Below are positions 1 through 64,000 of a stretch of DNA of 64,000 nt, piece after piece; positions within the stretch are counted from its first letter, which is position 1; every line of letters begins with the position of its first letter. Under the pieces are notes generated by a model that made no database searches, was not told where the DNA came from, and saw nothing but the letters and a program-made list of their open reading frames with translations. A program made the position numbers and the translations under genes. This DNA comes from Bryum argenteum (taxonomy: Eukaryota; Streptophyta; Bryopsida; Bryales; Bryaceae): NCBI GenBank assembly GCA_037043015.1, contig CM073324.1, forward strand, positions 3,899,413 to 3,963,412, in the 5' to 3' direction.

Positions 1-201
1 CTGTGTTGGTTAGCGAGATAGAGGAGCATGCAATGAGCAGGGTCCCTCCGGCTTGCAAAGAACGACCCATGCCAATTGTGCCGATGACGGCACTCGGCCT
101 TCGTAGGCGGGCACGAGGCAAAACCTGTTTTGACAATGCGGATCCTTCACCATGGATAGTAGTTGGTGGGAGCGTGCCCAATCTGGTTGGATTGTTGGAA
201 T

Positions 202-237
202 CCTCCCAGGACTTGCGTCGGACGCAAGTCCGGGAGG
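202..237. repeat. Palindrome copy 1
   Basis: Two 17-18-bp arms meet around a single central G. The inner arms are GGACTTGCGTC and GACGCAAGTCC, and the outer arms are CCTCCC and GGGAGG. It lies in the first unit of the tandem array. Confidence 0.85.
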
Positions 238-536
238 AGATCGACCGTTTTGAATTTTATTGGGTTTTTATTCGTTTGAATCTTCCTCGAGCCGCTCTCC
301 GCGGTGTGTCGGATTGAGTGCAGGATGCTAGCGTTCATGACCGGCCTCACTTGGCTCATTGCACTTGTCAATCGAGAATGTTCGCCGATGACGGCTCTGC
401 CCCTTGATGGCGGGCACGAGGTATATCTTGGCCAGGGCATAATGGGGATGCGTTTTTGTTTTGACAAGCGAGATCCTTTACCGCGGATAGCGATTGGTGG
501 GGAGCGTGCCCATGTATGCGGTTGGATTCTTTGAAA

Positions 537-570
537 CCTCCCGGACTTGCGTCGACGCAAGTCCAGGAGG
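537..570. repeat. Palindrome copy 2
   Basis: The core GGACTTGCGTCGACGCAAGT plus CC is self-complementary without a spacer. Its outermost pair is G-C, as in copy 1, unlike copies 3 and 4. Confidence 0.85.
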
Positions 571-737
571 GGAACGATCACCGGGATTTTTTGATATTTA
601 CACGCCCGAATCTTCCTTGAAATTTGCGTTGAATGTGTTGGATTACTACTTGCTTGCGTGTTTGTTGGATTGCCAAGTCACCAGTCTCATGACATTGGTG
701 CCGGTGACCTTAGAATGTTTGTTGGAATTGCTGGAAT

Positions 738-772
738 CCTCCCCAGACTTGCGTCGACGCAAGTCTGGGAGG
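738..772. repeat. Palindrome copy 3
   Basis: The core AGACTTGCGTCGACGCAAGT plus CT is self-complementary. Relative to copy 2 the outer pair has changed from G-C to A-T on both sides, which keeps the symmetry. It belongs to the shortened repeat unit. Confidence 0.85.
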
Positions 773-1076
773 AGATCGACCAGTTTGCATTTTTGTTTGG
801 TTTTTTATTTGTTTGAATCTGCCACGAGCTGCTCTGCCAGTGTGTCGGATTAAGGATTGCAGGATGCTTGCGTTCATGACCGGCCTCTCCTGGCTCGCAG
901 CACACGTCCAACAGCATGTTTGCCGATGACGGTTCTGTCTCTTTGGTGGCGGGCCTGAGGCATATGCTGGCTTCGGGGCATAATCGGGGATGCTTAGCTG
1001 TTTGGACAATGCAGATCCTTCACCATGGATAGCAGTTGGTGGGGAGCGTGCCCCTGTCTGGTTGGATTGCTGGAAA

Positions 1077-1111
1077 CCTCCCCAGACTTGCGTCGACGCA
1101 AGTCTGGGAGG
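1077..1111. repeat. Palindrome copy 4
   Basis: Identical to copy 3 over all 35 bases, including the A-T outer pair. It is followed by a T-rich run and is the last palindrome before the coding region begins. Confidence 0.85.
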
Positions 1112-1479
1112 AAACCGATCCCTTTGGTTATTTTTTTTATTTTTACATTCGATTCTTCCCCGGGCTTTTATGAATGTGTGTTGTATTAGCAGTTGCAGGG
1201 TGCTTGAGTGACTCCGTTTAAACTGGCTTGCAACAGCAGTCCCTTACCTTGGTTGCCGATGAGGGCTTGTGTGTTCCTTCGTGGCCAACCTGAGACAATT
1301 CCTCTATGCTACAAGGGCATCGATGAACAAGTTTGCTTTATTTTATGGTCTTTGGACTCCTTAGAAACGCAATTTTGTCTTTGCGGGATTGTGGCTCTAC
1401 GAGTTCTGTATGCTATGTTTTGCATTCTTTTTATTATATGTTTTACAAGATTTTACTTACTTAAATTTTTCGATTGTAT

Positions 1480-1787
1480 GGCGGGATCGAGTGAAACAAA
1501 CAACGATTGTAGAAGACGAAGAATCGGATGCGGAGAGCGATTTATCCACTTTGAGGACAACTTTGTTGGCTTATGTGGAGTCCCGTCGATTAGTCATAGC
1601 ATTGTCTTGATTCCTCAAACTCCACCTCCGCCTCGCTTTGTCCGTCACACTTCTCGTGTTGATGTTGATCGGACTGCAGCTAACATGCGAATTGAAACTA
1701 ATGAAGCCAAAGCTTTACGTATTCAAAGAAAGAATTAGCTAGACTTGCACCCAGACGTTCTCCGCGACTAGCCGCAAAGTTGTAGTC
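1480..1787 (+). pseudogene. Decayed coding fragment with a basic SPRLAAKL tail
   Basis: Three frames read in succession look protein-like. First comes an acidic stretch (VEDEESDAESDLSTLRTTLL, about 1510-1570), then a proline/arginine stretch (PQTPPPPRFVRHTSRVDVD, about 1614-1670) and a helical stretch ending RIQRK. After a probable 1-base loss in an A-run near 1727-1733 the tail reads ELARLAPRRSPRLAAKL and stops at 1787. I see at least two frameshifts. I do not recognise the family. It could also be a non-coding leader exon of the next gene, which begins directly after an intron-like acceptor. Confidence 0.35.
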
Positions 1788-1935
1788 TCTCTGATTGTAT
1801 TATGACATTATATGATATGTTTATCATATACTTATTTAAGAAATGAACATTTATTACTTTTTATATATTCGATTTATTCTACACCATCTTATTTATTTTT
1901 ACATTTGTGATGTAATTGGTTTTGTGCGTTGCCAG

Positions 1936-4900
1936 ATGACTACAGCTCAAGCTCATCTCATTGAAGATGAAGAAGTCAACGTGCTTCTTCCAAGTCCTTC
2001 TAAATCTGGAGCCCCGCAAGAGATTCCTACCGAAACTGATTTCCAACCTCTGGAAGGCGAAGCCAGTGCAGTTTCAAAAGACAATCCTCTCGAAGCTGCA
2101 GAGATTCAATTACCGTCCTCAGATCATGACATCGACCAATCCCTCTCAGATGATGAAGAAACTAGATTGCCGGGAGGTGTCAACGTAGGAATCATCCACA
2201 TGCCTCAACATCTTCAGAACAAGGACCCTGATTGGAGTGCGAACGAGATGCGAATGCTCCACAAGAGCGATTCGATTGCAATTATAAACAGGTTACGCTT
2301 CAAACCTGTTAAGAAGTCTCGTATGCTAATTCCACTTTGCCGTCTCGTTTGTTATCCGAAGGTTCGCCCGATCTCTGAACAAGACGTTAGAAAACTCGAG
2401 AATGAGTTCAACAAAGGTTATCGCGAAGGGGATCGGGTGATGTACGTCTCGCCTTTTGATCGGAAAGGCCGAGAAAAAATTGTTGACACTCAAGATGTAT
2501 TGTGGACGAACCCGCTTTGGAAAGCGGCAAATGAGGAGTTTGAGAGTTCGCTGCGGTCGGATCCAGATCTTCATGACCTGAGCGATAAATACTTTTATGT
2601 TTACGAGGGCAACCACCGTGTTACGGCGTGGATGCGTCATATCGAGAGGTACCACAAGAATGATCCCTCGTGGTACATTTCGGTTGACTGCATCGTACTC
2701 GATGCCCGTGGAGAAAGCAATGTCCTCCTCGATGCTATGAACGACATTAACTGGTAAGTACATGTCGCATTTCATACTTTCATTTTAAATTATAATTTTA
2801 TCATGTGGAATTTTTCTCATCGCTCGGTTTCATCTGTAGGTCCACCGAGCATGATCATGTCGAAGACAGTTTGTGTGCCAAACTCCAACGCATGAGGAAG
2901 TTTGGTAAATTGAAACTCGAAGATTTCAAGGACCTCATTTCTCCAGAAGATTACAGGATTTGTAAGAACGCGAAAGCAAAAAAGGAGACTTGGTATCCTG
3001 TCACTATAGATGTTTTTGTAAAATTTCTATACGCGGTACGTTGACTACATATGTGCTTGACTCTTCTTGACCAAATTTATTTGAAACAACTTCTGACTTG
3101 TGTTCTGATTGGTATATAGAGGAGGTTAGCGAAAGCATCGGACGACGCTGAGGCTGCGTACTACGCCACGGTTCCGAAAGACAAGCAAACAGGACCGGGC
3201 GTATGGAGTGCTATGGATAACGCCATCAAGGCTGAAATCAAGTCAATTCGTGGGAAGAATTTCGACAAAATGGTCGCTGTGGCGAACAACAAACTTGGAA
3301 AAGTTTTTGCGAAAGAGGTAATTGTGGCTGAGTTCGTCAGTTTCATGTCATTGTTTCTATCTTTTAGCTCTATTTCTCTTATTAAAAACGTGAATCTCAT
3401 GTGCAGATTTATTCTCATTACAGCCAAAATTTGAAACCCGATATGACAATCGATCGCTTACACATGGTAGCCACTACGAATGTTCACTTTGATTTCAAGG
3501 CAAAGTGGCTTCAATGGTGGAACTCACCTAACGAAGTGCGAGGATTATTTCGATTCCCTGAAGATCGCCCAATGAAAGATAAAGCTTTGGTCGGATTCCT
3601 ACACCGGGCTTCATTCTGGGCACAGGTAATTCTCATTTTCGTTCCATGATTACAAAATTTGAGTTTATCAGTTAGTTTAAATTCTAACATATTTCTTTTA
3701 TTTTCAGCTAGAGCAATCACTTGAAAATGAAATGCAGTATCTCGTTGCAAACGAGAACCTCAACATCGAGTGGTCTAGTGTTGTCTTGAAGCCCTCGGCG
3801 TATGTCGAGAAGTGGAGGGTCCTGTTATGGGACAAGGCATTCAACAACTACCTTGGTCCTAATGCAAGCCCAAAGTTCATCAAGGGCTCAGATCTTCAAA
3901 AGATTACCGGAGGCAAAGCCACAATTAAGCGGCTTATATTCCGGTATGTTTCCAATTGGTACAAGTACAATATTTATAAAATTGGTACAACTTGTTCGTT
4001 CTTCACCATAATTGTTCATATTTTTGTAGGTACTTAAAACAAGAGCTCGTTGCGAAGGGAGCATTAGCTTCGTTCTCCATTCCAATGGAGTTCGAGGACA
4101 TTTCAGTAACGAATGATCCTCGCAACTTCTTCTCCACTGCCCAACAAGAGCGGTTTACAAACTCCCAGTTGACGACCGGTGGATGGTTTCTAGAGTGCGA
4201 CGACAACTACGTGCACAAGGAGGAGAAGCATCTTCTTCGGAACCCCACTTCTAACCCTGCTGACTCCGCACTGATGGAAATTGACGATGATGACGATGAC
4301 AAAATATCTATTTTACCAGATGCACCTGATCCAATCTCTTCTCCTTCTTCACCAGTTGCAGTGCCTAAGTCCCGTGCAAACAGGAAGCGACGCAACAATG
4401 TTGCAGAGCCAGTTGTAGATCTTGAGCAAGAATCTGAAGAAAATGCTCCCCTCTCAGAAGACATTACAGGGCGTGAAGATGCTGATCTCACTCAGGCTTC
4501 AGCGGGAGCCGCGAACAATACAATTCGACGCGGTGCAAGATTGACTCAACTTTCTACAGGTGGACTTACGAATGCTGGGTCCCCTCCTCAATCATTCACC
4601 GTTGACCACAACTCTCAACAGTCTCCGCGTCGCCTCAGCCAGCCAGTATTTGCCAAACGTCCTCTTCCGAAACCAAATCACATTGGTAGCAGCTCATCAT
4701 CAAAAATTTCAGTCACTCTGCCAATGTATCTCGAGAAGGGCAACATTGGAGATTTGGTTCACCAGTCATCAAAGACTTCGATATGGGATTCGCAAATCCT
4801 CGATATCGTCAAGCACATCAAGAAGGTTTTACTTCATACCTTTGTCTTTCATAAACTTCTTATTACGTTTTGTACTTGTGAATCAATTAACCACTTTCTA

Positions 4901-6219
4901 ATTATTTACTTGTACCTCAGATTGGCAAAGACCGTAGGTACCCGTGTACAGCGATGGAGTTTGAACCCAAGCATCCAGGGATTGATCTCATTTTTGCAGA
5001 TGCTCCCGAGAACTTGCCTGTACCGGGGGTGTCTCCAACAGAAATTCCATCCTGGAACCGGCGGGACAAAACCTACTTTGAGAGCCTCTTCGTGTTTGCT
5101 GCCTATCATTTGACAGACGTTGGAGCCATTCTACTGATGCATCCCAAATGTCGTAGAATCGAGCGTACTCTCGATTCTGAGTCTGCAACATATAGTTTTC
5201 GTCTAGTTCGAGACTGGTGGGGATATAATCCCCTCCCTATGGCCTCTACCGTACCCAAACCGAAAGAGGTACGTAACAGATTCCAATTTTCAATTTCACG
5301 ATTCATGATTATTTCCGTCTATGCTTCTATGTTAACATATTTCTACTTGTGTTTTGCAGACTCACTGCTTCCACATCAAAGTCTATGTTCGTAAACAGTA
5401 TGTTCCAAGGTTCCAAACTCGGCAAGTGGCACACGCATATGGGGGTGTGGCAATCGTACCTGATGAGGAAGACCACCTATGTAACTTTGCAGAGAAAGAA
5501 ACATTACGTTATCGTCCGGACGGTACACCGTGGCGAGGCTCACGAGAGAAGGACCCGTCCTTCATTCAGTGTTTCGTCGATTGTCTCACGGACGACGGGG
5601 GTATAGTCTTTGACTGGAGCGCAAGTACAGGTATTGTTTCCATAGACTCTACAGTAGAATTCGTATGTATATTTTTCATGTCTAACGTGGGCTTCTGATT
5701 TTTTAGGTGCATCTGTGATTGCGTGCGCGCGCTCAAACCGACACCTCATCGCCATGGAACCTGACGAAGAAATTTTCGATGGTGTACTAGCGGATTACAA
5801 GAATGGTCCTCCCGGTGATGAAGAAAGTGGAGAATCGGCCCCTCCCGCAGATTATGACTCTGACGAACCAGTCGTGAAGAAGCCACGAAAATTCATTGGT
5901 GCGTAATTTCATATTGTATTCTTTTTATCGATTTAAGAAAACACACTTCCATATCGGTGACATTGACTTTCTTTGCAATTTTAGGATCGCAGGTCTGAAA
6001 GAGCGATTGTCTCGCAACGCTCATCTTTACAAGAGCCCTCCATCAAAATTCACCCTACCATCGTACGCGGAGCGTCTTGCTCAAGAGTTTGTTCAAGCTC
6101 CATCTCCCATTTTGTCTGACACTCCACGTCGACGTTATAGCAAGAGTGTGCTTAAGTTTATAGATTTTGAGGCAGATCAGTGTGATCAGCACTTTAATGG
6201 TACTACACCGTCTGCTTAG
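1936..6219 (+). CDS. ParB-like domain fused to beta-class DNA methyltransferase domain
   Basis: Ten exons joined at GT-AG sites give an uninterrupted 1,166-residue protein: 1936-2753, 2840-3035, 3120-3317, 3407-3625, 3708-3943, 4030-4825, 4921-5268, 5360-5630, 5707-5898 and 5993-6219. Residues about 140-272 resemble a ParB/sulfiredoxin-like fold, with a GNHR motif at 225-228. The middle is unassigned and includes an acidic, serine/proline-rich linker. The C-terminal third has the order of a beta-class N4/N6 methyltransferase: LIFADAPEN (D848) in the place of the DPPY motif IV, a LTDVGAILLMHP strand, then DWSASTGAS (1022-1030) aligned with the AdoMet motif DPFAGSGTT, followed by RHLIAMEPDEE. 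DPPY reads DAPE and GSG reads STG, so activity is doubtful. The ATG follows an acceptor-like CAG, so an upstream leader exon is likely. ParB-methylase fusions are known in phages and bacteria; function here is unknown. Confidence 0.8.
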
Positions 6220-6282
6220 TGTGTGATTTGTTTTCCGATAGGTACTACACCGTCTGCTTAGTGTGTGATTTGTTTTCCGATA
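6199..6282 (+). repeat. 42-bp tandem duplication over the stop codon
   Basis: Two identical 42-bp units lie back to back, followed by the first six bases of a third. The first unit contains the last codons and stop of the ParB-methyltransferase gene, so the second copy lies in the 3' untranslated region. Confidence 0.9.
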
Positions 6283-7296
6283 GGTACTGGACATGGTAGC
6301 GCCATACATTCGTAGTTTTCCATGATCTATTACTTATGTACGATCTATATGTGTTTTTTAATATATATGGTTTTATATTTTTATAAGTCGGTAATTTGTA
6401 TTCAAAATATTCAAGCACATTCAAGCCAACCCTCAATCCAAGTGTGAGTCGTGGCCATACAAATACTCTAACTAGCAATCAACTAGTCGTAGTTGGAATA
6501 ACTCCCAGAATCACTGTTGCTGCGATCACTGCATGCCTTTAACGGTGACGTCAGCCCTAATTTTGTTGTAACTTCTTCAACTCCAATTTCCATGCATCGA
6601 TATATGAAAATGTTTAAGCTTTAAACTCAATGCAGCCTAAAAGTTTCAGAAGGTTTTTATTATTTTCCATTGGAGTGATTGAATCTTGCCAATGTTGCAA
6701 GGGGCTATAGTCTATTATATGTATAGCTCAGGATAGCTGCTTTAAGTCGCAGTGCAACGCTCAAACGAGGCCGAGGAGAATCGAACTCGGACCACTACAA
6801 TGCCACGTGAATGTCTTTCTCTACACCTTATTAGGAGAGACAAGAAGACGACCTCTAGTTATAAATTTCAGATTATATGAACCGAAGCATCTACCTATAT
6901 TTCTGACAGTTGTAATAGGAAATTGATGACGTCAGCCCTAATTATTCTCCAAATCTTAAAATCAATAAATTAAACTTACTGATTACCTAAAGGGCCATCC
7001 CAAATTTTGGTTTACATTTTGTATATGATTTGAATTAAATTGGTTACACATGATGACTTCAACCCATAATTTAATTAACTTTTATTTGAACTTGCAAATG
7101 TGGCTTATTTATGAAATAGTGGTGGACCTCACTACCATGAAAATAAATGGATAAAGGACCTATATCCACGGTTTTGGGTACTTTTTGGCCTAAAAGTGAC
7201 CATTTCAAAAATTCACAACCACCCATTTCATGGTAATAGGGCTATTAACTTTTATACTTTTTTTTGCAATGAGTGGTAATAGGGTCTTAATCTTTC
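6283..7296. other. AT-rich spacer, no gene seen
   Basis: No coding signal. A 16-bp direct repeat (GACGTCAGCCCTAATT) occurs near 6546 and 6927. A tRNA B-box-like string lies on the minus strand near 6773-6792 without a usable A box. A short CACCGCT microsatellite begins at 7322, just inside the next ORF. Confidence 0.5.
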
Positions 7297-10200
7297 ATGA
7301 AAAAAAAAAATTCTGCCAATCACCGCTCACCGCTCACCGCTCTCCGCTCACACCCGTGCATTCCCCTTTATTGCCCTACTTTGCTAAGCCTATGTCCTCC
7401 AAAGAAGAACTTGGAATGGAATTTGCAGCATCATTTAGCATCTGCCAAGCATTTGCATAATGTTGAACAATCAGTGGCTGCTTCTAAGCGTCCCACTGCG
7501 ATTCTAAGTGGTAAGAGAGGCAGGCCCACACTATCATCTGGGGTTAGTGTTCACTCGAACCAACCTGATCTGGGGCGGTGGTGGAAGACCGGATCTGGTG
7601 CAACCGACACGGAAGGAGGTGAGGAAACTAACTTCAACCGTGATGACTGCTTGCGTTTGATGTGTTGGGGCTTTAGGGGTCCCACGTTTACATATTCTGG
7701 AGTTGTGTACTCGATTCGTGAGTTGTTGGATGATGTACATGTTGGGGGGGTTTGGTATTCTGAACCGCACTTGACAGCATGTGTGAATGTTAACGGTTCA
7801 TCTGTCAATGTCAAAGGTATTTTTAGGCATATGTCTTGTTTGAGGGTGGATCCATCGGGGTCTGGGTTTCTTAATCTTGCTTGCTCTATGTGTTCTGCAA
7901 TACCATTAGAAAATGATTTCAAAAAAAGAGTCCTACGTGAAGACGAAAATTGTGATAAGAGAGGGACTCGGAGCACTGGAGGAGGTAGAAGGATTGGTTA
8001 CTTACAGATTTCTGAACTTGCGAGGCATAGTCGAGAGTTAAGTAGAAAACTAAAAACTGACAAATTCTTGCTGATGGTTGCTCGTGCCAGAATTGTACAG
8101 CTCAAGGTAAGACGTCCAACTCTGCGTGAACTAGCGAGAGAGGCCTCATCAGAGCACAGTGTCACTAAGTTCTGCACTAGCATAATCAACGCACATAGAT
8201 CAGGTGCATTCGGAGGTAAGTCGGCATTGTGGGAATTCCTTAGTGATGTTGCTCAGAATCTCAATAGGGATGCTAGAGGGAACCGGTACAGTGAAAGTAC
8301 GAAGTGTTTAGGCGAAGTCATGAAGGTCTATGGAGGGCGTAGGATGATAGATATTTTCTCCTTGAATTTTGCTGGACCTAGCTACAGTCAAGTAAAGAGA
8401 GATTTACGTAAGGGGGTGCAATTCATACCTGGAGAGTATGCCGAAATCTTCGCAGCAGTTGCAGACATTTACCGAGCTGCAAAAGCAGCGCACAACATTA
8501 GTGGTCCAGTTCCGGTCATTTTAGCAGAGGACGAAACTAAAGTCAAAGGGAGAGTAGCTTGGGAACCGACATGGGATACTCTAGCGGATTCTGTGGGCCA
8601 TCAGCTAACCATGTTTGCGTCTCAGGTTTTAGACCGGTGGTCGGATCAGGTGAAGAGGGCTACCGAAAAATGGTGGAGTCCTTCACTGCTAACACTAAGG
8701 GGAGTTTCGCAAGAGTGGTGGTTGTGAATCCGCTGCACCCTAGACTGCCTCGCCTTGTCTTAGTCGCTTGCTGCACATGCAATTGCTTTAAGTCGGGATG
8801 GGTTAGAAATCAGTGGGCCGTGATTGATAGGCTGTGGCAGAAAGACTGCCTTGGCGCTGTAGGTCCAATAATTGGCCATGCATCCGATGGCGATTCCCGA
8901 AGGAGGCAGTTGATGCTTGCAGATATTAAGAGTGTCGAAGGGAACCGTCTTGACGTGGGGTGGGAAGGGTGGATGTTTACCGCCTCCTTAGATGATCGGG
9001 GGGACGCTAAGGGCTTGCACGACCAAGACTACCTCCATAATGGGAAGAAGCTGATCAACCCTTTGCTGTCAGCAGCAAGGGTACTTCAGTTGGGCGGGGA
9101 CTTGTGTCTACATAGTCACATCGAGCTGGTGTTCCAGCAGTTTTCGGTTGATGAACACGGGTTGAAGACAGAGGACGTTGATAGGAAGGACCGGCAAAAC
9201 TGGGGAGCCGCACAACGATTATGCCAGGCACGGGTTAGAAGCTGCTTGGCACGTATGCGTGACGTAGAGTATCCTCACAGAGAAAGAACTCTCGGGACAG
9301 AGTATTACCTTGAGATTTGCGCAAATTATATTGACATATTCTGTTCACCTAGATTAGATCTTCGTTCCAGGATTGTGTTGTGCGGTAAGGTTTCATTTTT
9401 TTTCAGAATATGGAGACTGTGGCTGCAAAATGGCGATCACGGAGTGTTAGGGAATTCGGTGAAACTAGTGGAAGCTAAAAATTTTGTGAGTCTGCAGTGC
9501 TTCTTGGATGTCCAGTTATCGTGTCATTTTGTGGTCCTTTTAATTTGTCATTTCAGGGACCGGTACCCAGAGTTAGCTGTGCCACTCCATCTGACGGGCA
9601 GTGACTCATGTGAGGTGTTCTTCTCGAAGATCGGAGGCATGAACGGGCATGAACGGGCATATGACTTTCACGAGCTAGTGAACACCGCCAACACTTTGAA
9701 CCATATCTCGGCCGTGGAATATGGAAATAACGGGATCGAGTTCAAGAAGCAGCACAATAAAATGGAGAATGTCTGGGAGGCGCTCCATAAGCTTGAACCA
9801 GGAGAAGAATGGTGCAATCTGGGAGACTATAGTAACATCTCCTCAAGTGCCGAGGTGATCAGTGCCCTCAAGGACGGATTAAAGGAGGCACAAGCACTAT
9901 TCAGGCCTCTAAACATGGCCCCTAGTCCACAATGCGTGGCAAAAAAAAAAGTCTGGTACGAGAAGCCATGGGTGATTGAGAGGGCCGATCCCAGAAGCTT
10001 TGCATACAAGGCCACTGTGAGGCCGGTTTCTGGAGAGGATGGGGACTCGGAGGTGCTACGGGACCGTCTGCATGCTGAGGAGTCGGGAACGCTGGACGCT
10101 GCCACAGACACGAGGGTCAGCACAAAATCTGCTGCAGAGGAGCTGGTCGACGATGGATTACAACATACTGCAATCATTGAAGAAGAGACCCGTAATGTGA

Positions 10201-10922
10201 TTACGGACCTCCTCAACCGAGCAGAGAACCAGGTAACATCTGTTTCGGCATCTGGGAAGATAGTGCCAACTGTAGAGGTAGGTAGCCATTCCATTTACAA
10301 GTCGACTCTAGTATCACAGTTGAATGGTAATGTGTTTCTTTCAAAAGATAGGTTGGCACGAATTAAACATAGCATCCAGTTCAATAATCACGATAATTGC
10401 CTACAGTCGGGGTCTTCATCTGGATCGAGTCTGTTATGCATAGGTTCAGATTGTGGAGTGCATTTTGTCCAACGAAGTACAACGAAACTGTCTTCTACTG
10501 TAAGATCTGCAGCCAAAAGAAAAAAGGGGCGTTCAAGTACTGCTAACAAAGCAGGTAATGCTACTAACATTTTGAGTGGAGTAGATGAGGGGTCCTGGTG
10601 GGTGGGCAGGGTGCAAGCTTTGCGGCGTCGCAATGGGCATCAATTTGGGGTACTACGTCAAGCAGTTGACCTCCTTGCCCGAACAGAGGAATCAGGGAGA
10701 AGAAATCCTAACAACCCTAACATTGAAGTAATGTTACAATACTATAGAAAACATCCAGGCCGTGATAAATTTAAATATGATCATACAGATAGCCAGTGGA
10801 TTGACATAGATTGTGTTATATCTACTGTAACCATGACTTACAATTCTACTAACGAGGTATACACACTAGACAGAAACGATTCGGACGTGCTGTCCAAGTT
10901 TGTGACGGACCGGGGTGCCTAG
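7297..10922 (+). pseudogene. Large P-element/THAP9-like transposase, one frameshift
   Basis: Frame 1 is open from 7297 to about 8590 and frame 3 from there to 10922. The protein reads continuously if one base is restored near 8578-8592 (WEPTWDTL then GFCGPSANHV). RNase-H-like acidic motifs are visible: VILAEDETKVKGRVAW (about 8515), IIGHASDGDSRR (about 8870) and LTGSDSCEVFFSKIGG (about 9592), the last resembling the late acidic helix of P-type transposases. A region with ACSMCSAIP (about 7873) may bind metal. The C-terminus adds a segment starting WWVGRVQALRRR (about 10597) of unknown role. The true start is uncertain, since the first 30 codons cover a microsatellite. Family assignment rests on motif order only. 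I found no terminal inverted repeats. Confidence 0.6.
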
Positions 10923-11758
10923 CTCTAAATGACGTGCAGAATGCTTGGTGGTCGTCTTCGACAGTGCCACTGCTGGTAAGAGCACTAACCCATGACTGTA
11001 GTATAGGTTCCCATTATTTTATTTATTTTATTTTTTTATTTTTTATTTTTTTTATTTTTTTTTTTTTTTTTATGTTAGCTGCTTCTACTGGAAGTCGGCA
11101 CTGCCTCTGTAGAGTCATCCACCATCATCTCTCCAGTCTCTCGCCAGCCCTGCACAACGCGAAGCCAAGGTGCGGATTTGTTGATTCGCGCAGCCCTCCT
11201 CCTTGTATTTTGAATTCCTCCTGATCTCCCCATTACGTCTTTGTTTGCACCGTCAATTGTGTTGAACCTGATCTTCGCTTCGCTGCTGAGCTTTGTGATC
11301 CGCAGACATCTCCAGAGGAGACGCTCACCATGGCGGAGACTGCGAAGGAGGAGGTGATCGCCGCAACCTGCACCACCACCCAGTTTCGACCTGAACCTCT
11401 CCGATCTCCAGTGTCTGTGCTCGCACCTGCAATCCGGCTGGCCGACGGAGTACTCTGTCTGCACGGGTGATTTGGCGATGACCAATGTGGGAGTATGGGT
11501 AACTCCACTCCTGCGTGTTTAGTTCTGGTTTTTTTAGCATGTGCATTTGTTGCAATCCTTCATGTTGCAATTGTCCCCTGCGGTTTCTCCTGATTCTCAT
11601 AGGACCCTCGTTTTTTTTCCCATTTTATAGACTGTCCAGTTCGGGACACTTGTACAGATTAGTCTTCACCTGGATTCCATCGCGAACCTGTGAAACCTTT
11701 AGGTAGATTTTTGTGTTCGTGAACACACTCACGGGGTCTTCGGAGACACCTCCTCATC

Positions 11759-11790
<32 letters not shown>

Positions 11791-12000
11791 CTGAATCCCT
11801 TATGCAGCACTACAGGCACATTTAATGATCATGCGTGATCCTTGCATCTTGAATTAGTTCTATTGAACTGGGTGCTTGTTACTGTCGCGGTGCATGTGTT
11901 TGGTGTTTTTGTGTCTTCAATTCTGTATGCTATGGGTTGCGTTTCTGTTTTAGTTTATGATATTTGAGTTTTGCTGGAGAATGGTCTACGGGTGTTCAGT
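10923..12000. other. T-tract spacer downstream of the transposase
   Basis: Contains long T runs at about 11022-11071 and 11759-11790. A moderately GC-rich block (11075-11480) between them includes the small ORF listed separately. Nothing else could be supported. Confidence 0.5.
11330..11470 (+). CDS. Possible 46-residue ORF or captured exon
   Basis: The ATG has a strong context (CTCACCATGG), and the ORF starts MAETAKEEVIAATCTTTQ. The surrounding 400 bp is GC-richer than the flanks and looks like a 5' leader plus first exon of a normal gene. No continuation or domain is recognised. It may be a gene fragment left by a transposon or chance. Confidence 0.2.
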   Translation: MAETAKEEVIAATCTTTQFRPEPLRSPVSVLAPAIRLADGVLCLHG

Positions 12001-15000
12001 TTCAATTAGTAGAATCTCTGTTTGCATTTCAATGAATTATAGTTCAGTTCCTAGGTTTAGAGGATGGATACATGTGTTGAACTCCTTGTTCTAAGATCAG
12101 TCCCTGTTTTTGGTGTATGTAAAACTTTCTCATGCATTCCTCCACAGTCCTAGAGAACATTCAAATTTGATCACAAACTGTACTAAAAAATTAAAGTTTA
12201 TTACTTATAAGGAAAATAGACAGCAATTAATTGCAGTGACTTCAGAAATATAAGTAATGATAGGGTGTGAGAAAATAGGCCATGTTTGAGAATTAAGTAA
12301 TTATAGGGGACATTTAATTCATGCCTAGGAGGTAAATAGCCTCCAAACAAATAACCCCCAGCCGCACGTGGTGCACAAAAACACTGAATAGTGATCTACC
12401 CGAGCCTTGTTGGAGAAAGAGTTCATGTTAGGCTTTTAAATACTCATTGCATTTTCACTTAAAACAGAGGTAATAAAAAATAAAAATAAATCTCAAATGA
12501 GTTACGGGACAAAATGTAACCTATTATCTCTTTTTTACTATGAGCAAGTCAATGAATGGTTCTTATAAGTTTTTGGTAAACTATTGAACAGACTTTAACT
12601 ATAAAATCTTGTAGAGCCCTTGTTTAAGATACCCCACAAAATAAATTAAATTCTTTCAGAGCATAGATTGAGAGGTTCAAGATTTTTATGGAGTTTAGGC
12701 ACTTTAAAACTTATAAGATAGTGGACATTGACCAAGCACTAAGTAATCATACAAAGTTTAAAATGAAACACTCATTATGTTTATTTTGCAGAATCAAGTT
12801 ACCTGCCTTTTATCTATTAGTAATATAAGCATTGAAGGTTTACAAAATAATCTACAAGGCTTCCACTGGATATAAGTACACATCAATCCATCGTTTTATA
12901 AAATTATTTAGGCATATTAATTCTAGAACGACACTTCATTAAGTTCATTGGACTTGCACTCTATAGTGAACTAAAGTGGCAACTATTATATTTGATAGTA
13001 CTTGTAACATTTGGGTTGAGAACATGCTACAATAGATCAAATAGTATGTCCCAATTTATTTTACACAAAGTAATCATTTCGTAAGGTCAGTCAAGATTGC
13101 TTTGATAGTGAATTACTTATTATCTGGATCGGAGACCATTCTAAAACTTGTGAATTTTACAAATCCTTTGTCCTTAACCCTCACAAATATAGGAAAGACG
13201 ATTAAAAAAACATGTCTACACTTTGTCACAGTTGTTAAAAAAACCACAAAAGTACATGTAAGCGACGTTGTACATGGGGGAGTGAAGCCATACATGGGGC
13301 CGATATTTCGAGATTGATAAAAAATCCTCTCGACATGATTGATTCATTTTTTTGAGTTGTTAGCTAGTAATTAACCAATCACATTCAGGAATTCTTGCCC
13401 TCGTGCGGCCCCATGCTCGGCTTGACTCCGCATGTAACGTCTCCCTGAGTACTTGAATATGGAACCTGGATAGTAAAGAATCAATTTTTGAGGGTTTAAG
13501 AGCAAAATAAGAGCCACCAAATGTTACTATGCAATATTGAAGGAAAATTTTAAATTTTAAAATAATTAAAAATTTAAAATAAAATAAAAATACTTTAATC
13601 AATTTATGATACTCAATCATCACAATCTCTTCTTGAAGTGCTTATTTTGCCATTTCATGAGTTGGTCAAAAAAGATGATGATTTATTCTCAACTTCCTCA
13701 AGTTCTTTCAAGACATTAAAGGGTTATTAAGGTGGGGCAGATGCATAAATTTCCTAAAAATTTGCAATCTCTCAATCAGAAACCTTTAACCCCTAAATAG
13801 TTTGATTGAATTTCAGCAAAATGAACCTAGGTTAAAAAATCTATAATAAATGTAAATGAATGTAAGGTATTTGGACCTAAATGGCACAATCATATACTAG
13901 ACATTTGTTACATCACGTGGTTCATATTTTGGGACACAAGGCCTCATAGTTTGCAAGATCATAACATATTAATGTAAAAGGGTGATAGTCTGGTTGGGGT
14001 ACCCAAAAAGGTTGTCCCATGAACAATTGCACTCTATGCTGGTGTGACAAACATATTCATTTTTAAACTGTAATACAATTAGACTTCATTAGATGTGGTT
14101 TTAGTTGTCTATACTTATAATGTATCAAGAAAAAAAATTAAAAACTAAAAAAAATATTTTGAAGTAATTTTATTTGATTTTTTAGTTGAAAAAGTAAGTC
14201 ATGTCCCAATAATCTAAAATCCATTGAATCAAGCAAATGGAATATCAACCATTTTTATTTTAATATAATTTTTGAATATGACCTACATCTTCTTGTATAG
14301 AATACAAAATAATTTATTTAATAATAAAAAAATTAATTCATTGTGCACTATACTGCCTGCAAATCCCCAAATTCAGCACTTTTTCCCTCATCTATGAATG
14401 GATCCAAAAAAAATAAAAAATCTAAAAGAAAATCTATAGGCATACATACTTTGATTTCAGTGAGGTGCATGATATTTTATTTTCTATTTTAGGGTCTTTT
14501 TACTTGATTAAAATGACTAAATTAGACAAACTTTGGAGGCTTTCAATAAAAATAACCTAATTAGTGTGTCCAAAAAGTGATACCCCAAGCTTACCATTGC
14601 CCAAAAGAACATCACAAAATGTCAATATTTTCACTTTGAAGTGAAAAGGCTACCAATAGACACGATTCAATGAAACCAACTTGCAAAGATGTGTAACTCC
14701 ATCTGAATAACACTCATGAACAAAAAAAAACCAAGAGAAATCTCTTTCCGCAAATAATAGCCTTGCAATGATGAAAATTGCCCTAAATATTACATAGGAA
14801 AAATGTCCAAATCTAGGCCCCTTGCACAAAAATGAATGGGATAACTTCCTTACATTTTGGATGGAATTAAGAAACCATTGCTGTTATGACCTCTAGACAT
14901 ACCATCTAGTATAGGTCGGGCGGACACTATATTCACGCCAACCCTTATGAGTCTAGTGTTGTTCTTATTCTTTTGGAATTTAGGTTTCTATTACAGATAT

Positions 15001-16832
15001 TATACTCAAATTAGAATTTAAATCAACAGATTTGAGATCCAAAGGTGTATAAATGAGAAACTTCTCGTCATAAACCATGTACTCTTTTTCAGTTTTTTTA
15101 GAAATAGAAATATCATTGCAAATCCAATACTTATTCAAAACAAAAATCTCCCAACTACAAAGTTGTTGAATTTTATCCATATAACGTTGGATTGCTAATG
15201 TGATTGTTGCTTCTGAAACAAAACAAATTGTGTGCTTCCAACAACACCTTTGGAGCCCCTATCTCATGGTTGGTATTGAAGATGTTGTTAATAAAACTCA
15301 AATTTTATACCTTTATACAATTCAAATTTTATGATAATTACAAGACCTCTATTTTTACTTCTTACTTTGATTTTCACATATCATAATGAGAATATGTAGG
15401 GTCGTTTAACAAAGCGCAAGGGTAAAGGGTTGCGAAGCACGTCGGCCAGGGGAAGGCGAAGGGTTGCGAAGGGTGATAAGAAGAAGGAGTTGAGATCTTA
15501 AGGTTGGAACTTCCATTTTTCATTTCCTATATAATATCATAATTTTGGAAATATCATAATCTTGATTATGACGATAATTATGGGTGTTCACCAATGAAGA
15601 TTGTAATTTCAGGAATATCTTGATTTTAGGTGGAATATCATGATATAAGGGTGTTTGCCAATTACACCCTTACTCTTGTTAATTTCTTATTTTAGACACT
15701 TAAAAAAGCCAAATTGCATGTAAGGCATTTATGACAATAAACAAGGATCAAGAGATGGGCATAAGTCAAAGTAGAGATAAGTTGTGGAATACTATAAAAG
15801 GAGAATTTATAAAGATTATATCACAAATCATCTAATTTGTACCCTTAAGACTTTGGTTGCTAGGTATGCAATAATTCAAAGGTAAGTTACAAACAAAGTT
15901 ATCAAACTATCATTTGTAGGTACAAAAACCACAAAAATAACGTACTAATAAAAATAACAAGGTGAAGAAAAGAAAAAAATTCCTAGATTAAGAGTATCAA
16001 GAATTTAAATTTTCACATTGTTGGAAATTTTTTCTAACAATGTCAGAGTTTAAATTCCATATTCTCTCCATTCTAGAACTTTTATTTTCTATTCTCTACT
16101 TTGTTCACTTGTTGTTTTCATTAGTTCTTGATTTTTGTGATTTTTGCACTTGCAAGTAGTAGCTCCAAAATTGTAAGTAGTAGCTTCAAAACTTTACAAC
16201 TTCTCTTTGTTTTGTTGGAAATTTAGCAACCAATGCCTTAAGGATACAAATTAGACCATATAAAGTCTTTTTGTTATGAACAATGCTTGTATGGAATTTT
16301 GGCACAACTTATGCCTCCTATGACTTATGCACATAACTCTCCCTTCATTACAACCTAGTAGGCCTTACATAAAATTTCTTTGTCCTCATCTAATCAACCC
16401 AATGCTTTGTTTGCCCCTCCTTCCAAGGTTCATGAAATCTAGTGCTAGCAATCAATAGAAAAAGAAGGAATAATAAGACTAGTACCGTATTTGATACAAC
16501 TCTCACAAGTAAATGAATAACTTTGTAATGTCCAACAACTTTTTTTTACAATATTTAATTTTTTGCTGAAGTAAAATAGAATCTATTTATTAATAGAAAT
16601 TTAAGTATGACCAAGGACGGGAGGGAATATTTTTTGTTACTCTAATTTATTCTTTTTAAAAAAATATTGCTCGTAACCAAAATCCTACTCATATTTCCAA
16701 CTGGTCTAGGTTGAAATTCTTGCAAAATTTGCAAGTGCAATATTCAAAATCTAGAAGAACAACCTTCAAAATCTACAAGAGCAAGCTTCAAAATTTTTGT
16801 AAGTATACTCTTTCTTTTTTCTTTCAAGATTA
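12001..16832. other. AT-rich intergenic DNA, no gene seen
   Basis: Long A/T-rich DNA with only short, low-complexity ORFs on both strands. The one structure seen is the inverted repeat at 13263-13436. It probably consists of decayed repeats. Confidence 0.55.
13263..13436. repeat. Inverted repeat with GGAGTCAAGCCGAGCATGGGG motif
   Basis: About 40 bp at 13263-13302 (ending CATACATGGGGCCG) recurs in reverse complement at 13400-13436 (CGGCCCCATGCTCGGCTTGA). The minus-strand arm can be read as LRETLHAESSRAWGR. A third copy lies at about 41770-41812 on the plus strand. It fits a fold-back or a remnant of a decayed coding element. Confidence 0.5.
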
Positions 16833-17426
16833 GTTGAGACCTAAAGGCCCAAGGCGTTTTGTGAACCTTCGAACTGAAAAACTGCAATTTTTGACCACCT
16901 TCAGTTGGGGAAATTGAGGTAAGGTTGGATTTTTATTACTTATTTTTAATACTTCAAACTTCCAATTGTAAGATTTTGTACCTAAGACTAATTTTAGTTA
17001 GTGTTCTAAAAATTGATGGTTGGATGTTTATTATACAAGAGATTATAACATTCAAAATCTCTATCTAAAGTTTTAGAATTTTAAAGATTGGTTTTGAAAA
17101 TTTTGGAGGATGCCCCTGCGAAATCAGTAAATTTTTTGACTTGGGTCACTTTGGAGCTAAGTACTGATTTTGGTTATGAATGTTTCTCCAAAAAGAACTA
17201 AAAAAAATACTCAAATCTAAACGTGCCCAAAGTGCCCTTTCTAGACTTGAAACCCAGTTTTTCCAGAATAAGGTTTTAAAATTGAAAATGATTTTTGCAT
17301 ATTTTACTACAAATACTTCACACTATAAGGAGCACCCAACAAAAGTCTCAGTCAAAAATATTATGTCTAATTTCTTCATCTAGGCTCCCCAACACAACAA
17401 CATTTTGGCCATTTTGGCTTTCATGG

Positions 17427-17434
17427 GTCTATAG
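17427..17434. other. Left 8-bp target-site duplication of the hAT element
   Basis: GTCTATAG lies directly before the element's first bases (CAGCGATTTTC) and is repeated exactly at 21304-21311. Confidence 0.85.
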
Positions 17435-17645
17435 CAGCGATTTTCTTTTTCGTAAATGGGGTGTGGCGCGAGTGGCTCCACCCCAACCGCCCATCTCGAA
17501 CGAAGTGACGAAAAACAATAAATTCTAAGTAACTCTCCCGGCTCCCCAACGCAAAATGTTTATGCGGTGCTGGCGATTTCTTTTGTACTTAGATAAGATG
17601 AGCGGTGAACACATTTGGCTCCTTCCACGATCGTCCACAAGCGCA

Positions 17646-17718
17646 TGTGGCGAAGTTCATTGTTTTTTGGTCACTCTTGTGGCGAACTTCATTGTTTTCT
17701 GGTCACTCATGTGGCGAG
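17646..17718. repeat. 32-bp subterminal tandem repeat of the hAT element
   Basis: Two near-identical 32-bp units starting TGTGGCGAAGTTCATTG, plus a partial third. Each contains the GGCGA motif, so these are probably transposase-binding sites of the left end. Confidence 0.8.
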
Positions 17719-17954
17719 TAATTTATTTTTTTTCGTTTTTGTTTAATTTATGCACAAGCATCATTCACATTTGCAAGGTTTGAACAAGGGGTGATGATGT
17801 ACACACAATGATGTGCAGAGTTAATGCCAAAACAAGAGGTTTTCTAACGACAAGAGATCAGGTAACAATTTCTAAGCATTGTGCAAACACATTCAACCCA
17901 GTGAACCCACCCAAGCAAATGAGACCCTTATTGCCACGACATTCGCAATGCACA

Positions 17955-18050
17955 AACACATTCAAACTTGAGCTAACACACATGAGCTTGACAAAGAACA
18001 CATTCAAACTTGAGCTAACACACATGAGCTTGACAAAGAACACATTCAAA
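17955..18050. repeat. 42-bp tandem repeat
   Basis: Two identical copies of a unit starting AACACATTCAAACTTGAGC, followed by a partial third copy. It lies inside the hAT element. Confidence 0.85.
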
Positions 18051-18700
18051 CACATATAAATGATGAACTAAGGGTTGAATGTCTACATGCAGCCTTGTGT
18101 CGAGGGTGGAATGGTTAGCCTTCATCCCCGTACATGCATGCAACTATAAACAGACAAAGAGTATTGGTCGGAGGAGTTGAACTCCTCGGCCAAGTAGGCC
18201 TTGCCCAATCGGAGCACCCAATCCCACCAACCCACCCCAGTTAGAAACTGACTATTTACTCCATGAATGAAAAACGCGCTATCATCATGGAAACAGAAGA
18301 AAGCTCGTACTTGTCTGCCATTCGTTTCTGGGCGTCACCCCAGTGTGTTATGGCTGCAGCATACGGGAAGCTTTCCTGATTCCACCACGGTTGTGCAAAA
18401 ATTTTGACACAAGTGGCCATGTCGCCGCCAAGTTGCCAGGTGGCTGAGTTTAATAAACTGTAAGAGACAAGAGAGCACTAATCTATTGTGTCCAAATTTC
18501 TCCCAAAGTTTAGAGATCGGGTTTTGGTACTTCGGTTCAACCATGGCGGAGGCACAATTTAACTTCATAGTCAGTTTAAAGAGGTTGGTTTGAAATCCCA
18601 ACATTGGCTCGAGGACCACTACAGAGACTCACCCACGGCCCCAACACTCACAATTCGAGGCACGCACTAATGTAGGGTCTTCATGTGCAAAGGGAAAAAC

Positions 18701-20306
18701 TCATCTACATTTGCTTGACACCAAAATTGTCGAAAAACAATTTGAGAAAGCGTTCATGAGATCCGAATTGGGAAAACGCCTATCAAGCTCACTGATCAAC
18801 ATTTCTGCTGCACCCCTGCACTGCCCCTTCACGGAGGAGACAACCTCCTCGAAATCGCTTTTGTTCACCAATTGCTTGGCACCTGAAATGGGACAGAGTT
18901 TGCGGGCAGGGTACGAGTGAGATCCGATTCGGAAGCTCAAGACTTCAGATCCGTTATTCTAGTCGACCACCCACTCCTCGAAGATCGTGTAGCTGTGGTC
19001 ACTCACTACGTCACATAATTGCTGAAAGTGCATAGGCTGGAAGGATGAATCGTAGTCACAATACATCTGGTAGAGTTTAGCTTGTGCTATCTTCACCGCT
19101 ACTACATAATTGCTCACAAACGCGTGAGTAGATTCTGCAAACTGCATCAGTAAGTTCAATGACTCCAACATGGGCATGATACAAGGCAAGACAAGGAATG
19201 TGCCAACATCGCAAATGAGCTTATAATTGATTCTGGTGATATCTCTAGCTGCCGCCTGCCTGCTGGCTTCTTGACTGCTGCATCTTCACACGTTTTGGCA
19301 ATAAAGTCTTGTATTCCCCCAACATCCTTCTAAGAGGATCCAAAAGCAAATTCTACCAGGTCTTCACGTTTGGCAACATTTTCAGACCCTCTATCTCCAT
19401 GAGGTCAACAAGTTTTTGAAATTCTAGATGTTTCTTGGGCGATACTCTAAAGTATGCGTACATAGCTTGACAAAGTGACTTAAGTTTCGCCACTACGGGC
19501 AAGTTGGATATGGATTGAACTGCTAGATTCGTGCGATGGGCCATACAGTGGATCCCAAGCATGAATGAAACATGTTTGGTCTACAATTGCTTTGTGACTC
19601 CACTCCTGCTTCCTTGGAACACTGACACACCGTCTGCACCAAACGCTACCAACTTCTGTGCAATATTTACAACATCCAACCCTCCATGATGCAAAAGATG
19701 CGCCACTATGGCATCAGTAACAACATTTGCCCCATTTCCTTCAACAAGACGTTGCAAACCAAGCAATATGCTCATTCGGCTAAACCCAACCGGAATATAT
19801 GCATGCAAGCTTAGCCAAGATTCATGGTTGATTGTAGTTACCTCGTCTGCGCTCATAGAGAAGAATGGCGCATCATGAAGTACCTTCTTGGTTTGTTGAA
19901 AAAGCACCTCCTCCATGCTCACTACAATCTCCCACCCGCAACCCACACTCCAATGCTTCTAGGGCATGTCCGGGACTCGCAACTGTTGGAGTAATGCACG
20001 ATGGTCCTCGTAGTCCGTCATTGGGCGACCATGGCTGAGCAAGTTGAAGACCAGACAAATCTGAACAAGTTTTTTCTTCTTCTTGCGAGTCGAACCTTCA
20101 TGCATGAGCTCGACCGCCATCTCGTTGCTGCTCCTAGCAAGGTATATTCGCTCATTCTTGATGTGCAGGCAGGTTGAGAGAAAGTAGTGTTGGCCCTTTT
20201 TCAGCTTCTCAGTGTCCACAAGCGCTCGCCTTCTCCATGCATGCTTCCAGAGCGAATATAACTTGGGCACGAGCAATTTCTCGCGCCCCTCCACCTCGTT
20301 GCACAC
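18701..20306 (-). pseudogene. Decayed hAT-like transposase (ZNF862-like)
   Basis: The order from the N-terminus is: HCIVCNEVEGREK (a C2-type finger start, about 20306), HGRPMTDYEDHRALLQQL (about 20030), FSMSADEVTTINHESW (about 19855, carrying the first acidic residue), VAFGADGVSVFQGSRSGVT (about 19640), GIHCMAHRTNLAVQ (about 19555) and EYKTLLPKRV (about 19305). These match the ZNF862/DUF4371-type hAT group. The frame is stopped by TAG near 19958, 19579 and 19351, shifts frame between about 19350 and 19190, and meets another TAG at about 18960. The dimerisation end is incomplete. Clearly non-functional. Confidence 0.75.
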
Positions 20307-21303
20307 AATGCATGTTACTTAGCAAACACGGCCGTCCATCCCAAGGACCGACTCCGTTTAGGGCAGTTTTGCCGCCCACGTGTCCTGAAAGTGTCTATTG
20401 TTCTCGTAACTCTGCCGCCTAAGCTTCGAAGCGTCCACCAGGGGACTCGCAATTGCAGAGTCCAGCACTTCGAAGTCGGACTGTCGGAGTCACAGTTCAC
20501 AGCAGGTTTTGTAAGATTTGCTCGGGCCGTCCCTACAAAGACGTTGTCCCCAAAGCTCTTATTCTCCATCTCCATACTTACACATTGTCCGAGCTTAACA
20601 CTGTCACTCAATTCAATGATACCACTCACATTGACACGGCCCCATACAAGAACTTCGACAAGTCAGCCTGTTTTGGAGCCATTATCTCTACACGCAAGCA
20701 CAAAATTCTAAACCAGGGCACACATGAATCCACAACGTACGCTGAAGACTCCAGTCTCCTCGACGCAACAATACGTCCTAAACCCTAAACACACCGAGAT
20801 CCATCCTTTGAGTGATGAACCAAAGTAGATAGACACGCACAAGACAACGGATATAAGCGATGCTTCTCTGCTGAGCACTGCTCTCCTTTTAAACTACTTC
20901 CCGACGATTGAATAGCTTGTGCTTCGAAGCTCCCTCCACGCTAAACCTTGAGCTCTACGCCCATCCCTGGACCCTGGTTCAAATGACAAAATTGGCGAGC
21001 GCTGCCCACACAACTCGCAAACATGGCGAACCAACAAAAATTTAGCTATGGCTTCACTTACGAGGTACCCGGAATGCAAGGAAGAAGGTGGCGACCTGAA
21101 GAAGTGGAAGAGCAAGAAATGGCAAATCAATCATTGTGATTGGAAGCGACGGTGACGAGGTTGTGGGCGACGACAAGCCAATAATTGATTTTCAAGAGGT
21201 GGCGAAATCAAACCTTGAAGCCCTAAATTTTTTTAAGGGCATACTCGCAGTGCCCGAGAACAAGTAGAAAATTGGCGAATTTTCGCTTAAATTATTTTCG
21301 CTG

Positions 21304-21311
21304 GTCTATAG
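21304..21311. other. Right 8-bp target-site duplication of the hAT element
   Basis: GTCTATAG, an exact copy of 17427-17434. Directly after it the interrupted TTAA-ended element resumes. Confidence 0.85.
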
Positions 21312-21564
21312 GAGCTAAGATTAGGGGTTAATAATTTTTCCAGAAAAAATGATCAAAATCTTACGAACTCACAAAGGTACATAAACATTCATTTTTCCCC
21401 AACCCAATACAATAAACACACCGCATGTTTTGCTGAACTCTCATTTTTATACCATCTTGGGGGCCAAAGTTTGCATGAAGGTCTAGAAAGCCAAATGAGT
21501 CTCTACAAAGTCTCTACAATTATGCATGGAGTACGCAACTCAATTACACACATGGTACAAAATA

Positions 21565-23191
21565 CAGTGTGTGGCAAAACCGAGTCAAACTCTTGAAATT
21601 CGTAATTTGATTAGCAATGTGGAAAACTTGGCAATAGATTTTTAGAATGTGTAAATTGTGCAATATAGCAATTTGAATGGGCTACAATTTGATGGAGAAG
21701 AAGTTCCTTCTTACATTGAAATGTACAAGAAAATTACATTTAAAGGAAACTATGTTCCTTGACTCACTTTTGCATCCACTATCAAAAAGCAACTCAATAT
21801 TTTGTCCACTTGCCTTTAGCGGCTAAAACTGCTTGGATCCGCCTTGGCATGCTTTCATACAACCTCCTACACTCCTCTATTGCTAAAGAAGCCCAACACT
21901 CCTCAATACGCTCCCACAATTCTAAAATTCTGTTGGAGCCCTTTCATCTTGGTTAAGACGACGTTTTGATCCCACCCAAAGATGTTCAATTGGATTCAAG
22001 TCGAGGAGATTGTGCAGCCACTTAAGAACATCAAAATTTTGTGATCTCAACCATTGCCGAACACTTTTTCTTTGTATGTTTGGGATCATTGTCATCTTTG
22101 AAAAATCAAATTTGAAGGATCAAGATCATATGCACACATGGTATACAATAAATCTCTTTGCAAGATTTCTTTATATTGATGTTGATCCAGTCTTCCTTCG
22201 ATTCTACATAACATACCAGGGCCATGGAATGTCATGCAACCCCATACCATCATCGAACCACCGCCAAACTTCACAGTCTCTTGCACTTGTCTTGAATCAC
22301 AAGATTGTTCATTGCGAATCCAAAGACCAACTACGACCATCCGAGCAAAATCGATTTACCTTGGTCTCATCGGAAAAGATGACATGCTTCCACTCACCAA
22401 CGGTCCAATGTTGATGGCGCCTAGCAAATTCAAGTCGATCCTTAATGTGTTTGGTTCAATTTTGGTTTCTTTCGCTTCACTTTTGATCTCAAGCCTCGCC
22501 GCACGTAAAGTCCTTCGTGACCGTATCAACACTCACAAGAACATGACATTCCTTGCGTACATGTTGGGCAACTTGTGTAGCATTTTCAAAACCTCCCGAT
22601 GTGACAAAGACGAACACATGCTCTCTTTCGCGTGCATCACTTAGCACTTGTGGTCTACCACCACTACTAGCTGACAAATCACATAATCTCTTCTTTCTAA
22701 GTCTTGCAACATGGCTCTGAGACACCTGCAACTCATGTGCTACATCTCTTGTTGTCCTACCAGCTTGCAACATCACCAAAATGGAGTTATCAAGGTCTTT
22801 TCGAGCACTACCACAAAGCTCATCTAAGTGCACCATGGTCTGTTCTCACACTCTGCTTACAATGTGCACTAAATTGACATGGAGTATGTCAAGATAGACA
22901 CTCCTTGTGCCCATGCCAATCTGGTCATAAAAGTCTTCCATCCATTTTTTACCACTTCATTGCATTTATTATGGCATGCCATGCAAAACTGAGTCAAGCC
23001 AAGTGTATGTGTTGGAAGACATGTATCTCCTTATAACTTTTTTATATGTCACCATGGATGCTATGTCAACTAATACACTCCATATTATATGTCCTCCATG
23101 TTAAAAATGGTCATTTCATTTATTGAGTTGTTAGGAATTGACGGCCAAATAATCTCTTTCAACAAGGTTGACTCAGTTTTGCCACACACTG
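21565..23191. mobile_element. Tc1/mariner element, 1,627 bp, TA target duplication
   Basis: Termini are CAGTGTGTGGCAAAACCGAG at the left and, in reverse complement, CAGTGTGTGGCAAAACTGAG at the right. They match over 24 bases with one difference. TA flanks both ends (21563-21564 and 23192-23193). The element encodes a single decayed Tc1-type transposase on the minus strand. Confidence 0.9.
21794..22836 (-). pseudogene. Tc1-type (DD34E) transposase, decayed
   Basis: The N-terminus (MVHLDELCGSARKDLDNS) starts a helix-turn-helix region (TTRDVAHELQVSQSHVARL). The catalytic core shows VIFSDETKVNRFCSDGR, then KFGGGSMMVWGCMTFHGPG, FQRDNDPKHTKKK and DLNPIEHLW, i.e. the D, D, E residues with Tc1 flanks. 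The end reads SMPRRIQAVLAAKGKWTKY. Motifs fall in different frames, and several TGA/TAG codons interrupt it, so it cannot make an enzyme. Tc1 proteins cut and paste DNA at TA sites. Confidence 0.8.
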
Positions 23192-23193
23192 TA

Positions 23194-24126
23194 TGTGCAA
23201 ACCGTCTGGGGTAACAATCATGAAGTACTCCTTTGCACCATGAAAGCAACCTTTCTCATGCAATGCCCACAAAAACTTTTGATATTACTTTAAATGTTTT
23301 AACTCATAAACAGTAGATAACCAATGACGAAAATCTGAGACAGGTACTTCCAGAATGACTTGCGTACAAGATCGTAGGGTTGGAAGTCTACAAAAAAATT
23401 AAAACCATTTACCCGTGCTCATGATGTTGCATAGAGGTAGAAAACTCGAGACCAAGAACCGTAGCCACACAAAAGATCAAATTCCCTTAGTCACACCAGA
23501 ATTCAGTACTGTGTTTGATGCACCATTCCGTGCTGTGTGGATGTTTACTTCTATGTAGGAAACATTGTCGCGGGCGGGTACTTACTTCGGACATAGAAGA
23601 CATTGTCACGAACACATATGACCCGATAGTTTAACGGGCAAAGACCTGAACGTTTACAAAATTTGACTGACCGAGGCTTGAAAATCTTCCATTCTGAACG
23701 GCGTCTTCAGGAATAAGCGTGAGATTTCGAACTCTTTTCTCAGCGAGCTCTCATGAGCACAAGGACCCAGGGCTACTTAAATTTGCACCTGTACAAGTGT
23801 CACGAATCTATGACTAATCGGACACATTGATAATACGGTAACTAAAAGGCTTGAAATGCTCAACGAACTTCAGGAATTCTCAGGAAGGTGCTAGCATGCG
23901 TCACTAAAATTCCGAATTCAACCCTTCGAGACATCGGTTCGCTAGTTGCTGGCCAACTTAAATATCGTCTGACGCACATAAAATTAAATAAGAAGCGAAG
24001 CACATAAAGTTACGGACACATACGATACATACTGTAGCACAAATGAAAGAAAAATTCTTTGCATGGACACACTGGTGTTGCTAAGTAATAGCAGATTTAT
24101 CATCTTTACTGTGAGAAAGGGCAGAG
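23194..24126. other. Spacer and probable RPL23 3' untranslated region
   Basis: No ORF or repeat of note. The part nearest 24126 is expected to hold the 3' untranslated region and polyadenylation signals of RPL23, transcribed to the left. Confidence 0.5.
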
Positions 24127-25098
<972 letters not shown>

Positions 25099-25333
25099 GG
25101 CGACCGCCTGCGCTTGCGACCTCCCCTCAGATTTCCGAAAGGAAGATTTTGTGTCCTCCCTGCGGCTATAACCCCTTAACCCTAATTACGGTTCGGCTCC
25201 GAACCTCACGCTCGGTCAAAGCCTCGGAGGTATACCGGGTCAGCCAACAATACCGCGCCCAATAACACCAACGGGCCCGTTAACGGGGACGGTAGCCGCA
25301 GCCGAAGCAGGGTCAAAGGGTTTAGGTCTTTGC
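25099..25333. promoter_or_regulatory. Shared divergent promoter of RPL23 and SDA1
   Basis: The whole gap between the two start codons is about 235 bp (about 310 bp if SDA1 starts at 25412). It contains AACCCTAA at 25178-25185, a telo-box-like element common in promoters of plant ribosomal genes, and a GGGCCC palindrome near 25273 that resembles site II cores. Joint control is inferred. Confidence 0.55.
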
Positions 25334-28300
25334 ATGAGCTCTTTTGTTGCAGCAAGCTTCATCAGCTGCACCGGAGGTTGCTTGACGGCAGCTGAAGAAT
25401 TGGGCGCCACGATGGTGGCCGGATTGACAGTCGCCTCTGGCGGCAGGGGAGCAGAGAGAATTGGCGACCTGCTTGCACTGCAGGGGCGGTGCAAGAGAGA
25501 TCCGGAGGGATACGAGAATGAGCTTCTGCTGCAGCTTCGTCACTTCGATGCTTGTCTTTCCATTTTCTTGCTGCAGCCGACGACTGCGGGAACGAACAAT
25601 TCCGCCGCTAGTGACCCTGGCGCTGCTAAAGAGATGGCGGACATGGCCATGTTCCTGGCTCACATGACTCCTCTTTATCCTAAGCACCTCGGCAAGTTTC
25701 CAATGCAGCTGCTTTCGTTGCTGAAGTCTCATGGCGCCACTATTCAGGCGACACTTCGTAGACAGCTTACGCAAGCGCTTGTTCTTCTGCGGAATCGCAA
25801 AGTAGGTGCATCAATCTCGTTTTCTTTATCTCAATTGCCTGTTCTTTGGGTTTGGACAGATTTTGATTGTGTTTGCTTTTTGGCAGATGATTAGCCTGAT
25901 TGATGCGTTGCCCGTCTTGATGGACCTTCAACTTGGTGGTGATCGGGTTCTTAGAAAGCTTGCGTACACACACGTTGTGCAAGATATTCGCCGCATCAAC
26001 ATTAAGAACAGAAACGATCCTATCAATAAGCCACTTCAAAATATTCTCTTCAACTTATTGCAGGTAATGCTCCTTAAACCCTAAACCCTTAAACCTCGAA
26101 GGCTTTTGTGATTGAATCCTGTTGTACAAGGTGGAAGACACTCATTTGCGTGCTGAAACGGAAGCGGCTTTTTTCATGAGATTTTGGAGAGGTTCCAGCC
26201 CGAATTTGTTGAGTTTTAACTATCATCATGACTCTGAGTGGTCATTGACACAGTACAAAGTCATGCTTTGCTGTTTGAAGGTCAACTAATCGTATGGTTT
26301 TGGTCACGAGGACAGGATGACGACGAGAACAAAGCAAAACGAGCGCTTGCAGTGCTGGCGGAGCTCAACCGGCGAAAAGTCTGGGTGGACGAGCGCACTT
26401 CCAACGCTATATGCAATGCATGCTTTCACAAGTCCTCGCGGATAATGACTTCTGCACTTCGGTATCTTCTAGGTTACGACCAAGCGGTGGAGGAGGAGGA
26501 TGAAGACAACTCTAGTGATGACGATGACGATGAAGCTACGAAGAAGACGGGCATTTCGGGTGTTACCAAGGAGGAGATATACAAGGCTCACAAGAAAGGT
26601 ACAACTTCGAGTAAGCGAAAGAAGCAAGCGAAACTAGAGAGGGTGATGCGGAGTTTGGCAAAGCAACAACGCAATAAGTCTCGTGAAATGGATCACGGCT
26701 CTCATGCCCCTCTGCAGCATGTACACGATCCTCAAAACTTCGCTGAGAAACTGTTCAGCCGTCTTGAAGGCCGTTTAGGCAAAGCTGAAGGTCGCTTCGA
26801 ACGATTTGAAGTGAAGCTGATGATGATGCAAGTGATCTCCAGGGTGGTTGGTATGCACAAATTGATTCTTCTCAATTTCTACCCATATCTCCAGCGGTAC
26901 ATTCAGCCTCATCAGCGGGACGTTACTCAACTGCTCGCAGCAGCCGTGCAGTCCTGCCACGATGATGTGCCTCCTGATGCTGTTGAGTCCATGATCAGAC
27001 AACTTGTTAATCAGTTTGTTCACGATCGTGCTCGACCGGAGGTTATGGCGGTGGGTTTAAACGTTGTCCGTGAGATATGTATGCGCATACCATTGATCAT
27101 GACGGAAGAGCTTCTGACGGATTTGGCTCTTTACAAGAAGTCGCGGGAGAAAGCTGTTTCAGCCGCTGCTCGATCCATCATTTCAGTCTATCGTCAGGTT
27201 TTCCCTGCATTGTTGGACAAAAAGGACAGGGGTCGTGGTGCTGATCTTGCTTTGCAACCCAAAGCTTTCGGTGAAAAACGGGTTTCTGAAGGTATAGAAG
27301 GAGTTGAGCTGCTTCTCGACGGTGAAAGTGGTAGTGACGAGGACGAAGACGGTGATGAGGAGCACGACGGTAGTGATGGAGAAAGTGATGATGCCATGGA
27401 AGGTGATGAAGCCGTGGAAAATGAGGAGGAAGATGGTTCCGAGTTGATCGAAGATGAGGAAATGGGTAGCGATGGAGAAGCGGACGACTCCGATGAAGCT
27501 GGAGGTAATGATTTGGAAGGTAAATATTATCTCATCAACAGGGAAAAGATGTGTTTGAGCGTGTCAACTGTTGTTCCGATAGATTGTAAATAACCTGTTT
27601 TTGGGACCCCCTGCTTGTTTGTTTCCATCTTTATTGAATGTGCATAGTTGGTTTTACAGAGCTCGAAGGAGATAGTGATTCTGAGGAAATCAACGATGAG
27701 GACGAATCCGGTAAAAGTTCACGGAAGAGGCCTCTAGAAAGTGAAGCAACGGAAGGCGATGATGATGATGGTCCCAGCACATCACAGAAGAGACAGAAGC
27801 TTGAAAGCTCAGTAGTTGAGGAAGCGGCAAATACGAGTCAAAGTTTGCGACATTTAAAGAAGATGTATGCTGCAAAGGTTGAAAAGAAGGTAGTCACTGA
27901 AGTCGTAAGCCGTGATGGAGACGGAATTCTTTCGAATGAAGACTTCCAAAGAATCCGAGACCTACAGGTAATTTCTTGCGCCTGACACAGCTTGTCATGC
28001 CTAATCCGCTTATGATGTGGAATCAGTGTGGGTAAGCATGATGTCGGTATAAGCTGGGAAATCAACTTCTTCGGTCGCATTTAGATTTTGGGTTGTCTCC
28101 GCTGGAGATATTCCGAGTTTAATTCAATTTTCTATCATCCCATTGCAGGCAAAGCGTGCAGCTAAGGCGGCAATGGCAGAGCATGGTTTGAGCAAAGCTG
28201 GCAAATTCCGTCAAGAGATTGCTGTCAAGCTTGACAAGCATGGAAATCTGAACGAAAAGCGAGTGAACCCTGCTCATTTAGAGGTACGTTCTATTATCCT

Positions 28301-28927
28301 ATTAGCATCTTTGGGTGTGAAGTTCTTGAAATACCTGGGCTCTTCTTTCTCTCAAGTATTACAAGGTCTGAATATGATTCCTTTTTACTCAATCCATATA
28401 TTGAACGGAGTGTGTTGTCCACCCTAATTGACATCTGGGATCATTCTGCAGGCAAGAATACACAAGCGACAAGAGAAAGAGGAGAGACAAGCTTCGGCCA
28501 GAGCAGGCCGGGAAGATCGCCCTCTGTTTGGTGCTCGAACTGCTATGAAGCAGAGAAAGGTAATTGCCTGTTTCCTCTTTCTTTTTTCACTTTTCGAAGG
28601 ACCACTTGCTTTAAATTATGGTATACTTGGTGGGGAGCCTGAAATTTGTCTTGGATTGACATCTGAACGAATTTCTAGAATGTCACACTTTCTTGTCCTG
28701 GAATGTCTTGGCTGTTTCTGAGTCCAGCCTTACAAAATGGCATCAACTTATGTCTCTGATGGATGCTGGATTGGCAGACTGGAGGCACGAGTAACAAACA
28801 AAAGGAGAAGAGCAAAGGAATGCCTCTCGCGGCCAAGCGGGCAATCATCAAAAGGACAAGTAGCAAGAAGAAGATGGGACGAAGAACTGCTGAGAAGCAG
28901 TTCCGTGGCAAGAAAGCGTGGAAGTAG
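25334..28927 (+). CDS. SDA1: SDA1-like 60S ribosome assembly factor
   Basis: Seven exons: 25334-25801, 25887-26063, 26316-27519, 27660-27967, 28149-28283, 28452-28559 and 28778-28927, all GT-AG. This gives 849 residues, or 823 from the second ATG at 25412. That second ATG has a far better context (CCACGATGG) and brings the length closer to known plant SDA1 proteins. Family hallmarks: LALQGRCKRDPEGYENELLL, LAMFLAHMTPLYPKHLGKFP-like text, QALVLLRNR, RKLAYTHVVQDIRRINIKNR, KAKRALAVLAELNRRKVWVD, long acidic Asp/Glu tracts (about 27325-27510 and 27660-27770), FGARTAMKQRK and a basic tail FRGKKAWK. SDA1 is a nucleolar/nuclear factor for pre-60S maturation and export, known also for actin-related growth defects in yeast. 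Intact. Confidence 0.95.
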
Positions 28928-30310
28928 AGACATAGTGTCAGTGGAGCACTCCCACTTCAAAAACTTGAGCTTCCCTTGCGACCTCCATGCTACACAACTC
29001 TTTGATCCCGCAACTGCGTTGTCAGAACTTCGAGGCTTAGATATTTATCGTGGCATACAAGAATGTTGGGCAGAGTTAGTTCCATGTCATTCATCAAGCA
29101 TTTACTGTGGTCACAGAGGATTTACAACCACTATTCAGACATAGTGTTTTTATATTTGATCTTGTATGCTGAAGGGTACAAGATTAATCTATTTACTGCT
29201 CTTAGAACTCATCTGTTGAATGATCTAAAACCATACATCAAAAAAGGGTTTCCTAATAGTAAGGAAAGGTCTCCGAGTTTTTATTCTGAATTCTTCATGA
29301 TGTAGAAAGCCCTTATCGACAACATGTTGGACCATCTGTTTCGCTCGAGATTTATCCGTTCAGCATACTTGGAAGTGCGGAGTGATGCCTGACTTGCAGT
29401 AGATGGTGAGGGATGTGGAGATATGTTCTTGACTAAGTGGCTGCTCATGACCAAAGTGGTGGTAATTCATAACCTAATTTAGGAGTTCAGTTCATTTGTT
29501 GTCTTGGGTATTGGGACTTCGGTATGTGGCCTTGAATCATGATATGCTGGTGATGTGCTAGGTTCAAGTCTGGACAACACGATACTAATACTACAGTTTA
29601 TCCAAATGGAGTGAACATGAGTACCTAAAACATTGTTTTCAACTTGTACTGAATTGCATTAATCTCTGGGCCTCTTCCTTTTCAGTGATCTTTTGTGTTA
29701 TGATTGTAACGGCTGCAAGGGGGTGGAAGGTGCTAGATGGACGATGAGATTGCGATATTGACTCCTGGCATCCCAGTTGCTATCTGTTCATGGGAGACTC
29801 ACACCGCTTCACAGAAAGTCTTGAAGTCTGCATGAATCATTGACTGCACGCGTCCACAACTCTAATAGATCCGCTATTAGTTGCTACCTTCTTTCACACA
29901 CCTTCGACAAATTAGCAACACCTCTGCATTGACTCTGAAGAGATTGTAAACTCCATCCGTAGCCATATGCATGGCGTCATCTCCTCTTAAGATAGGACCG
30001 GCTGCTCCAATCCACCGGCACTCATGCAAGTCCCAACAGATCTCATAACATCGATTCTACACCTCTGCTCATCACAATGCAAGTCTACGAACACTTTGTG
30101 TCGAAATCGATCCATGCTGCATAGATCTGAGCTTGCAGTGCAATCGTTTGTCTTCTCGACCTCGACTACTTAGCTCCTCGCAGGAAATATCACAAATTTG
30201 GTTCTATGAATCGAGCGAAATCGACGAGTATGTATAGATAGCCATGGATAGCGAAGTACAAATCTATTGAGAGGAGAGTGAGCGGTGTATAGAGCGATCG
30301 GACGATCAGT
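28928..30310. other. Spacer: SDA1 3' region and promoter of the next gene
   Basis: No credible ORF or repeat. It must hold the SDA1 3' untranslated region at the left and the promoter and leader of the 30311 gene at the right. Confidence 0.5.
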
Positions 30311-32003
30311 ATGGTGGTGACAAAGACAAAATGGAAGGACTTCAAGGATCCACTGGCGAACCCGAGCAACCCAAGAGTGGTATTCTTCTACCTGCCAGCG
30401 CTGGAGAAAGCGAAACAACGGAGCATCCGGTGCTCAGTGTTGATCGCGTTCGGACCCAACATTCCGCACAACCTGTTTTGCGAGTGGTTGGGCGACTGGC
30501 TGGGCGGGCACGACATCACGGCCACCATGCACAAGCGCGTGTGTGAGGGCTTCTTCGTCGTGGTGTGCGACAAGGAAGGCGCCTGCGACATCGCCGCCCC
30601 CGCGCTCCGTGACTACCTGCACATGCGACCCGCCATCTTCCCCGTCACGGTGGACCTCTTCACCAAATCCGATGATCTCGTGGTGAAAGTGGTGGCGCTT
30701 CCCAACCTCCCCATCCAGTCGCAGTGCTACTTACCTGCCATTGCCAGCAAAATCGGCTTGTTCGTGGGCCACACCGGCGCGGAGAATTCCCCGAAAGCTC
30801 CGCGCATCCCGGTACGTGAGCATCCATCCCAAGCTCGATCAGTGCAACCAATCCAATCTACGGTCTGATCTGAGCACTGGACGGAGCACTCGATCCTCAT
30901 CCTCATTGAAGACGCTCCCCTCCTCATCCTCACAGCTGCTCCTTCCGCTTCATCGATGGGTCACCGTGATCTTTCTGGCAATGGTTAGAGGCCATTTGTT
31001 TGCTCCTTACACTCCATCCATGAGTCACTTGGTGATCTTCCTAGTGATGGTTAGAGGTCGCCACTTCTACATGTTACCCGGGTGTCAGGATGGGTCTGAG
31101 ACATAGATGGATTGTGCATGGGTCTGAGGCATGGGTGGATTGTGCGTGCAGGAGGATACGTTTCTGGGGCATTTTCTGTACAATAATCAGCAGCAGCAGC
31201 AGCAAGGGCAAGCGGGGCAGGTGCCCCAGCAGCAAACGGTGAAGGTGTTGGTGCTGGCAGGGTGCGAGAAGCGGATTCCGAGTTATGTGCAGCTGCAGGT
31301 GAGGGCGGATGAGTGGTACAGGCAGAATCTGGTTCAGGAAACGCTCAACTTCCCTTACAGCCCCATCTTTCCCCCCGAGCGACGCCAGCCTCGCTTCTTC
31401 ACCAGCCTCGAGAACAAGCGCTCTCGCCTCTGCACCGTCCTCAACACCCGAGCTAAGCGGGTCAGTACCTCCTCCATTCCTTTCTCTCATCAGAAGCATT
31501 CATTTCTAACCCTCTTTCTGTCAACCTATGTTCGAAGGAACATAATCTGCCGACAAATTCCACCCAAAACTGTGACTTATACATTGTTCTCGGATATTAG
31601 CTTTGATCTCGCCGAGAAATCCCCTCTCAAAACTGTGACCTTACAACGTTCTCTGATTTCAGCATTGATCTTTTCTACGCATTGTGAAATGCTGCATCAT
31701 TTGAATATTGAATGCAAGTGTTGTGTTGTTGTGGTTTACACTTATCAGTGTAAGTGTCAACAATTTCTATCCATGATGAGCGCTTGTGTGCGAATTTCTG
31801 TTTGTTTTAGATGTTGATACCTTTCATCTCGGTCCCTTCTTTTTATCGTGTTTCTCTGAGTGCCATATATGTGCAAGAGTGAGAGCTGATTCAGAAAAAA
31901 CGTGTTGAATAAATCTGTGCAGTTGGGAATGCCCAACGTGAGCTCGAGGCGCATGGTACAGGTTGGTAGGGTGGAAGGAGGGATTGGTCGACACTCAAAC
32001 TAA
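30311..32003 (+). CDS. Conserved-looking protein of unknown function, three exons
   Basis: Exons 30311-30811, 31152-31460 and 31923-32003 join in phase 0 to give about 296 residues. I do not recognise a family. The first exon is GC-rich and well formed: KWKDFKDPLANPSNPRVVFF, then HNLFCEWLGDWLGGHDIT, VCEGFFVVVCDKEG and ALRDYLHMRPAIFPVTVDLF. Exon 2 has a glutamine run (about 31180-31235) and WYRQNLVQETLNFPYSPIFP. The last exon (LGMPNVSSRRMVQVGRVEGG) is the least certain; without it the frame ends in the intron soon after 31460. No signal peptide or membrane segment is obvious. A copia retrotransposon starts 125 bp after the stop, probably inside or next to the 3' untranslated region. Confidence 0.65.
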
Positions 32004-32128
32004 TCAAGATGAAGAATTCTATCTCCACTATCATGGACAACTTTGCCCTTGAGAAGTTAAAAGACTGGACACAAGTCCAACGGCTTGCCATTTGATCCTA
32101 AAATCCTCCTACGAAGAAACGATTCTCA

Positions 32129-32472
32129 TATTGTAGTAGTTCCAGCACTGGACTTACCAACTGCCGAGGTGGACCCACTTACCAACTGCCGAGACTTCTT
32201 GCCAGCGTAGAATTAGCAATCATGGGAAGTTGTAGAGCCGCCCTGAGATTGGACAGTATCATCGTCTCTTTCTGGTGTGTCTCGGTAGCAAGAAAGTACA
32301 AGATGCTCAGTAGTATGTGTGCCCTTTGATATATATGTGATCACAAAAATGCTGTAACTGTGATGCATAGTTAATATATTCCGATTGCTAAGTATAGCAT
32401 GTGTGAGGCATATTCATGTGTGTGAAGTAGCTGGCTTTTGGCATTTTGTAAATCCATTGGAAGCATCCAATA
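32129..32472 (+). repeat. 5' LTR
   Basis: Starts TATTGTAGTAGTTCC and ends GAAGCATCCAATA, giving inverted ends TATTG/CAATA. It should hold the element's promoter. Confidence 0.93.
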
Positions 32473-32483
32473 GGTTATGGGCC
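32473..32483 (+). promoter_or_regulatory. Primer binding site, half initiator tRNA-Met
   Basis: GGTTATGGGCC follows the 5' LTR directly. It is complementary to the anticodon arm of initiator tRNA-Met rather than to the tRNA 3' end. This is the half-tRNA priming mode known from Drosophila copia. Confidence 0.75.
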
Positions 32484-32706
32484 TCTTTTGCTTCTAATAT
32501 GCTGTACAACTCAGGTGTGTCAGGAGTATATTTGGTTTATCTTTGTCTGTCTTGATAGTTGTGTTTTGATAGCTGTGTCAGTTATCTTTTCTTGTACCTT
32601 CTTGTGACTCGTATGTCCTCATTGCTGTCTGGTCTCCAGTAATTTTGTGTCTTTTCTTGGCCTCGAAATCTCGTTTAAAACTTTGCAAAGTTTGCTACAA
32701 GCCACT

Positions 32707-34032
32707 ATGGCGGACAGTACGCGTGATCTTGGTAGCATCTCTCGTTTTAAGGGGACTAACTTCCATCTCTGGAAATTCCAAATGCAGGCTATCTTGTTGG
32801 GAAAAGAACTCATGCCCATTGTTGAGGGTACGATACCCAAACCAGGCTACGGTTCAGATCCTGCTGACATTTCTGAATGGGTCAGACGGGACAGTCAGGC
32901 TTTTAGTTTACTGTGTCAAGCTCTTGATGAGTCCATTCTCAAACACATAGTCTCATGCACTACTTCCAGAGAGATTTGGGAGAAACTAATGTTGATCCAT
33001 GAGAGGAACACATCAGAGAATGTTCACTCATTACAGGAGGAGTTCTATAAGTGTTCCATGACTGAAGGTGAGAGCGTCGCTGATTTTCTTAGCAAGCTCG
33101 ATTTTATTGTGTCCCAACTCACCAGTCGAGGAGACAACACCTTCACCGAGCAAGCGCAGATTTCAAAGATTTTGTCTAATCTTCCGGGGGCTTTCGACAG
33201 CATGCTACCTGCCTGGCGCATGCAACCTGATGCGGTGAAGACCCTGCCGAATCTGACGCTCCAACTGCTACAGACGGAGGGCATGCATAAGATGCGTGCC
33301 GATGCCATCATTGCTTCATCTGCAGCATACGCTGCATCAGCAAAAGGAAAAAGCTCCAGTGAGTTTACCCCGGAGCAGCGAGCTGCTCGGAAGAAGGAGA
33401 TTGCCGAGCGCAAGAAGGCAACTGACTGCTGGAAATGTGGCGTTAAAGGGCACTGGGGTAAAGAGTGCCAAGCTAGTGATGAGGACCAGCGTAAGTATCA
33501 AGAGCTGAAGCGTAAAGTGGCAAGTGATCAGTCTTCCGGCTCTAGCCAGACTGGTAATTTAAAGGCGTACATGGCTTGCATCCGTGAAGATCGAGATCAC
33601 TCACTGCTTTGGTACGTTGACTCGGGCTGCACCGAACATATGACTACAGATCGGTCATTCTTCACGACATATTTAGATTTGTCTCACCCTCGCTCCGTTG
33701 AAGGCATCGGCAGTGTGCAACTCCAAGCAGTTGGGCACGGAGACATCCACATCAAGATTCAGCAGTCGGAAGGGTTTACGTATGGAGTGTTGAAGGACGT
33801 ATTGTATGTACCAGGCCTTGGGCGGAATCTGTTTTCATCCTATGCTGCTGCTCAACGACAGATATTTACGCTCCACACCAATATTGGATGTCACATGCTT
33901 GAAAATGGAAAGAAAGTCATGACGGGAGTAGTGCAAGATCGCATGTATCGACTGCTTGTCACTGTAGTTCACCAAGACTCAGAGCAGCCCGCTCAAGCTT
34001 TTCACCGTGTCTTTTGGTGTTCGACACAGTGA
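32707..34032 (+). CDS. copia Gag and protease
   Basis: The ORF starting MADSTRDLGSISRFKGTNFH has a gag core, a CCHC zinc knuckle (CWKCGVKGHWGKEC, about 33430), then the aspartic protease motif YVDSGCTEHMT (about 33612) with the DSG triad. Gag packages the RNA and protease matures the polyprotein. The frame is lost just before the integrase zinc motif (out-of-frame WHRRLSHTS, about 34057). The methionine at 32707 is preferred over the in-frame ATG at 32647, because gag homology starts there. Confidence 0.85.
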   Translation: MADSTRDLGSISRFKGTNFHLWKFQMQAILLGKELMPIVEGTIPKPGYGSDPADISEWVRRDSQAFSLLCQALDESILKHIVSCTTSREIWEKLMLIHERNTSENVHSLQEEFYKCSMTEGESVADFLSKLDFIVSQLTSRGDNTFTEQAQISKILSNLPGAFDSMLPAWRMQPDAVKTLPNLTLQLLQTEGMHKMRADAIIASSAAYAASAKGKSSSEFTPEQRAARKKEIAERKKATDCWKCGVKGHWGKECQASDEDQRKYQELKRKVASDQSSGSSQTGNLKAYMACIREDRDHSLLWYVDSGCTEHMTTDRSFFTTYLDLSHPRSVEGIGSVQLQAVGHGDIHIKIQQSEGFTYGVLKDVLYVPGLGRNLFSSYAAAQRQIFTLHTNIGCHMLENGKKVMTGVVQDRMYRLLVTVVHQDSEQPAQAFHRVFWCSTQ

Positions 34033-34049
34033 AGGCCGCTTGATCGCTT

Positions 34050-34810
34050 GAGATTTGGCATCGTCGATTATCCCACACTAGCTACCAAACAGTCCAGTAG
34101 ATGGCAGCCCAAGGTGTTGTCGACGGCATGATTAACTCAACAAGAACGGCGCTTTTGCTGGGTTTGCGTGTATGGGAAGCGTAATCGTCATGCATTTCCC
34201 ACGACGAGTATAGGGAGCGGTCGGTCATGCCGGGAGATCTCGTCCACACAGACTTGTGTGGACCTATGTCTACCTCTTCCATCGGTGGAGCATTATACTT
34301 TGTCCTATTCAAGGATGATGACAGGTATCGTGTTATCGAATGTTTAAAAACGAAGTCGATACCATCAAAGCCTGTCGCCGTTTTTGTATTTCGATTCGAT
34401 TTTTGCGAGACACCGCCACACGATCAAGATTGTGCGGAGCGATCGTGGCACCGAGTTTACCAGCCATGTCTTTCGGCAGTTTCTTGACTCGAACGCTATC
34501 AAGCAGGAATTGACAACACCGTCAACGCCGGAACAGAACGGCGCAGCTGAGCGCGATAATCGTACTATCGTTGAAGCGGTGCGATCTATGTTGCATGCAG
34601 GCAATGTGGCACACAGGTTCTGGGGAGAGGCTGCACACACCGCAGTCTACACACTCAATCGAACAGCATCTCGTACGCTAGACGGCCGCACGCCATACGA
34701 GCTCTGGTTCAAGAAAAAGCCATCTGCGGGTCTTTGCCTCTGATGCTTACGTCCATGTTCCTAAGGCGTTTCGCAAGAAACTCCATGCCAAGAGTCGGAA
34801 GAGAATATTC
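34050..34810 (+). pseudogene. copia integrase, frame-broken
   Basis: Integrase motifs occur in different frames: WHRRLSH (HHCC part, about 34057), [13 protein letters not shown] (about 34158), [12 protein letters not shown] (first D, about 34232), [12 protein letters not shown] (second D, about 34426) and NGAAERDNRTIVEAVRSML (E, about 34535). At least three frameshifts and an in-frame TAG are needed to explain this, so no working integrase can be made from this copy. Confidence 0.8.
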
Positions 34811-36208
34811 ATGGGGTATTCCGCCACTAGTAAGGCGTACAGGATCTGGAATACTGAATTGTGCCGCATTGAGGAGAGTCGCGACGTCATATTTCACGAA
34901 GATCTTTCGACAGAAGGACTTGGTGGGAGCTCTGACTGGTTTACTTATCCGTCTGACACTGGACCGGTGGGAGATCTTGCGCCGATGCGTCACCAAGCAA
35001 TGCCACCACCAGCAATGCAACCAATGCTTCTACCACTGCCGGCAGTAGGTGCTCAAGGAAATGCACATCTAGTGGGAGCTCTTCCAATTCCTGTTGGAGT
35101 GCCACCTATCGTTCGTCTTCGTCCAACTCCCCAGTTGCTGCAGCAAGAGGAGCTCAACAGCCCTCTAGTTCCGATCAGTCTTCCGAGCAGTGGTGACTCG
35201 CTTGGTGATGATGTACGCATCTCAGGCTCCCAAAGCATAGACGATGATTCAGTTGGTCATGGTGACGATGTTCCTATACTTGTCGATGCAATCGATGAGA
35301 TCCGGGATGCCGAGGCGGTAGTAGAAGCAAGTGATGCTCTTGCTACGTTGCAGAACCCGGAGTTGGCTCCAACAGAGTCGGCATCTGTTGGCGATGGTAC
35401 AGGCCAAGTACAAGGAGCTAGGCAACGCAATCCCCCGCTCCGATACGGTGATTGGATATATCCCGTCAGTAGAAATTCGTATGCATGCACTGCTACAGTT
35501 TCAGACCTACCCATCGAACCACACACTTTTGACGAAGCGATGGCCTCCCCACAGCGGGATAACTGGCTTCAGGCCATGAACGATGAGTACGCATCCCTGA
35601 TGGCTAATCAGACCTGGCGTCTTGAGCCTCTTCCTAGTGACAGAAAGGCCGTCAAAAACAAGTGGGTATTTAAGATTAAACTTGCTTCTGATGGCTCCGT
35701 TGACAGGTATAAGGCCAGGTTGTGTGCCAAGGGATACACCCAACGCGAAGGCTTAGATTACAAGGATACGTTCAGCCCGGTTGTTAAATTTGACTCCATC
35801 CGAGTTCTACTCTCAGTGGCTGCAGCAGAGGATTTGCACATTAGCCAGTTTGACGTTCGTATAGCGTTTCTGTATGGTAAGATCGAAGAAACGATCTACA
35901 TGGAGCAAGCTCCTGGCTTTCAAGACCCGACTGCTCTGCACCAAGTCTGCCGCCTACAGAAGGCTCTCTACGGGTTGAAGCAGAGTCCGCGCGTCTGGAA
36001 TAAGAAGTTTGATCAGTTTCTCCAAGCCTACGACCTTGAAGTCTCCGATGCAGATGCTTGTGTCTACGTGAACAAGCCCCACGCATCCCGCTTGTTCATT
36101 GCGATTTGGGTCGATGATGGTATTATCTGCAGTGAACAGAGGGACACCATCAAAAGTGTTCTTGATTACATGGAAGGAGCCTTCGAAATTACGAAAGGAC
36201 TTCTTTGA
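34811..36208 (+). CDS. copia integrase tail and reverse transcriptase
   Basis: The open frame starts in the integrase C-terminal region (MGYSATSKAYRIWNTEL) and passes a long proline/serine linker. It then enters reverse transcriptase: NKWVFKIKLASDGSVDRYKA, FSPVVKFDSIRVLLSVAA, LYGLKQSPRVWNKKFDQFL, and the active-site strand AIWVDDGIIC at about 36102, where the usual Tyr of YVDD is Trp. The frame is lost at about 36190, before the connection to RNase H. Confidence 0.85.
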   Translation: MGYSATSKAYRIWNTELCRIEESRDVIFHEDLSTEGLGGSSDWFTYPSDTGPVGDLAPMRHQAMPPPAMQPMLLPLPAVGAQGNAHLVGALPIPVGVPPIVRLRPTPQLLQQEELNSPLVPISLPSSGDSLGDDVRISGSQSIDDDSVGHGDDVPILVDAIDEIRDAEAVVEASDALATLQNPELAPTESASVGDGTGQVQGARQRNPPLRYGDWIYPVSRNSYACTATVSDLPIEPHTFDEAMASPQRDNWLQAMNDEYASLMANQTWRLEPLPSDRKAVKNKWVFKIKLASDGSVDRYKARLCAKGYTQREGLDYKDTFSPVVKFDSIRVLLSVAAAEDLHISQFDVRIAFLYGKIEETIYMEQAPGFQDPTALHQVCRLQKALYGLKQSPRVWNKKFDQFLQAYDLEVSDADACVYVNKPHASRLFIAIWVDDGIICSEQRDTIKSVLDYMEGAFEITKGLL

Positions 36209-37083
36209 GATATTTGTCGGTCTCCATATTACACGTGATCGGGACGGCGTTTAATCCATCCGGATCGTGGCGATATCCGGAGAGGGTGCTACAACGCTTC
36301 AATCATGAGAATTGTAACCCAGCCGTGGTGCCTGCAGATCCCAACAGTGCGACGGAACTTGTCATCACCAGTCCCACTACAACTGATGTTGTCACGTGGC
36401 CTTATCGTGAGTGTATTGGTTGTCTGCAGTTCGCCTCGATAGGGACACGCATGGATATCAGTTATGCCGTGAGCAACGCTGCGAAGTTCAGCAGTCGGCC
36501 CAATGCTACTCACGTCTCGGCAGTCAAGCGAATTCTACGGTATATTCGTGGCACGCTAGATATGCACATTACGTATGGCCCGGTGAAACCCAAAGACATG
36601 CATCAGCTGGTGGCGTACTGCGATGCCGACTATGCAGCCGACATCGATGACAGAAAGTCCAGGTCAGGTTTTCTGCTCATGCTGAATAGTGGTCCGGTGG
36701 CATGGGGAAGTTGTAAGCAAACCTGCACGGCAGGCAGTACCACCGAATCTGAGCATATTTCTGCCTCGTTAGCTTCCCAGGAGGTTATATGGATGAGGCG
36801 ACTACTTGCCAGTATTCGCTTTCCCCAGACTGGGCCGACCAAGTTGTTTAGCGATAACCAAGCAGCCATACGCCTGGTTCAGAATCCAATCTTTCATCAG
36901 CGCACTAAACACATAGCAACTAAGTTTCACAAGATTCGGGAGGCACAACATGATGGTGAAATTGCACTTCTCTACATCGCCACCAAAGACCAGCTCGCTG
37001 ACGTTCTCACGAAGCCGCTACCCCGGGATAAGTTCAAGCGCATATGTTTCCAAGCTGGGCTGAATGCTGCACCTGTTACTTAA
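36205..37083 (+). CDS. copia RNase H
   Basis: The C-terminal part of Pol in a separate frame: YCDADYAADIDDRKSRSGF (catalytic Asp region, about 36618), CTAGSTTESEHISASLASQE, LFSDNQAAIRLVQNP and TKHIATKFHKIRE. It ends LADVLTKPLPRDKFKRIC, the standard copia Pol end. RNase H degrades RNA in the RNA-DNA hybrid. The listed ATG is only the first Met of the open stretch, not a real start. Confidence 0.85.
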   Translation: MRYLSVSILHVIGTAFNPSGSWRYPERVLQRFNHENCNPAVVPADPNSATELVITSPTTTDVVTWPYRECIGCLQFASIGTRMDISYAVSNAAKFSSRPNATHVSAVKRILRYIRGTLDMHITYGPVKPKDMHQLVAYCDADYAADIDDRKSRSGFLLMLNSGPVAWGSCKQTCTAGSTTESEHISASLASQEVIWMRRLLASIRFPQTGPTKLFSDNQAAIRLVQNPIFHQRTKHIATKFHKIREAQHDGEIALLYIATKDQLADVLTKPLPRDKFKRICFQAGLNAAPVT

Positions 37084-37133
37084 AGCGATGCACTGTGTTG
37101 AAGTGGGAGACGTTGGTAAGTCATCACAGTGCT

Positions 37134-37142
37134 GAGTGGGAG
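37134..37142 (+). promoter_or_regulatory. Polypurine tract
   Basis: The purine-rich GAGTGGGAG directly before the 3' LTR, in the position that primes plus-strand DNA synthesis. Confidence 0.6.
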
Positions 37143-37486
37143 TATTGTAGTAGTTCCAGCACTGGACTTACCAACTGCCGAGGTGGACCCACTTACCAAC
37201 TGCCGAGACTTCTTGCCAGCGTAGAATTAGCAATCATGGGAAGTTGTAGAGCCGCCCTGAGATTGGACAGTATCATCGTCTCTTTCTGGTGTGTCTCGGT
37301 AGCAAGAAAGTACAAGATGCTCAGTAGTATGTGTGCCCTTTGATATATATGTGATCACAAAAATGTTGTAACTGTGATGCATAGTTAATATATTCCGATT
37401 GCTAAGTATAGCATGTGTGAGGCATATTCATGTGTGTGAAGTAGCTGGCTTTTGGCATTTTGTAAATCCATTGGAAGCATCCAATA
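37143..37486 (+). repeat. 3' LTR
   Basis: Same 344-bp length as the 5' LTR with one visible base difference. Followed by TCTCA, the second copy of the target duplication. Confidence 0.93.
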
Positions 37487-37979
37487 TCTCATTTCTCTCA
37501 TGTAACACAATTACCAAGAGTGCGAACTAGATAGTGTTGCCAAGAGGCGAATTTGACAGAAGAAGATGTGCTTCGATCGGTTTGTCTCCCAACGAGTAAT
37601 GTGATGATTCATATCGGAGTAGTATTGCCACGGAAAAAATGTAAAACAATCAAAGTCTCCAGTACCTCCTGGGCTTTTCAACGAGCTAGTGCTCGATCCC
37701 AGATTGTCCAAAAGGAATGTGTAAATAATGATGTGTAAATGATAAACAATGGCAATTCTGAACGACAGCACTTGCTGGCCTTCTGTAAAGTCCGGTGTTG
37801 CATTGCCACAGATATAATCGAGAATCAATCAATTGACCGGTAATTCGTGCGCTTTGAAACGAGCTACCAGTCACCACATTATTAACACAGCTCGTGTATG
37901 ATTGGCAACTCAGTACAACTCGATGTGGAAATTCTGCGGTTTAGGGTTTGAATTGGGTTTCCCTCCAGGAGAGGAGGGA

Positions 37980-38175
37980 AGGAGGGCTGCGCCGGCCGAG
38001 GAGGTAGTGCAAGACCAAGGCGACGCGCGCGGGGCTGGGCAGCAAGCTGCCGGATGACCCCGCTCCCAAGAAAAATTAGATTAATATCATGGGGATCGAT
38101 GATCCCCGTATCAGATATTAAACTGATAAGAACAGATACTACACTTGATCTTAGCCAAAAGGCCGAGAAAGGTAT
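37980..38175 (-). ncRNA. U2: U2 spliceosomal snRNA
   Basis: On the minus strand the RNA begins ATACCTTTCTCGGCCTTTTG and continues GGCTAAGATCAAGTGTAGTA, which includes the branch-site recognition GTAGTA. Then come TTATCAGTTTAATATCTGAT, a stem with loop GGGGATCATCGATCCCC, and an Sm site in AATTTTTCTTGGGAGC. The 5' end is exact by identity. The 3' end is estimated from the usual plant length of about 196 nt. U2 pairs with the intron branch point. A plant snRNA promoter lies upstream. Confidence 0.95.
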
Positions 38176-38198
38176 ACTTCTCCGCTCTCGCAGCCGAG

Positions 38199-38207
38199 TT
38201 TATGTAT
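38199..38207 (-). promoter_or_regulatory. TATA-like box of the U2 gene
   Basis: ATACATAAA on the minus strand, about 24-32 bases before the U2 5' end, the usual place in plant Pol II snRNA genes. Confidence 0.65.
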
Positions 38208-38234
38208 CACCCAACTCGCTCCCCTTCCATCTAT

Positions 38235-38245
38235 CGATATGGGAC
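38235..38245 (-). promoter_or_regulatory. Upstream sequence element (USE) of the U2 gene
   Basis: GTCCCATATCG on the minus strand is one base from the plant USE consensus RTCCCACATCG. It lies 60-70 bases before the RNA start; the USE-TATA spacing separates Pol II from Pol III snRNA genes in plants. Confidence 0.8.
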
Positions 38246-39298
38246 AAATCCCGAACGTCCTCCTCTCCAACGCTCCTGGAAATAGGCCGGTTCGGTCTGA
38301 AAGTTCTGCAATACCAGCCCACTCATTTGCTCTCCTCCTCAACAAGTCAGGTCGTGCTAAGCTCAGACACTCTTGATTTATAACCGGCATTCACATTTTC
38401 ACCACTCAGAAGCGCAACCACACTGACAAACAAAAGAATACAGGTTTGCGTTTGTGTGGCCTTTGCATAATCTCATCAGATTTTCACGTCTGTGGCTTTT
38501 ACACCAGAAGAATCTACATACAAAATGCACAGCTCGGCTTTACTAGATATCCATCTCAGAGTACAGAATCATCCTGAAAGGCAGTGACATCTGTGAAATA
38601 GTTGACCATGCTCCTTCAAAAGAAGCATACAAGTACCACTCAAATGCTCTTTTTCCTTTCTTAAGTGGTCAAGCGTACAAAAGTAATACAGCATGAAGAG
38701 CAACTAAACCAACAAACCAAGATAATGAGCGTTGAAGGCCTTCAACTGGTCATCTGCTACGTTTACTCAACTGCATCATGAAACAATATCACTAGCAGCC
38801 GTGAGTACTCATGTATGCTGTTCACGTACTGCATTTTCTCTTCCTGAGTCCGACACAAAAAACATGTAATGAAAATTTCCTCCTCTAGATTATATACCAA
38901 CAAATTCTAGATTCCTTCTCTACACGGCATAAGCAGAATGACAATCCCAATAATCGTATGTGAGAGTTGGCCAACCTTGTCAAAACTCCTGTCTTGCAGA
39001 AGTGCTCTTTTTCTGCCTCAGCTCATATCAATTGGTGTCGATACCCTATTCTGTGTCTAAGATGCAGGATATCGTGTCTGAAGAATCAATCCGGTTGTTC
39101 TAAAACCGATAAGAAATTGTATTCAATGTAATCGCTTTAAGAGCACAGGAATCTAAGAGCTTTCCGTTTTCAACGGATGGACATATCTACAGGTTGTCTA
39201 TTTTACAACCACATGAACTCGGACTTCAATTGTAAATCTTAACCTACTTGACCTCAAATGACGCAAAAACAGATATCCGCACATGCCGCTTTTGCTCC
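38246..39298. other. Spacer and probable CBL 3' untranslated region
   Basis: No ORF of note. Both flanking genes are transcribed to the left, so this stretch holds the CBL 3' end and the distal U2 promoter. Confidence 0.5.
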
Positions 39299-40789
39299 TC
39301 AGTTTGAGTCGATGTCATTCACGAACGAAAAGCTAGGGAAATCTGAAACGATGCTCCTGCGATGAAATTCGATTGGCAATTCGTAAGTGCACAATTTCCA
39401 ATCGATCCAACTACATCGACTGAACGTTAAACTTGCAAAAAACATCTTATGGGAGCGGTGAAGAGTGCTGACTTGAGATAAGGAAGAGTCATGTTTTGCA
39501 TAAGAGTTGGGTGTTTCATGACCAGCTTCTCCCATTCATCTTGATCAATTCGACCTTCAATCTTCGTCTGAGCCTCTGCAAATGTCTGAGCTTCCATTTG
39601 TCAAAACCTTGAACAACCATGAAATGTATTCAGCATCCAAGGACAAAAGTATTACCATATCCAGTATGGTTTCGATAGTGTCGTCTGTGAGGGCCATCGT
39701 CGACGCAGATTCACGTAACAGTGCAACCAGCATCTCTTTCACCTGCCACCAAAAAACCAGGCTTAGCACACAAAAGCAACGATACAGATACTGAATGTTT
39801 TTTTAAATGCTAGCCACAAAGATCTTTCGAAATTAGACTTTCAGTAACACAGCAGACAATGTTGGTACCTCTTCACGTTCTATATAGCCTGTTTGACGGA
39901 GGTCATACAACTTAAATGCAACTGCAAAACAGATTCAAGTAGTTCAGTACAGTGTAAAGGAGAGAATACGCTGCAAAGAAACCGAATTTTTACACGAGAG
40001 CAAGCAAAAGTAGAAAGTGCAAGAATTAGACTGACATTGGATTTTGTCTTCAGCACGAGCATTTGGGTGGAACACACTGAGTGAGCGTACAAATTCGCCA
40101 AACTCAATCACACCATTTTGTTTTCTGTCGAATAAGTAGAACACCTGCCGAACTAAACCAACAACAGCTTCTGTCAAGTAGAGCACAATACCGAAGTCAT
40201 TTTCTGAACCGAAGTAGTTCATTGCAACGTTCCTTACCCGATCAGCGAACAGATTCTTCCTTGCACTGTTTCTGAACAATGCCAATTGAAACTCTTCCTG
40301 CAACAAAGTACAGCATTTGTTGGTGCAGGCAATGCAATTGCATCCCGAGCATTTGCTAAGAAACAGGCAATGTGATCCGTCTCTAGAGAAAGAACATCCT
40401 CCTACCTTGTGAATGAGCCCATCCTCGAATACTGAGTTGCTGATTCGCATAAAAAGCTCATAGAGAGCTTCCACCTCCTTAACACTAACTGGAAAAAGGA
40501 TTCATCAACCCATTTTAGCCACGAATCACCTAAAAATTGCAAAATAGCGCCCAAGATTCAATCCTCAAATTAGGTCATAGTTACTGATAGCGAACAACGT
40601 ACAGACAGTCTCATTGGCGAGTGTAGAAGGATCTTCATAGCCAGGGGGTCTTCTCCAGCTCTTCGCCAGCAAGCAACTACTGAAAAGCGCACCGAAACTA
40701 CAAAGCGCTCTGCAAAGAGGATCCAAAAGCAATAGCAGTTCCTCCTCTATCCTACCCACCACCACCCCTGCAGCATTACAACGATCCAA
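39299..40789 (-). CDS. CBL: Calcineurin B-like calcium sensor, CBL10-like
   Basis: Eight exons on the minus strand: 40603-40789, 40406-40488, 40238-40297, 40144-40036, 39921-39869, 39742-39656, 39585-39473 and 39356-39299. They give 249 residues. The extended hydrophobic N-terminus ([20 protein letters not shown]) lacks an MGC myristoylation start and resembles the membrane anchor of CBL10. Then come [20 protein letters not shown] (EF-hand 1, expanded loop), [20 protein letters not shown] (EF2), [20 protein letters not shown] (EF3), and [15 protein letters not shown] (EF4), in which loop positions 1 and 5 are Gln and Glu instead of Asp. The end DFPSFSF matches the FPSF motif phosphorylated by CIPK kinases. 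CBLs bind Ca2+ and recruit CIPKs; CBL10 acts in salt tolerance at membranes. One 93-nt intron (40145-40237) is a multiple of three and open. Confidence 0.9.
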
Positions 40790-43653
40790 CCTTTACACAA
40801 AGAACCAGCATCTTGAACCCTAACCCAAATAGCAAGAGAATGGACTTTACTCCATTATTTGCAAGCTAAAGATGTGAGTAATACATACACGGAACGCACG
40901 GAAACTCCAGCATCGTGATCAATTGATCAGAGCATTTGATCAGAGCTAGCGCTTGTTGTAGCGAAGATTACTAACGACGAAGAGATCGAGCAAACGAAGG
41001 TTAGAGATTTTTGGTCAACTCGATCACGTATGATTTAATGGACGCACCGATCCCGACACTGAAACGTGAAGCTCCAGGATTCCCTCTCATCTAGCACACT
41101 TGCTGCGAATATGCAGAAGAAGAAGACGGCGTGTTGGGGCTTCGGCATCTCCACTGTAGATCACATGGCAAATCTACAAAAAAGAATCTTCTGAATCCCA
41201 CACTCCACTCCACCCTTGCCTAGTCTACGAATGAAACTTTGATTAAAGAAATGAACATTCCTTGAGCTTACTGTTGGAAGTTGTTGTGTGCACGTATTTT
41301 GGGCAAGTTATACGTATGATATGCAAGTTAGGCATGTGTTTATACATGGGTACTTGTTAGAATGTGACATCATAGTGGGTGTAAAGTAATAAAGCAAATC
41401 GTCATATAAATATTTGTCAAGAAAGTGTGGATTGTCTCAGCATATAGTAAAGGTACGATGCTTCATTCTTATGCAATCATTTCCTCTTCATGCTTTCCTA
41501 ACTTTTGACCATTTTTTGAATCTTTGAAACTCATTAATGTTCAACTTTTGGTGATTTCCATACCAAGTATGTCTATACACATAGGCATTTACAAGCACTT
41601 ACGTTTATGAATATAATTTTTTTCACTAATTACGCTCTTCAGAGAGACATTGTTGCAACCACCTCACAGAGCATCAAGGCAATACACCACCTTCCCTTCC
41701 AATGAGGAAGAACTATTTCTCAACTTTGAACACTACCATTTAACGTACATTGAGGAAGTTGAACTCAGGGACGCTTTATATGGGGAGTCAAGCCGAGCAT
41801 GGGGCCGAAGGAGGGAAAATTTTCTCTCAATGCAATTCATATATTATTTGTAAATCAAAATATATACCAACCACGTTAAGAAATATTTTTGCTTTCCGTC
41901 GGCCCAATGTATGACTAAAAATAGTAAGTCACATGCTAACTGAAGGCCAATTGACCCAATTTGGGCCTCACTCTTCTTCAAGGGTAACCTTCTAAAGTCA
42001 AAAGGCCCCAAAACCGCCAAAACCCTCGAAACTATCCTTTTTGAATGCAAGATAAAAAATTTCAACTTTTGATATAATCTCAAGTTTGTAACTGTGAGAT
42101 CTAGTACCTACCTTGTCCATGTATGTGAGTACGAAATTTTAATTTCGAATATCTTACTAACCATGAGAGCATAACATTCCAGATTGAAAAGAAGGATCTT
42201 TCCCTTGTTGTAAAATGGGTTTGACTTTTTTATTGTAAGCCCAAAAAACCAATTTTAAGAGAAAATTTGAACTAAGACCCTTGATATCCTTGTTCCTAGA
42301 TGAGTTCCTAGAAAAATGTGTATGTAATTGTTACCCTCATGCGGCTTATAACTCTTAGAGAAATGCTTGAATCTTCACATGAAGGTATGCTAAAATTCAA
42401 ATACAAAGGTTGGTCTTTGACAATAAAAATGGCATGTGGAAAATGATTGAATTGAAATCTCAATGGTGAGATCATGCCATACAACCTTATTTACATGTAC
42501 AAAAAACAAGACTTGAGAAAAAGTAAACTCTCCATTTTTGGTGAATTTTTGAAGTTTCTGCTATTTAATTGATTTTGGGCACATTTTGAGCACATACCGC
42601 AAGTTGGGCAATTTGAGGCAGATTTTAAATAGTGCTTTCAAACTTTAACTGCAAATATCTCCTAAAGCATAAGGAAATTTGAACCACGAAATGACTTTTG
42701 AACTGAAAACATGAAAAAACTCTACGATGTGCCAAACTAGCAACATCATACAATCTAAATATAGTAACCGAGAGTCTGACCAAAGTCACATCGACCACAA
42801 TGTGGTTGATTTCAACTTTAGATATGTGTACTAAATCCTATGATCAGATCCTTAAAACACATCGCACCTTCTTCACCTCCATGGGCAGCTTGAGGGGAGA
42901 AATGAGAGCCTTTGAGTTGCTTTCTCAAAGTAAGTACAAAGTCTCATCATCATAAAAATCCTTTAAGGCGTCTACCTCGCTATAAATTCATTGGTGAAGA
43001 ATCAGTTCATGGACAGCGACGGGACCTGATCGATCGAAGTTCGAGGTGGTCCAAGAGGTAAGAGTACGAAAGCTGCGAGGTTGTGGCAATTTGTTGGGCA
43101 GCATACTAGGACCACCAATCATTCAGACACTTGCAAATCCTCTACTTGCAATTCCTGTATTATGTTGTTGCATGCTTTCGTACCAGCATTCTTTTTGTTA
43201 CCGTGCGGAAGTTGTGGTAAGACTTCAATTTTGTATCGATTCCAACATTCCTGTTGAATAGGTCTGCGTACAACATGTAGAATTACGCCATGTAGGAGGT
43301 TTGATAACCAATCAAATATCAGATTGGTAAGTGGCAAAGGTGGAATCAATCTTGGAAAATGTGCAAGGTATGGAGAAGATTGAACTGATTGGATCAATTG
43401 GAGTGATTGACTTTATTTCTCTTTGAGTTGAAGATACATTCGTTGAAGTGGAACTTGAAACCTATCAGTCTACATGTACATCATAAGTAAGATATGAACA
43501 CCTATTTCATGCATTTAAGGAATTCACTATACTAGTGAAATGAGTGACTTCCTATATTTCATTGATTAGCAAGAAAAGAAGACAAAGTTTTCCTATTCTT
43601 ACAATATTTATTAGCACATATAAAGATAACTACAAGGTTCAGAAGTGACCAAT
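40790..43653. other. CBL promoter and AT-rich spacer
   Basis: The first few hundred bases hold the CBL leader and promoter. The rest is AT-rich, with a short ORF at 41650-41853 listed separately. No other gene could be supported. Confidence 0.5.
41650..41853 (+). other. Repeat-derived ORF with ESSRAWGR motif
   Basis: The 67-residue ORF contains ELRDALYGESSRAWGRRREN. The minus strand at 13360-13480 encodes LRETLHAESSRAWGRTRAR in an otherwise diverged context. Two far-apart copies sharing a peptide suggest remnants of one repeated coding element rather than a host gene. Family unknown. Confidence 0.35.
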
Positions 43654-43857
43654 ATATGTTACCTCTAATCGGGCATCCTACCCCAACTGCATGTACGCAC
43701 GGAGTACATTAAGAGTAATTATAGAGTGATCCAATCCTCTATATGTTACCTGTAATCGGGCACCCTGCCCCAACTGCATGTATGCACAAAGTACATTAAT
43801 ACATTAAGAGTAATGCACAAAGTACATTAAGAGTAATTATAGGGTGATCGAATCCTC
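43654..43857. repeat. 87-bp tandem duplication with inner repeat
   Basis: Copy 1 (43654-43740) and copy 2 (43741-43857) share ATATGTTACC, AATCGGGCA, CCCCAACTGCATGTA and AAGAGTAATTATAG. Copy 2 has an added partial duplication of the GCACAAAGTACATTAA block. Confidence 0.8.
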
Positions 43858-44619
43858 ATGGGAGCAAGAATCTACCATGCACGCTTTGACGATGGTCCTG
43901 ACGAGCGGTTTCTAGTAATTTGTGAGCCTCGTACCTTACCAGCCATGCACCTTAATTTGCTACAGGGGGTGGTTGACTGACAAGAGGTTCCCTCCAAGAA
44001 ATAAAACCAAGGTTCACCATTCAAGGTTGTCCTGGGTCATTCCTACTCTTTCTTGGTCATAAATGTACATGTACATCGCAGAGCTTACGATGACAATCCA
44101 AAGAACGGAAAGCAGTGTGCCCGACATAACGAGAAAGGATCCAGAGTCTAAAATTTCAATTTGCAAGATTGGTTTCAAACTCATCGCCACCAGTGCAGTC
44201 AGAGTTCCTGGCGTGCACATAGGATTGACTTCGTAAACGATGAAGCTGATCTGCAGATTACAAGCCTCCAAGATTTCCACATGAATGTGTATAAACATCA
44301 GCCCAACAAGATAGGACATGTAAAATTCCTTTCTCGAACCAAGTTACAAAATCTCGGCACTCCGAGTCAGACAACTGTGAAGAGAGCAAGAATCTTGACA
44401 TAAAAATACCACTACAAGCCTGTATTATTAACAACACTAACCCCACATCGAACAGGTATCTACAGAAAAGGGGCCAGGCCGAAATGGTCCGACCGAAAGG
44501 TGCTATCATTACAATAGTACCCCTGTTGACTTCAGCACATTCTCATGAGAGAATTCAATACTCCATCCTCACAATCAGGATCAACATAAGATCGGGTGAA
44601 AGCTTTTGCCACTACTACC
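43858..44619. other. Spacer and glycerol kinase 3' region
   Basis: Contains the expected 3' untranslated region of the leftward glycerol kinase gene. Overlapping short ORFs on the minus strand (44014-44509) show no conserved pattern. Confidence 0.5.
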
Positions 44620-46810
44620 TTAGAAGTCAAGATCTGACAATCCAAAGGACCTTTCAACTGCCTTGTTCCACGACCGGCACCTCTTGTCACGGTCCTCCTC
44701 CGTTATTTGAGAGAGGAAGGTGGTCGGCGTTGCTTGGACAGCTCCTTGCTCAATGATCTGTTCCTTTGTCCACACGCCCACTGCAAGCCCAGCCGCATAC
44801 GCTGCTCCTAACGCTGTAGTCTCGATGTCAATTGGCCTTACCACTGGACTTCCGAGCAAATCAGCCTGCACATCAAACGAGTGAAAATCAATCTCAAAGG
44901 TGACAGTGCAATAACTTGATGTTTCACAAGCAATAATCGCACTTCAATGAGTACCTGGAGCTGCATCAATAAGCTATTCACAGTTGCACCTCCATCCACT
45001 CTCAGTATGAATTCTCCACCAACCATGACCTCGATGTTACCCGCATCAGCTTTCATTGCTGTCAGCACCTCCTTAACCTGAGAAAGATTAGATACCGAGT
45101 TCAGAGCTCCGAATGACCGGATGCTATCGACATAGTAACGGATCATACGGAGTGATGTGTGTTTTCGAATGGCACAACAAGCTATGGTAAGATATTGCAG
45201 ATGAGCAACGAACATTGTTGTAGTACCTGGTAGCACATACTCTCCAATGTGGCTCGAGCGATGTGAGCCTTATTAGTGTACCGCGTGATGCCAACAAGAA
45301 CACCACGAGCATCATCTCTCCACCAGGGAGCAAAAAGCCCACTAAACGCAGGCACGAAGTAGACTCCTCCAGTATTTTCGACAGACTTAGCGAGCGGCTC
45401 AATCTCGCTGGAGCTTTGGATGATGCCCAGGTTATCTCGCAGCCACTGAACAGCTGCGCCTCCGATGGCAATGGAGCCTTCAAGCGCGTACTGGGTGGGA
45501 GCGTCAGGCCCGAGCTTATAGGAGACCGTTGTCAACAATCCATGGTTCGATGGCACAATCTGTTCGCCCGTGTTGAGCACGATGAAACACCCGGTTCCGT
45601 ATGTGCTCTTGGCCTCGCCTGCTTTGCACTGTTGTCCGAGAGTGGCTGCATGCTGGTCTCCGAGACATCCAGCTAACTGAACACCAGCCAGTGGCCAATC
45701 CTCCGATATCTTCCCGATCAACTCCGCGTTGCTTATGATTCTGGGCAAGATCGAACTGGGAATGCCGAGAGCCTCAAGCGTTGGTTCATGCCACTTTAAA
45801 GTGTTTAGCTCCATGAGCATCGTTCGAGCTGCATTCGTACAGTCAGTGACGTGAACTGGATTCTCAGCTTTCACACCGCCTGTTAAGTTCCAGATCAACC
45901 ATGTGTCGATTGTCCCGAACAATGCATCCCCGGATTCTATCCCTTGCTTCACCTCTGGCACATTCTCCATCAGCCACAGAATCTTCGTGGCGCTGAAATA
46001 GGGATGGATCGGTAGCCCACATGTGGCCTTGAATCGACGACCGCCATCAGGGTGGTCCTTCTCCAACCGCCTGCAAAGCAAAAACATCAAGGTTCATAAT
46101 ACGGAAGAAATATACTAACCCCTCCCCAGAACCGCGAACCAGCGCCATAATTTTCATCTGATCTTTTCAATAATAATGCGCCAAAGTGCAACATCTCCCA
46201 CAAAGACATCGGAGTGCACACGCCTCGATTCAGCGACCATCCTCCACAAGAGTCTTACTGAACCCTAGACATGGCTTGAACTGTCTTCCACATGAAAAAT
46301 CCTACTGTGAAACCCTAATTTGGAAGGAAAGGAAAACTGATTTACCTGCAGATAGAACTAGTGCGACCGTCCATCCAAACAACTGCATTGTAATAAGCCT
46401 TCCCCGTGCTCTTGCTCCAAATTACGGTTGTCTCTCTCTGATTAGTAATCCCGATCGCCTTCAGATTTCCCAAAATGTCAATACCCTGTTCCTTGCCAAC
46501 AGCAAGTGCACCATCCATCGCTTTTCGAACGGTGTCCAAGATTTCCATGGGATCGTGCTCTACCCATCTGCATACCGCAAATATCACTTTCCGATTCTAA
46601 AAACCTCAATCCGAACAAAATGCGTAACAAAAACAGAGCAAGAACTGCAACTAAAAAAAAGGAAGAGTGCAAGGATTACCCTGCTTGTGGGTAAATCTGC
46701 GCAAACTCCAGCTGATGAGACGCCACAACCTTGGCGGCACTATCGTAGACAATGAAGCGAGTGCTGGTGGTGCCCTGATCAATGGCGGCCACATACCCTG
46801 AAGACGCCAT
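44620..46810 (-). CDS. GLI1: Glycerol kinase
   Basis: Five exons on the minus strand (46680-46810, 46346-46567, 45227-46070, 44955-45077, 44620-44865) encode 521 residues, the usual plant length. Motifs in order: [16 protein letters not shown] (phosphate-binding, residues about 8-23), [89 protein letters not shown] and [20 protein letters not shown]. It is an FGGY-family enzyme that phosphorylates glycerol to glycerol 3-phosphate with ATP, the entry step of glycerol from lipid breakdown (GLI1/NHO1 in Arabidopsis). Its cytosolic location is inferred from the absence of a leader. All splice sites are GT-AG; the gene is intact. Confidence 0.96.
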
Positions 46811-47532
46811 CGCTCGAAACCCCAGTCACTCAGCTAAAGCTCACAATTGCACGATCACACTAAAGCTCGCGATTGCACAATGACGCAAAAGTTTCAGGGA
46901 CAGAATGCAAACTTTGTGGGTCGTATTCATAGGATTCCAGCCCCTTGGGCATGGGCATTATCTCCTTGACAAAAAGGTCAATCTGCTGACAGCACCATGA
47001 CTTCAGTGGGCGATCAAGACACTCGCAGATAACCCACCAACCTAATCATCTTCGAATATGGCCATAGATTATTTGCAAAAACGGGGAATTCATGCGGAGT
47101 GACAGTGGCAGCTGCAGATGTTCAGAGAGTGGGTGGCGGTGTTGACAATTGCTCGACCCAAGTGGCTGCGAGATTCGTCCTCTTCTTCTTCCTGTTTCCA
47201 AAGGCAACACAGCTATCCACAGTGCTTGCCACCGCTCCGTCTTCTCCGCTACAGTAGTCATTGTTGACCGGTTATTAGATGTGTACCCGGCGGGTATCGG
47301 CTGTTCTCATGGTTGCCGTTTGAATGTCCTTGTACTTGCAATTTGTGTACCCATGAAAAGTGTATGGTGGGCTTGTGTTGGCAATTATGCTGTCAATTGG
47401 GTACGTGACTAGCACTTCTGTTGCTGCAATTTGAAACCATACCGGAAGTTGCAAGGAAATTCACATGTAGGAATCTACTATTATAATAAGACCTGTATGT
47501 ACCCGCGTCCTCCGGTCACACACAAAAACAAT
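46811..47532. other. Glycerol kinase promoter region and spacer
   Basis: Short leader and promoter of glycerol kinase next to its start. No other gene is seen. Confidence 0.5.
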
Positions 47533-47817
47533 AGGACCCACTTTATACACATGTTGGGGCCGGCTGGAGAGCGGGTCGGATTCAACGGCGAGGGTTCGGG
47601 CCGGGGTAAACCTTGGCCCAATTGCATCACTAAAGCCCAAACATTTTGGCGCCAAAACTGTGCCACATAGGATGCCACATAGGAAAAATTGAAGTTCCGG
47701 TCGGGCTCTAGTATAAAACCCCTGGGCCCGATTTGAAAGAATCGAGCCATCCTATTGGTCGAAATCTAAAGGATTTGGGTTGGCCCTTAATCAGGCCTCA
47801 AGTATAAAGTGGCCCTT
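47533..47817. mobile_element. GC-rich non-autonomous element, copy 1
   Basis: About 285 bp, much GC-richer than its flanks. Left end AGGACCCACTTTATAC and right end, in reverse complement, AGGGCCACTTTATAC, so it has inverted ends; TA flanks are possible. It shares long matches such as ACATTTTGGCGCCAAAAC and AGCCATCCTATTGGT with 60580-60880 in the same orientation. Confidence 0.65.
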
Positions 47818-49803
47818 ATAAGTATAAGGTGATATTGAAATTAAATCAATCTAAAAAAAAGTATAGAACTCTATCTGGCGCTCTTTAATTTGGTGCTAAA
47901 CTTTTCTTTATTTAGTCACAACCCACTCCTACAACTCTCTTATTCTCAACTCCCCGCAAATAGCCCGGCCATCCCTCTCAAAGTTGCATAATTTGCCGTG
48001 CCCTAAGATGCATCACCATGCAAATATTGAATGTAATTTTTTCTGATTTCCACTACTATATTGCTATTGTTCTACTTAATTTAAGCACCTTTACTGCACT
48101 TAGTTAGTGTCTTGCTCCATGCTTGGCTTCTTGTCAAAGGTATCTCCAGTGCAATTATGCTTCTTAAACATAATCACCATTGAAATAGGAGAATTCTAGA
48201 GTTTGATAAAATTGCGGAATTGGTTGTCTATCATGGCTACCACTTTTTGAAACAACAACGTAATGACTTTAGAGATTGAATTGCAACTTGCAATCTTAAT
48301 AGGACTCTCAAGAAAGATGTGATGATTTTTAATGGATGAAGCAAGATATGAAAATGGCAACAAAGTGAATTCTCAAAAATTGAACTTCAATCTATGAGAG
48401 CGTTGCGATGTCAATACGTGGGATGTCAATGTGTATATTCACGTATTTAGAAGTTGGATAACAACTTCATAGGTTGAACCTGCTAGTACTACGCCAAGAA
48501 AATATGCATTCTACAAAGGAACTCAAGATCACTTAATTATCTCTCACAAGGCGATTAAAATGAGGAACTATTTCTCATAGGGCGATCAGAATGAGGAACT
48601 ACAACTTATGGTCGTATGCTACATTGATCATCGATCTCTATTTGTATGCAAAGTGTAGGAGGTGAAACGGTTTGGCACTTGGTTTCAATTGATGAATCTC
48701 TATTTGTATGGCATGGTCGTAGAGTTCTTGTAGAGTTTTACAATTGTAGTTAGCATGTCTGAGTCCGAGTTGTAGAGAGTGAGACATGGCCTCCCAAAGT
48801 TGGGGTTGTCAAGGAGTTTCTCTACTGGCGGTTAGAAGGAAGAGCCTTCGTATTTGGAAATTTGTCATTGATTTTATTCCTATGCATTAAGAATTTTAGA
48901 AGCGGATGCAAAATGAACTCAGCTATCCAAAAAGCTATGGTACGCCCTCATCCAAGCTACGACGAAGAAATGACACCCAAAAAACTGAAGGCCCTTCAAA
49001 GACATCTAGTCGGCGTAATCCCTCTACTTCTCTTCCTTGTTCTCTTTATATACTCCTGTTCCTTTATTCTCCTTGTAATCAAATGCCACCTCCATGGTGA
49101 TTTTTGCTCTCACAGAAAATATCTTATAAACCATCAATTCTACATGCTAGAACATTGAACAAAACAATAGGTATCCAATCTTAGCGTGCCTCAGAAACTC
49201 ACTTTGGAAGGAAGTGATGCTTTAATGTGAATATGTGTCAGATATACACAAAAACCCATAAAAAAACAAGCACACACCACACTGTCTTTGTTATTGAGAA
49301 TTTCCAACAAGCTTTCATCTTCACTTAGAAATTGAACAGTTTCACACATTGTGTGATGAATAACGCAGGGAGGCCTTCGTACATAATGGTTCACAAAATT
49401 TGTCAACAAGAGACTTGTTACAAGTTGCAACAATTGTACTTCACGTTGCTTTTATGGTTCCAATCCTTACAAGTGAACTTGCAAATGCAAGTGAAGTCAT
49501 GCTGACGTGCTGAAAACAAACAACGTGCTCACAATAATTGCACAAACTCCAAACCATTGCAAACTGAGCAGCTCATCAACAACAGGATTTTTGTGAGTCG
49601 CAGTGGACAAGTTGTTTCGATCTCCATTGTCTTGTCAGTGGCTGGTTTTGAAATGAAAAAAATGGCTGCAGAAAATACGATGTCAGTGCTTTCATTGCTG
49701 CTGCTTCTCCTTCGCACATTTTTGGTGCAGAAATGTGCATCTCGCTAGTTTGAGCATAGTGCTTAGACTTCGTTCGAAGAAGTGGTTTCTGTGCACGCAC
49801 ATA
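47818..49803. other. AT-rich spacer, no gene seen
   Basis: Only short ORFs. One of about 98 residues at 48862-49158 has a charged start and a hydrophobic stretch but no recognisable family. Confidence 0.45.
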
Positions 49804-50098
49804 AGGTAGACAGACCTATAACCGACAACTTAAGGATTTTAGCACATGATATTAAGGTATAATTTTTTTTTTAGAATTTTTAATGTGTGCAAACATAAGG
49901 TTCTTGTTGAATGCAAAAAGTTTCGTGATTTTATTTGCATTATTCAAATAGTTATAATTGTTTGAAGTGAAAAGTTGCTTGGAACCTAAAACCGACACCA
50001 TGCTCAAATATACAAATGAGGTACATCTGTCCTTTCAAAATCTAGGAATTGGGCTTGATCGGTTATTGGTCGCCTGTCGGTTTTGGGTCTGTCTACCT
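49804..50098. mobile_element. 295-bp MITE with TA target duplication
   Basis: Left end AGGTAGACAGACCTATAACC and the reverse complement of the right end AGGTAGACAGACCCAAAACC match over about 24 bases. TA lies on both sides (49802-49803 and 50099-50100). Size and target point to a mariner/Stowaway-like non-autonomous element. Confidence 0.8.
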
Positions 50099-50863
50099 TA
50101 CCTGCTTTTGTTTGCTTGGAATGATGTGTAAAACGAGTCAGACCTAGGAGGACAAGGGTATGATATGGGTACCACTACAACGTGTCTCATTATGTGTGAC
50201 CTATGTGTAATTCATTTTATATGTGCCAGAAATTCCTTTTATAACCCCATGTACACGACTATAGCCATATCACTTATAATACCATCTCGTTAGAATAATT
50301 TCTCAATATTTATTTATTTTTAATCAAAAAAGTGGTTTATAAAAAATCACACTACTTTTGGAGGGTACCCATATCATGCTCTTACCCAAGAGCTAGGTAG
50401 GATGTGACTTTGTGACAATACGTGGTTGTGGAAAAGACAAAAAATAAAGTAAAATCTCTCTCCAGGCATAACGTGCCTTGGTTCATGCTTGTATTGATTG
50501 TTCAATTCATTAATACATCGATTGGTTTTTGAAAATTAATTTTGCATCTCACAATTTTTTCTGCAGGAATGAATAGCTCACTCCTCAAAATATCATAAAG
50601 TAGTAAATCAAGAGATATTTGTATGATATTAAAGTCAAGGAAATTAAATTCTCTTCTCAGAGTTAAGGATTTGAAGTACACATATCATCTTAACATTCCA
50701 GCAGATCAAGACTTGGTTGTTGTGAAATCTCAACTTCATGTTGCAAGAAGAAGAGGAGAAAATTCAACCTATTTAGAGGTCGGTGTGAATAGAGTGATCG
50801 TTCCACCTACCCTTGAATGTATGCCTCGAGGTCACTATAGAAATGGTGGGACTAGCTACTAAC
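50099..50863. other. AT-rich spacer
   Basis: An ORF of 79 codons at 50623-50862 (containing YTYHLNIPADQDLVVVKSQL) has no clear family. No other content. Confidence 0.4.
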
Positions 50864-51078
50864 ACCCCTGAGGGTGAACACTATGCTAGTAGCTTCCTAG
50901 CCACTATTGCCTTAAAGGTACCCGACATGGTGTTCCCCCAAAGAGCTTTGGGGTATACAGAGTTAGGTGGACTATGGTGGTGAGAACTACGCCGGCATGG
51001 GGAGTAGAACCCACAACCTCCTTATTGGGGGCCATGAGCCTTGACCACCAAGCCAAGGCTTGTGGTGCCTCTTCATGT
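50864..51078 (-). repeat. Possible tRNA-derived SINE
   Basis: The minus strand has an A-box-like TGGCTTGGTGGTCAAGG (51039-51055). About 30 bases on there is a B-box-like GGGTTCTACTCC (51001-51012), the spacing of a tRNA promoter. Downstream sequence is unrelated to tRNA. No poly(A) tail or target duplication was identified. Confidence 0.35.
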
Positions 51079-54000
51079 TGCAAATTACAATGTGTGAGGC
51101 TTCCGTAGTCTTTGAAAATGGTCTAACCCTTAAAAGCCCAAGCAAGCCCAAGGGGCTTCTTTCCAATGGAATCTTCTTTGTAGCTCTCACACTACTCAGC
51201 TTTTTACTTATATTTTGATGTCAAATTGGTCAATTTCTTGTAATGCATTCAAAAAGTGAAATTTTACAATTCAAATCACAATTTGTGCTTTGAAAGGATT
51301 GTGGTAGGTAGGTTGGGGTTGTGCATAACCTTGTAGGAGGTTGCAAGCTCATCATTGATTGGTTCATTCATGATACCCAAATTCAAAAGATTTTGTGATC
51401 CAATTTTGGGATGCCCATTTCAGACGGGGGTTTAAAAGTTAAACGAAGCAACACCCACTCCTTGTTCGAAGTAAGATTCCCTACCTCACCTTCATCATGC
51501 TGTCGTCCAGTCTCCATTATTGATGCGGATCAAAATTAGGCCTATGATCATTGCTCAAATTTTTCAACATTCTGTCGATAGCAATGCATGTCCTAGAAGG
51601 CGAGATGATGCTACACTTTGTTAGGTTGGCGGGACAGTGCGAAAAATGATTGTGACAGCCACCGTCAAAGTTGACCTATAGAAGAATTTGCAAGTGAGAA
51701 ATGTCTTATTCCATCAAACTTGGTGATATTTCTAGTGGAATGAGCAATCAAACTCAAACAGACTCACTGGAAATGTCTTACTTTTCTACTAGTGACAAGA
51801 GTGGGTGAAATGTTGACAACAATGTATCATAGGTTTTCTATCAATCATGATAGGAAACATTTGATGTCGAATTGCAAACATGATAACGATAACGAGGGAA
51901 AGTTCATGTAAAAGAACAAGGAGAGTGTAAACCTCGCTCCACACTGTTTGTCATTTTGGTCCTTGTATCAAGAGTCCAAGAATGATGATTCGACTTGCTC
52001 TAACTTTATTCTAATTTTCTCCAAACACAAAAATTGCTTGCATTGGTAACATCCCTCTGGCTTTTCCGCGCTGAAAATTGTGCCATTATCGGTCACCTTA
52101 CTATTATATTACTTTCGTTTGAGGGGGAAAATTAAATTGTAGACACCTTAAGTTGATTATTACTCCTCAGCCAATAATATAGGTGTCACAGAATCCAAGA
52201 GAAGCAAGGGTCGAGGAAGGAAACAACTATTGTGTTGTCTTCAATCACTCACTCTACAATGGAAAAGTGTGCAATTCTCACCAAAGTCGATCTCTACAAG
52301 TATTTCCACCAAGAATGACTCATTCCATCAAAACTCTCCTACGTGTTTCCACATGAGTTATTCAGCTTGATGAAAAATTAAACACTTTTTCACTAGTGAT
52401 GAAGTCATACAACTCGAGTACTCGTGTGACTTAATCATGTCCTTACATAGTTTGAGTTAACCTGACAAATTTTCTACTTGTCTTTTTCTTGTCTTTCCAT
52501 TTTGTGGTTGGTAATCATCCGAAGATTTGCACTTTCAGTTTGCTAACATTGTCATGTTTAACAGTACGGTCTGTAACGAGCTGCCGTTTCTGTCACTGCA
52601 TTGATGAAGAGTAGGTTCGGTGTTGACTTGTTGCGGTATGTACTTCTTGCTGAGTCCAGACTTACGAAACTCATGGAATCATTGTCTTCCAGGACAAGTT
52701 GCATGATAGCATTGTTGAAGAAACTGCTATAAAATGTCCTTAACCGTTTTAGGGTGAAATCACGTCCTTGCAACAAAGCATAAACAGGCAAAAGATCATT
52801 CACAAGAGTCCTTGGACCTAATAAGATTGTGAATTTCTGCAAGTCCTCTAAAATGCTCCTGGAGGACAATCTGAGACATTTGAAACAAGTTCAGAATCTT
52901 TCCTTTAGCAGCATCAAGTTTGCCAAATGAAGTATCAATGATAGGACCGTTTTCTTCTTTTCACCAACCTCATAGCCAAGGTACAAAGTACTAATGTTCT
53001 TTTCAATGTCTATGTAACGTATAGAGCACATTATTCTGATAGTAAGTACATTTTTGAAGTATTCGACAAGTACTTTGTGAAGAATGAGGAGAATCACAAC
53101 AATGGTGGTCGTCTAATTGAGTAAGAGTCTCTTCCAACTTTCTCACTTGCAATAGTACTAGTGAAAAAGTGTCTAGTATCCACCAGACTTTCCACTAGTA
53201 ATTTCACTAAGAATATCTCATCTCCATCACTAATTCCATTAAGAATATCTTAGCTCGATCTCCAAATCCTTATGGAATGAGTCACTTCAACTTGCGGGAG
53301 AATGCACACTTTTCTAGTATGATACTATAGATACTGCTAAAAAGGAACTATACCTCTTCTCATGTGTATAAGGACTGTGCAAATTGCTTATTCTAAGGAT
53401 TGTAAACATTTTGTGATCAAACCATCAGTATATTACATATACACCAATCTGTATGCGCACAAAATGTAAGATCTCATGTGACAAAATGGCACATGGAATA
53501 GCGCCATTGAGGTCCAACGGAATGGTGACCATTGTCAGCTCACTAAGAAGTGTTCACCATATAATCTATCAATCGAGCACCTGTGAGTACGAAGTTGGCA
53601 AAGAACGCATGCATAGCAGCAAAAGATGGCAATGCAGTCGGAAAATGGGGCAAGGAACTGTACTCTTGAAATGCTTGCAAGCGAAGTCCAAGGTCATAGT
53701 CGTGTCAAAGATGCTGACTGCAGCGTCACTTGTTATATCCAAGTGGGACTCTTTCAAACACATCTGTACCCACAAGGAACTCAATTGGACAGTAGTATTT
53801 TAATACAGTACCTTGTTTCTCTCTCCCTTCCGATTCTTTTACTCCATGAAACAAACAATAACTACGCTAGCTTAGAACTTGGAGGAGCGAAAACTTGAAC
53901 ACATTTTTATCGCAATTTCTGTTTCTGATACGAATGTAAGGTTGAATTGTATGGCGTGTGGTCATAGCATTTAGAAATTGGCGCTCTATCTTTGTTGACT

Positions 54001-54860
54001 TCTTCAGGTCTTCGTTTTTATTTAGTGGTGGAATCACGAATAAGACATGTCGGAAAGCTGCTTTATATCTTTCATATATGATGTCACCTTTTTCAACACA
54101 TTTATGTAAGATTTATTCGTTATACTGAGCCGATAATTATGGTGCATGTATCTTGATTGTATGCTGTAGGTCATCTAAGTCCAACATATAAGTAATAAGA
54201 TTGACATATCAGGAGTCGTGTAAGTAAACACTACGTACCTCGTCTCACTCAGTTGAAATTTTGTACTGAATGTATTACCATCAAGAAAAGTCCAACAAAG
54301 TTATTCTCTGTTGCTCCGCAATCGAAATTGATCCTCCTCAATTATAAGTGCCTCTGCGGATTGGGCGGAGCTGAGACTTCGCTACAGCCACCACAATAGT
54401 CGTTGTACTTCAACGGTATGCTTGCGTCTTTTTACTAAAATGGGAAATGACGATACCTGCACCATCGTAAAAGCACGAGTTTTAGTATTTTCAGGAACAT
54501 ATTCTGGGTCATGTTGTTACTGTACACTACTAGGAGCTGCCAAATTGCAATCGCCAGGATGCGCATTTGCAGGAATTCCGGAAACACAGTATGAGTACTA
54601 CAAACTGCCATGTCCCACATTAATGCCAGGATGCTACAGTAGATTGATACTGTAGCTCCTGAAGGTAACTTGGATCTGTCAGCTTCTCTTCTCTCACACA
54701 CCTGGTGCTTGCTTACTCCATCCTCTTTACTTGATCAAGTCAACCTGCACACGCCTTGCCTCGATCTGATCCAAAAGCGGCGGAGAGCACCTAAGCTCCG
54801 ATCCCGTGTTCAGTTCTAGATCCGTCCAGAGAGACCCCTTTGCGCTCACCGGAGGATTGG
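51079..54860. other. AT-rich spacer with decayed ORFs
   Basis: Minus-strand ORFs at 52558-52869 and 52891-53097, and plus-strand ORFs at 53453-53898, look like remnants of repeated elements, but I cannot name a family. A 9-bp-arm hairpin (GCTACAGTA/TACTGTAGC) lies near 54632. The region just before 54861 is presumably promoter and leader of the small gene at 55551. Confidence 0.4.
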
Positions 54861-55498
54861 ATGCAGCAGTTACGCTCGCAAATTTTCTGGTGAGATTCTA
54901 GACTTGGTCTCGCAGCTTATGATCGATCATTTGGCGGTAGATTTTGGGGGTTTAAGAAAGTTCTCAGGCCTCTTTGTCCAAAATACTCAACTGTATTGTG
55001 ACCTCAGTCGTTGCCGTGAAACTAACTTCTTGGTAAGAGTCTATGCAAAGTCTTTCAGAGCTAGTGTAGTTGAAGGATAATTTTGACGACATAGGACGAA
55101 CTGCAGATTCAGTGTGCACGAGTGTCTTACGATTTCGAAATCCTTCTTGACAAGTGATGTTTAGTCTCACCAGTGAGGTTTAGCCTTCCGCTGAAACATA
55201 ATCATGGTTAAAACATTTGTGTTTTGACCATTTTTCAACACTCGTTTTTCAACATGTTTGAAAGGGGTGGTTTAAACAGTTAGACAATAATTCAACGCCA
55301 TTGAGATTAAAGCATAGTTGAAACATTGGATTGAAACACTGCGTGTATTTCAATCCAGTGCTTTTGCTCGTGTATGACTCTTTTCTTATAACAATTCATC
55401 GCAGGGCTACAATCGATCTCCAGGGTTACTCAATTGGATTCGTTACTCCAGGCGCTAGTCAAGAATCGAAGCTTCCTGTGGATGCCGAGCTATTCTGA
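54861..55498 (+). CDS. Candidate spliced upstream ORF, 40 residues
   Basis: An ATG at 54861 reads MQQLRSQIFW to a GT donor at 54890. The acceptor CAG ends at 55404. Joining 54861-54889 to 55405-55498 continues the same frame (ATIDLQGYSIGFVTPGAS) to TGA at 55496-55498, 52 bases before the main ATG. If translated, it would limit initiation at 55551. Chance cannot be excluded. Confidence 0.3.
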
Positions 55499-55550
55499 TA
55501 GAGCTCCGCTGTGTCGTGACTCAGGGCATGATCAGGGGATGAATTGATCG

Positions 55551-55895
55551 ATGGTGAATATGGAGAATTACTCAGGGTTGCTTCCATTTTTATGGAAAAC
55601 ATTCAAGACGAAGCCCCAGGAGAGAAAAAGGGCGCCGGAGATGCAACCCTTGTCCATGTCCATGCCGCACTTGACGGAGGACGATGAAGAAGACATGCTG
55701 ACACAACAAGACGACGAGTATTTTCTGATGGGGAAGTCGCCGAAGTCGAATCCAGGCGTCTTTGGTCGAATGGCCTCAGGCTCGCCCGCAAGAGCTTCTT
55801 CACCTGCCAGAACTCACAGACGCCGCCATTCCACTGGCTTCAGTAGCTTCAGCCTGCCCAAGATGCTTTCCTCCAACTCCCTAAGACATCGATAA
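55551..55895 (+). CDS. Small Ser/Arg-rich protein, unknown function
   Basis: A 114-residue ORF: MVNMENYSGLLPFLWKTFKT, an acidic middle (HLTEDDEEDMLTQQDDEYF), then a basic Ser/Pro/Arg tail (GSPARASSPARTHRRRHSTG) and SLPKMLSSNSLRHR. Base composition is higher in GC than the flanks, and a normal-looking intron (54890-55404) precedes it in the leader. It resembles small plant proteins with phosphorylatable SP sites, but I cannot name a family. Clustered SPAR and RRHS motifs suggest kinase targets (inference). Confidence 0.6.
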   Translation: MVNMENYSGLLPFLWKTFKTKPQERKRAPEMQPLSMSMPHLTEDDEEDMLTQQDDEYFLMGKSPKSNPGVFGRMASGSPARASSPARTHRRRHSTGFSSFSLPKMLSSNSLRHR

Positions 55896-56992
55896 GCACC
55901 CACTTTCTTTACACCTTGTAAAGCTCCATACTAGGGTTTTCACCTCCTGTAAAATGCGAAGCGGAGTTCATGCACCTTGCTGTATGGAAATCCCCAAATA
56001 CCTCCCTGTGCTGTCTTGTAGACACTATACACTAGTCTAGATTCATCCTGTAAGAGACTTTGTATACACTGATATCTGGTTTTGTTTGACACCATTGGCG
56101 TTTTTAGGTTAGGTTTGGAAAAGACAGGCTTGGAGTTGTTCTTGTGGATAAATTTAATTCTGAGTGTACTTTTAGGTAACTGCAGCAGGGGAGCCTGTGT
56201 ACGAGCTCCTGATGAGTAGAATCGCAGGGGATCGGGGCGAACTCTGACATCTCTCATTCATATCCAGGATTCTCCAGATGGTAAAGCTATGATTATGTAG
56301 AGTATATATCAGTGTGATTACGGTACGAGGTCACTCACCATTCAATTGCATGCTGCTGTATCATAGATTTGCAATTTGTAATCTGGATGTGCATGGGAGG
56401 CGAGCTTGAGTGGTGGTTGCAGGACATGATGTCTGTCTCTCCTGAAAAAGCCACAAGTGGTGGTGGTCGCTTTCCTTTCATTTGCAAAGGGTTCTCGTGA
56501 ATGGCAATTGTGTGATCGTGAGTGTTTGATTGAATTCTATGCTCATTATCAAACTTGCAGGACGCGATTGATGCCTAGGTTAGTGTAGTGCTACGATTCA
56601 CCAGCTTATGCTTCTTGCCAGTCACAAACCAGAAATTATAGCTCTACGTATGTATTTTAAGGTTTCAGGTCGAGGAATGTGATATTTCGAGTGGTGGATT
56701 TTCCCTTTCTAGGTTGGTACGCCTGCTAGCCATTCTATGAAAATTAGTGGGTGATAGATTGCCAACTGAGAAGCAAGATATGCATTCATCTTAACCATTC
56801 AGGGTTTAGACAGAGACGTGAAAAAACATTAGGTCCGCAAAGTCTCTGTCTGGAAATTTGAATTGCTGTCAATCGGCACCGGCACTTGGTGGTTGCCAAA
56901 CAATAAAAAAAAAAAAAACAAACAGAAGGCACAATGCCACTCCAGAAAGTCTCTGTCGTATTAAAAATCTCTTCTTTGCGGACGTACAACAG
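55896..56992. other. 3' region of the small gene and spacer
   Basis: Expected 3' untranslated region of the 55551 gene. A run of 16 A residues lies near 56905-56919. No further gene. Confidence 0.45.
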
Positions 56993-57266
56993 AAGCTACG
57001 TACAATTGTACACAATCTGGACTGGGAAACCGAAAGTGAGGATTAATTTTTCTCGAAAGGTTCAAACTTCTCTCGAGAGTATGTCGACAACTTTCTGAAG
57101 TGCGAACCTTGGGAACGGGAGCTGCATCAAAGCTACGTACAATTGTACAAAGTCTCAAATTGAACAGTAGCATGCAATTTGGACCGAGAAACCGAAACTA
57201 AGGATCGAAAGGTTCGAAATTCCCTCGAAAGAATGTCGACACAAGTTTTTGAAGACGAACAACCTT
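56993..57266. repeat. 137-bp tandem duplication with GTACAATTGTAC palindrome
   Basis: Two diverged copies begin AAGCTACGTACAATTGTAC at 56993 and 57130. Both carry the same 12-bp palindrome and share later blocks (GAAACCGAAA, GAAAGGTTC, ATGTCGACA). Confidence 0.8.
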
Positions 57267-57362
57267 GAAAAAAACGGAAGTTTTGTACATACGTTTGCCA
57301 GCCAATTGCACCGAATTATTGAAGGCTCTGGCAACTCGGTGGTCGCCATAGCTGGGCTGCGA

Positions 57363-57767
57363 CTAGTTCACCTTCGCCTTGTAAGTGAAAACGGGGGCAC
57401 TGCCCATCATGCCAGGCATGTGTATGGGGTACATAGGGAAGGCAGGGCCAGCGGCACACGAGATTCCGGCGCCGCTCATCTTCTCCTCGAGATTGAGCAT
57501 CATGCGCACATACGCGTCGCACATTCGCTTCAGCATCGCCAGGGGCGACAGGAAGCGGATACGAAGCCGACCCACTCGCAGTCCTCGCCGCCGTTGATCA
57601 CCAGCTCTCACTGTCTTCACCGTGGATGATTTCTTCCGTCTCCACAACCATGTCCTCTTCGGCTGCTGCTTCCCGTCCTCTCCTCTCCGCAACTGCTGGT
57701 ATGGACGGCTCATGCACATCATCCTCGACATCGCCGGCCCCAACGCCAACACCCTCCTCCTCGCCAT
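57363..57767 (-). pseudogene. Remnant of a plant protein of unknown function
   Basis: The last 70 residues look like real protein: GRLRIRFLSPLAMLKRMCDA, then YVRMMLNLEEKMSGAG and a Met/Pro-rich tail. The pattern of a LSPLAMLKRMCDAYV helix recalls a plant-specific small-protein family of unknown role. The 5' half is better in another frame (57598-57792, acidic, EPSIPAVAERRGREAAAEED), so a frameshift near 57600 is likely. It may be a gene fragment or a young pseudogene. Confidence 0.4.
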
Positions 57768-57792
57768 GGCTCACCCTTCTCACTGGCTCCAA

Positions 57793-59622
57793 GCAGTACT
57801 CAATTCTGCAGGTTCAAGACCCACTGCTCATCCCTTGCACAAGATTCTTCACAAGTAATGCTCAATTCTTCACCCTCATCCCCTCCTCTCAACATACCTG
57901 CAATGCTGTCCGTTCTACCATGAGCTAAACAACAGCGCTATATGCTGAGCATGTCGGCGAGGAAACGCTCAGCGCGCGTTGACAAGAATCTCATAATCAT
58001 CGTCACGAGCAACGAGCTTCTTTCTTTCTATAAAGCACCATGGCCACCACCACCACGACCACACTGCACACAACAACTTACTGGTCCAGTGAGAGCGAGA
58101 GAGGTTGAAGAAGAAGCTCAACAACCACAAGATGGAGGGACTCCTTAAATTAGCGGTGTGGGTGCCACCTGGAGAGCGAGGTCCATGAGGGAACTACGAG
58201 CTGGTCCCAAGTGTACAACACATCCAGACAGTTCGAGCATAACCCGGACAGTCAATCGCTAAACCACAACAGACAAGAGCAGAAAACGGAATCTTAGTTA
58301 GAAAGGGCCCATCGCATAGACCTAGCTTTACTCTACATTCTAGAGTACGAAACAAAAGACTACGTGTGCAGAGTAAAGGTGAGCGATGTCAGAGAGCGAA
58401 GGTTCGAAGGGAAGTGAGCTGGTCGACGATTGTCAATGTACAGTAGTTGGCCCACGATCTTATCATCCTTGCAGGCGATCATGCAATGGGAAGAAGAGCC
58501 CTTTTGTGAAGGTTTTTTTCCTTCATGCTTACCTCTGTGACATGACGATGGCGGCAGTCGTCAGATAGACAGACCAGACCAGACATGGCTGCCACTGACG
58601 GGAGCTTCAGGCTCTCTGCCGGCCATGGAGGTGCCCGGTTTCACCTACTTTTCGATTCCACTTTCTCTTTCTTTCGAATCATCCAATTTTCCATGGCCAC
58701 TTTCACATGCAAAACGCATGACATGAAAACATTATTGCAAAAGTTACACCTTGACGAATAAGCAAACAAGGAATCGAGACTTTCATTGAGAAAAGTAACA
58801 ATATCGCCAATATTGTTTGTAGTGTTCGTTTTGTGCTGTCTCGTACTCTGTTTGTTTGCTTTAACATCTTCGATGGTTGGCATCTTTCATAGATTTTACC
58901 TTTATGAAATAGGAGGTTAGTCCGAAGGTAAAGTTGGAGTGACAGCTTTCTGAGCATTTTTCTTGTTTTTATTTTCTTTAGAAAAGAGGGTATATACTTT
59001 CGAAATTAGAGAAAAGGTTGAGTGTGATCTGTAAAAGCTGTTTTTTTTCATCACAAGTGAAAAGTCATGGTATATACAATATTATTTATTTATTGTGTGC
59101 TACAGTAATCAATATTAATTGATACAAAAAAAAAGTTGTTGACTAGTGTTACATGCACTAATTTACACAAACATGTAATAAGCTTTACTGGTGATCAAAC
59201 TTATATTACTCAAAACGGGCATTTTTTATTAGTATTGGAATCAATTCTCCTGGTAAAATTTTATGTCAAGAGTAAAATCGTATACTTTGAGTAGCATTTT
59301 CGAATCTTAAAAAAACATAACACTAATCAAGAACTCTTGTGTAGTGTGGTGCCTTGAAGCTATGTCAAGGTCTAGTGTATACAATAAAAGACTAATATGG
59401 TGAAAGAAGGATATCATAAGATACACATACCCTTCCTTCACAATATAAACTCAATTGGGCTGGTCGAAACTCCTCAACCTCACTAATAATGATATATAGT
59501 GCTACACAACATGGTTAGGGCTGGTAATAAGACGAGTGTCTTTTACCAATACCACAACAACATATACCTCTCACAAATGGACATTTGTGTATCACATTTC
59601 ATGAAGAGTAAACATTTATAAG
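57793..59622. other. Spacer, no gene seen
   Basis: The GC-richer stretch to about 58620 has only short ORFs without family features; from there it is AT-rich. Confidence 0.45.
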
Positions 59623-60558
59623 TTAACCCCTAAAAATCCAGGGGTTTCCTCGACCTCCAGAACCAAAAACTGCCATTTTTCACCTTCGTTGGGAGATGGG
59701 GAAATGGAGAAACTTTTTTTTCTGGTTTTAGACTTTGAACCGTAAGATCTTGTACCTAACTTGTATACAAAGGACTGGTCAAAATTTCAACCGTTGGATG
59801 TTTTTCATTTGTGAGATCATAACAATCAAAGTTTGACCAACACTTTTTTTTTGCCACTGCGTGAGAGGCATTGTCTAAATGGTGCCAAGGGCAACTTGAT
59901 GATTGTTATTCCAAATATTTTTCCCTCATTTTTTTTCATGTAGGTATTCAAGTTGGTTATGCTCATGCAAAATTTTAGAGACCAATTCCACTTTTTGACC
60001 TTAATGTAAAATATTTTATGAAAGAAGGTCTAAAAACAACCATATAGTAAAACAAGCACCACGTATGATATATTTAGTTTGAGAAAAATCTCGACGGTGA
60101 GAAGGTGCATTTATGATAATGTGAATTTTGAAAAAAAAAATCTTGGAAAAAATCCAAAATCTCGAATTTTGGCAATTTTTGAAAGAAAAAATTGTAAAAT
60201 TACTAGAAATTGTGAAGATTGTTTTTGAAAGTTTTGGAGGCTGCCCTTGTAAAATTGGTAAACTTTTTGACTTCGGACACATTGGAATTTGAATAGTAAT
60301 TTGGTAATGAACATATTTCTAAAAAAAAAAAAATTAAAAAAAATTATTTTAAACTGCCCGATTTGGACTTGAAACCTAAAATTTCTAGATGAAGGTTATA
60401 AAATTAAAATTTGACTTTGAAAATTTTACCACATACACATTACTGCATGTGGAGCACCCATTAAAAATCTTAGGCAAAAATATCAGTTTAAATGCTTAAA
60501 ATGAGCTGCCCGAAATCTCAGAAAACCGAATCGGCTTTCCTGGATTTTTAGGGGTTAA
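59623..60558. mobile_element. TTAA-ended non-autonomous element, copy 2
   Basis: Ends are exact inverted repeats: TTAACCCCTAAAAATCCAGG at the left, and the same in reverse complement at the right (60539-60558). The total is 936 bp. The flanks both read TAAG (59619-59622 and 60559-60562). If TTAA is counted as target, it is duplicated as in piggyBac elements. There is no transposase ORF. It matches 16834-17434 in its body. Confidence 0.75.
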
Positions 60559-60579
60559 TAAGTGTCGTCCAAAAAAGAA

Positions 60580-60880
60580 ATCATTTTATACACAGGCTAG
60601 GGCCGGCCGGAGAGCGGGCCGGATTCAACAGCCAGATTTCGGGCCCAAGTTGGGGAGTTTTGGCCAGGGTCAACCTTATCCCAATTGCATCGCTAAGGTC
60701 CGAACATTTTGGCGCCAAAACAATGCCACCTAGGATGCCATGTAGGATAAATTGAAGTTCCAGTGGGGCCCTAGTATAAAGCCCTTGGGCCCAATTTGAA
60801 AGAATGCAGCCATCCTATTGGTTGAAATTTGAGGAATTCGGGTTGGGCTTTAATCCGGCCCCAAGTATAAACTCGCCCTA
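60580..60880. mobile_element. GC-rich non-autonomous element, copy 2
   Basis: Same family and orientation as 47533-47817, with matching blocks GGCCGGAGAGCGGGCCGG (here) and CATTTTGGCGCCAAAAC. The right inverted end (GTATAAACTCGCCCTA) is recognisable; the left is more decayed. It lies 21 bp beyond the end of the TTAA element. Confidence 0.65.
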
Positions 60881-62958
60881 AGTGTTATGAGAAAGCAACT
60901 CCAAAATTGCCCCCTCCCCAACCCCTAAAACACATGCAATGGTCAAAAAAAGCCAGTTGGTTACAAATTGGTTCAGTACCAACACTCCAACCCCAGCTCA
61001 GTTTGCGCCGTGGCCATATCATGAGCACCATGTATGCATGCAAAATGCAAAATCCAAGTTTGGCTACCACATAAATCCACATATAAGTACGGCCTAACTG
61101 AAAGCCAGCCACGTCCTCCAACGCTAACGAGCTTCTAGAACTTCAGGTGCAGCCATCGCAATTGTGTGGGGGACCGTCCAAAAAAGACGACCAAAAAAAC
61201 AAAGTGAATCTTCAAATTTAATTGTCCTTGGAACTCGGATCATTCACTTTATTCCATCTCGTCTCTCTATCACATGCATTGTTTCATGATGTGTAATGGA
61301 GTATGCATGAGTGTCGTTCTATCGACATGATGTGAACTTGTTACGGAGTACAACTCGTAAAAGGACTTGCAAAAAGCCGAGATTTTCGGGCTAATTTCGA
61401 AATTCTTAGTTCATTATGAGTGATGATTCAATGGCAAAATCTCACTTCATATGAATTTTATCAAGTGAGAGGTATTGTTATGATTATACCCATCAATTTA
61501 TATCTTAGGTACAATGACTTATATACTTCTATGTTCACACTTGCAATTTTTTTGAGATTTGCCGGAGTTGGTAATGGAATCATCGAACTAAACGCCTACA
61601 CGTTTCTAGTGTTGAAAATTGACATTTGGGATGAAAGGGTGAAACTTTGAAGAGCTATTACTTCTTCATTCGGAGTTTGTTTTTGATGAAATCAGTTGTG
61701 TAGGGTCTGGTTTGTGTGGTAAGAATTGTAGTTTTTTACAAGAGAGTATAAATTTATGGTATGCATTTTAGTGAAGGTAGTGTTTGTCATTGGAGCTTCG
61801 AACATGGGGGCATGTTTTTACAATTGCAAGCTGATTATGTGAAATCGAAAAAAAAAAGTTTTTTATGAACTTCTTTTACATACGCATGGTTTTGAGATGC
61901 CTCCATTGACAACTTTTTAGTCGATAGCTTTTTGATCCAAATAACTGTGGTATTGGATTTGCAATGATGTTTCTACAATGGAAAAAAATGGATGGTTTTT
62001 GAGGAGCTATATCTTTTCTTTTTGAAGTTAGATTTCGACTTTATTTCTTGGGAATGATATATTCTAGTTTGAGGCTTGTTCTTGTGGTAAGGATATTTTC
62101 TTGATCGAAGATGCAAGGTAGATACGATTTTCATTTAGTGCAAGGGGTTAAGTTTTGACTGTTTTTTCTTTAAAATTTTTGGTAGTTTCTACCATTGCAA
62201 GGCTATTATTTGAGCCAAGATATTTTTTGGTGAGATTTTTTGGTAGAAGAGTGTTCTCGCAATTTACAAGGTCTCATGGCTCAAAGGTTGGTCCACGTGA
62301 CCTACAACAAGTCTATTACAAGTTTGAATGGTTGAAATCTATTTAGCTCATATTTCAATACATCTATAAAAACTTTTTTTGAAAATACATTTTATGGCCG
62401 AAAATACCCAAGGGCGTATAAGGATTAAGTTTGTTCTATTAACTTCACTAAAAAAGAAAAAAAGAAAAAGAACAATACATTTGGTTTGGACTCATACACT
62501 AGACCTAAAATTTAGAATTTTGTATGTGTACTATGTTTTTTTGAAAAATTAAAAAATGATGCCAATGGAGGTAAAAGATTAAGTGCCTAAGTTTGCCTAT
62601 TAGAGTTGGTGGGAGTTAGGGTGGGGCAAGGAATCTCAAGTAGAAGGGGGCATTCAACTTAGGCGTGGCAAGGTTGCATGACATACTAAATTACATTGAT
62701 CTAAATGACACCCTAATATAAAAAAAAAAAAACTCTAAAAAAAAAAAGTTTTCAACTCAGATAATCACCTTGCAATCACATTTGCAAACAACAAGTATTG
62801 TGAATCTAAGTGCCAAATGGCAAAAACTTTATGTTCTGGTTGTCAGATGCTTTTGGCAACATTTTGTTTGGGGCTTCTCGCCATTACAGTTGTACATCCA
62901 AGCATCTTTTTGACACATTCATGGTTTCACTTCACATTGATATGTGATTCAAATATTG
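60881..62958. other. AT-rich spacer, no gene seen
   Basis: Only short AT-rich ORFs. Loose internal repetition of phrases such as GAAACTTTGAAGAGCTAT and GTTTTTGAGGAGCTATA (61648 and 62000) suggests decayed tandem repeats. Confidence 0.45.
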
Positions 62959-63160
62959 TTAACCCCTAACTTTCTATAAAACCCTAAAGGGGTTTTGGAG
63001 GTTCCCGCAGGAGAAAAACTCACCCAACTTTGACCATTTGACCATTTGACCATCACAAATGAGGAAGATAATGCTTAGATTGAGATTTTTTGACCTTAAT
63101 CTAACGAAGGTCAAATTTTGTGACTTAGACCATTTTGCAACAAGGAATTTTAGGGGCTAA
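62959..63160. mobile_element. Possible short TTAA-family element
   Basis: About 200 bp between TTAACCCCTAACTTT and AAAATTCC-type right end (TTTTAGGGGCTAA). The outer 11 bases match the ends of the 59623 element with one change. The middle has a triple CCATTTGA repeat. No target duplication was verified. Confidence 0.35.
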
Positions 63161-64000
63161 TGCTATTGACTCTAATTTTATAGTGAATTCAAGCAAAGCA
63201 ATGATTGAATCCTATATTGTAGACTTGGCATAAAGTAAATCATCTGACCAAGATACCCTAATTCTCAAAAGCATGATTATTGTTGAGCCGATTTTTAAGC
63301 AAATTTTTCATATAGGGAAATATTTTGTAGAATATGTTCAAAGAGGGGGAAAATCCCATCATATTTGTAAAGACTGGAAAGAAAATCATCTCATAGTCGC
63401 TTCAAGAGCAAAAAAAGATGCTACACATGAAGATGAGCTTCAATCTACTAGTTGCCAATCTTCTTCCTATTAGCTTCAATAAGTTTATTACTGGTGAGTC
63501 AAGAACATAAGAAAATAATTTTGTTTCCTTCTTTGGAAATATTTTTCAACCCTTCCCTTATTTGAAAATAAGTGTTCCCCTATAAAAATTCCCCAAATTT
63601 TAAAGTTTATAACCACAATTAGTCACATCCAAACACTCCGTTTTGAAATCATCGAAAAGTTTTTTTTATTTTTTTATTTTTTTTATTTTTAAAAAAAAAT
63701 TTATTTATGTACTTGATTTTGCAAAATCCAACCATAGTATCTTGTTCGAAGCAATCCAATTAGTTCAAATAACAACTTGTATCAAATTTGACCGCAAGGA
63801 TCTCGAGATATATTCACTAAGTTCCAAATTTTGTAAAAACAATGTTCTAAATTTAGGGAAAACAACCCCATCCAGGCATCCACTATTATACTGAAATTCT
63901 TTAAAATCCTTATATACATGTGCCGAAACCTATAGAAATATTTGATTGATTATTGGTATTTGTGTGCCGAATTTCATAAGCACCTATGGTATGCAAATAC
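63161..64000. other. AT-rich spacer, no gene seen
   Basis: Homopolymer-rich DNA with T and A tracts near 63660-63700. No coding or repeat signal I can support. Confidence 0.45.

Follow-up and report, generated by a model that had tools for sequence, protein, structure and literature searches.

Why does the moss Bryum argenteum carry a spliced gene in which a ParB-like region precedes a DNA methyltransferase fold, and on what might the encoded protein act? The gene lies in a 64,000-nucleotide stretch of DNA, the whole of which we call the window. A first-pass annotation had offered two origins for it: ancient transfer followed by domestication, or a eukaryotic mobile family. We conclude that this is almost certainly the accessory gene of a transposon. 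We review the gene structure, the two domains, the host element, and a conserved palindrome that is a candidate target of the protein.

Gene model and selection

The gene is predicted on the forward strand. Exon 1 (1936–2753) encodes a variable N-terminal tail (residues 1–80) and the ParB-like region (about residues 121–272); exons 2 to 5 follow at 2840–3035, 3120–3317, 3407–3625, and 3708–3943. Exon 6 (4030–4825) contributes the central region with a low-complexity linker, exon 7 (4921–5268) the first half of the methyltransferase domain with the motif IV region, exon 8 (5360–5630) a motif X-like segment and the start of motif I (DWSASTG from 5612), exon 9 (5707–5898) the remainder of the motif I region, and exon 10 (5993–6219) the C-terminus and stop codon. 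Joined, the ten exons give 3,501 nt, 1,166 residues, and a single terminal stop; the last acceptor is at 5992, and splicing at 5984 instead would disrupt the frame. The initial reading of ten GT-AG-bounded exons in one frame is thus borne out by exon joining, and also by 16 other genomic copies projected onto this model: those among 20 fetched that span the whole gene (L014, L015, L026, and L027 were excluded). GT-AG boundaries are found in 143 of their 144 introns, counting intron 8 of L028, which has an alignment insertion at the acceptor; the single exception is intron 5 of L018. Copies L033 and L034 were considered as spliced retrocopies attesting transcription and were rejected: what looked like a missing intron in each is an internal deletion and not a precise loss. 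An EF-hand open reading frame that looks CBL-like also lies in the window.

Purifying selection acts on the encoded protein. Among the window gene and the 9 of 16 copies whose exon length differences are all multiples of three, the median pairwise dN/dS is 0.18 (45 pairs, 10 sequences), with stop codons omitted from the counts and with L011 retaining a locally shifted stretch; because of this low ratio the predicted frame is supported. By domain, the medians are 0.09 for the ParB-like region and 0.20 for the methyltransferase. Taken together, the copies argue for a real gene with the predicted ten exons and 1,166 residues. If the transposon had captured the gene as a neutral passenger, this would explain why 7 of the 16 copies carry exon indels of lengths not divisible by three, and why only 2 (L018 and L022) are free of internal stops. 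Against such neutrality, the copies show dN/dS values far under 1, with the minimum in the ParB-like region, and the gene is retained in subfamilies whose methyltransferase exons are 53–60% identical; we consider a neutral passenger very improbable.

The ParB-like region

The motif GNHR stands at residues 225–228 (2608–2619, forward strand). It is retained in L056 and L057, subfamily members 62–63% identical, and reads GNHH in L055. Alignments A1, A2, and A5 comprised 6, 17, and 8 sequences. The ParB profile phrog_1033 is matched at E 0.0072, and 7 of the 8 members of A5 match it; hhalign comparisons to ParB gave E values of 0.30 and 0.34. No ParB model is among the Pfam matches of 17 members, and the PDB profile searches returned no ParB match. 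Single-sequence AlphaFold models of the N-terminal region reached pLDDT values of 35 and 33, too low for a fold to be read. The ParB-like assignment is accordingly plausible but weak. In the earlier claim of a ParB and methyltransferase combination, then, the GNHR site and the methyltransferase fold stand, and the ParB fold is a plausible prediction with weak profile support.

A methyltransferase fold with a degenerate catalytic motif

The C-terminal domain matches PHROG 3008 (E 1.2e-4) and, in profile comparison, phage ParB-methyltransferase fusions (E 7.5e-5). It is matched by 95 phage records; among the 20 listed, 16 carry a DNA methylase or methyltransferase annotation, 3 are unannotated, and 1 is hypothetical. 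Pfam PF01555 is hit at E 0.014, under that model's cut-off, and the PDB profile search returned a weak match to a DNA adenine methyltransferase alone (E 0.23). As first noticed, a motif IV-like element precedes the motif X- and motif I-like elements, the beta-class order. We assign the domain, judged by its sequence, to the beta-class N4/N6 methyltransferase fold.

The motif IV position (4999–5010, forward strand) reads DAPE where DPPY is usual. Across 16 sequences we read DAPE in 9, DVPE in 4, DIPE in 1, DVSE in 1 (L037), and DALE in 1 (L023): D-[A/V/I]-P-E in 14, with Pro replaced in 2. The degraded copy L033 has DAPK. The beta-class catalytic pattern [D/N/S]PP[Y/F/W] does not occur at this position, and catalysis is not to be assumed because the aromatic residue is absent from all 16 sequences. 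Methyltransferase activity is therefore doubtful, and the degenerate motif cautions against inferring DNA methylation from domain names.

These observations bear on one alternative, an active N4-cytosine or N6-adenine methyltransferase that marks its own element, perhaps guided by the palindromes described below. Such an enzyme would suit the beta-class fold and motif order, as well as the purifying selection on the domain. Self-modification has been suggested for the algal case (Dinatale et al., in the part of PMC12477816 available), and phage ParB folds are often fused to predicted DNA methyltransferases, according to the available part of PMC12704722. The missing aromatic residue of motif IV counts against activity, as does the loss of the first glycine of motif I, which the phage enzymes have; rotifer N4CMT becomes inactive when Ala takes the place of the Ser and Tyr in its SPPY motif (available sections of PMC8885841). 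We judge an active enzyme to be quite unlikely. The remark in the first-pass annotation that plants are not known to depend on this class no longer holds: in Marchantia sperm, 4mC is made by MpDN4MT1a/b, as reviewed in PMC8566409 in the part consulted.

The host element is a multicopy transposon

Exon 1 has 141 scored copies in its own genome, out of 1,228 candidates. Two full copies of the element measure 15.7 and 16.2 kb and share one layout: a transposase gene at one end, the accessory gene at the other end and transcribed away from it, and repeats between. Both have terminal inverted-repeat cores of 34 bp, in register at positions 14–47 and identical at 33/34 (copy B) and 32/34 (copy C) positions. 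One copy is flanked by a target-site duplication of 9 bp (GCGCAAATC), the other by one of 9 or 10 bp ((C)TTGATCGAT). MULE target-site duplications are 8–11 bp long, usually 9, so in both length and terminal inverted repeats the two copies with both ends agree with this group. In the window copy, the right inverted-repeat core lies at 7320–7353 on the reverse strand, placing the element end at about 7366, and 7367–7375 is presumably the right-hand target-site duplication. Neither the left end of this copy nor a transposase was found in the 20 kb read upstream of the window.

Linkage to the transposase is consistent genome-wide. For at least 41 of the 141 exon-1 copies, a scored transposase lies within 15 kb, and 41 of 41 pairs are divergent; random placement gave a mean of 0.94 divergent pairs and a maximum of 4 in 200 trials. 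Within 30 kb there are at least 58 copies with a transposase, 54 of 58 divergent. These counts are lower bounds, since transposase scoring covered 150 of 1,177 candidates. The transposase frames are interrupted in both full copies. Read by eye, this protein appears to have a DDE and CxxH pattern and a SWIM-like CxC...CxH. It has no Pfam match. The genome contains 52 PF10551 matches, all of them more than 28 kb away from each of the 150 transposase copies listed. The host element is a large multicopy DNA transposon, by its ends and duplications of the Mutator-like terminal-inverted-repeat kind.

The suggestion of a eukaryotic mobile family has thus held, through the 141 copies, the transposon ends with duplications in two of them, and the divergently linked transposase. 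The same evidence tells against the other reading in the first-pass annotation, a host gene domesticated from bacteria or phage: the copies are many and dispersed, a transposase is linked to them, and the two that were followed end in transposon termini and target-site duplications. An intact frame and nine conserved introns would be expected of a domesticated gene; we find this origin scarcely tenable. Scans of IMG/VR with both domain profiles yielded 39 and 11 pattern stretches, not one of which was confirmed as a viral relative, and a tblastn search of phage with the exon 1 query gave no match.

A palindrome conserved among changing repeats

The repeats between the transposase and accessory genes bear a 20-bp palindrome, GACTTGCGTCGACGCAAGTC. 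Positions 1–1297 of the window are the right end of such an array, which extends leftward beyond the window across the 20 kb that were read. Here the palindrome occurs at 544–563, 746–765, and 1085–1104, and with one additional central base at 210–230. Its 18-bp core has 444 exact occurrences genome-wide, and the reversed pattern has none. When up to 2 mismatches per arm are allowed, there are 95 sites, spread over 17 of 21 sequences. On contig C1, a scored element gene stands within 15 kb of 12 of the 19 palindrome clusters, against 2.1 at random (maximum 9), in a test that used the first 50 of the 444 sites.

The palindrome is conserved where most of the surrounding repeat sequence is unrelated. 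In a comparison of 12 lineages, with few random site pairs each, flanks 30–130 bp from the centre match at 0.57–0.61 when the window lineage is set against the other 11, and shuffled flanks match at 0.58–0.60. Some relatedness persists: flanks are common to L014, L016, and L023 at 0.73–0.83, and blastn aligns the window with L011 and L013 in 70–82% matches of about 100–250 bp around sites. Counting from the centre, arm agreement exceeds expectation at positions 11, 13, 14, 16, and 17 (0.91 observed vs. 0.48 expected at position 11; 0.84 vs. 0.46 at position 17), and does not at 12 and 15. Template-switch correction can hold long palindromes symmetric without selection. Of 18 upstream stretches, 15 contain arrays by Tandem Repeats Finder, some with repeats that lack the palindrome. 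As in the VANC systems discussed below, motif repeats occupy noncoding element DNA and differ among subfamilies.

Four copies, L025–L028, have no palindrome in the 3 kb upstream; three carry different tandem repeats there, and L026 carries no tandem repeat. L025 has almost the same ParB-like core as palindrome-bearing copies, so either specificity resides elsewhere in the protein or the palindrome has another reader. This sharing of the core lends weight to an alternative in which the palindromes serve transposase binding, hairpin formation, or replication, unbound by the ParB-like protein. Palindromes with zero spacer span 18 to 52 bp and could extrude as hairpins, and repeats placed between both genes are usable by either product. 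A Mutator-type transposase is expected to bind the terminal inverted repeats, however, and these lack the palindrome; moreover, a symmetric core kept amid freely changing surroundings points to selection by a dimeric DNA-binding protein. We regard these other roles as unlikely.

Proposed function and its significance

The reading we prefer is that the accessory protein may bind the palindromes of its own element and control or protect the element's expression, an account we hold at a probability of roughly 45%. For binding itself we see an even chance. The protein would bind the 20-bp palindromes as a dimer, and many molecules could load onto the element at these sites. Bound protein might then regulate the divergent promoters and counter host silencing, a VANC-like role. 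The methyltransferase fold, its base methylation perhaps lost, may serve as a DNA- or SAM-binding part; alternatively, it could mark the element's own DNA. Anti-silencing or derepression as the outcome is somewhat less likely than not. The CpG content of the element gave no clear sign of protection, and CpG depletion as a record of silencing did not discriminate. Rather unlikely, though worth stating, is a fuller version: a parS-like system in a eukaryotic transposon, in which a ParB-like protein with a catalytically degenerate methyltransferase would load at palindrome repeats, spread, and override silencing or coordinate transposition, with repeats specific to each subfamily.

Algal transposon genes with ParB-like and methyltransferase domains were already known, with no known target given in the available text of PMC12477816. 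What is new here is a candidate target inside the element: a 20-bp palindrome retained while most of its surroundings turned over. Since the element supplies this candidate, the function of the protein is directly testable by a binding assay.

Comparison with known systems

In bacterial ParABS systems, palindromic parS sites occur in several copies next to the ParB gene; here, too, several palindromic sites adjoin the gene for a ParB-like protein. The two differ in that the ParB fold is only predicted in the moss protein and a segregation role is not indicated. Five phage ParB-methyltransferase fusions (L047, L049, L051, L052, and L053) likewise have a ParB-like N-terminus followed by a beta-class methyltransferase. 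These phage proteins are 392–499 residues long, intronless, and carry TDPPY in 5 of 5, whereas in the moss protein the central region is long and motif IV is degenerate.

Among the closest described cases is the Sola1 transposon of Ectocarpus, which has a ParB-like and N4/N6 methyltransferase gene (Dinatale et al. 2025, PMC12477816, in the part available); this answers the first-pass impression that the combination was undescribed. The same source cites green and red algal cases (Iyer 2011; Petroll 2025). In Sola1-1_Ec32 the accessory gene resembles ours in two-domain plan and length (1,104 vs. 1,166 residues) and, as here, lies on the strand opposite the transposase of a giant DNA transposon. 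Conserved-palindrome repeats, present in the moss element, are not mentioned in the available part of that account. The moss element also differs from Sola1-1_Ec32 in being Mutator-like, as judged by ends, duplications, and motifs read by eye.

VANDAL elements are MULEs. In Arabidopsis they carry, as here, an additional gene beside the transposase. VANC proteins bind short motifs that compose fast-changing tandem repeats in noncoding VANDAL DNA (available portions of PMC5735166 and PMC10398659); the moss element similarly has noncoding tandem repeats with a short motif, fast-changing and different between related families. The VANC motifs are 8–9 bp, against the 20-bp palindrome here, and no word beginning "palindrom-" occurs in the available main text of PMC5735166. 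Anti-silencing is demonstrated for VANC and only conjectured for the moss protein. If the moss protein does counter silencing, it would do so by a similar logic with a domain plan unlike that of VANC, and sequence-specific self-protection would then look like something that evolves repeatedly in large plant transposons.

Gene structure and selection

Rebuilt exon by exon, the gene at window positions 1936 to 6219 of the forward strand encodes 1,166 residues with a single terminal stop. Its intron positions are common to 16 genomic copies, where 143 of 144 introns are GT-AG (a tally that includes one intron whose acceptor has an insertion in the alignment); the single ten-exon frame of the first-pass annotation is confirmed. 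Amino-acid change is strongly selected against: over 45 pairs drawn from 10 sequences, the median pairwise dN/dS comes to 0.18 for the whole protein, 0.09 for the ParB-like region (residues 121-272), and 0.20 for the methyltransferase region (residues 801-1075). Together, the rebuilt frame, the retained introns, and the low dN/dS argue that the gene model is real and has been under selection. Most genomic copies are damaged: 7 of 16 have exon indels of lengths not divisible by three, and 2 of 16 are free of internal stops. A 42-bp tandem duplication lies across the stop codon of the window copy (6199-6282).

Domains of the encoded protein

The proposed beta-class methyltransferase is backed at the level of its fold by matches to phage methylases and PHROG 3008, and by profile comparison with phage ParB-methyltransferase fusions. 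Its motif IV reads DAPE in 9 of 16 sequences, DVPE in 4, and DIPE, DVSE, and DALE in 1 each, with DAPK in the degraded copy L033; the aromatic residue is absent from all 16 and from L033. In the rotifer N4CMT, replacing the Ser and Tyr of SPPY abolished activity, according to the sections available (PMC8885841). Because motif IV lacks its aromatic residue and this mutant is inactive, catalysis by the domain is doubtful. The ParB-like assignment of the N-terminal region fared less evenly. The segment with the GNHR motif matches phrog_1033, a ParB-like partition family (E 0.0072; 7 of 8 members match), and phage ParB domain profiles align the same segment, but without a significant score; ParB-like identity is probable.

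A multicopy transposon

The gene is part of a transposon. Searching the genome (258.8 Mb, 25 contigs) with exon 1 gave 141 scored copies among 1,228 candidates, and the alignment of related copies stops at window position 7366 to 7369. Two copies, each followed to both ends, measure 16.2 kb (C2) and 15.7 kb (C5). In both, the terminal inverted repeats have a 34-bp core that is in register (positions 14-47 at either end); its right-hand version is also present in the window copy. One full copy is flanked by a 9-bp duplication, GCGCAAATC, and the other by TTGATCGAT, which is 9 bp, or 10 bp counting the preceding C. For the window copy, the 20 kb leftward of the window yielded neither a left end nor a transposase; there the repeat array persists.

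A second protein, the transposase, its frames interrupted, is encoded on the opposite strand in the left half of each full copy. A close relative has an open frame of 764 residues, in which Asp, Asp, and CxxH can be read by eye in an order that we take to be MULE-like, followed downstream by a presumably SWIM-like CxC...CxH. Pfam gives no match for the transposase, and the 52 genomic matches to PF10551 all lie more than 28 kb from the 150 transposase copies listed. We call the element Mutator-like because its duplications and inverted repeats are consistent with such elements, with the reservation that the transposase motifs are read by eye and Pfam is silent.

A scored transposase copy lies within 15 kb of at least 41 of the 141 exon-1 copies, and all 41 pairs are divergent, with the transposase 5-prime; within 30 kb there are at least 58 such pairs, and 54 of these 58 are divergent. 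Random placement at 15 kb yielded a mean of 0.94 divergent pairs and a maximum of 4 (200 trials). The first-pass annotation had left open a domesticated transfer or a eukaryotic mobile family; the copy number, the ends with duplications, and the divergent transposase place the gene in a mobile family and not among domesticated host genes, which bears out that interpretation in part.

Of the listed matches, 59 of 141 for exon 1 and 72 of 150 for the transposase lie on contig C1 (44 Mb), several of them containing stop codons; this contig may be a chromosome that does not recombine or is slow to purge. Just past the transposon's right end, window 7391-10919 contains a pair of long open frames, of 444 and 793 aa, neither with a Pfam match, possibly another mobile element. 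A copia-type retroelement, recognized by Pfam matches to gag, pol, and reverse transcriptase, occupies window 32608-37077.

A conserved palindrome between the divergent genes

Repeats are present between the transposase and the gene. Those of the window lineage contain the palindrome GACTTGCGTCGACGCAAGTC. The window has 3 such sites, besides 1 in which an additional base sits at the center, and the 22 kb upstream of the window gene has 39 at up to 2 mismatches per arm. In all, 95 sites came from 17 of 21 sequences examined. Since these were gathered by core similarity, the invariance of the core among them is partly built in; independent support for its conservation comes from the genome count and from the differing surroundings. 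The exact 18-bp core occurs 444 times genome-wide and the reversed pattern 0 times. Flanks 30-130 bp off center match at 0.57-0.61 when the window lineage is compared with 11 others, against 0.58-0.60 for shuffled sequence. Some flanks are related: those of L014, L016, and L023 match mutually at 0.73-0.83, several further pairs reach up to 0.66 against about 0.58, and blastn aligns the window with L011 and L013 at 70-82% over about 100-250 bp around sites.

Outside the core, the two arms co-vary at positions 11, 13, 14, 16, and 17, and not at 12 and 15; they agree in 0.91 of sites at position 11 (0.48 expected) and 0.84 at position 17 (0.46 expected), and in some lineages the perfect palindrome extends to 48-52 bp. 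Template-switch correction could be an alternative source of this symmetry. On contig C1, the first 50 listed sites form 19 palindrome clusters, of which 12 are no more than 15 kb from a scored element gene; chance placement gives 2.1 and, over 300 trials, a maximum of 9. The window copy's array follows a regular pattern of ~1,435 bp, with several palindromes, throughout the 20 kb read upstream; its relatives L029 and L032 have arrays of about 3 kb.

Subfamilies with other repeats

Tandem Repeats Finder detects upstream arrays in 15 of 18 stretches, the exceptions being L011, L018, and L026. Copies L025-L028 are 73-75% identical in exon 1, and in all four the 3 kb upstream contains no palindrome of this kind; unrelated tandem repeats occupy the same place in L025, L027, and L028, and none in L026. 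Between L025 and the first group, residues 41-80 are the most divergent (23% agreement), against 82-95% for residues 81-280.

Proposed self-recognition and known systems

A divergent promoter region with a conserved palindrome, beside a strongly selected gene for a likely DNA-binding protein, is best explained by self-recognition. The protein would bind the palindromes of its own element; many sites would be useful because a ParB-like clamp could load there and then spread over the element, and the outcome may be an effect on its silencing, as in VANC anti-silencing.

The gene type, of which the first-pass annotation knew no description, is already known from algal transposons. In the text available, Dinatale et al. 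2025 (PMC12477816) describe a 21.5-kb Ectocarpus Sola1 element with a 1,104-residue ParB-like and N4/N6 methyltransferase gene opposite its transposase, cite green and red algal cases (Iyer 2011, Petroll 2025), and suggest that proteins of this kind may bind the transposon that encodes them and modify it. Phage fusions with N6/N4 methyltransferases appear in a survey of the ParB-CTPase fold (PMC12704722, in part). The remark that plants are not known to rely on this class needs amending, given 4mC in Marchantia sperm, a plant use of cytosine amino-methylation (PMC8566409, in part). Among open-licence matches listed for ParB with MULE, the Ectocarpus paper was the sole relevant title, and in further listings of open-licence papers no title or abstract start paired such a gene with a conserved palindrome array. 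What appears to be new here is that the carrier is Mutator-like and that it has a conserved palindrome, which together offer a clear test.

Among working models, VANC anti-silencing in VANDAL elements comes closest. In the portions available of PMC5735166, noncoding target repeats differ among related elements, and VANC proteins have both conserved domains and regions that vary greatly; likewise, the subfamilies described here differ in their upstream repeats, and their protein is variable at residues 41-80 and conserved at residues 81-280.
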